Below, one piece after another: positions 1-56,716 of a stretch of 56,716 bases of DNA. The number at the start of each line of letters is the position of its first letter. Position 1 is the stretch's first letter. Both the position numbers and the translations under genes were made by a program. Source of the DNA: Bacteroidota bacterium (lineage in GTDB: Bacteria > Bacteroidota > Bacteroidia > Bacteroidales > FEN-979); NCBI GenBank assembly GCA_026391715.1, contig JAPLDO010000167.1, positions 1 through 56,716 on the forward strand, given 5' to 3'. Under the pieces are notes generated by a model. That model made no database searches. It worked only from the letters and a program-made list of their open reading frames with translations, and was not told where the DNA came from.

Positions 1-6
1 GAGTAG

Positions 7-61
7 GCTCAAGGTTTCAGGTTCAAGGTTTCAAATTCTAAATTCCAAATTCCAAATTCCA
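7..61 (+). repeat. short tandem-repeat leader upstream of agmatine deiminase
   Basis: The bases before the start codon are imperfect repeats of 6-7 bp (CAAGGTTT and then ATTCCAA units), and the last unit runs straight into the ATG. From about position 29 to the start codon there is no G on the coding strand. No Shine-Dalgarno sequence is visible. Similar leaders precede other genes in this window. Confidence 0.75.
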
Positions 62-1123
62 ATGTTTTTAATTACAGAAAACTCTCCAAAATTGCAAGGG
101 TATCATTTTCCAGCCGAATGGCATCAACACCGGGCAACATGGCTGAGCTACCCGCATGATGATTCCTATTCCTGGCCTGGAACTCTGGACAGGATTTTTC
201 CTTTTTACAACCAGTTTATCAGGGAGTTGACAAAGGGAGAACAGGTTTGTATCAATGTCAGAAATGAATCGCTGAAAAACAGCGTTTTCAGCGACCTTGC
301 AGAAATCGGAACTGACATGTCGAAGATCACATTACTAATCCATCCCACCAATGATGCATGGTGTCGCGATCATGGACCGGCATTTCTGATCAACCCGGAA
401 AGCGCTATTCCCAAAGTGATTGTGAGCTGGCGATATAATGCGTGGGGAAACAAATACGATCATGATTTGGATGAACAAATACCGGGGCTTATTGGGGAAT
501 ATCTTAACATTCCGGTTTACTTCCCTGGAATAGTAATGGAAGGAGGCGCTGTTGATTTCAATGGAAAAGGAACTCTGCTTACGACCACACAATGTTTGTT
601 GAACGAAAATCGTAATCCGGAATTATTGCAGACCGAGATAGAAGCATACCTCCGGGAGTTTTATGGCGTTGAACAGATATTATGGCTTGATGAAGGCATT
701 GAAGGGGACGATACCAACGGACATATTGACGACATTACCAGATTTTTCAGGGAAGATGCTGTTGTAACTATGGTTGAACCCCGCAAATCTGATGCTAATC
801 ACAACATTCTGTCAAATAACCTGAAGAAATTAAAATCTTTCCGCCTGACCAATGGCAAACAGCTTGATATTGCCGAGATGCCAATGCCAAAACCGGTGAT
901 TTTTGAGGGACAGCGGTTGCCAGCCTCTTATGCAAATTTCTACATCGCAAACAATTCTGTGATCGTGCCAAATTTTCGCTGCAAAGAAGATGACCGGGCA
1001 ATGAGGATTCTTGAGGAATGTTTTCCCGATCGAAGCATAATTGGAGTTGATTCTTTTGAAATTATCTGGGGACTCGGCTCATTTCATTGCCTTTCGCAAC
1101 AGGAACCCGTCGCTATTTCTTAG
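62..1123 (+). CDS. aguA: agmatine deiminase family protein
   Basis: Hydrolyses agmatine to N-carbamoylputrescine and ammonia in putrescine synthesis; the family is cytosolic. The 353-residue length is normal for bacterial enzymes. Hallmarks of the peptidyl-arginine/agmatine deiminase fold are visible: WCRDHGP in the N-terminal third, MEGGAVDFNGKGTLLTT near residue 160, GIEGDDTNGHIDD near residue 215 with the catalytic acid and histidine, and the nucleophilic cysteine in GSFHCLSQQ at residue 343, ten residues from the end. The start at 62 directly follows a repeat leader. The 3' end overlaps the convergent chorismate synthase gene by 45 bp. No carbamoylputrescine amidase lies next to it here. 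Confidence 0.93.
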   Translation: MFLITENSPKLQGYHFPAEWHQHRATWLSYPHDDSYSWPGTLDRIFPFYNQFIRELTKGEQVCINVRNESLKNSVFSDLAEIGTDMSKITLLIHPTNDAWCRDHGPAFLINPESAIPKVIVSWRYNAWGNKYDHDLDEQIPGLIGEYLNIPVYFPGIVMEGGAVDFNGKGTLLTTTQCLLNENRNPELLQTEIEAYLREFYGVEQILWLDEGIEGDDTNGHIDDITRFFREDAVVTMVEPRKSDANHNILSNNLKKLKSFRLTNGKQLDIAEMPMPKPVIFEGQRLPASYANFYIANNSVIVPNFRCKEDDRAMRILEECFPDRSIIGVDSFEIIWGLGSFHCLSQQEPVAIS

Positions 1124-2149
1124 CCCCTGGTCTGCCATAACGAGAGCCGTCATAGCTTCCACTATTGGTAGCGCGCGGGGAACTACGCAAACATCATGTC
1201 GTCCCTTTCCTTTGAGTATCGTTTTTTCGCCTGATACGGTTACTGTTTCCTGATCCATCATCAATGTTGAAGCGGGCTTGAATGCAACTCTGAATGTGAT
1301 CTCCATCCCGTTGCTGATTCCGCCCTGAATTCCTCCGGAATTGTTTGACAATGTTCTGATTTTTCCCGCTTCGTTGGTAAAGACGTCATTATGTTCTGAA
1401 CCTTTCATTGCGGCGCAGGCGAAACCTGATCCATATTCAAATCCTTTTACCGCGTTGATGCTCATCATTGCTTTTGCCAGATCAGCCTGAAGTTTGTCGA
1501 ATACCGGTTCGCCAATCCCCGCAGGAACTCCGGTAATCGTACAGGAAATTATCCCGCCGATGGTATCTCCGGTGATTTTCAACTCTTCCAGAAAACGGAT
1601 GATATCACTATTGAAAATCACAGTTTTTTCATAATGAACGGCGGATCCGGGATCGTTTAAAGCATACCCGCCAATTTGTGAAATTCGCGCGTTGATATTG
1701 ATTTTGCGCTGATGCAGCAGTAGCTTTGCGAAGGCTCCTCCGTCTACGCGCGCCACAGTTTCCCGCGCTGATGAACGCCCTCCGCCACGATAGTCGCGGA
1801 TTCCATATTTCTGCTGGTAAGTAAAATCGGCATGCGAAGGACGGTAAACATCTTTCAAGTGTTCGTAATCAGCAGGTTTTTGATCGTGATTGTAAACAAG
1901 AAAAGCAATAGGGGCACCGGTTGAACGCCCCTCAAAAACTCCGGATAAAATTTCGATGAGATCGTCTTCGTGGCGGGGCGAAGAGAAAAAATCCAGCCCC
2001 GGTCGTCGCCGGTTCAGTTCCGACTGAATAAAATCAATGTCAATATTGATATTTGAAGGAAACCCATCAAGAACGCCGCCAACCGCAATGCCGTGCGACT
2101 CGCCAAAAGTAGTTAAAACAAGCGCTTTTCCAAAAGAATTCCCCGCCAT
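1079..2149 (-). CDS. aroC: chorismate synthase
   Basis: Converts 5-enolpyruvylshikimate-3-phosphate to chorismate with reduced FMN, the last step of the shikimate pathway; cytosolic. The 356-residue length fits the family. Visible signatures are the N-terminal GESHG motif, RRPGLDFFSSPRHEDD for substrate and flavin binding, YRGGGRSSARETVARV in the middle, and GGIQGGISNGMEI in the C-terminal half. The gene ends inside the 3' end of agmatine deiminase on the other strand, so the two C-terminal coding regions share DNA. The DUF349 gene lies 38 bp upstream on the same strand, so co-transcription is possible. Confidence 0.95.
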   Translation of the reverse strand: MAGNSFGKALVLTTFGESHGIAVGGVLDGFPSNINIDIDFIQSELNRRRPGLDFFSSPRHEDDLIEILSGVFEGRSTGAPIAFLVYNHDQKPADYEHLKDVYRPSHADFTYQQKYGIRDYRGGGRSSARETVARVDGGAFAKLLLHQRKININARISQIGGYALNDPGSAVHYEKTVIFNSDIIRFLEELKITGDTIGGIISCTITGVPAGIGEPVFDKLQADLAKAMMSINAVKGFEYGSGFACAAMKGSEHNDVFTNEAGKIRTLSNNSGGIQGGISNGMEITFRVAFKPASTLMMDQETVTVSGEKTILKGKGRHDVCVVPRALPIVEAMTALVMADQGLRNSDGFLLRKAMK

Positions 2150-2187
2150 AATTTCGCCATTTCGCTACATCGCCGCCTCGCTACTTC

Positions 2188-4473
2188 TTATAAACCTCCC
2201 TGTTGTTTCATAATTTTCATCTTGGCTTCGAGAACTTTCAGCTCGCTTTTAGCCATGTTGATTTTATGTTCAAACTCTTCACGGACAATTGCGGCGCTTT
2301 TCGATTTTGCAAAGAATCCAATATTATTCTCCCATAATGTGATTTCGTCCTTCATTTTGGTAATTCTCATTGCCAGCGTTTCCTTTTCCTTGCCAATAAC
2401 ACGCCTGGCATTGGGATCGCTCTTCATGTGGTCAAATCTGGCCTGGTAGCTTGCAGCGCTCATTTCGACGTCGCTGATTTTCAGCTTATCCATTTGCTCG
2501 TTGATCAGCGCGCGAAATTCATTGTGGAGACGGTCTTTCTCTTTCATTGGAACATGACCAATTTCGGTCCATTCACGCTGAAAATTTTTCAGGACGTCAA
2601 GATTCGCGGTTTTATCGGCGCCAAATTGAAATTCTCTGAGGCGGGTCAACAGACCGAGTTTTTTATTCAGATTTTCTGTTTCACTTGCCTGCATATTGGA
2701 AAAATATGCTTGTTTGGTATTGAAAAAGGCGTCGCAGGCTGAACGAAAGCGTTTCCATAACTTATCAGAATGTTTTTTGGGAACCGGACCAATATTTTTC
2801 CAGTCATTCTGAAGCCGGATTAGTTCATTGGTTGTCTTTTTCCAATCGGCGCTGGTGTTCAGCGCTTCAGCCTGCATACATAGTTCAACCTTAAGGTTGT
2901 AATTATGCATCTGCTGCTCCTTCAGTTTGTCAAAATATTCCTTTTTAACTGCAAAAAAAGCATCGAGGCTGGCTTTAAACCGCGTCCATATCTCAACATT
3001 CATTTTTTGCGGAACCGGTCCGATATTTTTCCAAATCTTAAGTAAGTCATTGACCTTATTTGTATTATCCTGCCATTCTTTAATCGAATCATTTTTAAGT
3101 TCCAGTATCACTTCGCCTTGTTCACAAAGAGCAATCTTTGTCTCCATGTTACGGTTCTGTTCATCCTCAACCAAGGCGTAATGTTCGCGACGACGATCGT
3201 TGATTTTATCGGTTGCGTTTTTAAAACGTTCCCAGATTTCATCTTTTTTATCGGCAGGCACCGGACCAATCTCTTTCCAATCTTCATGATATTTCTGAAG
3301 TTTTCTGAACGACCTGATAATTGAAGTTTCAAGTAATAATTCCTCTGTCCTCTCGCACACTGAGATTTTTGCTTCCAGATTTTTCTTCAGGTCAAGGTCT
3401 TTAAGCTCTTTATTCAGCTTGACTTTTTCAAAGAATTTCTCAACCAGGAAATGGTAATTTTGCCAAAGGTTATTGATCTCGGTGCGTGGCACCATTCCTA
3501 TTTCTTTCCAACGATCCTGTAAAATTTTGAATTCATCGTAAGTTTTCTTCAGGGTTTCCTCCGAACTAATCAACGCTTTTAAAGAGTCGAGGATTTCAAA
3601 TTTCCGTTTAAGATTATATTGTTTGATCTTTTCCTGTTCTTCGGCAAACTTTATCTTGTTGGCGCGATATATATTGAATAATTCATTAAACTTAACCTCC
3701 AGAGCATCCGGCTCCGTTGAAAGTTCTTCCTTGGTTACCCCCTCTTCACTAACCTGTTCATATTTTTCGAGGCTCTCTTCCTTTTTCTTTTTCAAAAAAG
3801 CTACCTTGATAAGCGCGATGCGGGTTTTAACGGCATTGAAATCGGTTTCTGCAACAGCTTGTTCCAATAATCCAACCAGTTCATCTCTCGAAAATGAATC
3901 GTAATTCACATCAGATTCAACAATAAGATGTTCCATGTTATCTTCGGTAACTTCATCGGGATGCTCTTCCAGATGTTCTTCATGCATTGTTTCCAGCAAT
4001 AAATCGCCTGAGTTTTCATCAGCGGCTATCAATACATTTTCAACATGTTCCTGAGATTCAGAAGAAATCGGTTCAATTTCAATTTGTTCAAAGGCTTCTA
4101 TTGAAGTAGGTTCGATTTCGATTTGTTCAGGAGTTTCAAATGAAGTTGTTTCGGGTGCAACTTGCTCAGGTAATTCCGATTCAGTTACCAAAGGAAAAGT
4201 AAGATCAGCAGTTTCGCTAATCTCAACGGCTACTGGTATTTCATCAATAGCTTCCTCAATGACCGGCGCTATATCAACTTCAACAGAAGCGGCAGGAAAA
4301 ACTGATTCCAGAGGCGCATCATCGGTTTGCTGGGTAATTTCAGACTGATTCGCATCAGTTGGAAGGGTTGTTTCGGCATTATCCGCAGTAATTTCTGTGG
4401 CGGCAATAATCTCCTCCTGATCGGAAGTTGTCTCCAGTTCAGGATTCCGGGGTGTGTTTTCTGAAGTTTTCAT
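2188..4473 (-). CDS. DUF349 repeat protein with acidic N-terminal region
   Basis: 761 residues without signal peptide or membrane segment. The first ~200 residues are Glu/Thr/Ile-rich low complexity, with a repeated EQIEIEP-like motif. The rest is a series of about five DUF349 units, each a charged helical pair ending in a motif such as WKEIGPVPxKxxDxxWxRFK (GMVP, GPVP, GPVP, GPVP, GHVP variants). The C-terminal ~90 residues are predicted coiled coil. DUF349 proteins are widespread in Bacteroidota and of unknown biochemical function. The gene probably shares a transcript with aroC. The family call is firm; the role is unknown. Confidence 0.88.
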   Translation of the reverse strand: MKTSENTPRNPELETTSDQEEIIAATEITADNAETTLPTDANQSEITQQTDDAPLESVFPAASVEVDIAPVIEEAIDEIPVAVEISETADLTFPLVTESELPEQVAPETTSFETPEQIEIEPTSIEAFEQIEIEPISSESQEHVENVLIAADENSGDLLLETMHEEHLEEHPDEVTEDNMEHLIVESDVNYDSFSRDELVGLLEQAVAETDFNAVKTRIALIKVAFLKKKKEESLEKYEQVSEEGVTKEELSTEPDALEVKFNELFNIYRANKIKFAEEQEKIKQYNLKRKFEILDSLKALISSEETLKKTYDEFKILQDRWKEIGMVPRTEINNLWQNYHFLVEKFFEKVKLNKELKDLDLKKNLEAKISVCERTEELLLETSIIRSFRKLQKYHEDWKEIGPVPADKKDEIWERFKNATDKINDRRREHYALVEDEQNRNMETKIALCEQGEVILELKNDSIKEWQDNTNKVNDLLKIWKNIGPVPQKMNVEIWTRFKASLDAFFAVKKEYFDKLKEQQMHNYNLKVELCMQAEALNTSADWKKTTNELIRLQNDWKNIGPVPKKHSDKLWKRFRSACDAFFNTKQAYFSNMQASETENLNKKLGLLTRLREFQFGADKTANLDVLKNFQREWTEIGHVPMKEKDRLHNEFRALINEQMDKLKISDVEMSAASYQARFDHMKSDPNARRVIGKEKETLAMRITKMKDEITLWENNIGFFAKSKSAAIVREEFEHKINMAKSELKVLEAKMKIMKQQGGL

Positions 4474-4586
4474 TCGTAGTTAAGATCCGTTAAAAAATGA
4501 ATTTTAGTAAGAGTCCGACTTATGCCGGTTTTTGCGATAAAGGTCAGCAAAAGTACAAATTATTTCAAAACCAATGTATAGATTGG

Positions 4587-6890
4587 TTAAGGCATTGCCC
4601 TATCATTAAAAATGATAAAACCGAAATTGAAGTTCAGTGTGAATTTATCAGCCATTTTATCATAATAGTTTAATGTAATACCAACAGGTCCAAGCGGACT
4701 GTGATACACAAGCGCAGTGGAAGCCATGTATGCGCGGTCAGAAAATTTCTGACCGTACCAGGCAGAGAAATCATCTGAATTTTGTTTAATTTCCTGATAT
4801 GGCTGAAAAAGATAGCCTTCGAGCCGGTACTCAACTTTTTTAAAGATTCTTAAAACCACCTTCATTCCAACAGCCGCGTAACTATTGGCAATGAACGGCG
4901 GCAAAAAAAAGGTTTGAGACTCGGGAAGAGGCTGAAAGGCAGACGCGTATAGTAAACTTGAGAGATAATTTGAGAACAATGGCTGATTAGAAATTACACC
5001 TTCGCCATAAAAACCGAGCCTGACGGGACCGAATGACTCAAAATAATTATCATATAAGAGGTGCAGCCTGAAAAAGTCATGTCCCTGAACCACGTCGTTT
5101 TTATTGGTGGTTGTTGAACCGGGTAACATGCTTTCGATTCCATTGATATAGGATAATTTCACTAATAACCTCACTCCTGAATTTGGATATTGCTTCCGGT
5201 TCAGTGAATTCAAATCGAATGATAACATGGGGGAAACAAAAGCAAAGGAGGTTTGGTCGGCAGTGTCGTTGCGCGAAAACTGATTGTTCTTATAGTATTT
5301 GTTGTTGGTAAAGGCATAATTGACGCCCAGCGAAAGTTTACCTGTCATGGTTACAGGAACGCCGACTGCAAGTTTTCCGAAATATTCCTGCCCGATGATA
5401 TATCCGGGGTTTTTATCATCAAAGAAGAAAGTGGTATTCCTGAAATAATTGAAATGGTTGTATGTATAAGCAATTTCGGCAAACCAGGGAATTTTTGAAT
5501 TAAAGTCAACCCGACCATCCAGTTTCGCAGAACTGTAAACCCTTCCGAAGTAACCATTGACGTAAAACCTAAACGCTTTAGTCCATAAATATTTGTACTG
5601 TAGTTCAAGAAATGCTTCACTGGTATTGGCGAGAGAAAAATTACCGCCAAACTGCGCGCTGAAATTATTCGCCTGTGTAATATCAAGATAGAGATCATAG
5701 AAGCCGGTTGCCACGTTGTACTTTGCCGTGGGATAAACAAGTTTCACAAACCCTTCATCAAGAAACCGGAAATACTCATTGCAAAGCTCATCAAAGGTGA
5801 TTGTTCGCTTTCCGTGTTTTAGCAGTTGACGAATATATGCTGATTGAGTATTGTTCAATCCTGTAACAATTATTGAGTCGAACTGCAATACCGGCTTTTT
5901 CATATTGAAGGTTGCGCGTCTTGCTGCCATACTTTTATAATCAGGAGTATCGCGAACGAGAGCGCGAATATCTTTGATTTTTCGCATGGTTGAAACATAC
6001 CCGCTATCCGCCAGTTCAGATGTATGAGAAAAATCGAGCAGGCTTATCTGAGGGATGCTGGGAACGATCATTACAGAATTTGGGTAAGCAATAGTGTCGC
6101 TCTGGCGCTCCATAAGCATGGTAAGCAATTGGGAAATCATATCATCCTTGTCAGCTTTCTTATATCTTCTTGCCACGCGACTTCCGATAATCACGTCCGG
6201 CTTAAATTCACGGATGGCTACATCACATGGAAAATTATTATAAATTCCGCCATCAAATACAAGTTTATTATTTATTTCCAATGGATTAAAAAAGAGAGGC
6301 AGGCTCATGGATCCACGTATCGAGGCGCTTAAATCTCCTTTTGCGAATACAAGTTGCTGTGACGAATCTATATCGGCAACAAGGCATCGGAAAGGGATCA
6401 TCAAACTGTCGAAGTTACCTTTAGAAACAGCATTGGCAGAAGAAAAGATTCGCATGATTTCTAAATCAATTTCATAAGTTTTCAGAAGTTGAGTTGGTAA
6501 GATGGAGGTAATTTTCCGTCTGAAGTCAAACCGGGTTGTTATCCATGAAGCGTTAGGATCTTCGCGGCGATAATAAAAGTTGTATTTATCGTCCAAAGTC
6601 CCTGATGCCCATCGTTGAAATTCTTCGGATGACATGATCTTTTCAATTTCATCCGGTGAATACCCACTGGCATACATTCCTCCAATTATGGCGCCTATGG
6701 AAGTTCCAACTATATAATCAATCGGGATATGTTTTTCCTCCAGCGCTTTCAGAACGCCGATGTGAGCGCCTCCCTTGGCTGCGCCGCCACTGAGAACAAG
6801 GGCAACTTTTTGTGCTGGTAAATTAACACAAATGCAAAATGCAAAATGAAAAATTACGAAAATGGTTAAGAATGTTCTAAAGGCTTTCAT
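4587..6890 (-). CDS. patatin-like phospholipase fused to outer-membrane beta-barrel
   Basis: 767 residues. An N-terminal hydrophobic signal sequence (about residues 1-26) is followed by a patatin domain with oxyanion loop SGGAAKGGAHIGVL, the nucleophile elbow GTSIG, and the catalytic aspartate in FDGGIYNNFP. A POTRA-like segment follows (around residues 335-410), then a C-terminal region rich in alternating aromatic beta-strands ending in NFNFGFIIF, typical of a BamA/TpsB-type barrel. This is the PlpD-like, type Vd architecture: a lipase presented or released across the outer membrane. The hydrophobic core of the signal peptide is encoded by tandem CATTTTG repeats. Confidence 0.9.
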   Translation of the reverse strand: MKAFRTFLTIFVIFHFAFCICVNLPAQKVALVLSGGAAKGGAHIGVLKALEEKHIPIDYIVGTSIGAIIGGMYASGYSPDEIEKIMSSEEFQRWASGTLDDKYNFYYRREDPNASWITTRFDFRRKITSILPTQLLKTYEIDLEIMRIFSSANAVSKGNFDSLMIPFRCLVADIDSSQQLVFAKGDLSASIRGSMSLPLFFNPLEINNKLVFDGGIYNNFPCDVAIREFKPDVIIGSRVARRYKKADKDDMISQLLTMLMERQSDTIAYPNSVMIVPSIPQISLLDFSHTSELADSGYVSTMRKIKDIRALVRDTPDYKSMAARRATFNMKKPVLQFDSIIVTGLNNTQSAYIRQLLKHGKRTITFDELCNEYFRFLDEGFVKLVYPTAKYNVATGFYDLYLDITQANNFSAQFGGNFSLANTSEAFLELQYKYLWTKAFRFYVNGYFGRVYSSAKLDGRVDFNSKIPWFAEIAYTYNHFNYFRNTTFFFDDKNPGYIIGQEYFGKLAVGVPVTMTGKLSLGVNYAFTNNKYYKNNQFSRNDTADQTSFAFVSPMLSFDLNSLNRKQYPNSGVRLLVKLSYINGIESMLPGSTTTNKNDVVQGHDFFRLHLLYDNYFESFGPVRLGFYGEGVISNQPLFSNYLSSLLYASAFQPLPESQTFFLPPFIANSYAAVGMKVVLRIFKKVEYRLEGYLFQPYQEIKQNSDDFSAWYGQKFSDRAYMASTALVYHSPLGPVGITLNYYDKMADKFTLNFNFGFIIFNDRAMP

Positions 6891-6962
6891 TTCGTATAAA
6901 ATGAAGGAACAAATATACTAGCTATAATGCAAACGAGCTAAATTATGACATTTTGATCGCAG

Positions 6963-7066
6963 GTTACAGGTTCCAGATTCCAAATACTTGCTTTCAAGGC
7001 TTGTTAAACTTTAAATTTCTCTCGTTTTTCTTTTGAGATTTGGAACTTGGAATTTGAGACTTGGAA
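6963..7066. repeat. dispersed intergenic element made of short direct and inverted repeats
   Basis: The 272-bp gap between the patatin and glycosyltransferase genes holds ATTCCAAAT and TTGCTTTCAAGG on the left, a CTCGTTTTTCTTTTGAG core, then ATTTGGAACTTGGAATTT units on the right. The arms are loosely inverted. A clearly related element lies at 27081-27160, and a partial copy is fused to the 3' end of the esterase at 15553-15594. No open reading frame is present. Confidence 0.6.
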
Positions 7067-7162
7067 TTTTTTAAACGCGAAGTTTTATCCTGTTTTGAGT
7101 AAACATGTAATCTGTAAATAGGAATATCCGATTCCACAACTGAAATTTTCAAAACTTATTTT

Positions 7163-9190
7163 TCAACTCGATTTTTGGCTTACCCAATGTTTATCAACCA
7201 TAAATCTTTCATCCCTGCAGGCTTTTAAACACTGACAGTTCTTGCAAACCCCGTAAATAAACGGATTGCCACTACGTAGGCGAACCCTGAAATTATCCAT
7301 TGTGTATGTGAGTTTCATTGGATTCCACAAATATGTAGTGAATATCAGACTATGATGCCTTAATTCAATATCGCTGATACGGATAGAAATAAATGCACGA
7401 CCCAGAGCGCCTGGTTGGACAAATTCATTAACCGCCGCCGAAGTCCAGTAAACAGTTTTATCCCCTGAAGTTACTGTTGCCACCAGCCATGCGCCGGGAA
7501 ATATTTGCGGCGTTATCAAATCAATTGAAATATCAATAACGTCGTCGCGTGTAAGTATCATGCCACGTAAACCATTACTGTATGTCGGACTAAATTCCGC
7601 CAGCGTATCCCCCTGAAATGATTTGCAGCCTGAAATAAGCGGCGAATCGTTGCATTGTTTTTGATTAACATAACCCCATTCAAAAGGAATTGTTTCGAAT
7701 GTATTGGTTATTTCGGAAAAATATTCATTAAGAACCTTTATCGGTCGGTTTCTCGAAAAAATGTAAAAATCACCCCCATTATACATTTTATGTGTTATCA
7801 ACCAGGGAAATTTCTCTTGAATTATAGCATAAGTTTCCCAGGCAGTTGATGACAAACAACCAAAAACCAGATACTCAGTCCGAACTGAATCGAGAAAATT
7901 CACCAATCCTCTTTTACCGCCGGTATCCTCCAGGTAAACAAACGGAAGTCCGGTAAATTCCGTTTTATTCAGATAATATTGATTGATCTCCTTTTTTGTG
8001 TCAAGGATTACCTCGCAATTTTGAATGCCAAGTGAATCCAATGCCTTTTTTGATTCAGCAACAATTTCCCTGTATGGATGTTTATAAAAAATAGTATAGT
8101 GTCGGCGCTCAAAAATTAGCGATGGAATCAATATCAGTCCGGTGAGTGAAATCAAAATGAACTGGCGGCTGACACTGACAGTTTTAAAATATCCAAAAAG
8201 CAGAAACAGCAAATAAGGGAACGAAAAGATCAGAACTGAATTCTGAAGAACCGCGCTACGGTATCTGGAATACAAAAAACCAATCAAAACCGGGAGCAGA
8301 AACCAGATAGCCGAAATCAGGATAAATTTCCGGTTAACAGGCGGCGTCAACTCATACCAATATAAGGAAAGACTAATGAGAACAAAGATCAGCAGGTAGA
8401 CAAATACCGAAAAATGAAATACATATTGCAGGTAATCAAACAGAAAGTCGAATCTCGGTTTCTGCAGCCAGCCTTCCACGCCACCAATGCTAAGTTGATT
8501 AAAAAAGACCGGCAAATGTGGAATATACAGGATAATAGCAGCGCCGCAGGCAGCAAGGTATTTAAACCGGTTATTGCCCGAAGAGAAGAATAATCCCGTT
8601 ATTCCTACCATCACAGCGAATAACATACAAAAATGATGGTTGTAGGCGCACAATGCAGCGGCAATAGTAAAACCTGCAAGGTTCAGGTAATATTTCCTCT
8701 GATGATGAAAAAGAACGTTAGTCCAGAAATATACCATCGCCAACGAAAAAAAAAGTCCGCTGGAATAGGGTCGGGCAATCTGGCTGTACATTACCGTATA
8801 TTGAAGAAATGATATAAACGCTGCTGAAACCAGTCCGACCGTAGAGTTGAACCACTTTTTCCCAATCAGGTAAACCAGCCATACCGAAAGTAGTCCGAAA
8901 AGGATAAATGGCGTTTTCAGCGCAACTTCCGAAACGCCGAAAACCTTAATCATGTAATAAATGAATACCTGAACGCCGGCAGGATGGCCGTCGACCTTCA
9001 CGCCTTTTTCTATCAGATCATGGAAGTTGGAGAATTGCGCCCTGATAATTGCGCTGAATTCATCATGCGTAAACGGAATGTCGGGCAGCCGCCAGAATCT
9101 TAAAATCGCGCCAAACGCAAGTATAATGAGGATCAACCATGTATCTGTAATCCTAATCCTGCGAATGATGTTTTTGAAAAAATGAATCAT
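7163..9190 (-). CDS. GT39/ArnT-like integral membrane glycosyltransferase
   Basis: 675 residues. A first transmembrane helix near residues 16-32 is followed by the periplasmic loop motif FTHDEFSA, whose D-E pair matches the catalytic acidic residues of polyprenol-dependent GT-C (PMT/ArnT) enzymes. About ten further hydrophobic helices run to roughly residue 355. The C-terminal ~300 residues are a soluble domain. By family, it transfers a sugar from a lipid-phosphate donor to an extracytoplasmic acceptor. The acceptor cannot be deduced; the neighbours (a protease and a patatin) are not a glycan cluster. The last ~25 residues, with several cysteines, look low-complexity. Confidence 0.8.
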   Translation of the reverse strand: MIHFFKNIIRRIRITDTWLILIILAFGAILRFWRLPDIPFTHDEFSAIIRAQFSNFHDLIEKGVKVDGHPAGVQVFIYYMIKVFGVSEVALKTPFILFGLLSVWLVYLIGKKWFNSTVGLVSAAFISFLQYTVMYSQIARPYSSGLFFSLAMVYFWTNVLFHHQRKYYLNLAGFTIAAALCAYNHHFCMLFAVMVGITGLFFSSGNNRFKYLAACGAAIILYIPHLPVFFNQLSIGGVEGWLQKPRFDFLFDYLQYVFHFSVFVYLLIFVLISLSLYWYELTPPVNRKFILISAIWFLLPVLIGFLYSRYRSAVLQNSVLIFSFPYLLFLLFGYFKTVSVSRQFILISLTGLILIPSLIFERRHYTIFYKHPYREIVAESKKALDSLGIQNCEVILDTKKEINQYYLNKTEFTGLPFVYLEDTGGKRGLVNFLDSVRTEYLVFGCLSSTAWETYAIIQEKFPWLITHKMYNGGDFYIFSRNRPIKVLNEYFSEITNTFETIPFEWGYVNQKQCNDSPLISGCKSFQGDTLAEFSPTYSNGLRGMILTRDDVIDISIDLITPQIFPGAWLVATVTSGDKTVYWTSAAVNEFVQPGALGRAFISIRISDIELRHHSLIFTTYLWNPMKLTYTMDNFRVRLRSGNPFIYGVCKNCQCLKACRDERFMVDKHWVSQKSS

Positions 9191-9214
9191 GCAGATTGTG
9201 GAAAATTCGGTGTT

Positions 9215-9237
9215 GAGACGGGTTTCAAACCCGTCTC
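9215..9237 (-). terminator. perfect inverted repeat between two minus-strand genes
   Basis: GAGACGGGTTT is mirrored by AAACCCGTCTC around one central base, giving an 11-bp stem. It begins at the last base of the tricorn-protease stop codon and fills the gap to the next gene. A T-rich tract does not follow on the minus strand, so it may be a dispersed palindrome that works as an attenuator rather than a classical terminator. The outer GAGACG...CGTCTC is shared with the prophage palindromes at 23.4-34.5 kb. Confidence 0.55.
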
Positions 9238-12200
9238 TATTTTGATTTATCGGGAAAAGGCGGCATTGCAGGCAGATCTTTCGGCCACGTTTTCAATTCC
9301 TCCTTCATAAGGTCTATCGCCTTGTTCAATTGCTGGTCTTCGCCTGCATATTCCTTTGCAGGATCGTTGTCCACCTCAATATCGGGATCAACCCCGTATC
9401 CTTCGATAATCCAGTTTTTACCTTCAGTGTCATAAGGCGCAAATTCCGGTCTCATCAGCGAGCCGCCGTCAATGAATGGCAACGAACCACGTATTCCTAC
9501 AACGCCTCCCCAGGTGCGTTTACCAATGGCTTTGCCGATCTTCAGCTTTTTAAACTGATAGGGGAAAAGGTCGCCGTCGGATGCGGAATAGTTATCAATG
9601 AGAATACACTTCGGTCCCCAGTGCATAGGCAACCGTCCCGGCGCCGATTCAGTATTGCGCGCCATGGTTATCATTGTCATCTCCCGGTTCAGTCGTTCGA
9701 TTATCATTGGCGAAACATTGCCACCGCCGTTTCCGCGGTCATCAATGATCAGAGCTCGTTTGGCAATTTGAGGAAAGAAATGTTTGATAAATTCATTCAG
9801 CCCTTCGGGTCCCATATCGGGAATATGAATATAACCAACTTCGCCGTTTGTGGCTTCACTAACTTTTCGTATATTATCCTGAACCCAGTTGTAATAATAC
9901 AGTCCGGCTTCTTCATCTGTAGGAATTACGAGCGTTTTTCGCGCTCCCGTCTCCGACGCTGTTCCGTTCAGGGTCAACTCAACCTGCACATTGGCTTTGT
10001 TGACCAACGCTTCATTGATGTTGTTCATCTCTTTGGTTGATTTGCCATCAATAGCAATAATGAAATCGCCATCGCGCGCATCCACGCCGAGTTCTGTCAA
10101 CGGCGAGCGTGATTCCTTTGTCCAGTTTTCACCTTTCAGAATTTTATCAATTTTATAAAAACCTGAACCGTCGCGACTTATTTTTGCTCCGAGAAGCCCC
10201 AGTTTAATGCGTTTGGGTTCTGGTTTGTCTCCGCCGCCAACATAAGAATGTCCAATGCTTAATTCGCCAATCATTTCACCGATAATGTAATTCAAATCAT
10301 TGCGATTATTTACGCAAAGCGCCAACGGCTCATATTTTTTCTGAATATTTTCCCAGTTAACCCCATGCATATTGGGCAAATAAAAGAAATATTTCATCTG
10401 ACGCCACGATTCATGGTAAATCTGATTCCATTCAGCTTTTACATCCACAAAAATTTTCATGTTTTTCAGGTCAACCCAGTCTTTGACCTCAATTTTTCCA
10501 CCTTTCGGAAGATCGATCACTCCGAATTTACCCGGGTCGCCCACGAGCATTTTTTTATGGTCTGCCGATATCTCGTAATTATTGAAATCGCCAAGAGCGC
10601 TCTCCTTCTGTTCTTTCAGATTGTAGGTCATCAATCCGCCCTGGCGGGCGCGGCCCCCTCCTTTTATATAATAAACGTTGTCGTCAATGCAGTTCAGTCC
10701 GAAGTAATTTCCGGCATCGCCCGGTAATCCGACAATGCGTCCAATTATTCCATCAAGATCAACTTTTACTTCAACCTCATTTTTCGCCGAAGATTCCTTT
10801 GACTCATCCTTTTTTACATCCTTTTTCCCTTCAGTCTTTGTATTCTTCCCCGCTTTGCTTTCTCCGTCAACCTCTTTTTCTGTCTGTTTTAAAACTACTT
10901 CATCATTCTCAGGCGTCAATGGATTTGGAGTGTTTTTTGCAAGCGTTACAAAGTAAATTTTAGTCATATCGGTATAGGAATGATTCCACTCGGTCCAGCT
11001 ATAAGTTGGATTGAAATCGCGGTTGGAGGTGAAGAAAAGATATTTTCCATTACTGCTGAAAACGCTATTTCCGGCGTCATACCATGTATCAGTTACCGGT
11101 GTTTTTACCTGAGACGACAATTCATATAAATAGACCCTCGAAGTAGTTCTGCGGTCGGGTCGGGTATAGGCGATCCATTTGCTATCGGGCGACCAGGTGA
11201 ACTCGGTGAATTCCCAGCTTGTTGCCTGGTCGGCAACTGTAACTGTTTTCGAATCAATATCAACAAACTGCAGCCTGAGCATTTTATCTGACCAAAGGAT
11301 CTTTTTGCTGTCCGGCGACCAAACTGGAGTATATTTATAGGTGTCGGCATTTTTTGTCACCTGTATTGCCTCAGCGCTGCCATCCTGTTTCTGGATATAA
11401 ATTTCATCTTCGCCGGTGCGGTCAGAGATGAATGAGATGTACTGACCATCAGGCGACCAAGCTACATCGCGATCATGCGCGCCGGAGGAGGCGGTGAGAT
11501 TACGGGTGACGCCGGTTTTGGCGGGAACCGTCCACACGTCGCCCCTCGCGCCAAAAGCAACGCGTTTGCCGTCAGGCGAAAGAGAGAAGGTGTTGATATT
11601 TTTTGAAGCGTCTTTCATCTGGTTTCGTCCGGTGATCAGATCGTTGGATATACGTATTGGAATCTTTTTAATCGCTTCCGTAGCGAGGTCGAAAGTATAG
11701 ATGAAGCCACCGTTTTCAAATGCAATGGCATCGTTTCCGAGTGAAGGAAATTTGACGTCGAATTCCTTGAAATCAGTGACTTTCCTTGTTTCTTTGGTTT
11801 TAACGTTATACGAATAAAGGTTAACCGGACGTTCCCGTTCGGATACGAAATAGATTTTATCGCCGCTCCACATTGGGATCATATCCTGGAAGATATTATT
11901 GGTGATCTGTTCAGTCTGACGTGTTTTAAAGTCATAAATCCATATTTCATCAGCCATTCCGCCTTTGTAATATTTCCAGGTTCTGAACTCCCTGAAAACC
12001 TTGTTGTAAGCCAGTTTGGACTGATCTGGCGAGAATGAGCAGAACCCGCCGCAAGGTAACGGGAGTTCAACAGGGAGACCGCCATTGATATTTACCAGAA
12101 ATAGCTGTCCTTTAAAATCATTGAAAGTTTGTTTACGCGAGCGGAATACGATATTTTCGTTGTCTTTCCAGGTCATTACAATATTGTTTGGACCCATGCG

Positions 12201-12545
12201 GTCAGAGATATCGTCCCGGTTCAAAGTGGCGGTAAAAGTAAGCCGGCGCGGAGTTCCTCCTTCAGCCGGTATCACAAACACTTCGGTATTTCCATCATAT
12301 TGACCTGTAAAAGCTATTTGTTTGCCATCAGGCGAAAACCTGGCAAACATTTCATATCCCTCTTCATCGCTGGTAAGTTTTCGCGATAATCCACCTACCT
12401 TATCAACGGTATAAAGATCTCCGGCATACGTAAATACGATCTGATTTCCATGTATAGCCGGAAAACGTAATAATCTGGTTTCCTCCTGCGCAGTCAGGAC
12501 GCCACTAACGAGGATCATGGCGAAGATGAACAATAGTTTTTTCAT
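9237..12545 (-). CDS. tricorn-like S41 family protease, secreted
   Basis: 1102 residues with signal peptide MKKLLFIFAMILVSG...TAQ. The N-terminal half contains WD40/PD40-type beta-propeller repeats (SPDGKxIAF, SPDSKKILW, SPDSKWIAY). A Lys/Glu-rich linker lies near residues 560-600. Next come a tricorn C1-like region with the catalytic histidine candidate in SIGHSY, a PDZ domain, and the S41 core with DDRGNGGGN and the nucleophile in NYSASDGD at about residue 989. Tricorn-type enzymes degrade oligopeptides; in Bacteroidota the homologues are exported to the periplasm. The length matches the family. It is divergent from the OsmC gene. Confidence 0.92.
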   Translation of the reverse strand: MKKLLFIFAMILVSGVLTAQEETRLLRFPAIHGNQIVFTYAGDLYTVDKVGGLSRKLTSDEEGYEMFARFSPDGKQIAFTGQYDGNTEVFVIPAEGGTPRRLTFTATLNRDDISDRMGPNNIVMTWKDNENIVFRSRKQTFNDFKGQLFLVNINGGLPVELPLPCGGFCSFSPDQSKLAYNKVFREFRTWKYYKGGMADEIWIYDFKTRQTEQITNNIFQDMIPMWSGDKIYFVSERERPVNLYSYNVKTKETRKVTDFKEFDVKFPSLGNDAIAFENGGFIYTFDLATEAIKKIPIRISNDLITGRNQMKDASKNINTFSLSPDGKRVAFGARGDVWTVPAKTGVTRNLTASSGAHDRDVAWSPDGQYISFISDRTGEDEIYIQKQDGSAEAIQVTKNADTYKYTPVWSPDSKKILWSDKMLRLQFVDIDSKTVTVADQATSWEFTEFTWSPDSKWIAYTRPDRRTTSRVYLYELSSQVKTPVTDTWYDAGNSVFSSNGKYLFFTSNRDFNPTYSWTEWNHSYTDMTKIYFVTLAKNTPNPLTPENDEVVLKQTEKEVDGESKAGKNTKTEGKKDVKKDESKESSAKNEVEVKVDLDGIIGRIVGLPGDAGNYFGLNCIDDNVYYIKGGGRARQGGLMTYNLKEQKESALGDFNNYEISADHKKMLVGDPGKFGVIDLPKGGKIEVKDWVDLKNMKIFVDVKAEWNQIYHESWRQMKYFFYLPNMHGVNWENIQKKYEPLALCVNNRNDLNYIIGEMIGELSIGHSYVGGGDKPEPKRIKLGLLGAKISRDGSGFYKIDKILKGENWTKESRSPLTELGVDARDGDFIIAIDGKSTKEMNNINEALVNKANVQVELTLNGTASETGARKTLVIPTDEEAGLYYYNWVQDNIRKVSEATNGEVGYIHIPDMGPEGLNEFIKHFFPQIAKRALIIDDRGNGGGNVSPMIIERLNREMTMITMARNTESAPGRLPMHWGPKCILIDNYSASDGDLFPYQFKKLKIGKAIGKRTWGGVVGIRGSLPFIDGGSLMRPEFAPYDTEGKNWIIEGYGVDPDIEVDNDPAKEYAGEDQQLNKAIDLMKEELKTWPKDLPAMPPFPDKSK

Positions 12546-12655
12546 TTTTTCATGGGAAATTTAAGTTGAATTTCAACAAAAATATTCAGAATAAGTGAAC
12601 ATTTGGTTAAATTTCGACATGGGCTCTGATTTTCTCGTTGAAATGATAAGGCAAA

Positions 12656-12684
12656 TTGCCGAATGAGTTAAATTCCTACCTTTG
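12656..12684 (+). promoter_or_regulatory. Bacteroidota-type promoter upstream of the OsmC gene
   Basis: TTG at 12656-12658 is followed after 18 bases by TACCTTTG at 12677-12684, matching the phylum consensus (TTTG, about 19 bp, TAnnTTTG). Transcription would begin roughly 7 bases later, so the 5' UTR would consist almost entirely of the short repeats described next. Confidence 0.6.
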
Positions 12685-12690
12685 CGGGCA

Positions 12691-12757
12691 AGTTCCAGGT
12701 TCAAAGTTCAAAGTTTCAGGTTCCAGGTTCCAAATCCCAAATCCCAAATCCCAAATC
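12691..12757 (+). repeat. tandem-repeat 5' leader of the OsmC gene
   Basis: Units of AGGTTCA and CCAGGTT pass into four AATCCCA units just before the ATG at 12763. The last 31 bases before the CAAGCT spacer contain no G. If the upstream in-frame ATG at 12682 were used, this repeat would be translated into a low-complexity peptide, so the later start is preferred. Confidence 0.7.
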
Positions 12758-12762
12758 AAGCT

Positions 12763-13158
12763 ATGTCAATCGAAGTTTATTTTGCAGGTAAAAAAAAGGT
12801 GAACGCCATGATAGACGGTTACACCGTGTGTACTGATCAACCCGTAGAGGCTGGAGGAGAAGCCTCGGCTCCAACGCCATTTGCAACTTTCCTTGCCTCT
12901 CTTGGCGCCTGCGCAGGAATCTATGTTAAAGGATTTTGCGAACAGCGCGGAATCAATACTGAAGCAATGACCATTGACATGGATTATGTTTACGATCCTT
13001 CTCAGAAGATGATAGCCAAATTTATAATGAAGATATTTGTGTCCGCTGATTTTCCGGCACAATACGAGGAAGCCGTGATTCGCGCCGCCTCTCTTTGCGC
13101 CGTGAAACGGCACCTCCACCCGTCAATCGAAAATGAAATAACAATAGTCAGGCGATAA
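12763..13158 (+). CDS. OsmC/Ohr family protein
   Basis: 131 residues from the ATG at 12763. The family reduces organic hydroperoxides or acts on thiols through two cysteines. Here they are Cys50 in SLGACAG and Cys112 in SLCAVKRHLHP, both in the family's usual contexts, preceded by the PTPFATFLASL helix. The YhfA/OsmC-like subgroup fits better than Ohr because of the short length. It is followed after 4 bp by the PLP lyase, so the two almost certainly form one operon. The pairing suggests a link between sulfur-compound catabolism and thiol or peroxide chemistry. A longer start at 12682 is rejected because it would translate the repeat leader. Confidence 0.88.
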   Translation: MSIEVYFAGKKKVNAMIDGYTVCTDQPVEAGGEASAPTPFATFLASLGACAGIYVKGFCEQRGINTEAMTIDMDYVYDPSQKMIAKFIMKIFVSADFPAQYEEAVIRAASLCAVKRHLHPSIENEITIVRR

Positions 13159-13162
13159 TATT

Positions 13163-14344
13163 ATGAAACACAAACCAACAGGCTTCAACGCAACAGCAGT
13201 GCACGGCGTGGGACAAAAAGATCCTCTCGGCAGCGTTATTATGCCTATTTACCAAACCTCAACATTTGCCTTCAAAAATGCCGATCATGGCGCCGCTTGT
13301 TTTGCTGGCGAAAGCGACGGTTATATCTACACCCGGATTGGAAATCCTACCATTCGCGACCTCGAAAAGACTATTGCCGCGCTTGAACACGGTTATGACG
13401 GCATTGGATGTTCTTCGGGAATGGGCGCTGTTACAACAGTTTACATGACCTACCTTGGGGCTGGAAAGCACATCCTTAGTCATAACGCTGTTTATGGACC
13501 TGCCCGCGGAATCATGGAAGGAACCTTCCGCAGGTTTGGCGTAGAATCAACATATATTGATACTACCGATATTGAAAATGTCAAAGAAGCTATCAAGACA
13601 AATACAGCGCTGATTTATCTTGAAACCCCAGCCAATCCTACCATAGGTATCTCCGACATACCAGCGATTTGTGAACTTGCCCACCAGCATAAAATTCCGG
13701 TTTGTGTTGACAATACTTTTTGCAGTCCCTATTTGCAAAACCCACTCGACATGGACGCCGATATTGTGTTGCACTCATTAACAAAATTCCTGAACGGTCA
13801 TGCGGATATAGTCGGTGGCATTATCGTTACCAAAACCGAAGCTGACTATAAAAAAATACGTCCGGTCATGGTCAATATGGGATGTAATATGGATCCTCAC
13901 CAGGCGTTTCTTACGCGACGCGGATTAAAAACAATGGGAATCCGTATTGACCGCGCTCAGGAAAACGCTATGAAAGTGGCTGAGTTCCTTGAAAAGCATC
14001 CAAAGGTTGACTGGATTGTCTATCCTGGACTTCCTACTCATCCTCAATATGAATTAGGGAAAAAACTTATGCGAGGACCCGGTTCAATGATGAGTTTTGG
14101 ATTGAAAGGCGGTCTCATTTCAGGAAAAAAACTGATGGATTCCGTTCAACTGTGCGTGTTGGCTGTTTCTCTCGGAGGTATTGAAACTCTCATCCAGCAT
14201 CCTGCCTCAATGACACACAGCAAGCTTTCTCCGGCAGCGAGAAAGGAGGGTGGAATCAGCGATGAACTTGTGCGGTTATCGGTAGGAATTGAAGAGGCTG
14301 AAGAAATCATCGCCGATCTCGATCAGGCTCTTGCCGCTGTTTGA
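13163..14344 (+). CDS. PLP-dependent transsulfuration-family lyase, methionine gamma-lyase-like
   Basis: 393 residues. The Cys/Met-metabolism PLP fold is clear: SSGMGAV phosphate loop at residues 84-90, DNTFCSPY with the PLP-binding aspartate near 183, the Schiff-base lysine in HSLTKFLNGHADIVGG (Lys208), and SLGGIETLIQHPASMTHS near the C-terminus. The overall pattern resembles methionine gamma-lyase (methionine to methanethiol, 2-oxobutyrate and ammonia). However, the active-site cysteine of characterised enzymes (Cys116 in Pseudomonas, in a YGCT context) is Pro113 here (YGPARG), so cystathionine gamma-lyase or another thiol lyase is possible. It is operonic with the OsmC gene. Confidence 0.82.
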   Translation: MKHKPTGFNATAVHGVGQKDPLGSVIMPIYQTSTFAFKNADHGAACFAGESDGYIYTRIGNPTIRDLEKTIAALEHGYDGIGCSSGMGAVTTVYMTYLGAGKHILSHNAVYGPARGIMEGTFRRFGVESTYIDTTDIENVKEAIKTNTALIYLETPANPTIGISDIPAICELAHQHKIPVCVDNTFCSPYLQNPLDMDADIVLHSLTKFLNGHADIVGGIIVTKTEADYKKIRPVMVNMGCNMDPHQAFLTRRGLKTMGIRIDRAQENAMKVAEFLEKHPKVDWIVYPGLPTHPQYELGKKLMRGPGSMMSFGLKGGLISGKKLMDSVQLCVLAVSLGGIETLIQHPASMTHSKLSPAARKEGGISDELVRLSVGIEEAEEIIADLDQALAAV

Positions 14345-14568
14345 CAACCAAGACTCAGCAGGAATGAAAGATTTAGTTTTGCCATTTTGCGCAATCAACC
14401 GGATACTTATGTGAAAATTCCATCAACACCTCTGCTATTCTGAAGCGCTTTATCGAGGCGACCAGCATTTAGGTTTCCAGTTTGCGGCTCACCAATAAAC
14501 CTGAACTTCCTGATTTTGCAAATCCGGCGAGATACCTGATGCAATTCTAAATAATATTACTTCTTTGT

Positions 14569-15570
14569 ATGGCGCTCGATTCAAAAGCAAAGGCTCTACT
14601 CACCGCAATCGCCGCAGCAGGCGAACCTGACATTAGCGCTATCCCGATCGAAATTGCCCGCGAACAGGTTGAAAAAGGTTATTCACGGATGAAAATTCCC
14701 GTAAAACCTGTCGGATCTGTTCAGGATGTTCACGTTCCTGATCCGAATGGCTCAATAACTGTTCGGGTTTATACTCCCTCAGTTGCAGGTCCTTTTCCAG
14801 TGATGGTTTTCTTTCATGGCGGCGGCTGGGTCTTTTTCCGTCTCGACGCTTATGACCCAATTTGTACTCATCTTTGCGAAGCCACAGGTTGTATTATTTT
14901 CTCGGTTGATTACCGGCTCTCGCCTGAAGCTAAATTCCCGGTGGCAACCGATGATTGCCTCGCAGCAACACGATGGATTTACGAACATTGCGAGCAATGG
15001 AATGGAAATCGTGATTCGATAATACTGGCTGGCGACAGCGCCGGAGGGAACCTGGCAACAGTAACGGCAATGCGAATACGCGATGAAAACGGTACGCTCA
15101 ACGAAAAACCAACAGACCGGTCTTCCCAGATTGATACGACAAAGCGACCGGTTATTCGTTTAGCCGGACAGATTTTACTTTACCCTGTCACCGATTATTG
15201 GACGCCCGACAAGCCTTCTTATATTGAATTTGCCGAAGGTTTTGGGCTAACCCGCGACGCCATGAAATGGTTCTGGGATAAGTATCTTGAGAGTGCGAGC
15301 GACGCCGTGAATCCCAGAGTGGCGCCATTGCTTGCACCCGACTTATCAGGGCTTCCGCCAACGCTGATAATTGTTTCAGGCTTTGATCCGTTGCGCGACG
15401 AGGGAATCGCTTACGCAAACCGTTTGAAGCAAGCCGGCGTTCATGTAAAGTTGTCAGTTTATGAAGATATGATCCACGGGTTTCTTAGCTACCTTGGGAT
15501 ATTGAAACAGGCAAAAGCGGCAATCGGAGAAATAGCAGGGTGGGTAAAATGCAACTCGTTTTTCCTTTGA
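14569..15570 (+). CDS. alpha/beta hydrolase, hormone-sensitive-lipase-like esterase
   Basis: 333 residues, no signal peptide. The oxyanion motif HGGGW is at residues 83-87, and the nucleophile elbow GDSAGGN holds Ser157. The other triad residues are probably Asp273 in GFDPLRDEG and His303 in DMIHGF. This is the HSL (family IV) arrangement; it hydrolyses short-chain carboxylic esters in the cytosol. The -7-like TTCTTTG lies directly at the start codon, hinting at a very short or absent leader. The last residues (NSFFL) and the stop codon are supplied by a copy of a dispersed repeat element, so the native C-terminus may have been replaced. Confidence 0.88.
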   Translation: MALDSKAKALLTAIAAAGEPDISAIPIEIAREQVEKGYSRMKIPVKPVGSVQDVHVPDPNGSITVRVYTPSVAGPFPVMVFFHGGGWVFFRLDAYDPICTHLCEATGCIIFSVDYRLSPEAKFPVATDDCLAATRWIYEHCEQWNGNRDSIILAGDSAGGNLATVTAMRIRDENGTLNEKPTDRSSQIDTTKRPVIRLAGQILLYPVTDYWTPDKPSYIEFAEGFGLTRDAMKWFWDKYLESASDAVNPRVAPLLAPDLSGLPPTLIIVSGFDPLRDEGIAYANRLKQAGVHVKLSVYEDMIHGFLSYLGILKQAKAAIGEIAGWVKCNSFFL

Positions 15571-15594
15571 GATGTGGGGCTTGGAATTTTTTTA
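15553..15594. repeat. partial copy of dispersed element at the esterase 3' end
   Basis: AACTCGTTTTTCCTTTGAG followed by ATGTGGGGCTTGGAATTTTT closely matches the right half of the element at 6963-7066. It overlaps the last codons and the stop codon of the esterase gene. Confidence 0.55.
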
Positions 15595-16127
15595 ATATGA
15601 CTATCCGCTTGTGTGCCTAATTATTATTTAGCTACTCTGCGGTTCTTTGCGGTTTCTTTGCGTACTTCTGCGGTAAAAAAAGGTTTAACCGCAGAGAACC
15701 GCTGAGTTTTTCCGCAGAGAGCCGCAAAGCTAAAGTTTGTTAACCAAAGCCTTTTGTTCGATGATTCCTTTTCATTCAAAAACTAAATCCATTATGAACC
15801 TCAATAGCACAACCGATTATCTTTTCTGAAATCTCATTTTCTATCATAAATACCTTTTTATAAGGTTTCCTTTATTCAATAATTTGGGGGTTAAAGACAG
15901 GGATTTCTTCCTTTACCGAGTAGCCGGTTACTTCTCATAGCACCTCAAAATAAGAATTAGCCTCTGAAGTAGAATATGAAAAAATATCGCTAACATTGTG
16001 CATCCGCACATTTGCCCTTCCATCGGTTCATCGTGCGCGAAACCTCAGTCTCATGTTATCTAATTTGATGTTACCTGTTTTTATTGGGAGGAAATTAATA
16101 GAGACTTCACAACCAAAACAACAAACC
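15571..16127. other. 557-bp intergenic region with a CTCTGCGG inverted-repeat element
   Basis: No gene is seen. Positions 15628-15734 form an element bounded by TTTAGCT and AGCTAAA. Inside it, CTGCGG-TTCTTTGCGG units on the left are mirrored by CCGCAGAGAACCGC and CCGCAGAGAGCCGCAAAG on the right. A degenerate relative (CTCTGCGTTCCTCTGC...CCGCAGAG) lies near 43830-43862. The rest is AT-rich and should contain the promoter of the large secreted protein that follows. An in-frame extension from 15996 is possible, but the codons before 16128 do not look coding. Confidence 0.6.
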
Positions 16128-19118
16128 ATGAAAAGAAGATTTACCCTGCTATTTGCGCTGATGATTATCAGTATGAGTTTACTTGCCCAGGTTGGCATAA
16201 ATGCCGATGGCAGCGCGCCTAACGCTTCTGCCATTCTGGATGCTAACTCCACAAACAAAGGTTTTTTACCCCCGCGTATGAACACCACCCAGCGTGATGC
16301 TATTGTTTCACCGGCTACCGGTCTGTTAATTTTTAATACCGATTGCAATGATATTCAACTATTCAATGGCGCCGGTTGGGTTCCGGTAGGCAATGCCGGT
16401 ACTGTGGCAACGCCGGGCACAATAAGCGGTAACGCGAACCCGACTATTAATGCCGTCGGAGTTATTTATACAATTGCCGCATTGTCGGGAGCGCTTGGTT
16501 ATACCTGGACGGTTCCGCTTGGTTCTACGATAACCAGCGGACAGGGCACAACCTCAATCACAGTTAATTTCGGGACTGCCAACGGCGCTATTTTCGTTTC
16601 TGCTTACGGAAGTTGCTGGCGAAGTTTAGGGTCGTATCTTGGAATAGCTCTTTTGCCCCCGGCTCTCGCCACAGTAACAACAACAGCCATCAGTAATCTC
16701 GCTGCAACATCCGCAATAAGTGGCGGCAATGTAACATCCGACGGCGGAACATCTGTTACTGCACGCGGAGTTTGCTGGAGTTTAAGCGCAAATCCGACAA
16801 TAGCCGATAGTAAAACAACAGATGGCGCCGGAACAGGCGCTTTTGTAAGTAATCTGACAAATCTTACTCCAAATACCCTTTATTATCTGAAGTCTTATGC
16901 AATAAACAGCGCCGGAACCGGCTACGGCAATCAACTGAATTTTACAACTCCCTGCACTTCTTATGCCACTGTAAGCGTTTCAATAACATCATCGGCAAAC
17001 CCGGTATGTTCCGGAACATCGGTTATCTTTACTGCAAGTCCTGTGAATGGCGGAACAAATCCGTTGTATCAATGGAAGGTAAATGGAATAAATGTTAGCG
17101 GAGCAACAAACGTTACATATAATTACATTCCGGCAAACAGCGATGTTGTCGCCTGCATATTGACTTCCGATGTAGAGTGTGTCACTGGAAATCCTGCAAC
17201 ATCCAACGCAGTGACAATTACAGTGAATCCGATTCTAACTGCAAGCGCATCTATTGTTTGTTCAGCCAATCCCGTCGCTCCGGGTTCATTGGTTAGTTTT
17301 ACTGCAACTGCCGTTAACGGTGGAAGCGCCCCTGCTTACCAATGGCAGGTAAACGGCGTGAACGACGGAACAAACAGCAGCGCTTATTCATATATCCCGA
17401 CAAATGGCGACAATTTAATTTGTACTGTTATATCCAATCTGGCATGTGTAACCGGCAATCCTGCCACTTCAAACACCATAATTATGGTTGTAGATCCGCT
17501 TTATCCTGTTGTTACAACAACTGCGCTGTCCGACATTACTGAAACCACCGCCGTGAGCGGAGGAAATGTAACATCCATCGGAGGTTCACCGGTAACATTT
17601 CGGGGTATTTGCTGGAATACCAGCCCGAATCCAACCATGGCAAATAATTATACAACCAACGGAAATGGCCCCGGATTGTTTGTGAGCAACCTTACCGGAC
17701 TTACAACGAACACCATTTATTATGTGAGGGCTTATGCAGTAAATTCGAGCGGAACGGCTTATGGGAATGAGCTTTCCTTTGTAACGTTACCAACTGTGAC
17801 AACAACCGCCGTTACAAACATTACTCAAACTACTGCAAAAAGCGGGGGAAATATAACTCCTGGCGGCGGAGCGCCCGTTACAGCGAGGGGTGTTTGCTGG
17901 AACACAACCGCAAATCCGACAATTATGGACAGTCATACCGACGACGGAACGGGAACCGGTGTTTTTATAAGCAACATGACTGAGTTAACCGGCAATACTC
18001 TGTACTATGTGAGGGCTTATGCAACAAACTGCTCCGGAACAGTATATGGCAACCAGCAAACATTTACCACTTCGCCGGTTTTAGCCACTGTTGCCACCGA
18101 CCCGGCAATTTATATTACCCTTACCACTGCCACAAGCGGAGGAAATGTAACCGCAACCGGTGGAGCAAACATCACAGACCGAGGCGTTTGTTGGAGCGCC
18201 AGCCCTAATCCTACAACGGCAGACAGTAAGACCATCAATGGAACAGGAACCGGCATGTTTGTAAGCAACCTTATCAGCCTTACTCCAAATACGGTTTATT
18301 TTATCAGAGCTTATGCAACAAACAGCGTTGGAACGGCTTACGGAAATGAAATAACATTTACAACCCTGCTTACTCCGATAATACCTACTGTAACAACAGC
18401 AGCAATCACAAACATAGGACTCACGACCGCAACAAGCGGCGGCAATGTATTATCCGATGGAGGGGCAACGGTTGCTTTCCGCGGCGTGTGCTGGAGCGCC
18501 AGCCCGAATCCGACATTAACAAATAGTTATACAACCGATGGAAACGGCATTGGCGTGTTTGTGAGTAATCTAACTGCCCTCGCCCCGAATACCATTTATT
18601 ATTTACGCGCTTATGCAGTAAACAGCGCCGGGACTTCGTATGGGAATGAGGTGATGTTTAATAATACTTTCTTTATTGGCAATAATTACGGCGGCGGAAA
18701 AATATTTTATATTGATGGCACGGGACAGCATGGGTTGATTTCGGCAACAAGCGACCAGAGCGCCGGCGCTCAGTGGGGCTGTTCGGGATACTCTATTCCG
18801 GGTACCTACTTTTATTTCGGCACAGGACAGGCAAATACTACTGCCATTGTAAATGGATGCAGTACGGCAGGTATCGCTGCACGAATTTGCAGCGACCTTG
18901 TGTTGAACGGTTACAGCGACTGGTTTTTGCCGTCAATGGAGGAGCTGAACCAGATGTTCGCGCAAAGAACAATAATCGGCGGATTTACAAGTTATTATTA
19001 CTGGAGTTCCTCCGCGTACGATGCTGGCTACGCTTGGCGCAAGAACTTCAACGATGGCAGTTACAACGTTGGTAGTAAGAGCGGCACGTCCTATGTGCGT
19101 GCTGTTCGGGCTTTTTAA
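16128..19118 (+). CDS. large secreted repeat protein with C-terminal DUF1566/Lcl-like domain
   Basis: 996 residues from the ATG at 16128, chosen because [21 protein letters not shown] is a good signal peptide. After an N-terminal region with the common Bacteroidota motif [15 protein letters not shown] come two Ig-like domains (about residues 280-460) and five ~95-residue modules (starting near 181, 462, 556, 653 and 753). The modules have the pattern SGGNVTxxGG...RGVCW...NPT...GxFVSNLTxLxxNTxYYxRAYAxNSxGTxYGN. Residues 848-996 form a DUF1566-like C-type-lectin-fold domain ending in YVRAVRAF. The final ~40 codons have the make-up of a DGR variable region. It is probably a surface ligand-binding protein or adhesin. 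Confidence 0.85.
18995..19118 (+). other. candidate DGR variable region (VR)
   Basis: The last ~40 codons of the secreted protein end almost exclusively in C, T or G, while codons just upstream often end in A. Clusters such as TAC GAT GCT GGC TAC, AGT TAC AAC GTT GGT AGT and AGC GGC ACG TCC are what adenine-directed mutagenesis of AAC/AAT runs would give. The constant 3' end (GTGCGTGCTGTTCGGGC) would be the mutagenic-homing end. The host domain is the C-type-lectin-like fold typical of DGR targets. No template repeat or reverse transcriptase lies in this window, so it would be a remote VR. Confidence 0.55.
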
Positions 19119-19159
19119 CAATTTAGCCATTTAACAATTTTTTTTTGTTTTTTTACCCC

Positions 19160-19234
19160 ACCGCGAAGCGGTCGAAATATTTTAATGCCCCCACCCCCCT
19201 GCCCCCCTCCCCAAAAAAGGGAGGGGGGTGGGCG
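19160..19234. other. hairpin and GC-rich inverted repeat downstream of the secreted protein
   Basis: ACCGC-GAA-GCGGT at 19160-19172 is a compact stem-loop about 40 bases after the stop codon. DGR loci often carry a hairpin just after the variable region. It is followed by a C-rich/G-rich inverted repeat at 19187-19234 (CCCTCCCC-AAAAAA-GGGAGGGG core) that could terminate transcription on either strand and resembles the repeat at 36.81-36.97 kb. Confidence 0.5.
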
Positions 19235-19274
19235 TAGCAAAGGTTTTCGGTTTAATATGCAGGAGTCGAATTAG

Positions 19275-20620
19275 CAGGAGAAAGCATTATCGCACGATAT
19301 TTATAAACTATTTTACATTCATTTTCAATTATATACAAAGGAGGATTTTCCAAACGATGCAATAAAAGCAGCTATTTTTAACGCTTTTGCACTCGACAAA
19401 TTTGAACATGGTAAAGATTGTGAGCAAGATGTTTTATTTGCAGATATTTATCCGGATTATAGTCTCCCCATGTTTGCCCGTATGCCTTTACCACAAAAAG
19501 AGGGAGTACCAGGAATATTGACCATACGCGGAATTTGTTGTATTTACCTCACAATATAAACAGCGATGGTTTGCTTATTGGACATAAAATGGTGAATGAC
19601 CGATTGAAAGATATTCGGATAAAATATACCGATTTAGCTCAACATGCCTATATACTGGGTCAAACAGGAACAGGAAAAAGCACTTTACTTTACACTATGG
19701 TAATGGATATGCTCAGGAATGGCAAACATGTAAGTTTGATTGATCCGCATGGCGATCTTTATGACCTGGTTGTGAAAAATCTTCCGACATCATTAAAGTC
19801 CAACACAATTTTTTTCGATCCATCGGGAAATGAAGAGCTGCCGGGAATCAACTTTCTTCAACATGACCCCGCCGACGCCTTCCAAAAATCGTTCCTGCTT
19901 AACGCAATGTATGGGATTATTGATAATCTGTATGACTTGAAACAGACTGGCGGGTCCATTTTCATCAAGTATTTACAGGCTGCCATGAGACTGGTTATGG
20001 AGGCACAGGATTCGTTGCTTGAAGTAATTCGGGTATTTGAAAATAAAGATTACAGAAATGAACTCCTTGAAAAGACAAAGGATGTTGAACTAAAAGCTGA
20101 ATGGAGTGAAATTATATCATCGGGAGGGGACTCAAGTTTTAACAATACTTCTATTTACATTACAAGCAAACTTAACGAGTTCCGTAACAACGTATTTTTA
20201 CGGGAGATTCTTCGCAAGAAAGAGCAACAAATTGATTTCAGCGATATTCTGAATAATGGCAAGAACCTGCTTGTTCGTTTACCGATAGGTAAACTTGGTG
20301 AAAGAGGAGTGAACCTGGTTGGGCAGATTATTTTCAACAAGTTTTTAATGACTGCTTTTGCCCGTGAAAAAATTAGCGTTGATCAGCGACTTGATCATGT
20401 TCTGGTTGTTGATGAGTTTCATAAATTTACAACAGACGCTCTGGGCAAAGTATTTTCGGAAGCGCGAAAATATCATTTGAGCCTTATTGTGGCTAATCAA
20501 ACGTTTTCGCAACTTAATTCTGATCTTCAGCATTTATTATTAGGCAATGTAGGAAGCATGTTGTTTTTCAGACCTGGTATTAATGATGCTACTGTGGTTT
20601 CAAGGTACCTCCCCCATGAT
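19275..20620 (+). pseudogene. conjugation coupling ATPase (TraG/TraD or HerA-like), frameshifted and truncated
   Basis: The family is a DNA-pumping ATPase of type IV secretion or conjugation. The main frame (from 19535) contains Walker A GQTGTGKST, DPHGD, Walker B HVLVVDEFHKF and the sensor-like IVANQTFSQL. Upstream, from about 19275 to 19532, a different frame reads YTKEDFPNDAIKAAIFNAF and ends in VPGILTIRG. The join with LLYLPHNINSDG in the main frame needs a one-base shift near 19533, so one gene has been split. The N-terminus is missing (a stop at 19272-19274), and the C-terminus is lost after FFRPGINDATVVSRYLP near 20617. No other conjugation genes are nearby. Confidence 0.75.
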
Positions 20621-20679
20621 CTGATTTGTACCTTCTGTTTAACGCATATTTCTTTGACGAGAAAAGGAGGTACATTTTC

Positions 20680-21333
20680 ATGCACACACAATCATCCCCT
20701 GTAATCAGGGCGCTATCATTGATTTTATTCGCGGGATTTATTTCAGTAAACAGTTGCTTTGGCGACAACTCTGAATTTGGTATAGAGGACAAAACTCCAA
20801 ATCAACCTGTAACGAAAACTTTGTATTATTACACAAGTATGTACATCCATTACGTTGATTCGATTGTAAATATCCTGAAACAAAATCCACTGATTAAACC
20901 GGGGAAATACGAAGACTTTATTGTGAACGTTTCCAGGATAATACCCAAAAGGTTTAAATATGGGGCGAATGCACAGTTATGGATTGGTATCAGAAGAGAT
21001 CGTCTTGATTGCGACAACACCGCTTACCTGGTGTATGATATCGGGAAAAAGCTGGGATTCGAAGTGTCGGTGGTTGCATTGTATTGCCATGCCATGGTTG
21101 TTGTTGGCAATTATGCTTATGAAACAACCAACAGAACATATTTTCCAAAAAAACAATTTTAAGACCATTATTCGACTATTTACTGGATTACGTCTGATTA
21201 CAAAAAAATTCATGCTTTATTATCACTCGTTGAGTTGGCTGTTTATCTGGAAAGAAAAGGAGAATACAATAAAGCAGACGATTTCAAAAAAATCGGGTCA
21301 AAGTATTTTCCAGATATGAATAATTTCTATTAA
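20680..21333 (+). pseudogene. exported transglutaminase-like protein interrupted by an in-frame stop
   Basis: The ATG at 20680 follows a strong AGGAGGT sequence, rare in this window, and encodes a signal or lipoprotein-like leader (RALSLILFAGFISVNSCFG). The middle has DRLDCDNTAYLVYDIGKKLGF followed by a short loop and YCHAMVVVGNYAYE, an arrangement resembling the Cys/His/Asp core of transglutaminase-like folds; this assignment is tentative. A TAA at 21160-21162 ends the first frame, but the same frame stays open for another 56 codons (IYWITSDYKKIHALLSLVEL...) to a TAA at 21331. One nonsense change or a sequencing error therefore splits the gene. Confidence 0.6.
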
Positions 21334-21361
21334 TCTATTCATACATTTAAGCGTTAGAGAT

Positions 21362-22534
21362 ATGAAAAGGATTGTATTAACGGCATTAATCGTTGTTGTA
21401 ATCGCTTTCGCCGCATTTTCACAGGCGATTATTTGTTACAGCATTTTTTTTGATACTGGAAAATCGAAAATTTCATTGGAGGCGACCAAAATATTATTGA
21501 CAATTACCGAAAAGATAAAAAAAATTAATCTGTTTGAAATTACCCTGACTGCCTATATTGAAAAGCCGGACAAACAAAAACCCCAGCAATCCCTTACCAT
21601 GAAACGTTTTCAGGAGGTTTGCAAATACCTGATAAATCAAAATATGGGATTGCACATCCGGGATATTGAGATTGTTGACATTGCAGAAACAGCTAATTCG
21701 AGTCGCATTGTTCGTCTGAAAAACAGAATTGACGTTACCATTAGGGAAAAATTTCCTAATCCTGCGATAAACGATACCGATACAAAAGAAGTAACAGCAT
21801 TGACAATTGAGAGCGACACCGTTATTACAGCCGCCAGTGGAACCCAGGTTAAAATAGAGGGAGGCTCATTTTTCCCATCAAAAATTTCGGATTACAATAT
21901 TGAGATAAAGGAGCTATTGACCACAGATGATTTGATTAATAATAATATCAGTACGACCACTTCAGATCGTCGGGTCATTAAAACTGCCAGCGCTATCAGG
22001 ATAATGGCGATACCCAGAAATTCTTCATCGTTAGTTCCGGTGAAATTACAAAAGCCGGTAATAATCCTGATCCCGGTTGCGGATACATTAACAAGTGAAG
22101 GTTTAACCCTGTTTTATCAGGCAAAGGATAACAAATCATTTATCACCTGGAAAAAAACCAGGGATTCGATTACTCTCAAACAATACGATGGAAATACCTT
22201 TTATATGATCAAAGTTTGTCAATTGGGCTGGGTTGTGGTTGGAACATTATTGAATTCATGCAATTGCAGGATTATTACTCCGAAGTTTCAGGAACAAGGA
22301 TTGATTATTGTATATCCGGATTGGGGTTCGGTGGTTTTTTTCGATAATAATAACCGGGAAAATATGATTAACATCCCTTGTGCTGAAGGAGAGCGCGGTT
22401 TTAAAATATCCATTCAAGCCAGCGATCATACCGGGCAAATGTTTTCGCTGGAGAAAACCTTTTTGACTCCCGGAATTAATAAAGAAAGCATTGGAATTTA
22501 TAAAATCAGAAAAAGCGATTATGTTAGATTTTAG
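21362..22534 (+). CDS. secreted protein of unknown function
   Basis: 390 residues with signal peptide (MKRIVLTALIVVVIAFAAFSQ). Residues 25-130 (YSIFFDTGKSKIS...ILLTITEKI...RFQEVCKYLINQ...RNRIDVTIR-like) loosely recall the OmpA-like peptidoglycan-binding fold: FDTGKS near the start and repeated helix-strand pattern. The rest has beta-rich segments and two CNC/PCAEG cysteine pairs, with no family I recognise. It lies 28 bp after the broken transglutaminase-like gene and before a broken CAP-domain gene on the same strand, so it is probably the surviving member of one decayed operon. Confidence 0.6.
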   Translation: MKRIVLTALIVVVIAFAAFSQAIICYSIFFDTGKSKISLEATKILLTITEKIKKINLFEITLTAYIEKPDKQKPQQSLTMKRFQEVCKYLINQNMGLHIRDIEIVDIAETANSSRIVRLKNRIDVTIREKFPNPAINDTDTKEVTALTIESDTVITAASGTQVKIEGGSFFPSKISDYNIEIKELLTTDDLINNNISTTTSDRRVIKTASAIRIMAIPRNSSSLVPVKLQKPVIILIPVADTLTSEGLTLFYQAKDNKSFITWKKTRDSITLKQYDGNTFYMIKVCQLGWVVVGTLLNSCNCRIITPKFQEQGLIIVYPDWGSVVFFDNNNRENMINIPCAEGERGFKISIQASDHTGQMFSLEKTFLTPGINKESIGIYKIRKSDYVRF

Positions 22535-22565
22535 GGGTTTTCACTAACAAACAAATATTTTCTAT

Positions 22566-23090
22566 ATGTATAAGATGTTGATTATATTGCTACTATCCTG
22601 GTTGTACGGAATAGTTTGCGTCGGACAGCCATTTCCAGAACTCAACACTGCCAAAGATTGCAAAATACATGAAACCGGTTGAGCGGGAGATGATATATGA
22701 GATAAATGTGGCGAGGAGTCGCCCGGATGTTTATATTGGTTATTTAAAGGCTTATCTCTCTGAGGCAAAGGAGAAGTTGCAAAATTATGATAGCGATCGA
22801 AGAAGTTATTCGTTGAGTACTACGTATAAAACGATGAAAGGAAAAACAACTATCAGTACTGATACTATCTGGTTCAATAAAGAAGAAGAAGAGGTAAAAG
22901 CTATTGAAAGTTTGATAGATGATTTGAAAAAACAGGGAAGATTGACCATACTGAAACCCGATGCAGGCGTCTATAAAGCAGCCACCCTGTATGGAGCCGA
23001 TCAGGACAGGCATGAATGGGGGGCTAAGTCACAACGGTAGCGATGTCTGTGGGGCCTGAGTGACCGGATCAAAAAGATACTCACGTCAGT
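22566..23090 (+). pseudogene. CAP/SCP-domain secreted protein with multiple frameshifts
   Basis: A signal peptide (MYKMLIILLLSWLYGIVC) starts at 22566 in one frame. After a one-base shift near 22665 the frame reads VEREMIYEINVARSRPDVY and then PDAGVYKAATLYGADQ, the usual start and middle of a CAP (cysteine-rich secretory, PR-1-like) domain. The expected HNGSD motif appears in a second frame around 23026, and WGLSDRIKK in a third frame around 23050. At least three indels are needed to rebuild the protein, and the 3' end is lost at the edge of the prophage block. The family function is unsettled; many are secreted proteases or ligand-binding proteins. Confidence 0.72.
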
Positions 23091-23096
23091 GCGTCT

Positions 23097-23732
23097 CTAC
23101 CGAATTACCCACCCCACCCTCACATTCCCGTAAACCACATCGAAATACAACCCGCCGGCGGAAATTGTGATTTGATCTTTGATAATCAATTGTCCGCCGG
23201 CTTCGATGCCGGGGAATTTGGCGAAGGAGTTGAGGGTAATGCCCACGTAGGGACCAACTTTGATTAGAGCCGCCTTGTTTTGCGGCTTTACGATGCAGGT
23301 GTCTATTTGCCGGGTGATGGTGATAACGTCTTTTGACAAAACGAAATCGGAGAATGAGATGAATTTAAGGTAGCCTTGCGCTCGCCAGCGGAATTGGAGG
23401 CTGTTGTGTTTGAAAATGGAATCGTAGTAATAGGGAGTAGGGAGAGACGCATTGCAATGCGTCTGTACTAAAGTGTCGGGAGTTGTTAGCGATGCATTGC
23501 GATGCGAATTTACCGGAACGGGTTTGATTATTACCTCGCCGGGCAGGTGAATTGTGTCGTGGAGGGTATCGAATTTAACCGGTGCGTTTTTGTATGCCGA
23601 TATTATGGCTGCCTGATTCGAAATAATTTTGTTTTTGGAATTGTCGTGTATAACCCTTTCCAGTATGATGCCACCGGTTAATAGAAAAGCCAGGATCATG
23701 GCAATCAATATAAGAGGTTTATTTAAGTTCAT
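23097..23732 (-). CDS. membrane-anchored prophage-associated protein of unknown function
   Basis: 211 residues. One N-terminal transmembrane helix (ILIAMILAFLLTGGIIL) is followed by a short stalk and a C-terminal beta-rich domain (VGPYVGITLNSFAKF, then an alternating hydrophobic pattern to VRVGWVIR). Residues near 75-100 contain two related blocks (NSHRNASLTTP and QTHCNASLPTP) that are translated copies of the GACGCATTGCAATGCGTC palindrome, so part of the coding region is repeat-derived. It sits just downstream of the truncated portal gene; similar anchored proteins occur at the end of head or lysis blocks in Bacteroidota prophages, but I cannot assign a role. Confidence 0.55.
   Translation of the reverse strand: MNLNKPLILIAMILAFLLTGGIILERVIHDNSKNKIISNQAAIISAYKNAPVKFDTLHDTIHLPGEVIIKPVPVNSHRNASLTTPDTLVQTHCNASLPTPYYYDSIFKHNSLQFRWRAQGYLKFISFSDFVLSKDVITITRQIDTCIVKPQNKAALIKVGPYVGITLNSFAKFPGIEAGGQLIIKDQITISAGGLYFDVVYGNVRVGWVIR
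23445..23464. repeat. GACGCATTGCAATGCGTC palindrome, copy 1
   Basis: A perfect 20-bp palindrome (AGACGCATTG then CAATGCGTCT) inside the membrane-protein coding region. A degenerate partner lies about 45 bp further on (GATGCATTGCGATGCG). Confidence 0.8.
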
Positions 23733-23898
23733 GGTCGGTAATTAAGTCAGCCCCGAAATGATGACATTGCGGATACCGGCAAAATATGAAGGGATGCCGT
23801 AGTAGGTAAATTCCGGTTCGTAGTCTTTGATATGAACGATGGAATGTTGGAGACCATCGGCGCCGGGAGAAAATTCGGGAAAGAGGGCGGTGGATCGT

Positions 23899-23922
23899 AG
23901 AGACGCAATGCATTGCGTCTCT
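23899..23922. repeat. GACGCAATGCATTGCGTC palindrome, copy 2
   Basis: A perfect 24-bp palindrome centred on ATGCAT with outer AGAGAC/GTCTCT arms, lying in frame within the portal gene. Confidence 0.85.
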
Positions 23923-23930
23923 CTCAAGGA

Positions 23931-23950
23931 AGACGCAATGCATTGCGTCT
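23931..23950. repeat. GACGCAATGCATTGCGTC palindrome, copy 3
   Basis: A perfect 20-bp palindrome 8 bp from copy 2, also inside the portal gene; the pair encodes two TQCIAS peptides. Confidence 0.85.
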
Positions 23951-24442
23951 CCACGTCATTTCCCGTGAACAAATCCCAATTCGGGTGAATCAAGGCGGTA
24001 TGTCCATCGGTATGCAATCGCACCCGAGAAGCATCCTGATGATATACAAACACAAAGGATCGTTTCTTATTGGTGACAAGTTCATAATAGCAATTGCCAA
24101 AGGTGAGATAGTCGAAGCAGATTTTTTTGAGGGTGACGGAAAATAGTTCCTTGCGATTGTTTGGGAGCTTGAGGAACGATGCGGTTTGGGGATCGGATGA
24201 CTGAACGCCCTGTCCCAGGATGTAGTTGGTTTTGGAGTTCAGAATGGCGCGATGAACGGGAACTTCACGGGCGAGTTTGATGAGTTGGCGGGGAAGGGCA
24301 TTGTCGTTTCCAAAGGGTATAAACAGTTTAATTTTGCAAGGATCCAATATAACGTCGGTATCGAACAGGTCGAGAACAGGGGAATAGTTGAACTCGTAGA
24401 AATGAGGGGAAGGAGACGGTGGAGGTGGAGGCTTGGAGGGCA

Positions 24443-24500
24443 TGGTTGCGAAGGAAGAATAACGAATAACGAATATCGAATAGCGAATATCGAATGACAA
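24443..24500 (-). repeat. TATTCG tandem repeat before the portal gene
   Basis: On the coding strand, units of CGATATTCG and CGTTATTCG fill the bases just upstream of the portal start. They are readable in frame but give a repetitive peptide, so they are treated as a leader. Confidence 0.65.
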
Positions 24501-24527
24501 AAGGGACAGAGTGAGAAAGTAAAAACG

Positions 24528-25877
24528 TTAATCGCCGAAGCCGTCGAGGACTAATAGTTCGGAATGAAGATAAGCGGTGGCGGCTTTATATTGTACTCGG
24601 TATCGGCGCATCTGGAGGTCGGTGTTGTACCAGGATTCGATATCGTTGGGATCCATTAATCCATCGGTGCCGAAGATTAAGTTCTGTTGGGTGGTGAACA
24701 GGGCGCGGTGTGGTTGCACTCCGTTCTGGTAGCTTGCGAACCAGGTATCCCAGTCGGGACGCACCAGAACAGGATAGCCTTCGTAGGATGGAACGGGCAG
24801 TCCGTTGAGCATCATGGTTAGCGGAAGATCGCCGGTTTTGTTTTTGATGGTATGCACCAGGTTCCGCCACATTGAACGGGTGCATAGGAAAACCAGGGGG
24901 AATTCGAATAATTCGGGACGAGCGGCGTCAATCATGGCTTCGAGGGTAGCGTCGACTTCGTTATCAGCCAATTTGCCCTGCTTTATGGCTGCAACAACGC
25001 CGGAGGCTGCAACAGAGCCGGAACCGGTGACAGCGCCGGTGAAGGTGAAATCCTGACCTTTAAATTTGCTGACAACCTTGATAGCGCCCGCTGAAGGGTT
25101 GGTTACAATAACGCCGCTAAATGCGCCGCCACGAGCTTCAACGGCAGATTTATGAGATGTAAGCCAGTTGCTGCAGGTAACGGTTGCGGAGCTGCCATAC
25201 GCCTGAGAATAGGCAACGCCGTTGATGGTTAAGACGAGATAAGTATCGGCGCCGGCAGTATAGGTGAGAATTTTTTCAGCCTTGACCGCAGAAGTTGCCG
25301 AATCAACAACCACGTGCTGTGCTGCCGGAATGGCGGCGGATAAAACGTCGCGGATGAAGTGGGTCATAAAACCGGTGTAACCTGTGAAGTTGGGATCGGG
25401 AACACCGGTGGGGATGCCCGATGATAAAACTTCCTGTAAAGTATTGCCGAAAAACATCTGACGGATCAAATCCTGTTGCCCGGCTTTGGCAATGATTGGA
25501 AGCATGATTTTGTTCCATACATCGGGCTGTTTCATTTGCTCCACGTCGTCTTCCCTGAAACCGGAGGCGAGCAACTGTTCGACTATTGAACCCCAGAAGG
25601 CACGGGCGTTTTGCTCGAATTCCAATGCCATTAGGGCAACGGTGTTTGATTGGGTTGATAGGGCAAAAGAACCTGTGGGGGTGAATCCGGCAGAGGTTTT
25701 TGGTTTTGTGATAAAGGATGGTCGGGAGATTTTATTTAAAAGTTCGGTGCCCTTGATGTCGGAACGAACGGTGATGGCTCCCCTGACGTCTTCGCCCATG
25801 AAAAACGGGGAGATGAAATATTCGTGGATTGACTGCTTTGTGAAGGCGGGGCTGATGCCATGGGAGAAGATGTTCAT
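24528..25877 (-). CDS. phage major capsid protein
   Basis: 449 residues. The N-terminal part (AFTKQSIHEYFISPFFMGED) and the C-terminal part (FPLVFLCTRSMWRNLVHT, YEGYPVLVRPDWD, NLIFGTDGL, YKAATAYLHSELLVL) match the capsid proteins seen in Bacteroidota prophages; it should form the head shell. Residues ~200-300 are an inserted Thr/Val/Ser-rich beta domain (NGVAYSQAYGSSATVTCSNW to GSVAASGVVAA), reminiscent of surface decoration domains. The leader (25878-25927) lacks G on the coding strand for 50 bases and is made of TTAACACT repeats. The coding frame looks intact although its neighbours are broken. Confidence 0.82.
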   Translation of the reverse strand: MNIFSHGISPAFTKQSIHEYFISPFFMGEDVRGAITVRSDIKGTELLNKISRPSFITKPKTSAGFTPTGSFALSTQSNTVALMALEFEQNARAFWGSIVEQLLASGFREDDVEQMKQPDVWNKIMLPIIAKAGQQDLIRQMFFGNTLQEVLSSGIPTGVPDPNFTGYTGFMTHFIRDVLSAAIPAAQHVVVDSATSAVKAEKILTYTAGADTYLVLTINGVAYSQAYGSSATVTCSNWLTSHKSAVEARGGAFSGVIVTNPSAGAIKVVSKFKGQDFTFTGAVTGSGSVAASGVVAAIKQGKLADNEVDATLEAMIDAARPELFEFPLVFLCTRSMWRNLVHTIKNKTGDLPLTMMLNGLPVPSYEGYPVLVRPDWDTWFASYQNGVQPHRALFTTQQNLIFGTDGLMDPNDIESWYNTDLQMRRYRVQYKAATAYLHSELLVLDGFGD

Positions 25878-25908
25878 AATAATTAAGTGTTAAGTGATTA
25901 GGTGTTAA

Positions 25909-26361
25909 GTGTTAAGATTTAGGAGTTCTTTGCCGAATTTTACTTCGGGGCGGCTGATAGTGACTTGTGGATCGGTGGAGGCTACCACCAATCCGGTTAT
26001 CTGTAAATTAATGAATCAGTTGGGAATTACCAAAGCTGATGAGATTATTGCCGACAACCAGATGAAATGCATCTATGAAATTCGTCAGGAAGGGTTCAAC
26101 ATCAAACCAACTTTCAAAGGCGCTGATTCTATTCTGACCGGGATTGATATTTTGAAAAGGCATCCGATCCGTATCACCAAACGATCGGTGAACCTGATAC
26201 GTGAGTTTAAGAATTACAAGTGGAAAGAGGATGCTGCCGGAAAACCGCTGAATGTGCCGATTGATAGGTTTAATCATGCGATTGATGCGATTCGGTACGC
26301 TTGTTTGAGCAGGTTGTTTATGGGAAACAGGATAGTGAAGACTATGAGAAAGGCTTTTTGA
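25909..26361 (+). pseudogene. phage terminase large subunit, C-terminal nuclease fragment
   Basis: The readable part begins near 25975 (NPVICKLMNQLGITKADEIIAD) and continues through GFNIKPTFKGADSILTGIDIL, RITKRSVNLIREFKNYKW and PIDRFNHAIDAIRYACL, the conserved end of the terminase nuclease domain. The ATPase domain and first part of the nuclease are absent. The family cuts concatemeric DNA and drives packaging at the portal. The fragment is on the opposite strand to capsid and portal, so the head block has been inverted or reassembled. The usual ADSAEPKSI element reads ADNQMKCIYEI here. Confidence 0.75.
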
Positions 26362-26447
26362 GGGAAAAAAGCGCTCAATTTCTTAAAATATGAGATTTTA
26401 TTCCGCTTCACGTATAGTGATATTTCGGCTAATTTTGGAAAGTTTTA

Positions 26448-26455
26448 TAACTTTG
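26448..26455 (+). promoter_or_regulatory. -7 promoter box for the ParE-type toxin-antitoxin operon
   Basis: TAACTTTG fits the Bacteroidota TAnnTTTG consensus 21 bases before the antitoxin ATG. No good -33 TTG at the normal distance is visible. Confidence 0.45.
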
Positions 26456-26476
26456 TAGTATATAAATAATTGTGCA

Positions 26477-26719
26477 ATGAATATACAAGCAAGAAAATTA
26501 TTACTTATCGAAGAATTTCTAAGGATTTCTGACGAAAGCATTATCGAAAGATTGGAATCTCTTATTAAAGTGGAAAAAAAGAAACACATTAGCAGGGAAA
26601 TTAAACCCATGTCATTAACTGAATTACATGAAATGATTGACCAGGCGAAATTTGATAAAGAAAATGGGCGGGTAGTGTTGCATCAGGATTTAAAAAGAAA
26701 AGTCAAATCGTGGAAATAA
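26477..26719 (+). CDS. antitoxin of a type II toxin-antitoxin pair
   Basis: 80 residues, highly charged. The helical N-terminus (ARKLLLIEEFLRISDESIIERLESLI) is typical of small antitoxins paired with ParE/RelE toxins in Bacteroidota. The C-terminus (MSLTELHEMIDQAKFDKENGRV) would wrap the toxin. The last codons overlap the toxin start by 10 bases, so the pair is translationally coupled. It is expected to bind the toxin and repress its own promoter. Confidence 0.78.
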   Translation: MNIQARKLLLIEEFLRISDESIIERLESLIKVEKKKHISREIKPMSLTELHEMIDQAKFDKENGRVVLHQDLKRKVKSWK

Positions 26720-27018
26720 AAATTGATTGGTCTGAATTGGCTGAAAATCAGTTAAAAGACATTTATGACTATTACTCTTTAGAAGCCAGTTCAGGAATAG
26801 GGAAGAAAATTATCAATAGAATAATGAAACGGGTTGAAATTCTCTATAAGAATCCTTTATCCGGTCAAAAAGAAGAATTGCTCGCTGATTACCCGGAAGA
26901 ATTTAGATATCTTGTTGAAAGTAATTATAAAATAATCTATTGGAAAGAAAACGAATTAATAACCATTGCATCAGTGTTCGATTGTCGCCAGAATCCGGAA
27001 AAAATGAAAAACATTTAG
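26710..27018 (+). CDS. ParE/RelE superfamily toxin
   Basis: 102 residues, starting with GTG at 26710 (no upstream ATG in frame), overlapping the antitoxin stop region. The family pattern is clear: SELAENQLKDIYDYY at the N-terminus, NPLSGQKEELL, the central FRYLVESNYKIIYW strand pair, and VFDCRQNPEKM at the end. ParE toxins poison gyrase; RelE toxins cleave mRNA at the ribosome. The C-terminal DCRQNP pattern is commonest in ParE-like plasmid-stabilisation proteins. The frame is intact. Confidence 0.85.
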   Translation: MEIKIDWSELAENQLKDIYDYYSLEASSGIGKKIINRIMKRVEILYKNPLSGQKEELLADYPEEFRYLVESNYKIIYWKENELITIASVFDCRQNPEKMKNI

Positions 27019-27080
27019 AGATACCTCAAAAACTATGCGTTTTGAATCTTTTTTTCCCGAACATGAAATGAAGTTTGTTA

Positions 27081-27160
27081 ATTCCAAATTGTTGCTTTCA
27101 AGGATTTTTGTACCGTAACTATTTTCGTTTTTTCTTGAAAATTGGGTCTTGAATTTGGAA
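27081..27160. repeat. dispersed element, second full copy
   Basis: ATTCCAAATTGTTGCTTTCAAGG on the left, TTCGTTTTTTCTTGAAAATTGGG in the middle and TTGAATTTGGAATCTTC on the right follow the same order as the element at 6963-7066. Confidence 0.55.
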
Positions 27161-27169
27161 TCTTCAATA

Positions 27170-28140
27170 CGCGGTTTCATCATGTTTAAAGGATAAAATA
27201 TCTTTCGCCAACATCTTTTTTTTATCAGTAGAACACGTAAGTAAGTTTGCGATTATTGTGAAACCTTATGCGCCCTTTCTTTAGAACCTTTGCAGAAGGT
27301 TTTGCAATAAGCGCAACACGTGAAAGCTTCTGACACAATGAACGAAATGTTTGATTGACCGCTGCCGCTCGCTGCCTCCGAAGTGCGGCAAGAAATTGCG
27401 AACAACAAAAGTATTCCGGGCGAAATATGGTAAACAGAGCAATTTTTTGTCCGCACGAGCGGGGCAGTGTGCGGCAAACCAGGCTGGCGTAATGAGAAAA
27501 CTCTCTACCCTGCCCTTTTGCGCTCTTTAGCAAATGGGCATGGGCGACGAAATGATAGCTAACCTTGTAAACCATGATGGGTGGCTGTCCACTTGCCGGC
27601 GCTGTTTTGGGAAATTTACGCGTGCCAGTAATCCCATTGCAGCGGCGGCAAAAACAGGGCTGGCTTCCGGTGAATGGGTCTGACCATGCTCTCGTGCGCT
27701 CTTTAGCACGTGGGCATGGGCGGCGAAAGGTTGGCTTACCTTGCAAACCATTATGGCTGGCTTTCCACTGCCGCTCGCTTTACCCGAAATGCGGCGGAAA
27801 TTGCGGAGCAAATTAGAAGCGGGATGGCGAATTAGAACCATAAGCAATTTACTGCCGCATGAGAGGTAAAGTGTGTGGCAAAACAGGGCTGGCAAACCGA
27901 CAAAACCCTACTCCCAAGCCGGTGTTATTTTCAACACGGGCTTGGGCTGGTATCGGTTGGCTGACAAAGCTGGCGTACCGATAAAAGATTCCGCACCGAT
28001 AGGTGTTGAAGGATGTCTGCTTACCTTGTAAGCGGTGGCTGGTATGCTGAAAATGCCTGCATACTTACCATGTTTCCGCACCGATAGGTGTTGAAGGATG
28101 TTAGCTATGGGCAGGGCTGGCGCACCGCTGATGGCTGGAA
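27170..28140. repeat. non-coding array of diverged repeats and stem-loops
   Basis: Apparent ORFs on the minus strand are Arg/Pro/Ala-rich and unconvincing. Instead, related units recur about every 176 bp: GCGCTCTTTAG...TGGGCATGGGCG...ACCTTG(T/C)AAACCAT..ATGG.TGGCT at 27520 and 27696. A GGCAAA-A-CAGGGCTGGC motif occurs near 27468, 27647 and 27876. Stem-loops lie at 27511-27540 and 27686-27717 (same 8-base loop, compensatory stem changes), 27913-27946, 28019-28033 and 28042-28064. A 28-bp exact direct repeat (TTCCGCACCGATAGGTG...) occurs at 27989 and 28074. The array may be structured RNA, a recombination substrate or a remnant; its function is unknown. Confidence 0.6.
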
Positions 28141-28356
28141 TAGCGCCCACTCAAACTTCTCTTTCTTTAGCTAACGGGAATATTTAACATAATATGCTTA
28201 TAGGAATGCCGTGAACGGAATGTTGAGCAGTGGTGTAATGTACACAAAGGCAGTACTATAAGATCATGTTATGTTAATTAGACCCGTACTCGTCGTACTG
28301 AGGGTAGGAGAATGATTTTTAGAATCCAAAGGCTATTTTGGGTTGATTGATGCGTG

Positions 28357-28442
28357 TCTGCCGCTTTAGCGGCGCTTGACAGAGAGATTATTAGCAGGAT
28401 TGTATCTGCCGCTTTAGCGGCGCTTGACAGATGGATTATTAG
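28357..28442. repeat. two direct repeats containing a CCGC-TTTA-GCGG hairpin
   Basis: TCTGCCGCTTTAGCGGCG followed by CTTGACAGA..GATTATTAG occurs twice, 48 bp apart (28357 and 28405). Each copy carries a perfect 4-bp stem with TTTA loop and outer CTG/CAG pairing. Confidence 0.7.
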
Positions 28443-28499
28443 AAACTTGACAGCGGTAGAAAGTATAAAGTTTGGTGCAAATCCCGACCAAAGGGAGGG

Positions 28500-28700
28500 G
28501 GCGGGGGGTGGGAACGAAGGTTTGCTAAGAATAAGACCGGTAGAGGCAGTGAAGATTAAGTACTATCTAAACCTGAACGCAGTGAAGGGGGCCGGGGGTG
28601 GGAACGAAGGTCGGCTAAGAATCAGACCGATAGAGTCAGGGAGGTTTAGGTTCTATCTAATCCTGAACGCAGTGAAGGGGGCGGGTGGGTGGGAACGAAT
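28500..28700. repeat. 90-bp tandem repeat, about 2.3 copies
   Basis: GGGAACGAAGG starts units at 28510, 28600 and (partial) 28691. Each unit continues with GCTAAGAAT.AGACCG.TAGAG and ends with CTGAACGCAGTGAAGGGG. A small plus-strand ORF spans the repeats but its peptide is repeat-derived and is not called as a gene. The following 330 bp to 29028 hold nothing recognisable. Confidence 0.7.
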
Positions 28701-29028
28701 TTATAGGAGCATTAATTGAGTAGTATTTGTAGCGTATCACTTAGCAGGAACTTTTTCCTATAAACATAAGCTTTACTAATGCCCAATGGAGAAATAGACA
28801 AGGAAGATCATATTACTGAACCACTGATGTAGGAATGAAAATTTGACACTATAAGCGACCGAAAGAAAATATATTTTTCGTGGGAGGACGGAGTTAGAAA
28901 AGAAATTCGGGAAGTCGGTAGGAAATTTTGTGATAGTACCCAGGGTATAGCGCTTTTTCTCTTAATAGTTCAAGTCGTTTACCAATTTTAACAAACGGAA
29001 TTAATGATTTACTTACAATACTCAAAAT

Positions 29029-29310
29029 TTACCCTAACTGTAATTCTGAGTGTGATCCTAACCGTATAAGTCTGATTTTTTTTGCAGGTTCATCTACCAT
29101 ATAAATAATCAGAAGATCGAAGAGCAAATGAAGTTCCCTGCAATCTTTGTAATTTCCTTTTAAGGGATGATCTTTATATTCGGCTGGTAATTTTTCACGC
29201 ATACGCAACAGGTTCACTATTTTTTCAAAATCTTCATCTGAAAACCCGGCGTCGCGACAAACCTTTTTGTAATCTTTTTTGAATTGACCGGTAATAAAAA
29301 CATCAAACAT
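29029..29310 (-). CDS. yafQ: YafQ-family mRNA interferase toxin
   Basis: 93 residues. The YafQ/RelE signature is strong: QFKKDYKKV near the start, EYKDHPLKGNYKDCRELHLL in the centre (with the conserved histidine), FDLLIIYMVDE, and RLIRLGSHSEL at the end carrying the second conserved histidine. YafQ-type toxins cleave translated mRNA on the ribosome. It starts 1 bp after the stop of the antitoxin gene upstream, a typical antitoxin-toxin operon order. Confidence 0.9.
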   Translation of the reverse strand: MFDVFITGQFKKDYKKVCRDAGFSDEDFEKIVNLLRMREKLPAEYKDHPLKGNYKDCRELHLLFDLLIIYMVDEPAKKIRLIRLGSHSELQLG

Positions 29311-29311
29311 A

Positions 29312-29518
29312 TTATCGGTTCAACTCAGCCAACAGGGCTTTAGTGTTTTCAAATGTTTGCCCCTTGTCATTTTTTGCATCCTGAATAGCTTTAATAGTTG
29401 TTTTGTTTTCAGGGTTTACTTTACCTACGATTTCTGCAATATCCGGACACATCTTCAATAATTTGAGATATTGACGCCCCAACTGTTTTTTTTCATTTAT
29501 TTTCACCAATGTTGCCAT
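29312..29518 (-). CDS. antitoxin partner of YafQ-like toxin
   Basis: 68 residues, Lys/Asn/Glu-rich, with helical pattern LVKINEKKQLGRQYLKLLKM and a C-terminal amphipathic helix (FENTKALLAELNR). The position directly upstream of yafQ fits the DinJ/RelB role: neutralising the toxin and autoregulating the operon. I do not see a clear ribbon-helix-helix motif, so it may belong to another antitoxin type common in Bacteroidota. Confidence 0.8.
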   Translation of the reverse strand: MATLVKINEKKQLGRQYLKLLKMCPDIAEIVGKVNPENKTTIKAIQDAKNDKGQTFENTKALLAELNR

Positions 29519-29614
29519 GTTTTTTTTACAAACTTACATAATAAACTTGATTTATCAACGCACAGTATGAAAATATGCTAAGATTAAATATGTGTCATCT
29601 CTTGACTTGGTCTT

Positions 29615-29848
29615 CTACGATTTTTGCTGGCAAAACTGCCATTGGCGCCACTTAGAAAATGGTTTTTCAGTTTGATGTTTTGGATACCGTAATTGAAAAG
29701 TGTGTATTACCCCTGCCCAGACGTCATCGGATTCCATGAATTTTGAGCCAATTATTTCATATTCGATTCCGGCGATTTTGAAAAATCTGTTGCCTTTTAC
29801 AAAGCTTTAACGTTTTTTGCCTTTGATGAAGGTTCCTACAAGTTCCAT
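29615..29848 (-). pseudogene. small prophage protein interrupted by an in-frame TAA
   Basis: From the ATG at 29848 the frame reads MELVGTFIKGKKR, then TAA at 29807-29809, then remains open for 63 codons (FVKGNRFFKIAGIEYEIIG, FMESDDVWAGVIHTFQLRYP, FSKWRQWQFCQQ) to a TAG at 29615. The uninterrupted downstream frame and its composition suggest one former ~77-residue gene in the replication block. No family is recognised. Confidence 0.45.
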
Positions 29849-29955
29849 TTCGTTTTAAGGATTATTTCAGCCTCTGTGTTGAATTATTATTGCCTGATTG
29901 GTGGGGGGCTTTGTTTGATTTACACTATAAATTTAATCTGAGGCTTTTAAAATGG

Positions 29956-30441
29956 TTATTTTATTGAATCGGGATAATTTGCCATATACCATTCGTAGAA
30001 CTCTTCAAATTTGTGAATGATCAGGTAAACGCCTCCGGCTTTTTCGATAGATGCCTGAAATCGTTTTTGAGCTTCACTTTGACGGTCTTTGCCCCACTTT
30101 ACCTCAATCATGACCGATTTTCCTCCCTGGAGCGTGGCAGATATGTCGGCTGAGCCGATTTTCATGCTCGATTTGATCCATTTGCAACTTCCGATTTGCC
30201 TTACATGTCCGAGTACGTCGGTATAAGTAACCCGGTTGTCAATCATACGACGGGTAACTTTGATATTGTCGGCGTGATAGCCTTTTAACCGGATGAATTT
30301 GATAACTGCTTTGGTTAGAGAGTTTGCGGAGTTTACAGTGATTTTACCGACATTTTCCCAAAAACCTTTGGGGTCGTTCGGATGCCGGTCGAACATGTCC
30401 TGTTGAATCATTTTGTTGAGCTTTGCGATGTGCTTATCCAT
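29956..30441 (-). CDS. VRR-NUC/Holliday-junction-resolvase-like phage nuclease
   Basis: 161 residues. The C-terminal half carries a PD-(D/E)xK core: GSADISATLQ, then VMIEVKWGKDRQSEAQKRFQ, followed by the helix IEKAGGVYLIIHKFEEF. This is the layout of phage VRR-NUC proteins, which act on branched or flap DNA. The N-terminal half is a lysine-rich region (KAVIKFIRLKGYHADNIKVTRRMID) that may bind DNA. The leader (30442-30477) has no G on the coding strand. It lies just downstream (in transcription sense) of the TGTCACAAA array. Confidence 0.75.
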   Translation of the reverse strand: MDKHIAKLNKMIQQDMFDRHPNDPKGFWENVGKITVNSANSLTKAVIKFIRLKGYHADNIKVTRRMIDNRVTYTDVLGHVRQIGSCKWIKSSMKIGSADISATLQGGKSVMIEVKWGKDRQSEAQKRFQASIEKAGGVYLIIHKFEEFYEWYMANYPDSIK

Positions 30442-30489
30442 GAAATTAAGAGTTGGGGGTGAAAATTGATTTTTTGGCTGAAAAAGGGT

Positions 30490-31056
30490 TTGTCACAAAT
30501 TATTTTGACGAAAATAAAATTGTGACGGGTTTAAAATATTGGTACAAAGTATGTTATGTGATATAAATGCAGTTGTCACAAAAATGGGTATCAGAAAAAT
30601 CTATAAACTGTATATTTATATATTATTAATATAATTTCCCCCTATAGATACTTATTTTATTATATTATTTTGTGACTAACAAATATAAATAATAGTAAAT
30701 TAAATAGTTAAGCTGTCACAAAAGTGTCACAAAAGTGTCACAAAATATTTTTTACGGAATTTTTTTGTGACAATTGTCACAAAGTGTCACAAAACATTAA
30801 TTGAAATTGTGACATGATAATAAATTGATTCAAAGAACGATGCCAGGGTTATTATCAATGTCACAAAAAAAATATTTAAAACCGGGAAAAAATAAACTTT
30901 AGCAATGCTAAAAGTTTATTTTTTTACTATTTTTTCAAAATATTTTGTGACATTGTGACAAAATGATTTATATGATTGTTTATTAATTAGTTATGTTGTC
31001 ACAAAATGTGTCACAAAAAAATATCAATTTGTGACAGTTGTGACAGGTGGGACAAA
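30490..31056. repeat. array of ~18 TGTCACAAA sites, putative prophage origin or operator region
   Basis: A 570-bp AT-rich stretch without coding potential carries TGTCACAAA, or its complement TTTGTGACA, about 18 times in both orientations. Some copies are tandem at 11-bp spacing (30716-30745) and some are inverted pairs (TTTGTGACAATTGTCACAAA at 30766-30784). Others are paired near 30945-30960 and 31000-31017. It sits between a nuclease gene and a helicase gene. Iterons for replication initiation are the natural explanation; a multi-site repressor region is the alternative. Spacing and orientation are too irregular for CRISPR. Confidence 0.7.
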
Positions 31057-31059
31057 AAA

Positions 31060-32623
31060 TTAGAATGGCAAATTTGGGGTTGAAAATGAGTTTGATTTTA
31101 TCGGATTGTCTTTTGTAAACATTTCCCTCTTGAAATGATACGGCCTGCCTGTTTTCATTTGTTCACTAAAAAATGGATTGAATCTTATTGATTCCGTTGA
31201 TGGTAGAAGGTTGAATTCATTTTTGAGCACATTTTTGATAAAAGACAAATCAATTTTTGAGTCGGTGGCAAAAAAACGCTGTTTGATGCTTTTAATGTCT
31301 GCAAAGAAATCGGTATGATTTTGGAGATCATTCAAAAAAAGGTCTTCAAATAGAATTTGGATTGATTTATAAAGCCCTGATTTTGATTCGCTTTTGACTA
31401 CGCTTAGCGAGTTGTTTTGATGTTCGGCAGGGGTAAAACCTGTTCTGTCGTGGGTGAAATCAACCGGAGGCAAGGTAGTAAGGTAATGAAGAAATGCCGG
31501 GATTTCGGAAACCATGTCGGCTTCGATGTTGTGATTTTCGATTGTCGGTATTTTAACTTTCCGAATAAAAAACCTGATTTCATCATCGTCAATGCGGGCA
31601 AACTTATCTTCGTTGTTAGATGTAAGGATTATTTTTCCGTAAAATGGAACTTTGTACTGGCATATAAATTTTTGGTTTATTGATATGAATTTGGAGGTTG
31701 CCAGGGCTTTGATTTTTTCGACAGTGATTGCCTTTTCCAGTAAAGTTTCTTCCACTGCAATGATGTTGCTGCTTGCGTAGGTTGAATTGAAACCATTGAT
31801 AAGGTCGTCGGGAGAAACCATTGCCATGTTGTCGCCAAAAACCATCATGAGCCAGTTTAGAAATGTAGTTTTTCCGGTCTGGCGTTCTTTGCTAACCATT
31901 ACCAGTATCGGCATAAGCCGCTCTGGATGGAGGTATAAAATTTGGTTTAGCGTATGGCTGGCAGTTCCAATTGAAATAGCTGATTGGGTCGGTGTTGTGG
32001 AAGAAGGGTTTTGGGACATGAGGGACACCGGGGACATCGGGGACACCGGGGACACTCGGGGATGCGACAACAAATTGCCGGTTGAACGTTTTGGCAAAAT
32101 CTATTAGGTAGTTTCTTTGCTCGAGGGTTAATGCAGTGATAGAGGAAATGTTACCAGTAGTTAACCGGTAATTTGGAGTGGGATGAACAACGGTATAGCC
32201 GCCTTCGCCTCTTGTTTCGATCATTGATTCGCCGTTTTCCCAATTTGCGAGTTTTCGATTGCCTTCATAGGAGTCGGCTTCATACCTGTATATTATATGG
32301 ATGCCGCCCCGTGGAGAGATTTAGATTGCCGGATGATACATTGATAGTAAAAATCGGACGGTATCGTTAGCAATGAACTGGTTGTAGATTGCATTAATAT
32401 CGTTGCCATGTGAATCGAAGTCCAAAACTTCGAGTCCGCCGGAAACTGCGCCGGAAATAATTGCGATTCCGTAGGCATTGGAAAAAATCCGGCTACATTC
32501 GTTGATTTCGATTGGGATTCGTTGATATTGTTCCCATTTTATGGTGGCTCTTTTGTCTTTGCTGACCGGGATTACTGATAAATTTGCGAGCAGATATTCT
32601 TCGGCGGTATCTATGATGGACAT
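31060..32623 (-). pseudogene. phage primase-polymerase/SF3-type helicase, broken by a stop and a frameshift
   Basis: The N-terminal piece (32623 to 32321) reads LANLSVIPVSKDKRATIKW, GIAIISGAVSGGLEVLDFDSHG: a bifunctional primase-polymerase domain with its acidic DFD motif. An in-frame TAA at 32321 is followed in the same frame by SPRGGIHIIYRYEAD, the conserved SGGxH-type element. Near 32050 a one-base shift within a GGGGACACC-type minisatellite moves the reading to the frame starting at 32097, which carries Walker A SKERQTGKTTFLNW, the NIIAVEE acidic motif and GKIILTSNN. The intact protein would prime and unwind phage DNA at the adjacent origin. The 3' end is intact. Confidence 0.75.
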
Positions 32624-34725
32624 GGCTGGGGGATTGAGGGGATTGAGGGGATTGAGGGGATTGAGGGGATTGAGGGGATTGAGGGGATTGAGGGGATTGA
32701 GGGGATTGAGGGGATTGAGGGGATTGAAGAGGATTTGTCTTTTGATACAATGAGGTTGATAATTTGGGATTGGGTGGCTGGTATGAGGTTGGTGGATTCG
32801 CGGTTGTCTATCCAGATGGGGGCGCAGGTTTTGAAAAACTGGCTGAATGTGTTGATGATTTCGATGCCGGCTTGAATTTTGCCGGCTGAATTGACATCGG
32901 AAAAGGGGACGCCGTTAACTGTACAAATGCAGCAAAGTTCGACGCCGCCATTCAAAAGGTGGTTGAATAGCCGGAATTGAACATTTTTAAATTTCGCGTT
33001 GATTTTTGCTTCAACCAGATTCATTTTTGAGTGGCTGTAAGCAATAATTGCGAATTCACGCTTTTCGAGTTCGCAGATTTCTGCTATCAGGGTTTTTTCG
33101 TTTTCGAGCAAGGCTTTGATTCGGTCGTTTGCCCGTTGAATAACTTGTTCTCTGTTTAATATTACTTCAAGGTTGTAAATTTCGGTGAGGGTTTCTGTTT
33201 TTTGGATTTTCAGGGAATTAATGTCGAGTTTTTGGATTTCGAGGATTTGGGATTGGAGGGATTCGATTTGGGATTGGATAGATACGCAATGCATTGCGTC
33301 TCTACTATACGTACCCGGCGCGGTTTCGGATACGGAAATGTCGTATTGATTTGAAATATCTGCGATGCGGTTTTCGATTGCTTCGATTTCATTTTGTTGG
33401 GATTTGGCGTATTCGGTTTTTTCGATGAGTAGAGTTGAAAGTAACTTGCCTTTTGCTGAAATATCGGTTAGCCTGGAAGATGTATTTTGCTCAAAGTATT
33501 GTTGTAAGGATGTTATTTTTTCGGTAATATTGCTTTGTTCGAGTTTACGGTTGCATGTTGGACAGATGAGGGTATTTTCATCAAGTTCAAATGTTTCATT
33601 AGATATTTGTGTCCAGGTATTTCTGAGGTTTGTAATTTCTTCTTCGGTTGCTGAAATTTCCAAGAGGGTTAATTTCAGTGAATGTTGGATGTTGTTTACC
33701 TGGCTGGCGTTGCCGGTTAATTTTTGTTTCAGGTCGTTGATTTTTAATGTTTGTTCATTTTCCTTTTTTTGCGCTTCGTTTAAGATGTTGAATTTCAATT
33801 CTCTTTGTTTTTCTTTGAGCGAGGCGATTTGGTCGTGGAGGGATTCGATGATATCGCTTTGAGTTTTGTAGGCGTCAACCTGGTTGGTGATGGCGTTTTC
33901 GATTTCGTTTAACGCTGATTTTTTGGCGGATAAATCGTTTTTAACCTGGACAAAGTTTGCCGCTTCCGGTTTTGATTTTTCAACTTCGTCAACCCGCGCC
34001 GGAATTGCATTAAGTTCGTCGGTTAAACCTTTTTTGGCGACGGCAATTTCTTTGCGGAAATCGGCGAGGTTTTTGCCTGATGATAGAATTAAGTTTATGG
34101 TTTTGACTGATTGATTCGGCATACCTGCAATAATTTCTGTTTGTGAAATATCGCCGGCAACCGGCAGCAAAATATCTCTGCGGTCCTGCCATTTTAGCGA
34201 GTTGAAATAGAGTGTTGATGTAAGAAGTTTAAACAGTCCTTCGTTTACAATTGCAGCAATTTTTGAATTGTAATCGCCTGCCTGCAATGGAACGCCATTA
34301 ATAAAATAGGTGGTTTCGTGTCTCGTCATTTCGGTTTCTTCGGCGCCACGTTTTCGTTGCCATTTTTCGTGGTAAATGCGTTTCAGGATGATTTCGGAGG
34401 GGGAGGAAGAGACGCACTCGGAGGAAGAGGGGACGCGCTGGGAGGAGACGCAAGGCATTGCGTCTCTACGATCAACATCGAGAACGCCTTCTACCGAATG
34501 TTCGAGCATTGGGATTGCCTTGCCGTCGGAGGCGAGGGTTTTGATATTGAAATCTTTTACCTCGTGCGAATCTTTTCCGAATAGCAGCCAGGTAAAGGCA
34601 TCGAATATTGTTGATTTTCCGGTAGCGTTTTCGCCGTGGATGTTGGTTACATCGTTGAAATTGATGGTGAGTTGTTTTATGCCTTTGAAGTTTGAAAGGG
34701 TGAGTTGTTTGAGTTGGATTTTCAT
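32611..34725 (-). CDS. SbcC/Rad50-like AAA ATPase of prophage type
   Basis: 704 residues. Walker A GENATGKST lies at residues 31-39, long coiled coils flank a zinc-hook-like CPTC at 388-391, and the C-terminal ATPase lobe ends in WIDNRES (degenerate Walker B) near 655. The family clamps DNA and works with a nuclease in end processing. Two blocks (about residues 85-110, RRDAMPCVS, and 470-485, SRDAMHCVS) are palindrome insertions translated in frame. The last ~35 residues are (IPS)n encoded by a 9-bp repeat, which doubles as the leader of the primase gene overlapping it by 13 bp. An MBL hydrolase and RecT lie upstream in the same operon. Confidence 0.82.
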   Translation of the reverse strand: MKIQLKQLTLSNFKGIKQLTINFNDVTNIHGENATGKSTIFDAFTWLLFGKDSHEVKDFNIKTLASDGKAIPMLEHSVEGVLDVDRRDAMPCVSSQRVPSSSECVSSSPSEIILKRIYHEKWQRKRGAEETEMTRHETTYFINGVPLQAGDYNSKIAAIVNEGLFKLLTSTLYFNSLKWQDRRDILLPVAGDISQTEIIAGMPNQSVKTINLILSSGKNLADFRKEIAVAKKGLTDELNAIPARVDEVEKSKPEAANFVQVKNDLSAKKSALNEIENAITNQVDAYKTQSDIIESLHDQIASLKEKQRELKFNILNEAQKKENEQTLKINDLKQKLTGNASQVNNIQHSLKLTLLEISATEEEITNLRNTWTQISNETFELDENTLICPTCNRKLEQSNITEKITSLQQYFEQNTSSRLTDISAKGKLLSTLLIEKTEYAKSQQNEIEAIENRIADISNQYDISVSETAPGTYSRDAMHCVSIQSQIESLQSQILEIQKLDINSLKIQKTETLTEIYNLEVILNREQVIQRANDRIKALLENEKTLIAEICELEKREFAIIAYSHSKMNLVEAKINAKFKNVQFRLFNHLLNGGVELCCICTVNGVPFSDVNSAGKIQAGIEIINTFSQFFKTCAPIWIDNRESTNLIPATQSQIINLIVSKDKSSSIPSIPSIPSIPSIPSIPSIPSIPSIPSIPSIPQPCPS
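32629..32727 (-). repeat. 9-bp tandem repeat (about 11 copies) at the SbcC-like/primase junction
   Basis: On the coding strand the unit is AATCCCCTC. It encodes Ile-Pro-Ser triplets in the SbcC-like tail and ends 6 bases before the primase ATG. Apart from one base, about 110 nt contain no G. Copy number is likely to vary between strains. Confidence 0.85.
33284..33299. repeat. GACGCAATGCATTGCGTC palindrome, copy 4
   Basis: ACGCAATGCATTGCGT is perfect over 16 bp (the left outer arm has a mismatch). It lies in the coiled-coil part of the SbcC-like gene and encodes the SRDAMHCVS peptide. Confidence 0.8.
34445..34466. repeat. GACGCAATGCATTGCGTC palindrome, copy 5
   Basis: GAGACGCAAGGCATTGCGTC plus TC: one central mismatch in a 22-bp palindrome, near the 5' end of the SbcC-like gene. 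The neighbouring bases to 34400 repeat GACGCxCT-like halves, suggesting nested insertions. Confidence 0.75.
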
Positions 34726-34743
34726 GGTGGTGGATTGAAGGGA

Positions 34744-35451
34744 TTAGAATGGATGTTTTGATAAATTAATTTCAAGGTTTTTGTCGGCAATAAAAACGTT
34801 GGCTTTTGGGGCTATTGATTTTACGGACTTTGAGAACATGTTTGCGTTTGAATTTTCTTTGCTGAGGTGGAGTAGTACAATATTTTGCACCTGTGTGATG
34901 TCATTTGATTTGAGAAAGTGCATGCAGGTAGAGAGGCTCATGTGGTTGCCCACAGCCCTGTCGGTCTTTAGTATGGTTTCGTCGTAATTGGCTTCGATAA
35001 GGATGTGGCAGAGGTTTTTGAATTTATTGGGGATGTAAGCTGCATCGGTTACGAAAAAGATAGTACCGGCAGAGGTGTGATAAATGAGAAAACCAACCGT
35101 AGGAACACTATGCGGAACTGGAAAGCTGGAAAAAATAAAATTGCCTGCAATGTGACCAGTACCGGGTTCTGTTGATAAATAGCGTTGCCGGTAGCCTGAT
35201 AAATTACATGATAAGATTGTCTCTTTTGATGCATAAACTATTATACCAGCTTTCATATAGTCCTTTGCATATTTGCTATGATCGCAATGAGAATGGGTTA
35301 TTAGACACCCGACAACTTTTGCAAGTTCGTAATCAAGCGCTGCTTTTAGCTCCTGCAACCTTACTCCGGCTTCGATGATTAATGTTTCGGCATTGGATTG
35401 CAAGAGATAACAGTTACCGGATGACCCGCTGGCAATTACTTTGAGTACCAT
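34744..35451 (-). CDS. MBL-fold metallo-hydrolase, YycJ/WalJ-like, in a prophage recombination operon
   Basis: 235 residues. The metal-binding THSHCDHSKY motif, IIEAG before it, the later PHSVPTVGFLI and FVTDAAY segments, and the GNHMSLSTCMHFL and LLHLSKENSN motifs define a YycJ-like metallo-beta-lactamase fold. Members of this group include nucleases. The start codon overlaps the recT stop as TGATG, so the two are translationally coupled, and the SbcC-like ATPase follows. This context suggests DNA end processing with RecT, taking the place normally held by a RecE or Red-alpha exonuclease; that role is inferred. Confidence 0.83.
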   Translation of the reverse strand: MVLKVIASGSSGNCYLLQSNAETLIIEAGVRLQELKAALDYELAKVVGCLITHSHCDHSKYAKDYMKAGIIVYASKETILSCNLSGYRQRYLSTEPGTGHIAGNFIFSSFPVPHSVPTVGFLIYHTSAGTIFFVTDAAYIPNKFKNLCHILIEANYDETILKTDRAVGNHMSLSTCMHFLKSNDITQVQNIVLLHLSKENSNANMFSKSVKSIAPKANVFIADKNLEINLSKHPF

Positions 35452-36332
35452 CAGAAATCGGGTTTTTCATGTTTCCATTCACGTTTGAATTCCGGTTTTT
35501 TTGAAGAGTTTACCGGTTCGGGATCGCTGATATCTAATATTGACGCCTCCTCCAGTTCGTCGGGATTTTCGAGGTAATCGCCTTGATTTGCTTCGGATTC
35601 GATTATTGCTTTTGATTTGGATGCGCGACTGAAATCAACCGGTTCCATTAAAACACTGTCGTCGCTTGCCGCGATAAGTAGTTTACATGCGCGGTTTATG
35701 ACCGGTTTTTTAGCCATTTCGCCTGGGAAATTTCTATGAGCCGGACTGTTGCCTTGTGTTGATCCCATTTTCCATGATTGCTGGATTTGAGCGATGGTCA
35801 TGATTTCGGTATTGAAAGAGCCGTCGGCAAAAGTGACCACTGCATAAGCTCCTTTGATTTTTGTGTCATCAATGTTTTCGAGGCGTTGGGAATGGTTTTT
35901 GATTTTTTTCATTCCGGTAGTTGTATCGAGTTCATATTCGAAAACATCGTCCTGGTAAATTATGCTGGCGAATATATCTTTCATTGCGCTGAACCGGCGA
36001 GCCAGGGCGATGCTGCCGGCGTACTCGCGCTGCATAATAATTTTGTCGCCATAAGGGATGAAGCTGCATTGGTTTTTTGCGGGGTTTAAGCCTTGTACTA
36101 CCATGTTGAACAGGGCTTGCGAAACAGAGTGATGGCTGGCTTTATCAAGAAGTGTTACGCCATTTTTGTCTGGTTCCTGAAGTTTCAGCAATGCGGAGCG
36201 GAGGGCGTTTTCGGGGCTGTAATCGGGAGGAAGATTGATGCCGCCAACATCTTTCATGGTGTTGACTTTGGATAGAATTACCTCAACCGATTTTGGGTCG
36301 AATTTTTTGAGCGATGTTGTTTCTGTTGACAT
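35451..36332 (-). CDS. recT: RecT-family single-strand annealing protein
   Basis: 293 residues. The RecT core is evident: NALRSALLKLQ, HSVSQALFNMVVQGLNPAKNQCSFIPYGDKIIMQREYAGSI (the conserved annealase segment) and the long FPGEMAKKPVINRACKLL helix. RecT proteins anneal complementary single strands and promote phage recombination, usually with a 5'-3' exonuclease partner. The C-terminus is acidic and low-complexity (NPDELEEASILDISDPEP), as in many relatives. The leader (36333-36389) is a G-less (CAATCCCTT)-type repeat. The downstream MBL gene is translationally coupled. Confidence 0.93.
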   Translation of the reverse strand: MSTETTSLKKFDPKSVEVILSKVNTMKDVGGINLPPDYSPENALRSALLKLQEPDKNGVTLLDKASHHSVSQALFNMVVQGLNPAKNQCSFIPYGDKIIMQREYAGSIALARRFSAMKDIFASIIYQDDVFEYELDTTTGMKKIKNHSQRLENIDDTKIKGAYAVVTFADGSFNTEIMTIAQIQQSWKMGSTQGNSPAHRNFPGEMAKKPVINRACKLLIAASDDSVLMEPVDFSRASKSKAIIESEANQGDYLENPDELEEASILDISDPEPVNSSKKPEFKREWKHEKPDF

Positions 36333-36386
36333 AGATTGAAGGGATTGAGAAGATTGGATTGATTGAAGGGATTGAATGGATTGATT
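36333..36386 (-). repeat. G-less tandem-repeat leader of recT
   Basis: Units of TTCAATCCC and CAATCAATC run into the recT ATG. No G occurs on the coding strand from 36389 to 36333. The unit resembles the 9-bp repeat at 32.63-32.73 kb. Confidence 0.75.
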
Positions 36387-36602
36387 TTACAATTTCCCTT
36401 TTGAAACCTTGCAACAATAGTCAATGAAAGCGGCGGCTGATAAATTTGGCAAGGTGACTATGGTTGTAAGTATTTTATCCTTTTTTGATACGATGATTTT
36501 GTTTTGCGATCTTAACCAGGCTACTTTGAGTTTGGTTTCGGGGTTGATTGTTGCGACTAAATGACTTTGCACGTTGTCGTAATAAATTGATAGATAGGTC
36601 AT
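36387..36602 (-). CDS. small prophage protein of unknown function
   Basis: 71 residues (YLSIYYDNVQSHLVATI...). No known domain is recognised. It heads the recT operon, has the same kind of G-less repeat leader (36603-36647, TTCAACC units) and reasonable codon usage, so it is probably real. The N-terminal part could be two beta strands; the C-terminal third (LPNLSAAAFIDYCCKVSKG) looks helical. It might regulate or assist recombination genes, but there is no direct evidence. Confidence 0.5.
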   Translation of the reverse strand: MTYLSIYYDNVQSHLVATINPETKLKVAWLRSQNKIIVSKKDKILTTIVTLPNLSAAAFIDYCCKVSKGKL

Positions 36603-36677
36603 AATGGTTGAAGGTTGAAGGTTAATGAGTTGATGGGTTGAAAGAGGCGGTTAGTTAAGAGAATAAAGGGAATCGGA

Positions 36678-36818
36678 TTACCGTTGGAGGCTTTTTAGAG
36701 TGGCGGCTTCGATTTGTGCGGTTGTTGAATGGGCGCTTGATTCGATCCATTCGTATAGTTCCGATTCGATGAAGTACAATTTACCTCGTCTTCTTCGAAA
36801 TGGGATAGTTAGTCCCTC
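36678..36818 (-). pseudogene. helix-turn-helix (excisionase/HTH_17-type) gene fragment
   Basis: The minus-strand frame reads LTIPFRRRRGKLYFIESELYE then WIESSAHSTTAQIEAATLKSL and stops at 36678. This is the recognition-helix and wing half of excisionase-like DNA-binding proteins (typical pattern: PYxRxGRKLYFxxSELxxWI). The N-terminal half is replaced at about 36812 by the tandem repeat that follows. Such a protein at the end of a mobile block fits an excision or regulatory function in the original element. Confidence 0.6.
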
Positions 36819-36975
36819 CCTTTTTGGGGAGGGATTTAGGGAGGGGTCGTGTATTAGCAGTAGAAAGCATAGTCAGTCTTTCCCTTTTTTGGGGAGGGAT
36901 TTAGGGAGGGGTCGTGTATTAGCAGTAGAAAGCATAGTCAGTCTTTCCCTTTTTTGGGGAGGGATTTAGGGTGGG
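36811..36975. repeat. 65-bp tandem repeat with CCCTCCC/GGGAGGG arms
   Basis: TCCCTTTTTTGGGGAGGGAT plus TTAGGGAGGGGTCGTGTATT and AGCAGTAGAAAGCATAGTC repeats with a 65-bp period (GTCGTGTATT at 36846 and 36911). The GTCG..ATTAGCAG.AGAAAGCAT core and the G/C-rich arms recur at 19187-19286, so copies flank the decayed mobile region. It interrupts the helix-turn-helix gene. Confidence 0.75.
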
Positions 36976-37075
36976 GTCACAAAGATTTGAAACAATTTTA
37001 ATCAGCGCGATCTCTCCACCGACTTTTGCTGAGCGCAGCCGAATCGTGGCGAAGCATAATTTACTTTGGAGGAGC

Positions 37076-37108
37076 AAAGGTTTCACCTTCCCAAAAGGTG
37101 AAACCTTT
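37076..37108. terminator. perfect 14-bp stem-loop upstream of the DUF3782-like gene
   Basis: AAAGGTTTCACCTT pairs exactly with AAGGTGAAACCTTT around a CCCAA loop. It can form on both strands and could be a bidirectional terminator separating the mobile block from the next gene. Confidence 0.6.
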
Positions 37109-37157
37109 TGTTACGATATAGCCCAAGCCGTTTCCTGTTCAAAATCAGATTTTGCTG

Positions 37158-37165
37158 TATCTTTG
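37158..37165 (+). promoter_or_regulatory. -7 box upstream of the DUF3782-like gene
   Basis: TATCTTTG matches the TAnnTTTG consensus 19 bases before the ATG at 37185. The matching upstream TTG is not convincing. Confidence 0.4.
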
Positions 37166-37184
37166 CACCTGGAATATACAAAAC

Positions 37185-37826
37185 ATGGAAACCGAAAACA
37201 TAGCCGAAGAACCCATTGTTCCCTACACCAAGCCACTCGATTTTGAGCAGGTATGGAAAATGTTTCAGGAAACCGACCGACAATTAAAGGAGACTGACAG
37301 AATTCTTACAGAGAAGTTTCAGGAGACTGACAGAATTCTTACTGAGAAGTTTCAGGAAACTGATAAACAGTTTAAAGAAACAGATAGAAAAATCAGAGAA
37401 CTCGACAGATTGTTTACAACTCAATGGGGAAAATTAGTAGAATCGCTGGTTGAAGGTGATTTGATAAATTTGCTCAAAGAACGAGAAATACAGGTCGAAA
37501 GCATTCTACAGAGACGAAGAGGTAACAAAGAAGGGCATAATTATGAATTTGATTTAATTGCAATAAATGGCAGCGAAATGGTTATTGTTGAAGTAAAAAC
37601 TACCCTAAGGCCTCAGGATATTGATGATTTTCACGAGAAATTGTGGAAGGCGAAATCATTTATGCCTGAGTACAAAAACCTGATTATTTATGGAGCGGTA
37701 GCCTTTATCACCGCCAATGGCTCCAGCGACCGCACGGCACAAAATCAGGGTTTATTTGTTATCAAAGCCACAGGAAATAGTTCGTCAATTGTAAATGAGC
37801 CTGGTTTTAAACCGAAAGCGTTTTAA
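37185..37826 (+). CDS. DUF3782-like protein with coiled coil and PD-(D/E)xK nuclease-like domain
   Basis: 213 residues from the ATG at 37185. Residues 20-75 form a repeated coiled coil (QETDRQLKETDRILTEKF, unit QETDRILTEKF twice). The C-terminal domain shows the nuclease-fold order: helix LVESLVEGDLINLL, strand with YEFDLIAING, then MVIVEVKTT, the D...E-x-K pattern of PD-(D/E)xK enzymes. Such genes are frequent and often multicopy in Bacteroidota and cyanobacteria; their function is unknown. The exact 33-bp duplication in the coiled coil suggests variable length. A good terminator follows. Confidence 0.78.
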   Translation: METENIAEEPIVPYTKPLDFEQVWKMFQETDRQLKETDRILTEKFQETDRILTEKFQETDKQFKETDRKIRELDRLFTTQWGKLVESLVEGDLINLLKEREIQVESILQRRRGNKEGHNYEFDLIAINGSEMVIVEVKTTLRPQDIDDFHEKLWKAKSFMPEYKNLIIYGAVAFITANGSSDRTAQNQGLFVIKATGNSSSIVNEPGFKPKAF

Positions 37827-37863
37827 GGCAAAGTATAAAATTAAAGGTATTGCTTGGTTTGAT

Positions 37864-37899
37864 AAAGGTATCACCTCTCGTAAAAGGGGATACCTTTTT
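37864..37899 (+). terminator. rho-independent terminator after the DUF3782-like gene
   Basis: AAAGGTATC and GATACCTTTTT form a 9-bp stem with further ACCT/AGGG pairing inside; a T run follows. It lies 38 bases after the stop codon. Confidence 0.75.
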
Positions 37900-38138
37900 G
37901 GTTATTGAAGATATTGGCTAATTAAGGACGCTGAAAATAGAAGTCATTTTACCTTGTTTCTGAGTGGAATGCCTACTTTAAAAAATAACATCATAGTAAA
38001 AGCATTTACAATATCCATCCAGGCATCCCCGTCCAAGTCACCTCCATATCTTTTTTCAAAACCTCCGATTTCTGATTGATTTGCTCTTTGCGGATCAAGG
38101 TGGTTTTTTCCTGAAATATGAGGTCAGGAAGTCTGAAC
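37900..38138. other. intergenic region without a confident gene
   Basis: Minus-strand reading gives GGDLDGDAWMDIVNAF in one frame, superficially like a dockerin or EF-hand repeat, but it has no start and no second repeat. It could be the remnant of a gene once located after the GH13 gene. Nothing else is recognised. Confidence 0.3.
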
Positions 38139-39617
38139 CTACACCATAAAGAACCTGAACAGATGACTTTTCCATGGCGCCAATGCAACATAAAGCCCTT
38201 CGCCGTGCATCTCGTCGCCGTTGCGTTCAAAGGTAATTTCGCTCATGGCGTCGTTTAACCGCCAGTTTCTTCCACGCAGATCGTTACCGGGCAGGCGAAC
38301 GCGTCCCTGTGCCGGTTGATCGGAATAATTTACAACAACAAGAAACAGGTTATCGCCATCGCACCAACGCCATGCCAGGAGGCTTATGTAATTTTCGTTG
38401 TCATGCCAACCATACCGCTCGCATAGTTGCCAGTAGCCTTTCCTGAAAACTGGATTCCTGATAACGCTGAGTAAACGATAATAGAAGTCGTGTAAATCTT
38501 CGTCAACCGGTTCGTCCGGGCGACGCTGCAGGAACACCGGCAACCGAACGCGCCGCCCCTCAAACTGACCTTCATGGAACAGCCTTGCTCCCGGCAATGT
38601 TGACGATATTATGGCAGCCGCCTGAACCTTCTCCGGTTTGAAAACAGTAACATGCCTTGGCTCATCATGGTTTTCGATAAAACGGATAAGTTTCGACTGA
38701 TAGTTGTTGTCGGCAGTAAGGTGAAGCCGGATATCCGCAGCGGAATCATTTGCCAGCCGGTCGTTTAGCCGCTTATCGTAGCAATAATCAAATCCCTGCC
38801 GCTGAAGCGCCCATTCTTTGTCCCAGTAAGCTTCGGCGATAAATATAAAATCGCGGTTAACTCGTTTTACCGCCGGGATTAGCTCTTCCCAATATTCCAA
38901 TTCAGGTCGCGAACCTGCTCGTTTTTTCCATGTTTCTTCAAAAATATCAGTCATCACAAGCATAGCCATATCACAGCGCACGCCGTCGCATTGCCTGGAA
39001 ATCTGCGCAACAGTTTCGATCGCCTCCCCTCGTAATCCCGGATGGAAGATATTTACCTGAAGAACGTCCTGCCAGGCAGGATAAAATGGATCTTTTCCGC
39101 AGGCAAAGATTGAGCCTCCTATCTGAACAAAAGTAATTGGATCGTCGCGCAAATCTTCCTTGTTTCCCTGGATGAAATAGTCGGGAAACTCCTCAACCCA
39201 CGCATGATCATGCGCCAGGTGGTTGGGAACGAAATCGAGAATCAGTTTGACGCCGCGCCTGGCAAGTTGACGGCGGGCTTCAGCCAAACCTTCATTGCCG
39301 CCCAAATGTTCGTCAACTACAAAACGCCTGATGCAGTAAGGCGACCCGACATTGTCGGCAAAGGTAAAATCGGGGAGCGCCCTTCGGAAATCGGACAGGT
39401 TTCCGGCGTTGAGATTAGAGATGGCAATTCCTCGCGGACTTCGTTCCCAAACTCCCATAAACCATACGGCGTCAATTTGAAGTTGTGCAAGTTCATCCCA
39501 TTTTTCGTAGGGAACATTTCCAAAAGTAACCGGGAAATTTAATTGCGCGCTCAACTCGCCAAGCCAAACCCAGGAGTTGATTTCATAAATGACAGGATTT
39601 TTTTTCCAGAGTTCCAT
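38139..39617 (-). CDS. GH13 family alpha-amylase-like glycoside hydrolase
   Basis: 492 residues, no signal peptide, so probably cytosolic. The GH13 regions are present: region I LILDFVPNHLAHDH, region II CDGVRCDMAM (nucleophile Asp), region III FIFIAEAYWD (acid/base Glu) and region IV FIENHDEPR (stabilising Asp). A C-terminal beta domain starts near residue 400. Enzymes of this size and motif set act on alpha-glucans or transfer glucosyl units; the subfamily is uncertain. The immediate neighbours are not starch genes. The gene is 24 bp downstream of the acyltransferase gene. Confidence 0.87.
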   Translation of the reverse strand: MELWKKNPVIYEINSWVWLGELSAQLNFPVTFGNVPYEKWDELAQLQIDAVWFMGVWERSPRGIAISNLNAGNLSDFRRALPDFTFADNVGSPYCIRRFVVDEHLGGNEGLAEARRQLARRGVKLILDFVPNHLAHDHAWVEEFPDYFIQGNKEDLRDDPITFVQIGGSIFACGKDPFYPAWQDVLQVNIFHPGLRGEAIETVAQISRQCDGVRCDMAMLVMTDIFEETWKKRAGSRPELEYWEELIPAVKRVNRDFIFIAEAYWDKEWALQRQGFDYCYDKRLNDRLANDSAADIRLHLTADNNYQSKLIRFIENHDEPRHVTVFKPEKVQAAAIISSTLPGARLFHEGQFEGRRVRLPVFLQRRPDEPVDEDLHDFYYRLLSVIRNPVFRKGYWQLCERYGWHDNENYISLLAWRWCDGDNLFLVVVNYSDQPAQGRVRLPGNDLRGRNWRLNDAMSEITFERNGDEMHGEGLYVALAPWKSHLFRFFMV

Positions 39618-39641
39618 ATTTCATAAAATTATAATGCTAAG

Positions 39642-40427
39642 TTACTGCCAACTCTTGATTTTTGCTGCAATATATTCAACAATTTTCTGATGTTCCTCTT
39701 TTCCTGAGCCGTGAATCGTTAATGGTTCGCCAAAGGCAATATGAACGGGTCTGTCGCGGTGAATGGGACCGAGGTATTTCGAAGATTTTCCAAAACCCCA
39801 GAAATCGGTTTTTATCGCCGTTGGAATAACTGTCACGCCGGTTTTTGCAGCGAGTTTTGTCCCAAGTGAATTAAACTCCGCCGGATTAAAGATCACTCTT
39901 CTGGTGCTTTGGGGAAAAATCACAATCGAAACGCCTTCTTTCAACCTTTCGGCGCCCTGCTCCATTACGATTCGGAAATCCTCCCTTGGATTGGATCTGC
40001 TTAATACTATGGGATTACGCGATAACATTACATCTTTGAATGCCCAGTGTTTCACCAATTCTTCCTTAACCACAAATGTAACCTGCTTTATCGGCTGTAT
40101 AACTCCCGGAAAGATCATGGTTTCAAGCGTACTCATGTGATTGCTTAGAATGATTACCGGACCTTCGCAATTTCTGATATTATCCAAACCGGTGATATGG
40201 ATTGTTCCGCCGCAACGCTCTACATCGGTAAAAATCTCATGAGAGGAATCAACCCATTTTTGGGCGTCGTAAAACCCTTTTTGGGCAATGCTCCGCGATT
40301 TAAATACAGTACGGAGAAACAGTCCGGTAAACAGAAACCTGGAGTTAAATGTCAGCCTGTCTAACAATAGATGCGGCGTATTTTGCGGCGTGTGGTATTC
40401 GTTTGATGCAGTGATTTCCGGACGCAT
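39642..40427 (-). CDS. PlsC-like 1-acyl-glycerol-phosphate acyltransferase
   Basis: 261 residues. The acyltransferase fold is indicated by SNHMSTLETMIFPG (catalytic His97), PIKQVTFVVKEEL, SRSNPRED and IVIFPQSTRR. Two positions differ from the usual PlsC motifs: the HX4D aspartate is Glu102, and the FPEGTRS block reads FPQSTRR. It should act at the cytoplasmic membrane on lysophospholipids or related acceptors, but these changes make the exact acceptor uncertain. It is followed by a GH13 gene and preceded at 10 bp by gamma-carbonic anhydrase; the run of minus-strand genes looks like one transcript. Confidence 0.78.
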   Translation of the reverse strand: MRPEITASNEYHTPQNTPHLLLDRLTFNSRFLFTGLFLRTVFKSRSIAQKGFYDAQKWVDSSHEIFTDVERCGGTIHITGLDNIRNCEGPVIILSNHMSTLETMIFPGVIQPIKQVTFVVKEELVKHWAFKDVMLSRNPIVLSRSNPREDFRIVMEQGAERLKEGVSIVIFPQSTRRVIFNPAEFNSLGTKLAAKTGVTVIPTAIKTDFWGFGKSSKYLGPIHRDRPVHIAFGEPLTIHGSGKEEHQKIVEYIAAKIKSWQ

Positions 40428-40437
40428 GGAATTAGTT

Positions 40438-40974
40438 TTACTTTTTAGCTTCTTCGTTTTCCTGATTGTACCAACTTGCGTACATATTGTAATTTCGAGA
40501 AATCCGGTTTACCTGACCTTCAAGCAGCTTCTGGTCAATATCTTTCACTTTTCTGGCTGGAATGCCTGCCCATACACTGCCTGATTCAACAACAGTACCT
40601 TCAGTAATCAGCGCGCCGGCGCCAACAATTGAATTAGTGTTGATAACTGCGCCATCCATCACAATTGCGCCCATCCCGATAAGAACATTATCGTGAATGG
40701 TACATCCATGAATAATGGCATTGTGGGCAACCGATACATTATTTCCGATACTTACCGGCGCTTTCTGGTATGTACAGTGAACGATTGCGCCATCCTGGAT
40801 ATTCACGTTATTCCCAATCCTGATAGTATTAACATCTCCGCGAATTACCGCGTTAAACCAAATACTACAATCGTCGCCGGTAATTACATCGCCGGTGATA
40901 GTGGCATTATCTGCCAGAAAACAATTTTTCCCGAATTGCGGTGAAACTCCTCTCACAGCTTTAATCAGCGCCAT
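40438..40974 (-). CDS. gamma-class carbonic anhydrase family protein
   Basis: 178 residues of left-handed beta-helix hexapeptide repeats (IRIGNNVNIQDGAIV, VSIGNNVSVAHNAII). The three metal histidines His66, His84 and His89 keep the spacing of Cam-type enzymes (the last two five apart), and IRGDVNTIRIG is typical. The family interconverts CO2 and bicarbonate, though many members lack measurable activity. A C-terminal helix (ISRNYNMYASWYNQE) is also usual. It lies 3 bp after nadB, so it is probably co-transcribed. Confidence 0.9.
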   Translation of the reverse strand: MALIKAVRGVSPQFGKNCFLADNATITGDVITGDDCSIWFNAVIRGDVNTIRIGNNVNIQDGAIVHCTYQKAPVSIGNNVSVAHNAIIHGCTIHDNVLIGMGAIVMDGAVINTNSIVGAGALITEGTVVESGSVWAGIPARKVKDIDQKLLEGQVNRISRNYNMYASWYNQENEEAKK

Positions 40975-40977
40975 AAC

Positions 40978-42552
40978 TTATTTTTTTGGTATGCTTTTTA
41001 AATAATCAATCGAATAGTGCAACCCTCTGTTTTCGGTGCGATTCTGTGCGGCTTTGATGATATAGTAACCAATATTGATGAGATTCCGTAATTCGCACAA
41101 TGGTTTGGTAAGGATGGATTTACTGTATAAATCCTCCGTTTCACGATAGAGTAACTCCAACCTGTCGAAGGCGCGCTGAAGCCGCAGATTTGAGCGGACA
41201 ATCCCAACGTAGCTGCTCATGAGTGTTTGCACCTCTTTGAGTGATTGTGTGATAAGCACCATCTCTTCATTGAGCGCCATTCCTTCGGCATTCCAGTCGG
41301 GGATTTCATCGCAATAGTTGATATTCTTTACAATTTCAGTTGCATTAACGCTGGCACGATGCGAAAAAACAAGCGATTCGAGCAGGGAATTGGATGCGAG
41401 CCGGTTAGCGCCGTGCAAGCCGGTTGAGGAACATTCGCCCGAAGCAAAAAGATTTTTAATTGAACTACGACCATAAGCGTCAACTTTAATACCGCCGCAG
41501 GTATAGTGCGCCGCCGGAACAACCGGTATCATATCCTTGCTTATATCAATTCCGACGCTGAGACATTTTGCGTAGATATTTGGAAAATGGTTTATCAGTT
41601 CGTTTTTATGGAGGTGGCGGCAATCAAGCCAAAGATAATCCTCGCCGGAAATCTTCAATTCATTGTCAATGGCTCTTGCGACAATATCCCGCGGCGCCAG
41701 CGAAAGTCGCGCATCATATTTGTGCATGAACTCCTTGCTGTCTCTCGTTTTCAACACAGCGCCGAAACCGCGCAACGCTTCAGTTATCAGAAAGGAGGGT
41801 TTTTCATCGGGATGGTAAAGGGCGGTAGGATGAAACTGAATGAATTCCATGTTTTCGATGGTTCCTTTGGCGCGATAAACCATGGCTATGCCGTCGCCGG
41901 TTGCAATAAGGGGATTGGTTGTGCTGTTATATACATTTCCCGCGCCGCCGGTGGCAATAAGGGTTACTTTCGATAAAATGGTGTCAACGAGATGGGTTCG
42001 CGGATTTAACAGATATGCTCCAAAACATGTTATTCCCTCCGACCTGCGGTTGACTTCCTGTCCGAGATGATGTTGAGTAATGATATCAATGGTAAAATGA
42101 TCTTCAAGAATTTCGATTTTTGGATGCTTTTTTATCTGATCCAACAGGGTATTTTCAATTTCCCTGCCCGTGCTGTCTTTATGATGCAAAACGCGGTATT
42201 CGGAATGACCGCCCTCTTTGGCAAGATCATAACGCCCGGTTTTTGTTTTATCGAATTTGGCGCCCCATTTTACCAGTTCCTTAATCCTTTCGGTTGATTC
42301 CTCGATGGTGAACCGCACAACTTCTTCGCTGCATAGTCCGTCGCCGGCTACAATCGTGTCCTGAATATGTTTTTCGAAAGTATCAGGCGTGTACATCACG
42401 GCGGCAATACCGCCTTGCGCCCAACTTGTAGCGGTATCGTCCATTTTCGACTTGGTGACTATACAAACCCTTCCGTATTTTGCCACTTTCAAGGCAAAGG
42501 TAAGACCGGCAATGCCTGATCCTACAACCAGAAAATCCACATATTTTCTCAT
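40978..42552 (-). CDS. nadB: L-aspartate oxidase
   Basis: Oxidises L-aspartate to iminoaspartate, the first step of NAD synthesis; FAD enzyme, cytosolic. 524 residues with the N-terminal dinucleotide fold VVGSGIAGLTFALKVAK, SWAQGGIAAVM, the TGGAGNVYNSTTNP segment, EFIQFHPTALYHP, FLITEALRGFGAVL and the FAD-closing HYTCGGIKVDAYGRSSI with ASGECSSTGLHGANRLASNS. In anaerobes fumarate is the electron acceptor. Quinolinate synthase (nadA) is not in the window. It is tightly packed with the carbonic anhydrase gene (3 bp) and sucB (9 bp upstream). Confidence 0.95.
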   Translation of the reverse strand: MRKYVDFLVVGSGIAGLTFALKVAKYGRVCIVTKSKMDDTATSWAQGGIAAVMYTPDTFEKHIQDTIVAGDGLCSEEVVRFTIEESTERIKELVKWGAKFDKTKTGRYDLAKEGGHSEYRVLHHKDSTGREIENTLLDQIKKHPKIEILEDHFTIDIITQHHLGQEVNRRSEGITCFGAYLLNPRTHLVDTILSKVTLIATGGAGNVYNSTTNPLIATGDGIAMVYRAKGTIENMEFIQFHPTALYHPDEKPSFLITEALRGFGAVLKTRDSKEFMHKYDARLSLAPRDIVARAIDNELKISGEDYLWLDCRHLHKNELINHFPNIYAKCLSVGIDISKDMIPVVPAAHYTCGGIKVDAYGRSSIKNLFASGECSSTGLHGANRLASNSLLESLVFSHRASVNATEIVKNINYCDEIPDWNAEGMALNEEMVLITQSLKEVQTLMSSYVGIVRSNLRLQRAFDRLELLYRETEDLYSKSILTKPLCELRNLINIGYYIIKAAQNRTENRGLHYSIDYLKSIPKK

Positions 42553-42561
42553 ATTCGGCGG

Positions 42562-43782
42562 TTACAAATCTAACAGTAATTTAATGGGATCAATGCCTTC
42601 GGTGAGCATTTTAACGGGATCTTCAATCAGCTCCTTCACCTTAACGAGAAAACTTACGGATTCCCGACCGTCAATGATCCTGTGGTCGTACGACAATGCC
42701 ACGTACATCATCGGGGCGATTACCACCTGACCATTCTGTGCTATTGGTCGTTCCTGGATTTTATGCATTCCAAGTATGGCGCTCTGAGGCGGATTTAATA
42801 TCGGGGTTGACATTAATGAACCGAAAACGCCGCCGTTGGTAATGGTAAATGTTCCTCCTTTCATGTCGTCAATAGTGATTTTATTGTCGCGGGCTTTTCC
42901 TGCAAGCTCCTTTATCTTTATTTCAATTTCGGCGACGCTCATCATCTCGGTGTTCCGAAGAACCGGCACAACAAGACCTTTCGGAGCGCTTACGGCAATC
43001 CCGATATCGGCATAGCGGGGAGTAACAATCTCGTCGCCGTCAATCATTGAATTTATCTGTGGAAACTCTTTCAGAGCAATCGTCACGGCTTTGGTGAAAA
43101 ACGATGTCAATCCTATTCCCACGCCAAATCGTTCTTTAAATATCCCGGAATACTTTTCTTTAATTGACAGCGCCGCCTGCATGTTAATTTCGTTGAAGGT
43201 GGTAAGCATGGCAGTCTGTTTCTTCACATTGACAAGCCTTTCACTCAGTTTCAGCCTTAACATGGTCATCTTTTTCCGATCTGATTCTCTCGAACCGGCG
43301 AAAATCACTTTTGGCTCTCCCTGTAACTTTCTGCTGACAAACGCTTCAACATCTTTTCGGGTAATTCTTTTTCCCGGAAAAGTGGCGGTTAATTCGGCGG
43401 CAGGGATTTTCTTCTCTTCAATGATTTTTCGGGCGAGAGGGGACGCTGGTAAGCTGGAAAGTTGGTGGGTTGGTAAGTTGGTAAGTTGGTGAGTTGGTAA
43501 GTTGGAGGTGGCGGGGGGTGATGGTTTTGGAGGGAGATCAGAGGGGTTGGAGACTTCGATAAAAGCGATGGTTGCTCCGACTGAGAGTGTTTCGCCTTCA
43601 AGAGCCATGATTTTTATAATGCCGTTTTCGGGGGTTGTCACCGGAAATGAGGCTTTATCGGAATCTATCTCCACAATTTCCTGATCTTTTTCTACGGCGT
43701 CGCCATCGGCAACCAGCCATTTGGCAATTTGTACCTGAGTGATTGACTCACCTGGACTTGGAACTTTTATTTCGATTGACAT
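42562..43782 (-). CDS. sucB: dihydrolipoyllysine-residue succinyltransferase (2-oxoglutarate dehydrogenase E2)
   Basis: 406 residues starting at 43782 ([14 protein letters not shown]), preferred to an ATG five codons upstream. The lipoyl domain carries the lipoyl-lysine in [10 protein letters not shown] linker of repeated LPTHQLTN units (residues ~88-110, encoded by CCAACTTAC-type repeats) leads to the peripheral-subunit-binding domain ([14 protein letters not shown]). The catalytic domain ends with [16 protein letters not shown], including the active-site histidine and DG. It transfers succinyl groups to CoA. sucA lies 375 bp upstream on the same strand. The frame is complete. Confidence 0.94.
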
Positions 43783-44157
43783 GTATGTTTTCGTCAAATT
43801 TAAGGTGAGTATTTAGTCTTCTGTTTTTCTCTGCGTTCCTCTGCTGAAAACCGCAGAGAATTTGTCTTACTTTTGAAATTGATGTTTTTTTGGCATAAAT
43901 TACAAAATGCAAAATGAAAATAACAAATAAAAAACAAAAATAAATCACTAAATTTCAAACAGGAAGAATAGACTTTATCGGTCTTGTTTTTGAATTTTGA
44001 ATTTTAAAAATTTTCGAATTTATTTGTGTTTTGTTAATTGTTCTTTGTCTTTTCTGGTTTATCCAGGTTCGGTATTCATAACTTTTCGGATTGCAAAATT
44101 ACCATGATTGATTGAAAAACTTCCAAAAAAAATTCCTGAGCCGCGCTATCGAAACTA
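43783..44157. other. 375-bp gap between sucA and sucB
   Basis: AT-rich and without a gene. It holds a degenerate CTCTGCG...CGCAGAG inverted repeat near 43830-43862 and a run of AAATGCAAAATG-like repeats near 43903-43935. The latter resembles the repeat that encodes the patatin signal peptide. The gap is larger than normal within a suc operon, so sucB may have its own promoter here; no clear TAnnTTTG box was identified. Confidence 0.45.
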
Positions 44158-46935
44158 TTAAACAATTTGAAACTCATGTTCGGCGCAATGTAAGCGGCAC
44201 GAACCGTTGGCATGTTCGCAGGTGCATTTCCCAAGCGCTTTTTCTACAATCAATTTCTGCTGGATTTTATGCAACCGAGATGAACCTGTTGCCGGGCTGC
44301 CACTTGCCGGACGAGCTACGTGATGCAGTTTGACAGTATTGAAATTAATTAGGATGGACTTCCACGCGCCCATATTGACAGGTTCTTCCTGAACCCATTC
44401 GTAATGTTTTGCGCCAGAATATTTCCTGATGACGTCATTCAGTTGGTTAACCGGCAGCGGATAAAGTTGTTCTACACGCACTACGGCAACATTGTCGCGC
44501 TGTAGTTTTTCACGTTCTTCGATAATGTCATACCACACTTTCCCGCTGCAAAACACCAGCCTGTCAACTTTTGCCGGATCGGCTTTTGCATCATCAATTA
44601 CCTCAGAAAAACCTCCGTTTGTAAAATCGCTAACCGATGATACACAACGTGGATGCCGCAGCAGACTTTTCGGCGTGAAAACTACCAACGGTTTCCGGAA
44701 ATGCCAATATAACTGCCGACGAAGTACATGGAAAAAATTAGCCGGCGTGGTGCAGTTTACTATTATAATATTATGATGACCGCACAGCGACAGGAACCTT
44801 TCAAGCCGCGCAGATGAATGTTCCGGTCCCTGCCCTTCAAAACCATGCGGCAGCAGCAAAACAAGTCCGTTCATCACTTTCCATTTATCCTCGGCGCTGC
44901 TGAGATACTGGTCAATCACAATCTGTGCGCCATTGCTGAAATCGCCGAACTGGGCTTCCCACACAGTGAGTCCTTGCGGAGTGGTAAATGCATAACCATA
45001 ATCAAATCCAAGAACGCCATATTCTGATAAAAGCGAATTGTAAATGTTGAATCTTCCCTGGTCGCCGGATATGTGTTCCAAAGGAAAATATTTTTCTTCT
45101 GAATCCTCAACAGTGAGCGCTGCGTGCCGATGGCTGAAAGTACCCCGTTGGCAATCCTGACCGCTGATTCTTACCGGACGTCCCTCTGAAAGTAACGATC
45201 CATAAGCCATCAGTTCGCCCATTGCCCAATCGAGTTTTCCGGTTTCGAGCATATTTCTGCGATCTTCCTGCATCTTCACAATTTTTCGGAAGAAGGTTTT
45301 GCCCTCTGGTAATGTCGTTAATTTCCGACCAATTGCCATGAAGGTTTCTTCACTGATGGCAGTGGTTGGCGAATGAAGGAAGTCGCCGGGCGTTGCCTTG
45401 CGCATGCCTGTCCAACGGTCGCCAAGAAATGGCATAATATCCCCTTTGACAATAGTTTTTGCTTCTTCAAATCCCTCCTCCAGTTTATTATTAATAGCCG
45501 ATTTAATTTGTGAAATCTCGTTTGAATCTGCGAAGGCTTCATCTTCAGGTTTATTCAGATAAATTTCAAGTGGATCCGGGTGCTGTTCAATAATTTTATA
45601 AAGAATGGGTTGGGTAAATCGTGGTTCATCGCTTTCATTATGACCATATTTGCGATATCCAAGCAGATCAATAAAAATATCTTTGCGAAACTTTGCCCTG
45701 AACTCCATCGCGAGCTTCACCGTATAAACAACCGCTTCCACGTCATCGGCATTCACATGGAAGATTGGAGACTGAATGGTTTTTGCAACATCGGTGCAAT
45801 AAACGCTTGAACGACCATCAAGATAATTGGTGGTAAACCCAATCTGGTTATTGACAACAATATGAATCGTTCCTCCCGTTTTATATCCTTCCAGTTCCGA
45901 CATCTGAATCAGTTCATAAATAATGCCCTGTCCCGAAATGGAGGCGTCGCCATGAACTAGCACAGGCGCGACTTTTCCGTTGTCGTTGTTATAGATATGA
46001 TCAATTTTTGCTCTTGCAATTCCTTCCACCACCGGATCAACGGTTTCGAGATGAGAAGGATTCGGAGCCAAAGTCAACCTCGCCTTTTTACCGGATTGGG
46101 TGGTAATATCGTTGGAATATCCCAGATGATATTTAACGTCGCCTAATAAATCCTCATCTTCATATTCTTTTCCTTCAAATTCCGAAAAAATCTGGGTAAA
46201 AGGTTTGTGCATGATGTTGCCGAGCACATTTAAACGTCCGCGATGCGCCATGCCAATAACAAAATCTTCTATGCCCAGTTCAGCGCCATGCTGAATGACT
46301 GTTTCAAGCGCGGGGATAAGCGATTCGACTCCTTCGAGAGAGAAACTTTTCTGACCTGGAAATTTTTTATGAATAAATTTTTCAAAGAGAACGCCCTCGG
46401 CAAGTTTCTTTAGAATCTCTTTTTTTTCATCCTTTGAAAACCGGGGCGTATTGCAATCAGCTTCCATTTTTGCCTTAAACCATTCAACAATTTCAGGATG
46501 GCGGATGTAAAAATATTCAACTCCGATTGACTGACAGTAGGTTTTTTGCAGGTGCGATATTATTTCCGACAGTTTTGCGTTGCCAATTCCCAGCTCCTTG
46601 CCTGCCTGGTAAGTTTTTGCCAAATCTTCGCTACTGAGGCTAAAATTCTCAATATCCAGCGTAGGAAGGTATTGTCGTCTTGTTCTTACCGGGTTGGTTT
46701 TTGTGAAGAGATGACCGCGCGTTCTGTACCCATTGATCAGGTTGATAACCTTAAATTCATTGGGCACTACAAACGACTCTCCCGCATCGGTTTTGAAGCT
46801 GGTCTGGCAAAACTCGAATCCTTCAAAAAATTTACGCCAGCTTTCATCCACCAATTGAGAATCCTGTTTGTATTGTTCGTATAAACCGTCAATAAAACTG
46901 TTGTCGGGTTGATTCAGATAATTGAATTTATCCAT
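44158..46935 (-). CDS. sucA: 2-oxoglutarate dehydrogenase E1 component
   Basis: Thiamine-diphosphate enzyme that decarboxylates 2-oxoglutarate in the TCA cycle. 925 residues. N-terminal YLNQPDNSFIDGLYEQY is the E2-binding motif; GMAHRGRLNVLGNIMHKPF, HGDASISGQG and NNQIGFTTN form the ThDP and substrate sites; GYRKYGHNESDEPRFTQP, HRHAALTVEDSE and HGFEGQGPEHSSARLERFL follow. The conserved end (SRLHKIQQKLIVEKALG) is extended by about 20 residues with four cysteines (CTCEHANGSCRLHC), which is unusual and could be a metal site or read-through of a lost stop. sucB follows downstream; the M20 dipeptidase is divergent. Confidence 0.95.
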   Translation of the reverse strand: MDKFNYLNQPDNSFIDGLYEQYKQDSQLVDESWRKFFEGFEFCQTSFKTDAGESFVVPNEFKVINLINGYRTRGHLFTKTNPVRTRRQYLPTLDIENFSLSSEDLAKTYQAGKELGIGNAKLSEIISHLQKTYCQSIGVEYFYIRHPEIVEWFKAKMEADCNTPRFSKDEKKEILKKLAEGVLFEKFIHKKFPGQKSFSLEGVESLIPALETVIQHGAELGIEDFVIGMAHRGRLNVLGNIMHKPFTQIFSEFEGKEYEDEDLLGDVKYHLGYSNDITTQSGKKARLTLAPNPSHLETVDPVVEGIARAKIDHIYNNDNGKVAPVLVHGDASISGQGIIYELIQMSELEGYKTGGTIHIVVNNQIGFTTNYLDGRSSVYCTDVAKTIQSPIFHVNADDVEAVVYTVKLAMEFRAKFRKDIFIDLLGYRKYGHNESDEPRFTQPILYKIIEQHPDPLEIYLNKPEDEAFADSNEISQIKSAINNKLEEGFEEAKTIVKGDIMPFLGDRWTGMRKATPGDFLHSPTTAISEETFMAIGRKLTTLPEGKTFFRKIVKMQEDRRNMLETGKLDWAMGELMAYGSLLSEGRPVRISGQDCQRGTFSHRHAALTVEDSEEKYFPLEHISGDQGRFNIYNSLLSEYGVLGFDYGYAFTTPQGLTVWEAQFGDFSNGAQIVIDQYLSSAEDKWKVMNGLVLLLPHGFEGQGPEHSSARLERFLSLCGHHNIIIVNCTTPANFFHVLRRQLYWHFRKPLVVFTPKSLLRHPRCVSSVSDFTNGGFSEVIDDAKADPAKVDRLVFCSGKVWYDIIEEREKLQRDNVAVVRVEQLYPLPVNQLNDVIRKYSGAKHYEWVQEEPVNMGAWKSILINFNTVKLHHVARPASGSPATGSSRLHKIQQKLIVEKALGKCTCEHANGSCRLHCAEHEFQIV

Positions 46936-46994
46936 ATATCTTGCTTATTGCTTTCTGAGCCAAATATACATAGAATAGTTGTTTGTAATATTTC

Positions 46995-47002
46995 TACTTT
47001 TG
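46995..47002 (+). promoter_or_regulatory. -7 box for the dipeptidase gene
   Basis: TACTTTTG fits TAnnTTTG, 20 bases before the ATG at 47023. The upstream TTG element is not at a standard distance. Confidence 0.45.
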
Positions 47003-47022
47003 CAAAATAAAACCACTGCAAC

Positions 47023-48402
47023 ATGGACTACATTAAACAATACATTGATGAACACAGAGACAGGTTTATTCAGGAACTTTTCGGACTGATCCGGATTCCA
47101 TCAATCAGTTCTTCTGCCGATTATAAAGACGATATGGTAAGGGCGGCAGAATACTGGCGCAAAATGCTGCGCGAAGCAGGTTGCAACCGGATTGAGATTT
47201 TTCCTACCGAAGGAGGAAATCCGATTGTTTATGGCGAAAAGATCATTGACCTCGCTCTTCCCACTGTTCTTGTTTATGGTCATTATGATGTAATGCCGGT
47301 TGATCCGATTGAACTTTGGACTTCACAACCATTCAAACCGGAGGTTCGCGATGGTAAGATTTATGCCCGCGGCGCCGACGACGACAAAGGACAGTCATTT
47401 ATGCACGCCAAGGCGCTTGAGTTAATGGTTCGCACCAATACGCTCCCCTGCAATGTCAAGTTCATGATTGAAGGAGAAGAAGAGGTTGGGTCGGCAACCA
47501 TTGGTCCATTTTGCACGAATTACAAAGAGATGTTGAAATCCGACGTCATTCTCGTTTCAGATACGAGTATGATTTCCCTGAAAAATCCATCAATTACTGT
47601 CGGTCTTAGGGGGTTGGCATACATGCAGGTAGAAGTAACCGGACCAGCCAGCGATCTCCATTCCGGAATTTTTGGCGGCGCGGTGGCGAATCCGGTAAAC
47701 GCGCTTACGAAATTGATAGCCTCGCTTACCGACGATCAGGGAAGAATAACCATTCCCGGATTTTATGACGATGTTATTCAAATCAGCGTTGAAGAGCGCG
47801 CTGAAATGGCAAAAGCTCCTTTTGACGAAGAAGTTTACAAGAAAAACCTCGGGGTAAATTCATTGTATGGAGAAGCCGGATATACAACCAAAGAACGCAC
47901 CGGAATCAGGCCAACACTTGATGTAAACGGAATCTGGGGCGGTTATATCGCTGAGGGAACAAAAACAGTGCTTCCTTCAAAAGCTTATGCCAAAATTTCA
48001 ATGCGGTTGGTTCCCAATCAGGATTACGTGAAGATTGGCGAATTATTTGAAGCGCATTTCAAAGCTATTGCTCCTGATTATGTAAAAGTAAAAGTTGAAG
48101 CTCTTCATGGAGGTACGGCTTATGTTTCGCCTATTGATACCATAGGCTATCTCGCTGCAAGTAAGGCAATGGAAACCACTATGGGCAAAAAACCGATCCC
48201 GGTTCGTAGCGGCGGCAGTATCCCGATCATTCCACAGTTTGAAGAGATTCTCGGAGTAAAGACAATTCTGATGGGATTTGGGCTGGAATCTGATGCAAAT
48301 CATTCTCCAAATGAAAACTTTCCTCTGGAAAATTTCTTTAAAGGAGTTGAGACGATTCCCTATTTCTACAAATATTTTACCGAAATGTCGAAAAAAGATT
48401 AG
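47023..48402 (+). CDS. M20 family dipeptidase
   Basis: 459 residues, cytosolic. The co-catalytic zinc fold is complete: VYGHYDVMPVDP (first metal histidine and aspartate), RGADDDKGQSFMHAKAL (bridging Asp), EGEEEVGS (catalytic Glu pair), SDTSM, and the C-terminal GFGLESDANHSPNENF histidine. The dimerisation domain contains HSGIFGGAVANP. It is of the carnosinase/DUG1-like type and hydrolyses dipeptides. The gene is divergent from sucA (87-bp gap). The membrane protein gene starts 30 bp after its stop. Confidence 0.92.
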   Translation: MDYIKQYIDEHRDRFIQELFGLIRIPSISSSADYKDDMVRAAEYWRKMLREAGCNRIEIFPTEGGNPIVYGEKIIDLALPTVLVYGHYDVMPVDPIELWTSQPFKPEVRDGKIYARGADDDKGQSFMHAKALELMVRTNTLPCNVKFMIEGEEEVGSATIGPFCTNYKEMLKSDVILVSDTSMISLKNPSITVGLRGLAYMQVEVTGPASDLHSGIFGGAVANPVNALTKLIASLTDDQGRITIPGFYDDVIQISVEERAEMAKAPFDEEVYKKNLGVNSLYGEAGYTTKERTGIRPTLDVNGIWGGYIAEGTKTVLPSKAYAKISMRLVPNQDYVKIGELFEAHFKAIAPDYVKVKVEALHGGTAYVSPIDTIGYLAASKAMETTMGKKPIPVRSGGSIPIIPQFEEILGVKTILMGFGLESDANHSPNENFPLENFFKGVETIPYFYKYFTEMSKKD

Positions 48403-48432
48403 CCGATTATCTCAAATAATTCGTCTGCCGGA

Positions 48433-49146
48433 ATGAAAAGATCTGACGTCATTGTTGTACTTGCAATAATCATAATTTTTCTTCCATTTTTCCTCTTTCC
48501 ATCTGTATTAAAGGCATACCACTTCACAAATGCCACATTTCCATATTGCGTTAGTTTTATCAAGTTCGCCATTCTTGCTACTTTCGGAGAATGTCTTGGG
48601 CTTCGGATTCGCACCGGCTTTTATAATAAACCCGGCTTTGGTTTGCTGCCGAGAGCGTTGGTTTGGGGATTTCTCGGAGTTGTAATAAAAATTGCCTTCG
48701 TTATTTTCGGCGAAGGATCGCCTGTGGTTTTGAAAACTATGGGTATTGTATTTCCTGAAGGCAATCCGGCTGACATTCTTCGTCACCCTGGATTTACCTG
48801 GCTGAAACTTCTATCGGCTTTCAGCGTCGGAACCCTGATGAATCTGCTCTTTGCCCCGGTTTTCATGGCTTTTCATCGCATTACCGACATGCATATCATG
48901 AATACCGGCGGAACTTTGAAGGGATTTCTGACGCCAATTCCTGTTGGACGTTACATTCATGAGGGCGACTGGGTAACATTCTGGAATTTTGTCCTGAAAA
49001 AAACTATTCCGCTTTTCTGGATACCGGCGCAAACCTTAAATTTTATGCTCCCTGAAGGATACCGGATTCTCGTTGCGGCAGTTTACAGCGTCATACTGGG
49101 GATTCTGCTTTCATTAGCAAGTATGATGCAGATGAAACGGTTGTAA
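48433..49146 (+). CDS. Mpv17/PMP22-like integral membrane protein
   Basis: 237 residues with about five hydrophobic helices. The C-terminal part (WVTFWNFVLKKTIPLFWIPAQTLNFMLPEGYRIL) matches the W..WP..Q..NF..VP..YR pattern of the Mpv17/PMP22 family, known mainly from mitochondria and peroxisomes, with bacterial relatives of unknown role. VGTLMNLLFAPVFMAFHR and the FGECLGLRIRTGFY region resemble the rest of the family. It probably sits in the inner membrane and may act as a channel. It is downstream of the dipeptidase by 30 bp. Confidence 0.7.
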   Translation: MKRSDVIVVLAIIIIFLPFFLFPSVLKAYHFTNATFPYCVSFIKFAILATFGECLGLRIRTGFYNKPGFGLLPRALVWGFLGVVIKIAFVIFGEGSPVVLKTMGIVFPEGNPADILRHPGFTWLKLLSAFSVGTLMNLLFAPVFMAFHRITDMHIMNTGGTLKGFLTPIPVGRYIHEGDWVTFWNFVLKKTIPLFWIPAQTLNFMLPEGYRILVAAVYSVILGILLSLASMMQMKRL

Positions 49147-49194
49147 TATGACTTCGTTTTATAGCCCATTACCATATTTGTAGATATATTTGTA

Positions 49195-49202
49195 TAATAA
49201 TC
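49195..49202 (+). promoter_or_regulatory. -7 box for the glycyl radical enzyme operon
   Basis: TATATTTG matches TAnnTTTG 31 bases before the ATG at 49234; a second ATATTTG lies 12 bases upstream. The leader has only two G residues in the final 20 bases before the ATG. Confidence 0.45.
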
Positions 49203-49233
49203 AACCGAATAAAAACCAGTAAAAACTACAACC

Positions 49234-51903
49234 ATGTCCGACATCACAGAAACCCATATCAATTATTATGGTAAGCAACCCGCCGACCTGATTGAAGAGA
49301 GGGAAACCAAGCGACCATTAACGCCGCGCGCCAAGGTTGCCCGCGACCTTTACCTCGAAGCAAAATCATCCGTGTCTCTCGAATTTCCGTACTGGTACAC
49401 CCGACGCTGGGAAGAACTGGATGGCGAAATTCCCATCACCCGCCGCGCTGAAGCAATGAAAGCAGGTTTTATGCATCTTACGCCGGCGATATTCCCTGGC
49501 GAACTTCTTTCCATGGGAAAAGCAGCATTTCTGAGGGGTTCCTTTCCAATGCCCTGGCTTTCGGAAGCCTTTTTTATGGCAGCCGAAGACAAACTTTACA
49601 AGGAAGCGCAGGAGTCGGGAAAACTTACAGCCGATTCATTTACTACTATGGGCAAAGGTGGCGGCAACGTTACCAAAAGTATTGGAAAGGTTATTTCCAT
49701 CGCAGGCAAATTTGGCGTAAGAGTTGAGGAGATGCCAATTATGATTGAAGTTGCAAAGAAATGGAAAGATAAATCGGTTGACGACGTGGGGCATAAGTAC
49801 GAACAATTGGTTCCAGGATATAGCGAAAAGGAAGCTCTGATGCGTTCGGTGATTTGTATGTTCGATTCGGGATATACCCTTCCGCAGGGGCGCGAGGTGA
49901 TGAACTATTATTATCCTCTCCAATTCGGAATTGACGATTTAATCAACCAATGCAGGGAAAGTATTGCAGAAGTTGCCGGTTATCCCGACATGGACCGTCT
50001 CTATTTTTTCCGCGCCACAATCATTATGCTTGAAGGCTTGCAACATTGGATCAGGAATTATTCCGAAGAGGCTCTTTTTCTTGCTTCCATTGAAACAGAA
50101 GAAAAACAAAAATCAGAATACCTTGAAATGGCTGACCGGCTTGACTGGATTTCTTCAAAACCGCCCCGCTCATTTCACGACGCTCTTCAGATGATCTGGA
50201 CTTTTCACGTCGCAGTTCTGAATGAGGATGCAATCTCCGGTTTATCGCCGGGAAGGGTTGGTCAGGTTCTTTATCCTTTCTGGAAACGCGACATAAAAAA
50301 CGGGGTGATTAACCAGGAAAAAACCATCGAACTGCTCGAATGTATGAGAGTTAAATTCACCGAAATTGATTGTTTTGCATCAATGGGCGTTGTAGGAGGC
50401 GTTCTTTCAGGAAACACCTTTAATAACCTGTGTATTGGCGGATTGCTAAAAGATGGAACATCCGCCGCCAACGAACTTGAAATGCTTATCATCGAAGCCG
50501 GAATAAGCTGCGATACTCCTCAGCCAACGCTATCGATGCTTTATGATGAAAAACTGCCGGAGGAATTTCTGCTGAAAGGAGTTGAATGTACAAAAATTGG
50601 AACCGGATATCCCGCCTGGGTCAACAACCAGGGAGCCATGGAATTTCTTGTCAACAACTATGGTCATGAAGGAATGTCAATCGAGGAAGCCCGCGCATGG
50701 GCAATCGGCGGATGCCTTGAAACTTCGCCCGGAAGTTGGGCGCCTCTTGAACTCGATGGCGAAATTCACTGGATTCCCGGAGGATCGGCGCCTGCAACGA
50801 GCGTTGGAGTTCATTTTCTTTCGCTTCCCAAAATTCTCGAAGTTACTCTGTTCGATGGAATGGATATGCGCTCCGGACAACGGATTTTCCCATCGCATGG
50901 ATACAAACTCAATACATATATCGAGCTTTGGCAGGCTTTCAGGGATTATTTCAGCCGGGCATGTCACGTTCTCACCCTGACTAACAATATCCAGCATGAC
51001 GCCTGGCGGAAAATTTCGCCATCGCTGATAAATTCCATGCTCAAACCCGATTGTCTTGCAAAAGGAAAAGATATAGGGCAGATGGGATCGAGGTACAACA
51101 CAACCTTTAATATAGAAAGCTGTGGCACCGCCAACCTGGTAAATTCGCTTGCTGCGCTGAAACAGAATGTTTATACTGAAAAATATTACAGCCTCGATGA
51201 ATACAGGAGCGCGCTTCTTGCCAATTTCGGATATTGTACAGCACAGGAAACCGGTTCCTACTCGTTGGTTGACCAGGTTCCCACCGATAATTATCATCAA
51301 TGGAAAAAAATCCACAAGCAAAGCCTTGACGCGCCGAAGTTCGGTAATGACAACCCGTTTGCTGACGCCATTATGAAAGAATGGGAAGATTGGTTCTGCG
51401 AAATGGCTCACGATTACCGTTCGCTTTATGACCAGCCGATGTATGCCTGTCAGATTTCGGTATCAACCCACGGACCAATGGGCGCTGTCACTCTCGCCGG
51501 TCCCGACGGGCGGTTATGTGGAACAACGTTTTCCGACGGATCAGTTTCGGCATATCCGGGAACTGATAAAAACGGACCTTACGCTCTTTTCAACTCGGCA
51601 ACCTGCTGGAATCATTCACTTTCACAGAATTCGCAGCTCAATATGAAAATTCATCCTTCAGTAGTAAAAGGGCGGCAGGGATCGAGAAAGTTTCTGGAAC
51701 TAATCAGGGCATACCTTCGCAAAGGCGGTTTCCATGTTCAGTTTAATATTGTTGATTCACGTATGCTTAAACAAGCTCAGGCAGAACCTGAAAAATACCG
51801 CAGCCTGCTGGTTCGCGTGGCAGGTTTCACTCAGTATTGGGTTGAACTTGGTAAACAAATACAGGATGAGGTGATTGCGAGAACGGAATATGAGGAACTG
51901 TAG
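49234..51903 (+). CDS. hpdB: glycyl radical enzyme, arylacetate (4-hydroxyphenylacetate-type) decarboxylase large subunit
   Basis: 889 residues, the size of 4-hydroxyphenylacetate decarboxylase large subunits. The thiyl-radical cysteine is Cys494 in GGCLETSPG, with Glu496 two residues on (the C-x-E pair needed for decarboxylation). The glycyl radical is Gly864 in RVAGFTQYW, 25 residues from the end. KIGTGYPAWVNNQGAMEFL and SGLSPGRVGQVLYPF are also typical. The next two genes encode an HpdC-like small subunit and an activase in the classical B-C-A order. It would convert an arylacetate (to cresol, toluene or skatole); which one cannot be read from the sequence. It requires anaerobiosis. Confidence 0.8.
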   Translation: MSDITETHINYYGKQPADLIEERETKRPLTPRAKVARDLYLEAKSSVSLEFPYWYTRRWEELDGEIPITRRAEAMKAGFMHLTPAIFPGELLSMGKAAFLRGSFPMPWLSEAFFMAAEDKLYKEAQESGKLTADSFTTMGKGGGNVTKSIGKVISIAGKFGVRVEEMPIMIEVAKKWKDKSVDDVGHKYEQLVPGYSEKEALMRSVICMFDSGYTLPQGREVMNYYYPLQFGIDDLINQCRESIAEVAGYPDMDRLYFFRATIIMLEGLQHWIRNYSEEALFLASIETEEKQKSEYLEMADRLDWISSKPPRSFHDALQMIWTFHVAVLNEDAISGLSPGRVGQVLYPFWKRDIKNGVINQEKTIELLECMRVKFTEIDCFASMGVVGGVLSGNTFNNLCIGGLLKDGTSAANELEMLIIEAGISCDTPQPTLSMLYDEKLPEEFLLKGVECTKIGTGYPAWVNNQGAMEFLVNNYGHEGMSIEEARAWAIGGCLETSPGSWAPLELDGEIHWIPGGSAPATSVGVHFLSLPKILEVTLFDGMDMRSGQRIFPSHGYKLNTYIELWQAFRDYFSRACHVLTLTNNIQHDAWRKISPSLINSMLKPDCLAKGKDIGQMGSRYNTTFNIESCGTANLVNSLAALKQNVYTEKYYSLDEYRSALLANFGYCTAQETGSYSLVDQVPTDNYHQWKKIHKQSLDAPKFGNDNPFADAIMKEWEDWFCEMAHDYRSLYDQPMYACQISVSTHGPMGAVTLAGPDGRLCGTTFSDGSVSAYPGTDKNGPYALFNSATCWNHSLSQNSQLNMKIHPSVVKGRQGSRKFLELIRAYLRKGGFHVQFNIVDSRMLKQAQAEPEKYRSLLVRVAGFTQYWVELGKQIQDEVIARTEYEEL

Positions 51904-51938
51904 AATAATAGAATATAGAATATAGAATATAGAATATA
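51903..51938. repeat. tandem ATAGAATAT repeats
   Basis: About four units follow the stop codon of the large subunit and abut the MITE-like element. Confidence 0.7.
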
Positions 51939-52091
51939 GAGCCCACTCCGAAAAGTGGGTATAAAAATCAAAATTTGGCTAAAGCCCGGAATGTCAGCAA
52001 CTTGAATTGCCACTACCTTAAGGTAGTGGCAATTGATAACCAGATAGTTACAGGACTTTAGTCCAAATTGCTTTCTTTTCGGAGTGGGCTC
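51939..52091. mobile_element. MITE-like palindromic element inside the hpd operon
   Basis: 153 bp with perfect 17-bp terminal inverted repeats (GAGCCCACTCCGAAAAG and CTTTTCGGAGTGGGCTC). The centre is a perfect 30-bp palindrome (52005-52034): AATTGCCACTACCTT and its exact reverse complement. Partial CTAAAG/CTTTAG pairing lies between. It has no ORF and resembles REP or MITE elements mobilised in trans. It separates large- and small-subunit genes, and its stem-loop could shape the ratio of their transcripts. Confidence 0.8.
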
Positions 52092-52160
52092 AACCTTGAA
52101 CCTTGAACCTTGAACTTGGAACCTGTAACCTGTAACCTGTAACTTTGAACCTGAAACCAT
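52088..52160 (+). repeat. AACCTTG tandem-repeat leader of the small subunit gene
   Basis: Units of AACCTTG, then AACCTGT, then AACTATG run to within a few bases of the ATG at 52166. They follow directly on the MITE-like element. Confidence 0.75.
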
Positions 52161-52165
52161 AAACT

Positions 52166-52420
52166 ATGAACTATACATGTAGAGATTGCCGATACTATCT
52201 TCCTGTGGATGCTTTCATGGGAATGTGTAAAAAAAGCAAGGAGAAAATTTTGCCTGATGACGCTTTCTGCGCTCAGGCTGAAAAAATCGCCAAATGCAAA
52301 TTCTGCACAAACTATTCTGAAAACCGCGACTACCTTGGGAAGTGCATGGAAATTTCCCTGGCTTATCCTGATATGATTGCCGCTAAATGCGCTGATTTTA
52401 AATGGCTCGGACTGAACTGA
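52166..52420 (+). CDS. hpdC: HpdC-like iron-sulfur small subunit of the decarboxylase
   Basis: 84 residues with eight cysteines in two similar sets: Cys5, 8, 21, 35 and Cys44, 47, 60, 75. The length, the VDAxxGxCxxSKxxIxxDDAxC pattern and KCKFCTNYSE match the small subunit of 4-hydroxyphenylacetate decarboxylase, which carries two [4Fe-4S] clusters and tunes activity of the glycyl radical subunit. In the clostridial protein I recall, one ligand of the first cluster is a histidine; here a cysteine is available. The gene overlaps the activase by 19 bp. Its presence argues strongly for a decarboxylase rather than another glycyl radical enzyme. Confidence 0.82.
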   Translation: MNYTCRDCRYYLPVDAFMGMCKKSKEKILPDDAFCAQAEKIAKCKFCTNYSENRDYLGKCMEISLAYPDMIAAKCADFKWLGLN

Positions 52421-53442
52421 TCAAAGGAATCCTTTTCGATATCCAGGGCTTTTCGGTTCATGATGGTCCGGGCTGCCGCACTCTGGTATTTTTAAAAGGA
52501 TGTTCTCTGCAATGTGCGTGGTGTTCAAACCCCGAAGGTATTTCACCTTACCCCGAGCCACTCTGGAATGCCCGGAAATGCACTTACGATATGGCTTGTG
52601 TTACAGCATGCCCATCTGATGCCATAAACCCCGACGCCGATCTCCTGATATTTGATAAAACCAAATGCGGTGTTTGTTCTTCGTTTGAATGTATTAATGC
52701 ATGTTGTTCGGGCGCGCTGAGGCTTGCTGGGTATCAACTTTCAGTTGATGAAATATTCATGCAAATCACCCGCGACCGACAATACTGGGGACCGGATGGA
52801 GGCGTCACCCTCACCGGTGGCGAACCTTTTCTGCAACCTAAATTCACGTTTGATTTACTGAAACGATGTTACGATTCATACATTCATACGGCAGTTGAAA
52901 CGTGTGGTAATGTCGCCTGGCAAAATATCTCTCCTGCTTTACCCTTTCTTGACTGGATATTTTTTGACCTTAAACATTCTGACCCGGAAAAACATCAAAA
53001 AATGACCGACCCCGGATATAAATCCGGCTGCCATAAAATTCAATCAAAAAATTCTCCAATCCTTCAATTCTCCAATCCTTCAATCACTAATTCCTCCAAT
53101 CCTTCAATCGTTTTCAATTCTCATCAACGTATCCTCGCTAATGCGCGACACCTGGCGAGTGAGTTCAAAGGACGTTTGATCTTCAGAATGCCAGTAATTC
53201 CGGGATTCAATGATGATGCAGAAAATATTGCCGCCACTGCAAGGTTTATTCTGGAAACAGGAAGAAATGAAATTAACATACTGCCGGTTCATCATCTTGG
53301 CAGAGAGAAATACAATTTACTTGGCGAAACTTATTACACAACTGAATTTTCAATTCCAACGAAGGATAATCTTTATAAAATCCGGGATCAGTTTATCAAC
53401 TCCGGAATTGAATGCTATATTGGCAGCGACACGCCTTTTTAA
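52402..53442 (+). CDS. hpdA: radical-SAM glycyl radical enzyme activase
   Basis: 346 residues. CSLQCAWC (Cys34, 38, 41) is the radical-SAM cluster motif, preceded by FSVHDGPGCRTLVFLKGC. A ferredoxin-like insert has CTYDMACVTACP (60-70) and CGVCSSFECINAC (89-101) for extra clusters. GGVTLTGGEPFLQP binds SAM, and the rest of the barrel (AVETCGN, FFDLKHSDPEKHQKMTD, FRMPVIPGFNDD, NILPVHHLGREKY) is intact. It should install the glycyl radical on Gly864. About 30 residues (204-237, SNPSIxx-type repeats) are encoded by CTCCAATCCTTCAAT repeats inserted in the loop after KHSDPEKH. The start overlaps hpdC by 19 bp. Confidence 0.88.
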   Translation: MARTELIKGILFDIQGFSVHDGPGCRTLVFLKGCSLQCAWCSNPEGISPYPEPLWNARKCTYDMACVTACPSDAINPDADLLIFDKTKCGVCSSFECINACCSGALRLAGYQLSVDEIFMQITRDRQYWGPDGGVTLTGGEPFLQPKFTFDLLKRCYDSYIHTAVETCGNVAWQNISPALPFLDWIFFDLKHSDPEKHQKMTDPGYKSGCHKIQSKNSPILQFSNPSITNSSNPSIVFNSHQRILANARHLASEFKGRLIFRMPVIPGFNDDAENIAATARFILETGRNEINILPVHHLGREKYNLLGETYYTTEFSIPTKDNLYKIRDQFINSGIECYIGSDTPF

Positions 53443-53818
53443 ACAACCATTAACCATAGGCATGTAAACCCGGACTCTCTCTCTCGTTTTCCCTTGTAAT
53501 TTGGGGTTTGGGCTGATTTACTTCCATATTCAAAGTCCCAAATCAAAGGGAAAAAGGAGAGGAAGTGTAAAGCATACACGAATCACTGATTTCAGCTTAC
53601 GAAAATATATCCTGCGCAGGCAACCTTTTACAACTTGCCATGTCTCTTAATTGATTATCAGGGGCGGTAATACCAGAATGCTGAATATGAGCATTTTTAT
53701 TCAGAGGGAGTATAAAAATCAGAATCACCAACTTAGGGTGAGAAAATTGTTGTAATTTTACATCGAATCTGTTTTGAAACCCCAATCCTATCAGGATGAT
53801 CGCATTTATCTCCTTCAG
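53443..53818. other. 376-bp gap with an imperfect inverted repeat
   Basis: CTCTCTCTCGTTTTCCCTTG and ATTTGGGGTTTGGG near 53475-53513 are answered by CCCAAATCAAAGGGAAAAAG and GAGAG near 53540-53565, forming an imperfect hairpin that could end the hpd transcript. The motif resembles the dispersed element at 6963. The remainder should contain the promoter of the following large gene. No gene is seen. Confidence 0.5.
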
Positions 53819-56716
53819 ATGAAAATAAATGACCGCAAGGGATCATGGATCCCAATTCCCTATTTTTTCTTCGTGGTTCTTTTTTCGCTTGGTTTTTATA
53901 CCGGCGCGAATGGGCAAACGCCAACATCATCCTGCGCTAACTCCAATTTTTCTTTGGGAGATTTTACCAATTGGACAGGTTGTTGTGGGGATTGGAATAA
54001 CCAGTTTCCTCCTCCATGCAATAACCCAAATCAACCTTGGATCAATTCGCCAAATGGAGGCCATTATCAAATCATTCCCGCGCCAGGAGCTCCCGACAAT
54101 TTTGTAACTGTAATAAATTCTGTTTTTCCTGGAGAAGCATATTCAGCTCTTATTGGGAAACATCAGGTTAATAATGGCGGAGGGTCTATTGATCAGCTAA
54201 CTTACCCAATGGTAATTGGATCAGATAATCAGTTTTTTATTTATCGCTGTGCCGTTGTTCTTGGCGGAATCTATGATGCAACTCATAACACGGCTGATAA
54301 AAGACCGCGTTTTACCATTGAAATCAAAGATCATGTGACAGGAGTGTTACTCGACCCATTATGCGGTTTTTTTGACGTCTATCCAGGCGACGGTCAGCCA
54401 GGATGGGACTCCTTAGGAGAAGGCACCAGTAAATTAATTTTTAAAAACTGGAACACCGTTGGAATAGATTTATCTCAAATGACTGTTTTAGGGCAAACCA
54501 TTGATGTAGTATTTACGGTTCATGGTTGTAGCTATTCGGCACATACAGGGTATGCCTATATTTCCACAACCTGCGGTTCAATGAATATTGATCTGGCAGG
54601 TTGCGAAGGCTCTGGCTTTGTTACATTGTCTGGTCCTCCAGGGTTTGCTGAATACAAATGGCAAGGTCCTTTTTGCCCCGACCCAATATTATGTCCTACT
54701 CCCGCTCCGATTTTCTATGGACAAAGTGTTACAATTAATACAGCACAGGGCGCTGTTTCAGGTAATTTATTTGATTTAACATTGACCGCCTCAAATGGAT
54801 GCTTCGTTAAACATGTTCAGCAATTAGTTGCCTTTACCTCGGTTGACGCCAATTTTTCTTCAGTGATAAATTGTGTCGGAAATTCCAGCTCCTTTACTGA
54901 TATTTCCACAAGTACCAATCAAAGTCAGCCAATTGTTAAAAGAAGATGGCGGTTTGATACCGACAGCGCCTTTACAGCAGTAACAACCAATGCAACGATT
55001 ACCCACACCTATAATGTTATCGGTCCCCATGTTGTCACCATCGAATCGCTTTCACAGGATAGCTGTATGGGAACCATCACCGATACTGTCAATGTTGGTC
55101 CTCCTCCAATGTTTATCAACTTACCTCCAGGACCGGAAAAGCCAATTTGCTCCGGCGATAAGGCTGCGATCACCTTAGCTTTTACACAAACAGGCGCCGA
55201 CGCTACCTGGACTTACCAAATAACAAGCGGAACACCCGTTATTCATAAAAATCCGGTAAACCAGTCGGGACTTACCATCAACGATACCATTGTAAATATC
55301 GGACCCGGCGACGCCGTTGTAACTTATACCATCACGCCAAGGATTGGCGATTGTACCGGCGTTGATACCACATTTCAGGTGACTGTGCATCCATTACCTG
55401 TGCCGCTGATTTCGGGATTCGCCACTGTTTGCGCCGGCGCGAATGACGTTTCATATTCCACTGAAACCGGGAAAAGCAACTATGCATGGGTTGTTTCATC
55501 AGGCGGCATTATTACCAGCGGGCAAGGGTCTGATTCCATTTTGGTAACATGGAACGCCGCCGGAATGCAAACGGTTAGCGCAAACTATACCGACGCTAAT
55601 GGATGCGACGCGATGGCTCCAACTGTAATAAATGTTACCGTGAATCCGGTTCCAACTGCCAATTCTGTTGGCAACCAGGTTTTGTGCCACAATGCGCAAA
55701 CCTCTGTTGTTTCATTCTCAGGAAGCGTTCCGGGAACCGTTTATAACTGGGCAAATTCAAATACCTCCATCGGTTTGGGCGCCGGAGGTTCAGGGGCTGT
55801 TCCATCTTTCACGGCAACCAATACCTCCTTTGTGCCGGTAACTGCAATAATCACTGTTACGCCGGTTTATACCAATGCAGGAGTGACTTGCACCGGAACC
55901 TCCACCTCTTTCAATATCACAGTAAATCCAATACCCACCATTACGCCGGTTACAAATCAGGTTTTGTGCCATAATACTCAAACCAATCTGATTACATTCG
56001 CTGGAAGTGTTCAGGGAACTGTTTTTAACTGGACAAACAGCCAGCCCTCCATTGGCATTGCCGCCGGCGGTTCGGGGGATATTTCAGTATTTACGGCAAC
56101 CAATACTTCAACAAATCCGGTAACGGCAACTATTACTGTTACGCCTCAATTTACAAACGCAGGAACGACATGCGGAGGTACGCCAACATTTTTCACAATC
56201 ACGGTAAATCCTATACCAGTTGTCAACCCGATTACCAGCCAGGTTTTGTGCCACAATTCGCCAACTTCCCAGGTTTCAATTTCGGGAAATGTTCCGGGAA
56301 CTGTCTATAACTGGGTAAATTCAAATGCCTCAATTGGCTTGGCTGCCAGCGGTTCAGGGACTATTCCATCATTCACTGCTACTAATACTTCCTTTGTACC
56401 AGTGACAGCAACAATCACGGTTACGCCGGTTTTTAACAATGCGGGACCGACTTGTACCGGCACGCCTGTCGCTATCACCATAACGGTAAATCCAATACCT
56501 ACTATCAACCCGGTTAACAATCAGGTTTTGTGCCATAATACTCAAACTACTTTGGTCTCTTTTATCGGAGATGTTCAGGGAACTGTTTTTAACTGGACAA
56601 ACAGCCAGCCTTCAATTGGCATTGCCGCCAGCGGTACGGGTGATATTTCAGCATTTACTGTCACCAACACTACAACCACTCCGATAACGGCAACTATTAC
56701 CGTTACGCCTCAATTT
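53819..56716 (+). CDS. giant secreted repeat protein, PKD/Ig-like modules, incomplete at the window end
   Basis: At least 966 residues with no stop before the window end. The ATG at 53819 is the first after an in-frame stop and gives a signal peptide (IPYFFFVVLFSLGFYTGANGQ). Residues ~35-240 are a CxxxSNFSLGDFTNW-type N-terminal domain, followed by SxSSF-type PKD-like segments and Ig-like modules. From about residue 620, exact 94-residue repeats start with NQVLCHN and end in TVNPIP (repeat anchors at 55676, 55958, 56240 and 56522). The class is typically exported by the type IX system in Bacteroidota and ends in a gliding or sorting domain outside this window. Its role is probably adhesion or structure. 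Confidence 0.85.
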   Translation, partial: MKINDRKGSWIPIPYFFFVVLFSLGFYTGANGQTPTSSCANSNFSLGDFTNWTGCCGDWNNQFPPPCNNPNQPWINSPNGGHYQIIPAPGAPDNFVTVINSVFPGEAYSALIGKHQVNNGGGSIDQLTYPMVIGSDNQFFIYRCAVVLGGIYDATHNTADKRPRFTIEIKDHVTGVLLDPLCGFFDVYPGDGQPGWDSLGEGTSKLIFKNWNTVGIDLSQMTVLGQTIDVVFTVHGCSYSAHTGYAYISTTCGSMNIDLAGCEGSGFVTLSGPPGFAEYKWQGPFCPDPILCPTPAPIFYGQSVTINTAQGAVSGNLFDLTLTASNGCFVKHVQQLVAFTSVDANFSSVINCVGNSSSFTDISTSTNQSQPIVKRRWRFDTDSAFTAVTTNATITHTYNVIGPHVVTIESLSQDSCMGTITDTVNVGPPPMFINLPPGPEKPICSGDKAAITLAFTQTGADATWTYQITSGTPVIHKNPVNQSGLTINDTIVNIGPGDAVVTYTITPRIGDCTGVDTTFQVTVHPLPVPLISGFATVCAGANDVSYSTETGKSNYAWVVSSGGIITSGQGSDSILVTWNAAGMQTVSANYTDANGCDAMAPTVINVTVNPVPTANSVGNQVLCHNAQTSVVSFSGSVPGTVYNWANSNTSIGLGAGGSGAVPSFTATNTSFVPVTAIITVTPVYTNAGVTCTGTSTSFNITVNPIPTITPVTNQVLCHNTQTNLITFAGSVQGTVFNWTNSQPSIGIAAGGSGDISVFTATNTSTNPVTATITVTPQFTNAGTTCGGTPTFFTITVNPIPVVNPITSQVLCHNSPTSQVSISGNVPGTVYNWVNSNASIGLAASGSGTIPSFTATNTSFVPVTATITVTPVFNNAGPTCTGTPVAITITVNPIPTINPVNNQVLCHNTQTTLVSFIGDVQGTVFNWTNSQPSIGIAASGTGDISAFTVTNTTTTPITATITVTPQF

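Follow-up and report, generated by a model that had tools for sequence, protein, structure and literature searches.

A probable remote DGR target at the 3′ end of a gene for a predicted secreted protein, with a related template and DGR machinery on other contigs of the same genome

The 3′ end of a gene for a 996-residue protein raises the question of whether a target of a diversity-generating retroelement (DGR) can be recognised when neither a reverse transcriptase (RT) nor a template lies beside it, and whether it can then be traced to machinery elsewhere. The window, that is, the whole stretch of DNA analysed here, is contig C165 (56,716 bp), one of the 256 contigs of a 5.02-Mb genome with a completeness of 98.99%. 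According to the original prediction, A-ending codons are nearly absent from the last 40 or so codons of the gene, and counting bears this out: in the 42 codons leading up to the stop none ends in A, versus 24.5% upstream in the same gene. This stretch is the longest of its kind in the gene (the runner-up has 25 codons), and a run of at least 42 codons has a p-value of 0.0025 in 20,000 within-gene shuffles. Among the 21 window ORFs of at least 300 aa that were scanned, the target included, the next-longest A-free third-position run is 26. An invariant end followed by a hairpin, in the layout of a DGR target, had also been claimed, and both are present, with GTGCGTGCTGTTCGGGC found at 19095-19111 and the hairpin at the position given in Table 1.

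The encoded protein consists of a hydrophobic N-terminal leader (judged by eye), PKD-like and fn3-like segments and a C-terminal Lcl_C/DUF1566 domain; it is probably secreted and may be displayed at the cell surface. A DUF1566 or FGE domain had been expected at the C terminus, of which the former was right: the profile gives Lcl_C (DUF1566) and not FGE, FGE-type DGR targets being found elsewhere in the same genome. The match to the NCBIfam family adhesin_Lcl reached 52.8 bits, far under the cut-off of 500. The best named relative is encoded by an uncultured Bacteroidales MAG (CAIKNA010000195.1); it covers target residues 1-996 piecewise, with 58% identity in the best segment. The C terminus would be expected to adopt a C-type-lectin fold; the AlphaFold2 model, built on a 5-sequence alignment, had a mean pLDDT of 39 and was too poor for use. 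The gene downstream of the target (19535-20704) encodes a HerA/DUF87-type ATPase with no evident link to DGRs. By eye, intergenic repeats occur on either side of the target gene (15630-15740 and 19190-19240), of the types CGCAGAG/CTCTGCGG and CCCC..GGGAGGGG, and similar intergenic repeats are seen near a target on contig C135 and near the DGRs of contig C169.

As had been stated for the window, no RT or template could be found on C165: the RVT_1 and TR1 searches gave no match on this contig, and the TR2 search matched it only at the variable repeat (VR) itself. The source was predicted to lie in trans elsewhere in the genome, and C169 does carry DGR-type RTs, an Avd and TR2, an A-rich near-copy of the VR. 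A search with window positions 18960-19121 returned 16 places, itself included, and one of them, C169:1497-1619, has RVT_1 matches on both sides. The proposed genome search for a near-copy beside a DGR RT thus succeeded as to the place (C169:1509-1619, about 100 bp upstream of RT2) and fell short as to the exact sequence, which has seven non-adenine mismatches. The template-like stretch in the window is likewise real, with the coordinates 18999-19121 instead of 18995-19118.

Table 1. Positions of the target-gene features in the window and of DGR components on other contigs of the same genome (positions without a contig name refer to the window)
Feature	Position	Strand	Remarks
Target gene, 996-aa protein	16128..19118	+	CDS confirmed, ATG start
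N-terminal 84-aa module	16128..16379	+	65% identity to N terminus of the C169 DGR cis target, blastp E = 3e-32
Lcl_C domain (PF07603)	18867..19109	+	carries the VR; profile E = 7e-12
Variable repeat (VR)	18999..19121	+	gap-free alignment to TR2, C169:1497-1619 (-)
Variable codons	19014..19091	+	16 codons unlike TR2, 13 at template adenines (19 adenine changes)
Invariant 3′ end of VR, IMH-like, TATGTGCGTGCTGTTCGGGC...	19092..19112	+	same as TR2 up to GTTCGG (19109)
Hairpin ACCGC-GAA-GCGGT, then CGAAA and T-rich stretch	19160..19172	+	element recurs behind other DGR targets
C169, order up to RT1	C169	-	744-aa target with VR1 (7376-5142), hairpin ACCGCGTAGCGGTCGAAA, 180-aa ORF, TR1, Avd, RT1
C169, order after RT1	C169	-	weakly RelE-like ORF (below cut-off), 5′ part of second avd, TR2, RT2
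TR2	C169:1619-1509	-	A-rich near-copy of window VR
RT2	C169:1405-182	-	DGR-type; TR2 about 100 bp upstream
C149 DGR	C149:195341-204700		HRDC protein, RT, one template, four VRs
C225 DGR	C225:48610-50403		HRDC protein, RT, FGE-like end (by eye)

The two RTs of C169 stand in tandem (C169:1-7400), are 56% identical to each other and go with two different templates. Both have the motifs IGNLTSQ and YVDD; (I/V/L)GxxxSQ and YxDD are the motifs required of DGR RTs in the available text of PMC3521204. In the RT1 cassette Avd is intact (bAvd, E = 1e-14, over the cut-off), and VR1 and TR1 are a textbook TR-VR pair, with 20 adenine mismatches and no others over 183 bp (0 of 114 non-adenine positions in another count of the same pair). 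The avd beside TR2 is cut short and runs into TR2; it covers bAvd profile positions 6-62 of 107 and scores 24.8 bits versus a cut-off of 40. The contig stops 181 bp beyond RT2. On C135, a target whose VR is TR2-like is accompanied by a bAvd gene (E = 1.5e-13, over the cut-off), and no RT was found on this contig. The RT2-type cassette looks split in this genome between C135 (target and bAvd) and C169 (truncated avd, TR2 and RT2).

The relation of the window VR to TR2 is biased towards adenines. That is, over the 111 bp of gap-free alignment at 18999-19109, 19 of the 40 template adenines are mismatched versus 7 of the 71 other bases (odds ratio (OR) 8.3, p = 1.3e-5), and the share of mismatches that face a template adenine is 73%, against a cut-off of 75% given for DGRs in the available text of Roux et al. 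2021 (PMC8144416). When flanks are added to reach 144 bp, there are 24 adenine versus 15 non-adenine mismatches. The adenine changes convert AAC/AAT into GGC, TAC, CGC, GAT, AGT, GTT, GGT, AGC and TCC and, in one further codon type, GAG into GCG; all 16 variable codons retain C, T or G in the third position. The last 18 nt of the alignment are identical, and the non-adenine mismatches are confined to the centre (7 of 37, versus 0 of 34 in the outer 21 + 18 nt; p = 0.012). These seven comprise four third-position pyrimidine exchanges (GCC to GCT, and three in Asn codons) and three changes within two CAG codons (CAG to AAG, and two in CAG to TAC). Given these seven mismatches and the comparison of VR-like ends described below, TR2 is the nearest template and yet not the exact one; no better template for the window VR was found in the assembly. 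A pattern search for TR2-type templates in 393 genomes of the order returned 11 places, spread over 8 genomes with the own one counted, and only one of these places lies in the own genome (reversed control, none). TR1 was rejected as the template: it aligns over only 73 bp, with mismatches at 12 of 25 adenines and 17 of 48 other bases.

Altogether the genome holds four DGR-type RTs on three contigs, and for three of these RTs the cis VR is clean or almost so. The C149 and C225 RTs have IGNLTSQ with YMDD and YTDD, respectively. Relative to the C149 template, three of its VRs show 20, 21 and 23 adenine changes and no other changes, and the fourth 22 adenine and 4 non-adenine changes; the C225 VR differs from its template by 21 adenine changes and 1 non-adenine change over 144 bp. 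Both DGRs were discarded as the source of the window VR, the one C149 target scanned having a caspase and an FGE domain by profile and the C225 end being FGE-like by eye. One small ORF in the C225 DGR region had no match in Pfam. A further RT (C92:2186-4183) was also rejected as the source; it has the motif MGSPTSP, lies directly before Cas1 and is of the CRISPR-associated type, and because of this motif and this neighbour it was left out of the DGR count.

The window VR was also compared with the other VR-like ends. Lcl_C matches number 47 in the own genome, TR1 and TR2 themselves accounting for two. The comparison with TR2 comprised 36 rows, limited to those with at least 60 matching bases and including one (L132) that is a template of the related genome G054 and not a VR; because placement was ungapped, non-adenine counts are inflated in rows with indels (e.g. 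L128, L133 and C252:20703). The window VR is the sole row with 0 of 34 outer non-adenine mismatches. One other end, C252:21646, has identical totals (19 of 40 and 7 of 71), but 2 of 34 at its ends, and the C135 VR has 15 of 40 adenine and 5 of 71 non-adenine mismatches, with 4 of 34 at its ends. With the exception of these two (7 and 5 non-adenine mismatches, respectively), all of the 15 other own-genome rows, i.e. 13, have at least 12; these 13 include at least two that are TR1-type, namely C169 and C196. Among diverged paralogues the OR versus TR2 is 1.3-1.9 (C212, C2, C86 and C142) or 2.1-3.5 (C162, C214 and C136). Separately, nine remote ends resemble TR1 (73-81%; C196, C237, C90, C140, C232, C251, C218, C180 and C187) and are possibly a second family of former DGR targets. 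Both adenine and non-adenine mismatches occur in all eight that were analysed, C218 giving no usable row. For six of the nine (C196, C90, C140, C232, C180 and C187) the nearest contig end is no more than about 500 bp away, which would fit an assembly broken at repeats. In the literature covered, no single genome was found to have so many VR-like ends that differ in age, though such a case may be in print.

The hairpin behind the window VR has an unremarkable folding energy (z = -1.29; equalled in 22 of 200 shuffles); its meaning is drawn from the places where it recurs. It is known that d(GCGNAGC) forms an unusually stable DNA mini-hairpin. An exact search of the 5.0-Mb assembly finds ACCGCNNAGCGGTYG at two places, downstream of the window gene and downstream of the clean VR1 of C169 (reversed control, 1). 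Five matches were obtained with a longer form at up to 2 mismatches (reversed control, 2), three of them behind DUF1566-type ends (the window, C169 and C237) and two elsewhere (C155 and C175). Ends whose last 37 codons include no more than one ending in A have a stem-5 hairpin behind them in 8 of 17 cases, versus 2 of 50 for the other ends (Fisher p = 1.3e-4), in a count made after the motif had already been noticed; it took in 40 of the 49 own-genome rows, nine having been dropped with no stop or less than 100 nt downstream, and 27 ends of relatives, drawn from the VR-like loci counted below. Of the two hairpins in the group of 50, the one of C237 has the same motif and the other is unrelated. 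Within the window such a hairpin occurs behind 0 of 20 other long ORFs, the target being among the 21 scanned and hence left out of this control. The same stem is found behind VR-like ends of the related genomes G027, G054, G002 (two), G013 and G001.

A further survey took in only VRs already paired with a template in cis. ACCGC-GNA-GCGGT follows the cis VR in four of five related cassettes (C169, G054:C250, G054:C23 and G013:C29), no hairpin of this kind being present behind the G010 VR, and a sister form, ACCGCC-NNN-GGCGGT, follows each of the three clean C149 VRs. Neither form was found behind the fourth C149 VR or the nearly clean C225 VR. That is, five of the seven cassettes have a hairpin of the ACCGC/ACCGCC kind behind at least one VR, with C225 and G010 lacking it, and on this survey the element is common at DGR targets here without being universal, occurring behind DUF1566 and FGE targets alike. 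In the literature covered, no short-stem hairpin with a three-base loop common to DUF1566 and FGE targets was found; it may be in print.

Among the relatives, a VR-like match at E = 1e-5 was obtained in 19 of 100 genomes and an RT like RT2 at E = 1e-40 in 8 of 100, the own genome being counted in both; of the 48 VR-like loci tabulated, the own genome contributes 6. In G054, which belongs to another family of the order, contig C250 carries VR, hairpin ACCGCGAAGCGGTCGA, avd (bAvd, E = 1.6e-19), TR and an RT 73% identical to RT2, in this order, the target gene being cut by the contig end. TR and VR differ there by 19 adenine and 2 non-adenine changes over 147 bp. VR-like ends also occur in G002, G009, G019 and G027, where no RT2-like RT was found at E = 1e-40, and in G002 and G027 the hairpin lies behind ends of this kind. 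Pattern scans of viral contigs found nothing.

With DGR parts present in the same genome, an adenine-biased relation to TR2, and a hairpin and an N terminus in common with a clean DGR target, 18999-19121 is very probably a genuine remote DGR target VR that was written by a TR2-like template with machinery on other contigs. In a putative chain of steps from the RT to the homing event, a DGR RT, either of the RT2 type or RT1, together with the Avd of the RT1 cassette or that of C135, would copy a TR2-like RNA and misread its adenines, and the mutated cDNA would replace the VR of the target gene in trans. The target site would be marked by the shared 3′ end together with the ACCGC-GAA-GCGGT hairpin downstream, which would guide the cDNA to it. 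The outcome would be a secreted, repeat-containing protein whose Lcl_C domain presents a randomised binding face. The intact VR ends and the intact hairpin speak for a recent writing event. The seven central non-adenine changes and the broken avd, in turn, speak for an exact template that has been lost or is missing from the assembly and that would have closely resembled TR2.

What such a target does at present can be read in more than one way. It is quite possible that it is frozen, the VR having been written by a DGR in the past and left to ordinary mutation alone after the RT2 cassette decayed. Such a history would fit the seven mismatches to TR2, the truncation of the neighbouring avd and the load of non-adenine mismatches in 13 of the 15 other own-genome rows, and there is a precedent for DGRs with non-adenine VR changes in the available text of PMC3521204. 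Drift, however, should have touched the outer VR too, where 34 of 34 non-adenine bases match TR2, and should have acted on the 42 codons that are still without an A-ending codon; the hairpin is intact as well, and so is the Avd of the RT1 cassette. More tentatively, the target could be active in trans now, by means of a second cassette with the exact template that is in the cell and missing from the 256-contig assembly. Several of the non-adenine differences, the AAC/AAT exchanges, do resemble a variant template, and C169 ends just beyond RT2. A comparable case of diversified targets that have no perfect genomic template is given in the available text of Dore et al. 2024 (PMC10907252), in which long reads revealed structural variants with an intact RT and TR. 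Against a hidden cassette stand the high completeness of the genome, the lack of any such template in the assembly, and the inferred codon TAC, which is absent from all 11 template-type places in the 8 of 393 genomes of the order, the own genome included.

It is highly improbable that no DGR was ever involved, i.e. that the gene is one of many DUF1566-domain paralogues and its likeness to TR2 a family resemblance. The 47 Lcl_C matches make paralogy common enough in this genome, and divergent paralogues too show some mismatch excess at A-rich positions (OR 1.3-1.9 in four and 2.1-3.5 in three), but the OR of the window VR is well above theirs; its third positions are A-free, its ends are identical to TR2, its hairpin recurs behind clean DGR VRs and its N terminus is common with a clean DGR target. 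A broader scenario, which we regard as unlikely, would make the DGRs of this lineage seeders of gene families. A mobile or split cassette would supply many surface genes marked by ACCGC-NNA-GCGGT with a variable end and then leave or decay, and about 20 diverged binding ends would persist as a fixed repertoire, the window gene being the latest written of the TR2 type.

A DGR target can thus be recognised from the 3′ end of a gene alone and then be traced to machinery on other contigs, and the genome with its four DGR-type RTs now has a remote target on record. Searching for the target-side hairpin would be an easy way to locate orphan DGR targets in this group, and whether remote targets are still diversified or frozen becomes a testable question.

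On this reading the window VR is a genuine remote target of a mutation system that is already known, and it has precedents. The target protein has the known Lcl/DUF1566 C-terminal domain, and HbP1 (PDB 8q4e) matches it by phmmer at E = 7e-14. The RTs of the Bacteroides uniformis phage DGRs Bacuni F1, F2 and F4 (PMC8143477) are 43-45% identical to RT2; those DGRs are phage-borne, whereas the window contig, on which no RT or template was found, has cellular-type genes, e.g. for PAD_porph, a tricorn-type protease and a Cys/Met metabolism enzyme. Like the target site of the phage BPP-1 DGR, as described in the available text of Guo et al. 2011 (PMC3240598), the window target combines a VR that closes the gene on its 3′ side, an invariant 3′ end and a downstream hairpin, the latter being needed for efficient homing in BPP-1. 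The phage-related hairpins listed there have stems of 7-10 bp and 4-nt GRNA loops and lie 4-34 bp from the VR, whereas the window hairpin has a 5-bp stem and a 3-nt loop and lies 38 bp past the end of TR similarity. Thiohalocapsa PB-PSB1, in the available text of Dore et al. 2024 (PMC10907252), likewise has several DGRs in one genome and remote targets; the targets assigned to trans action in that genome match the template at all non-adenine sites, whereas the window VR differs at seven.
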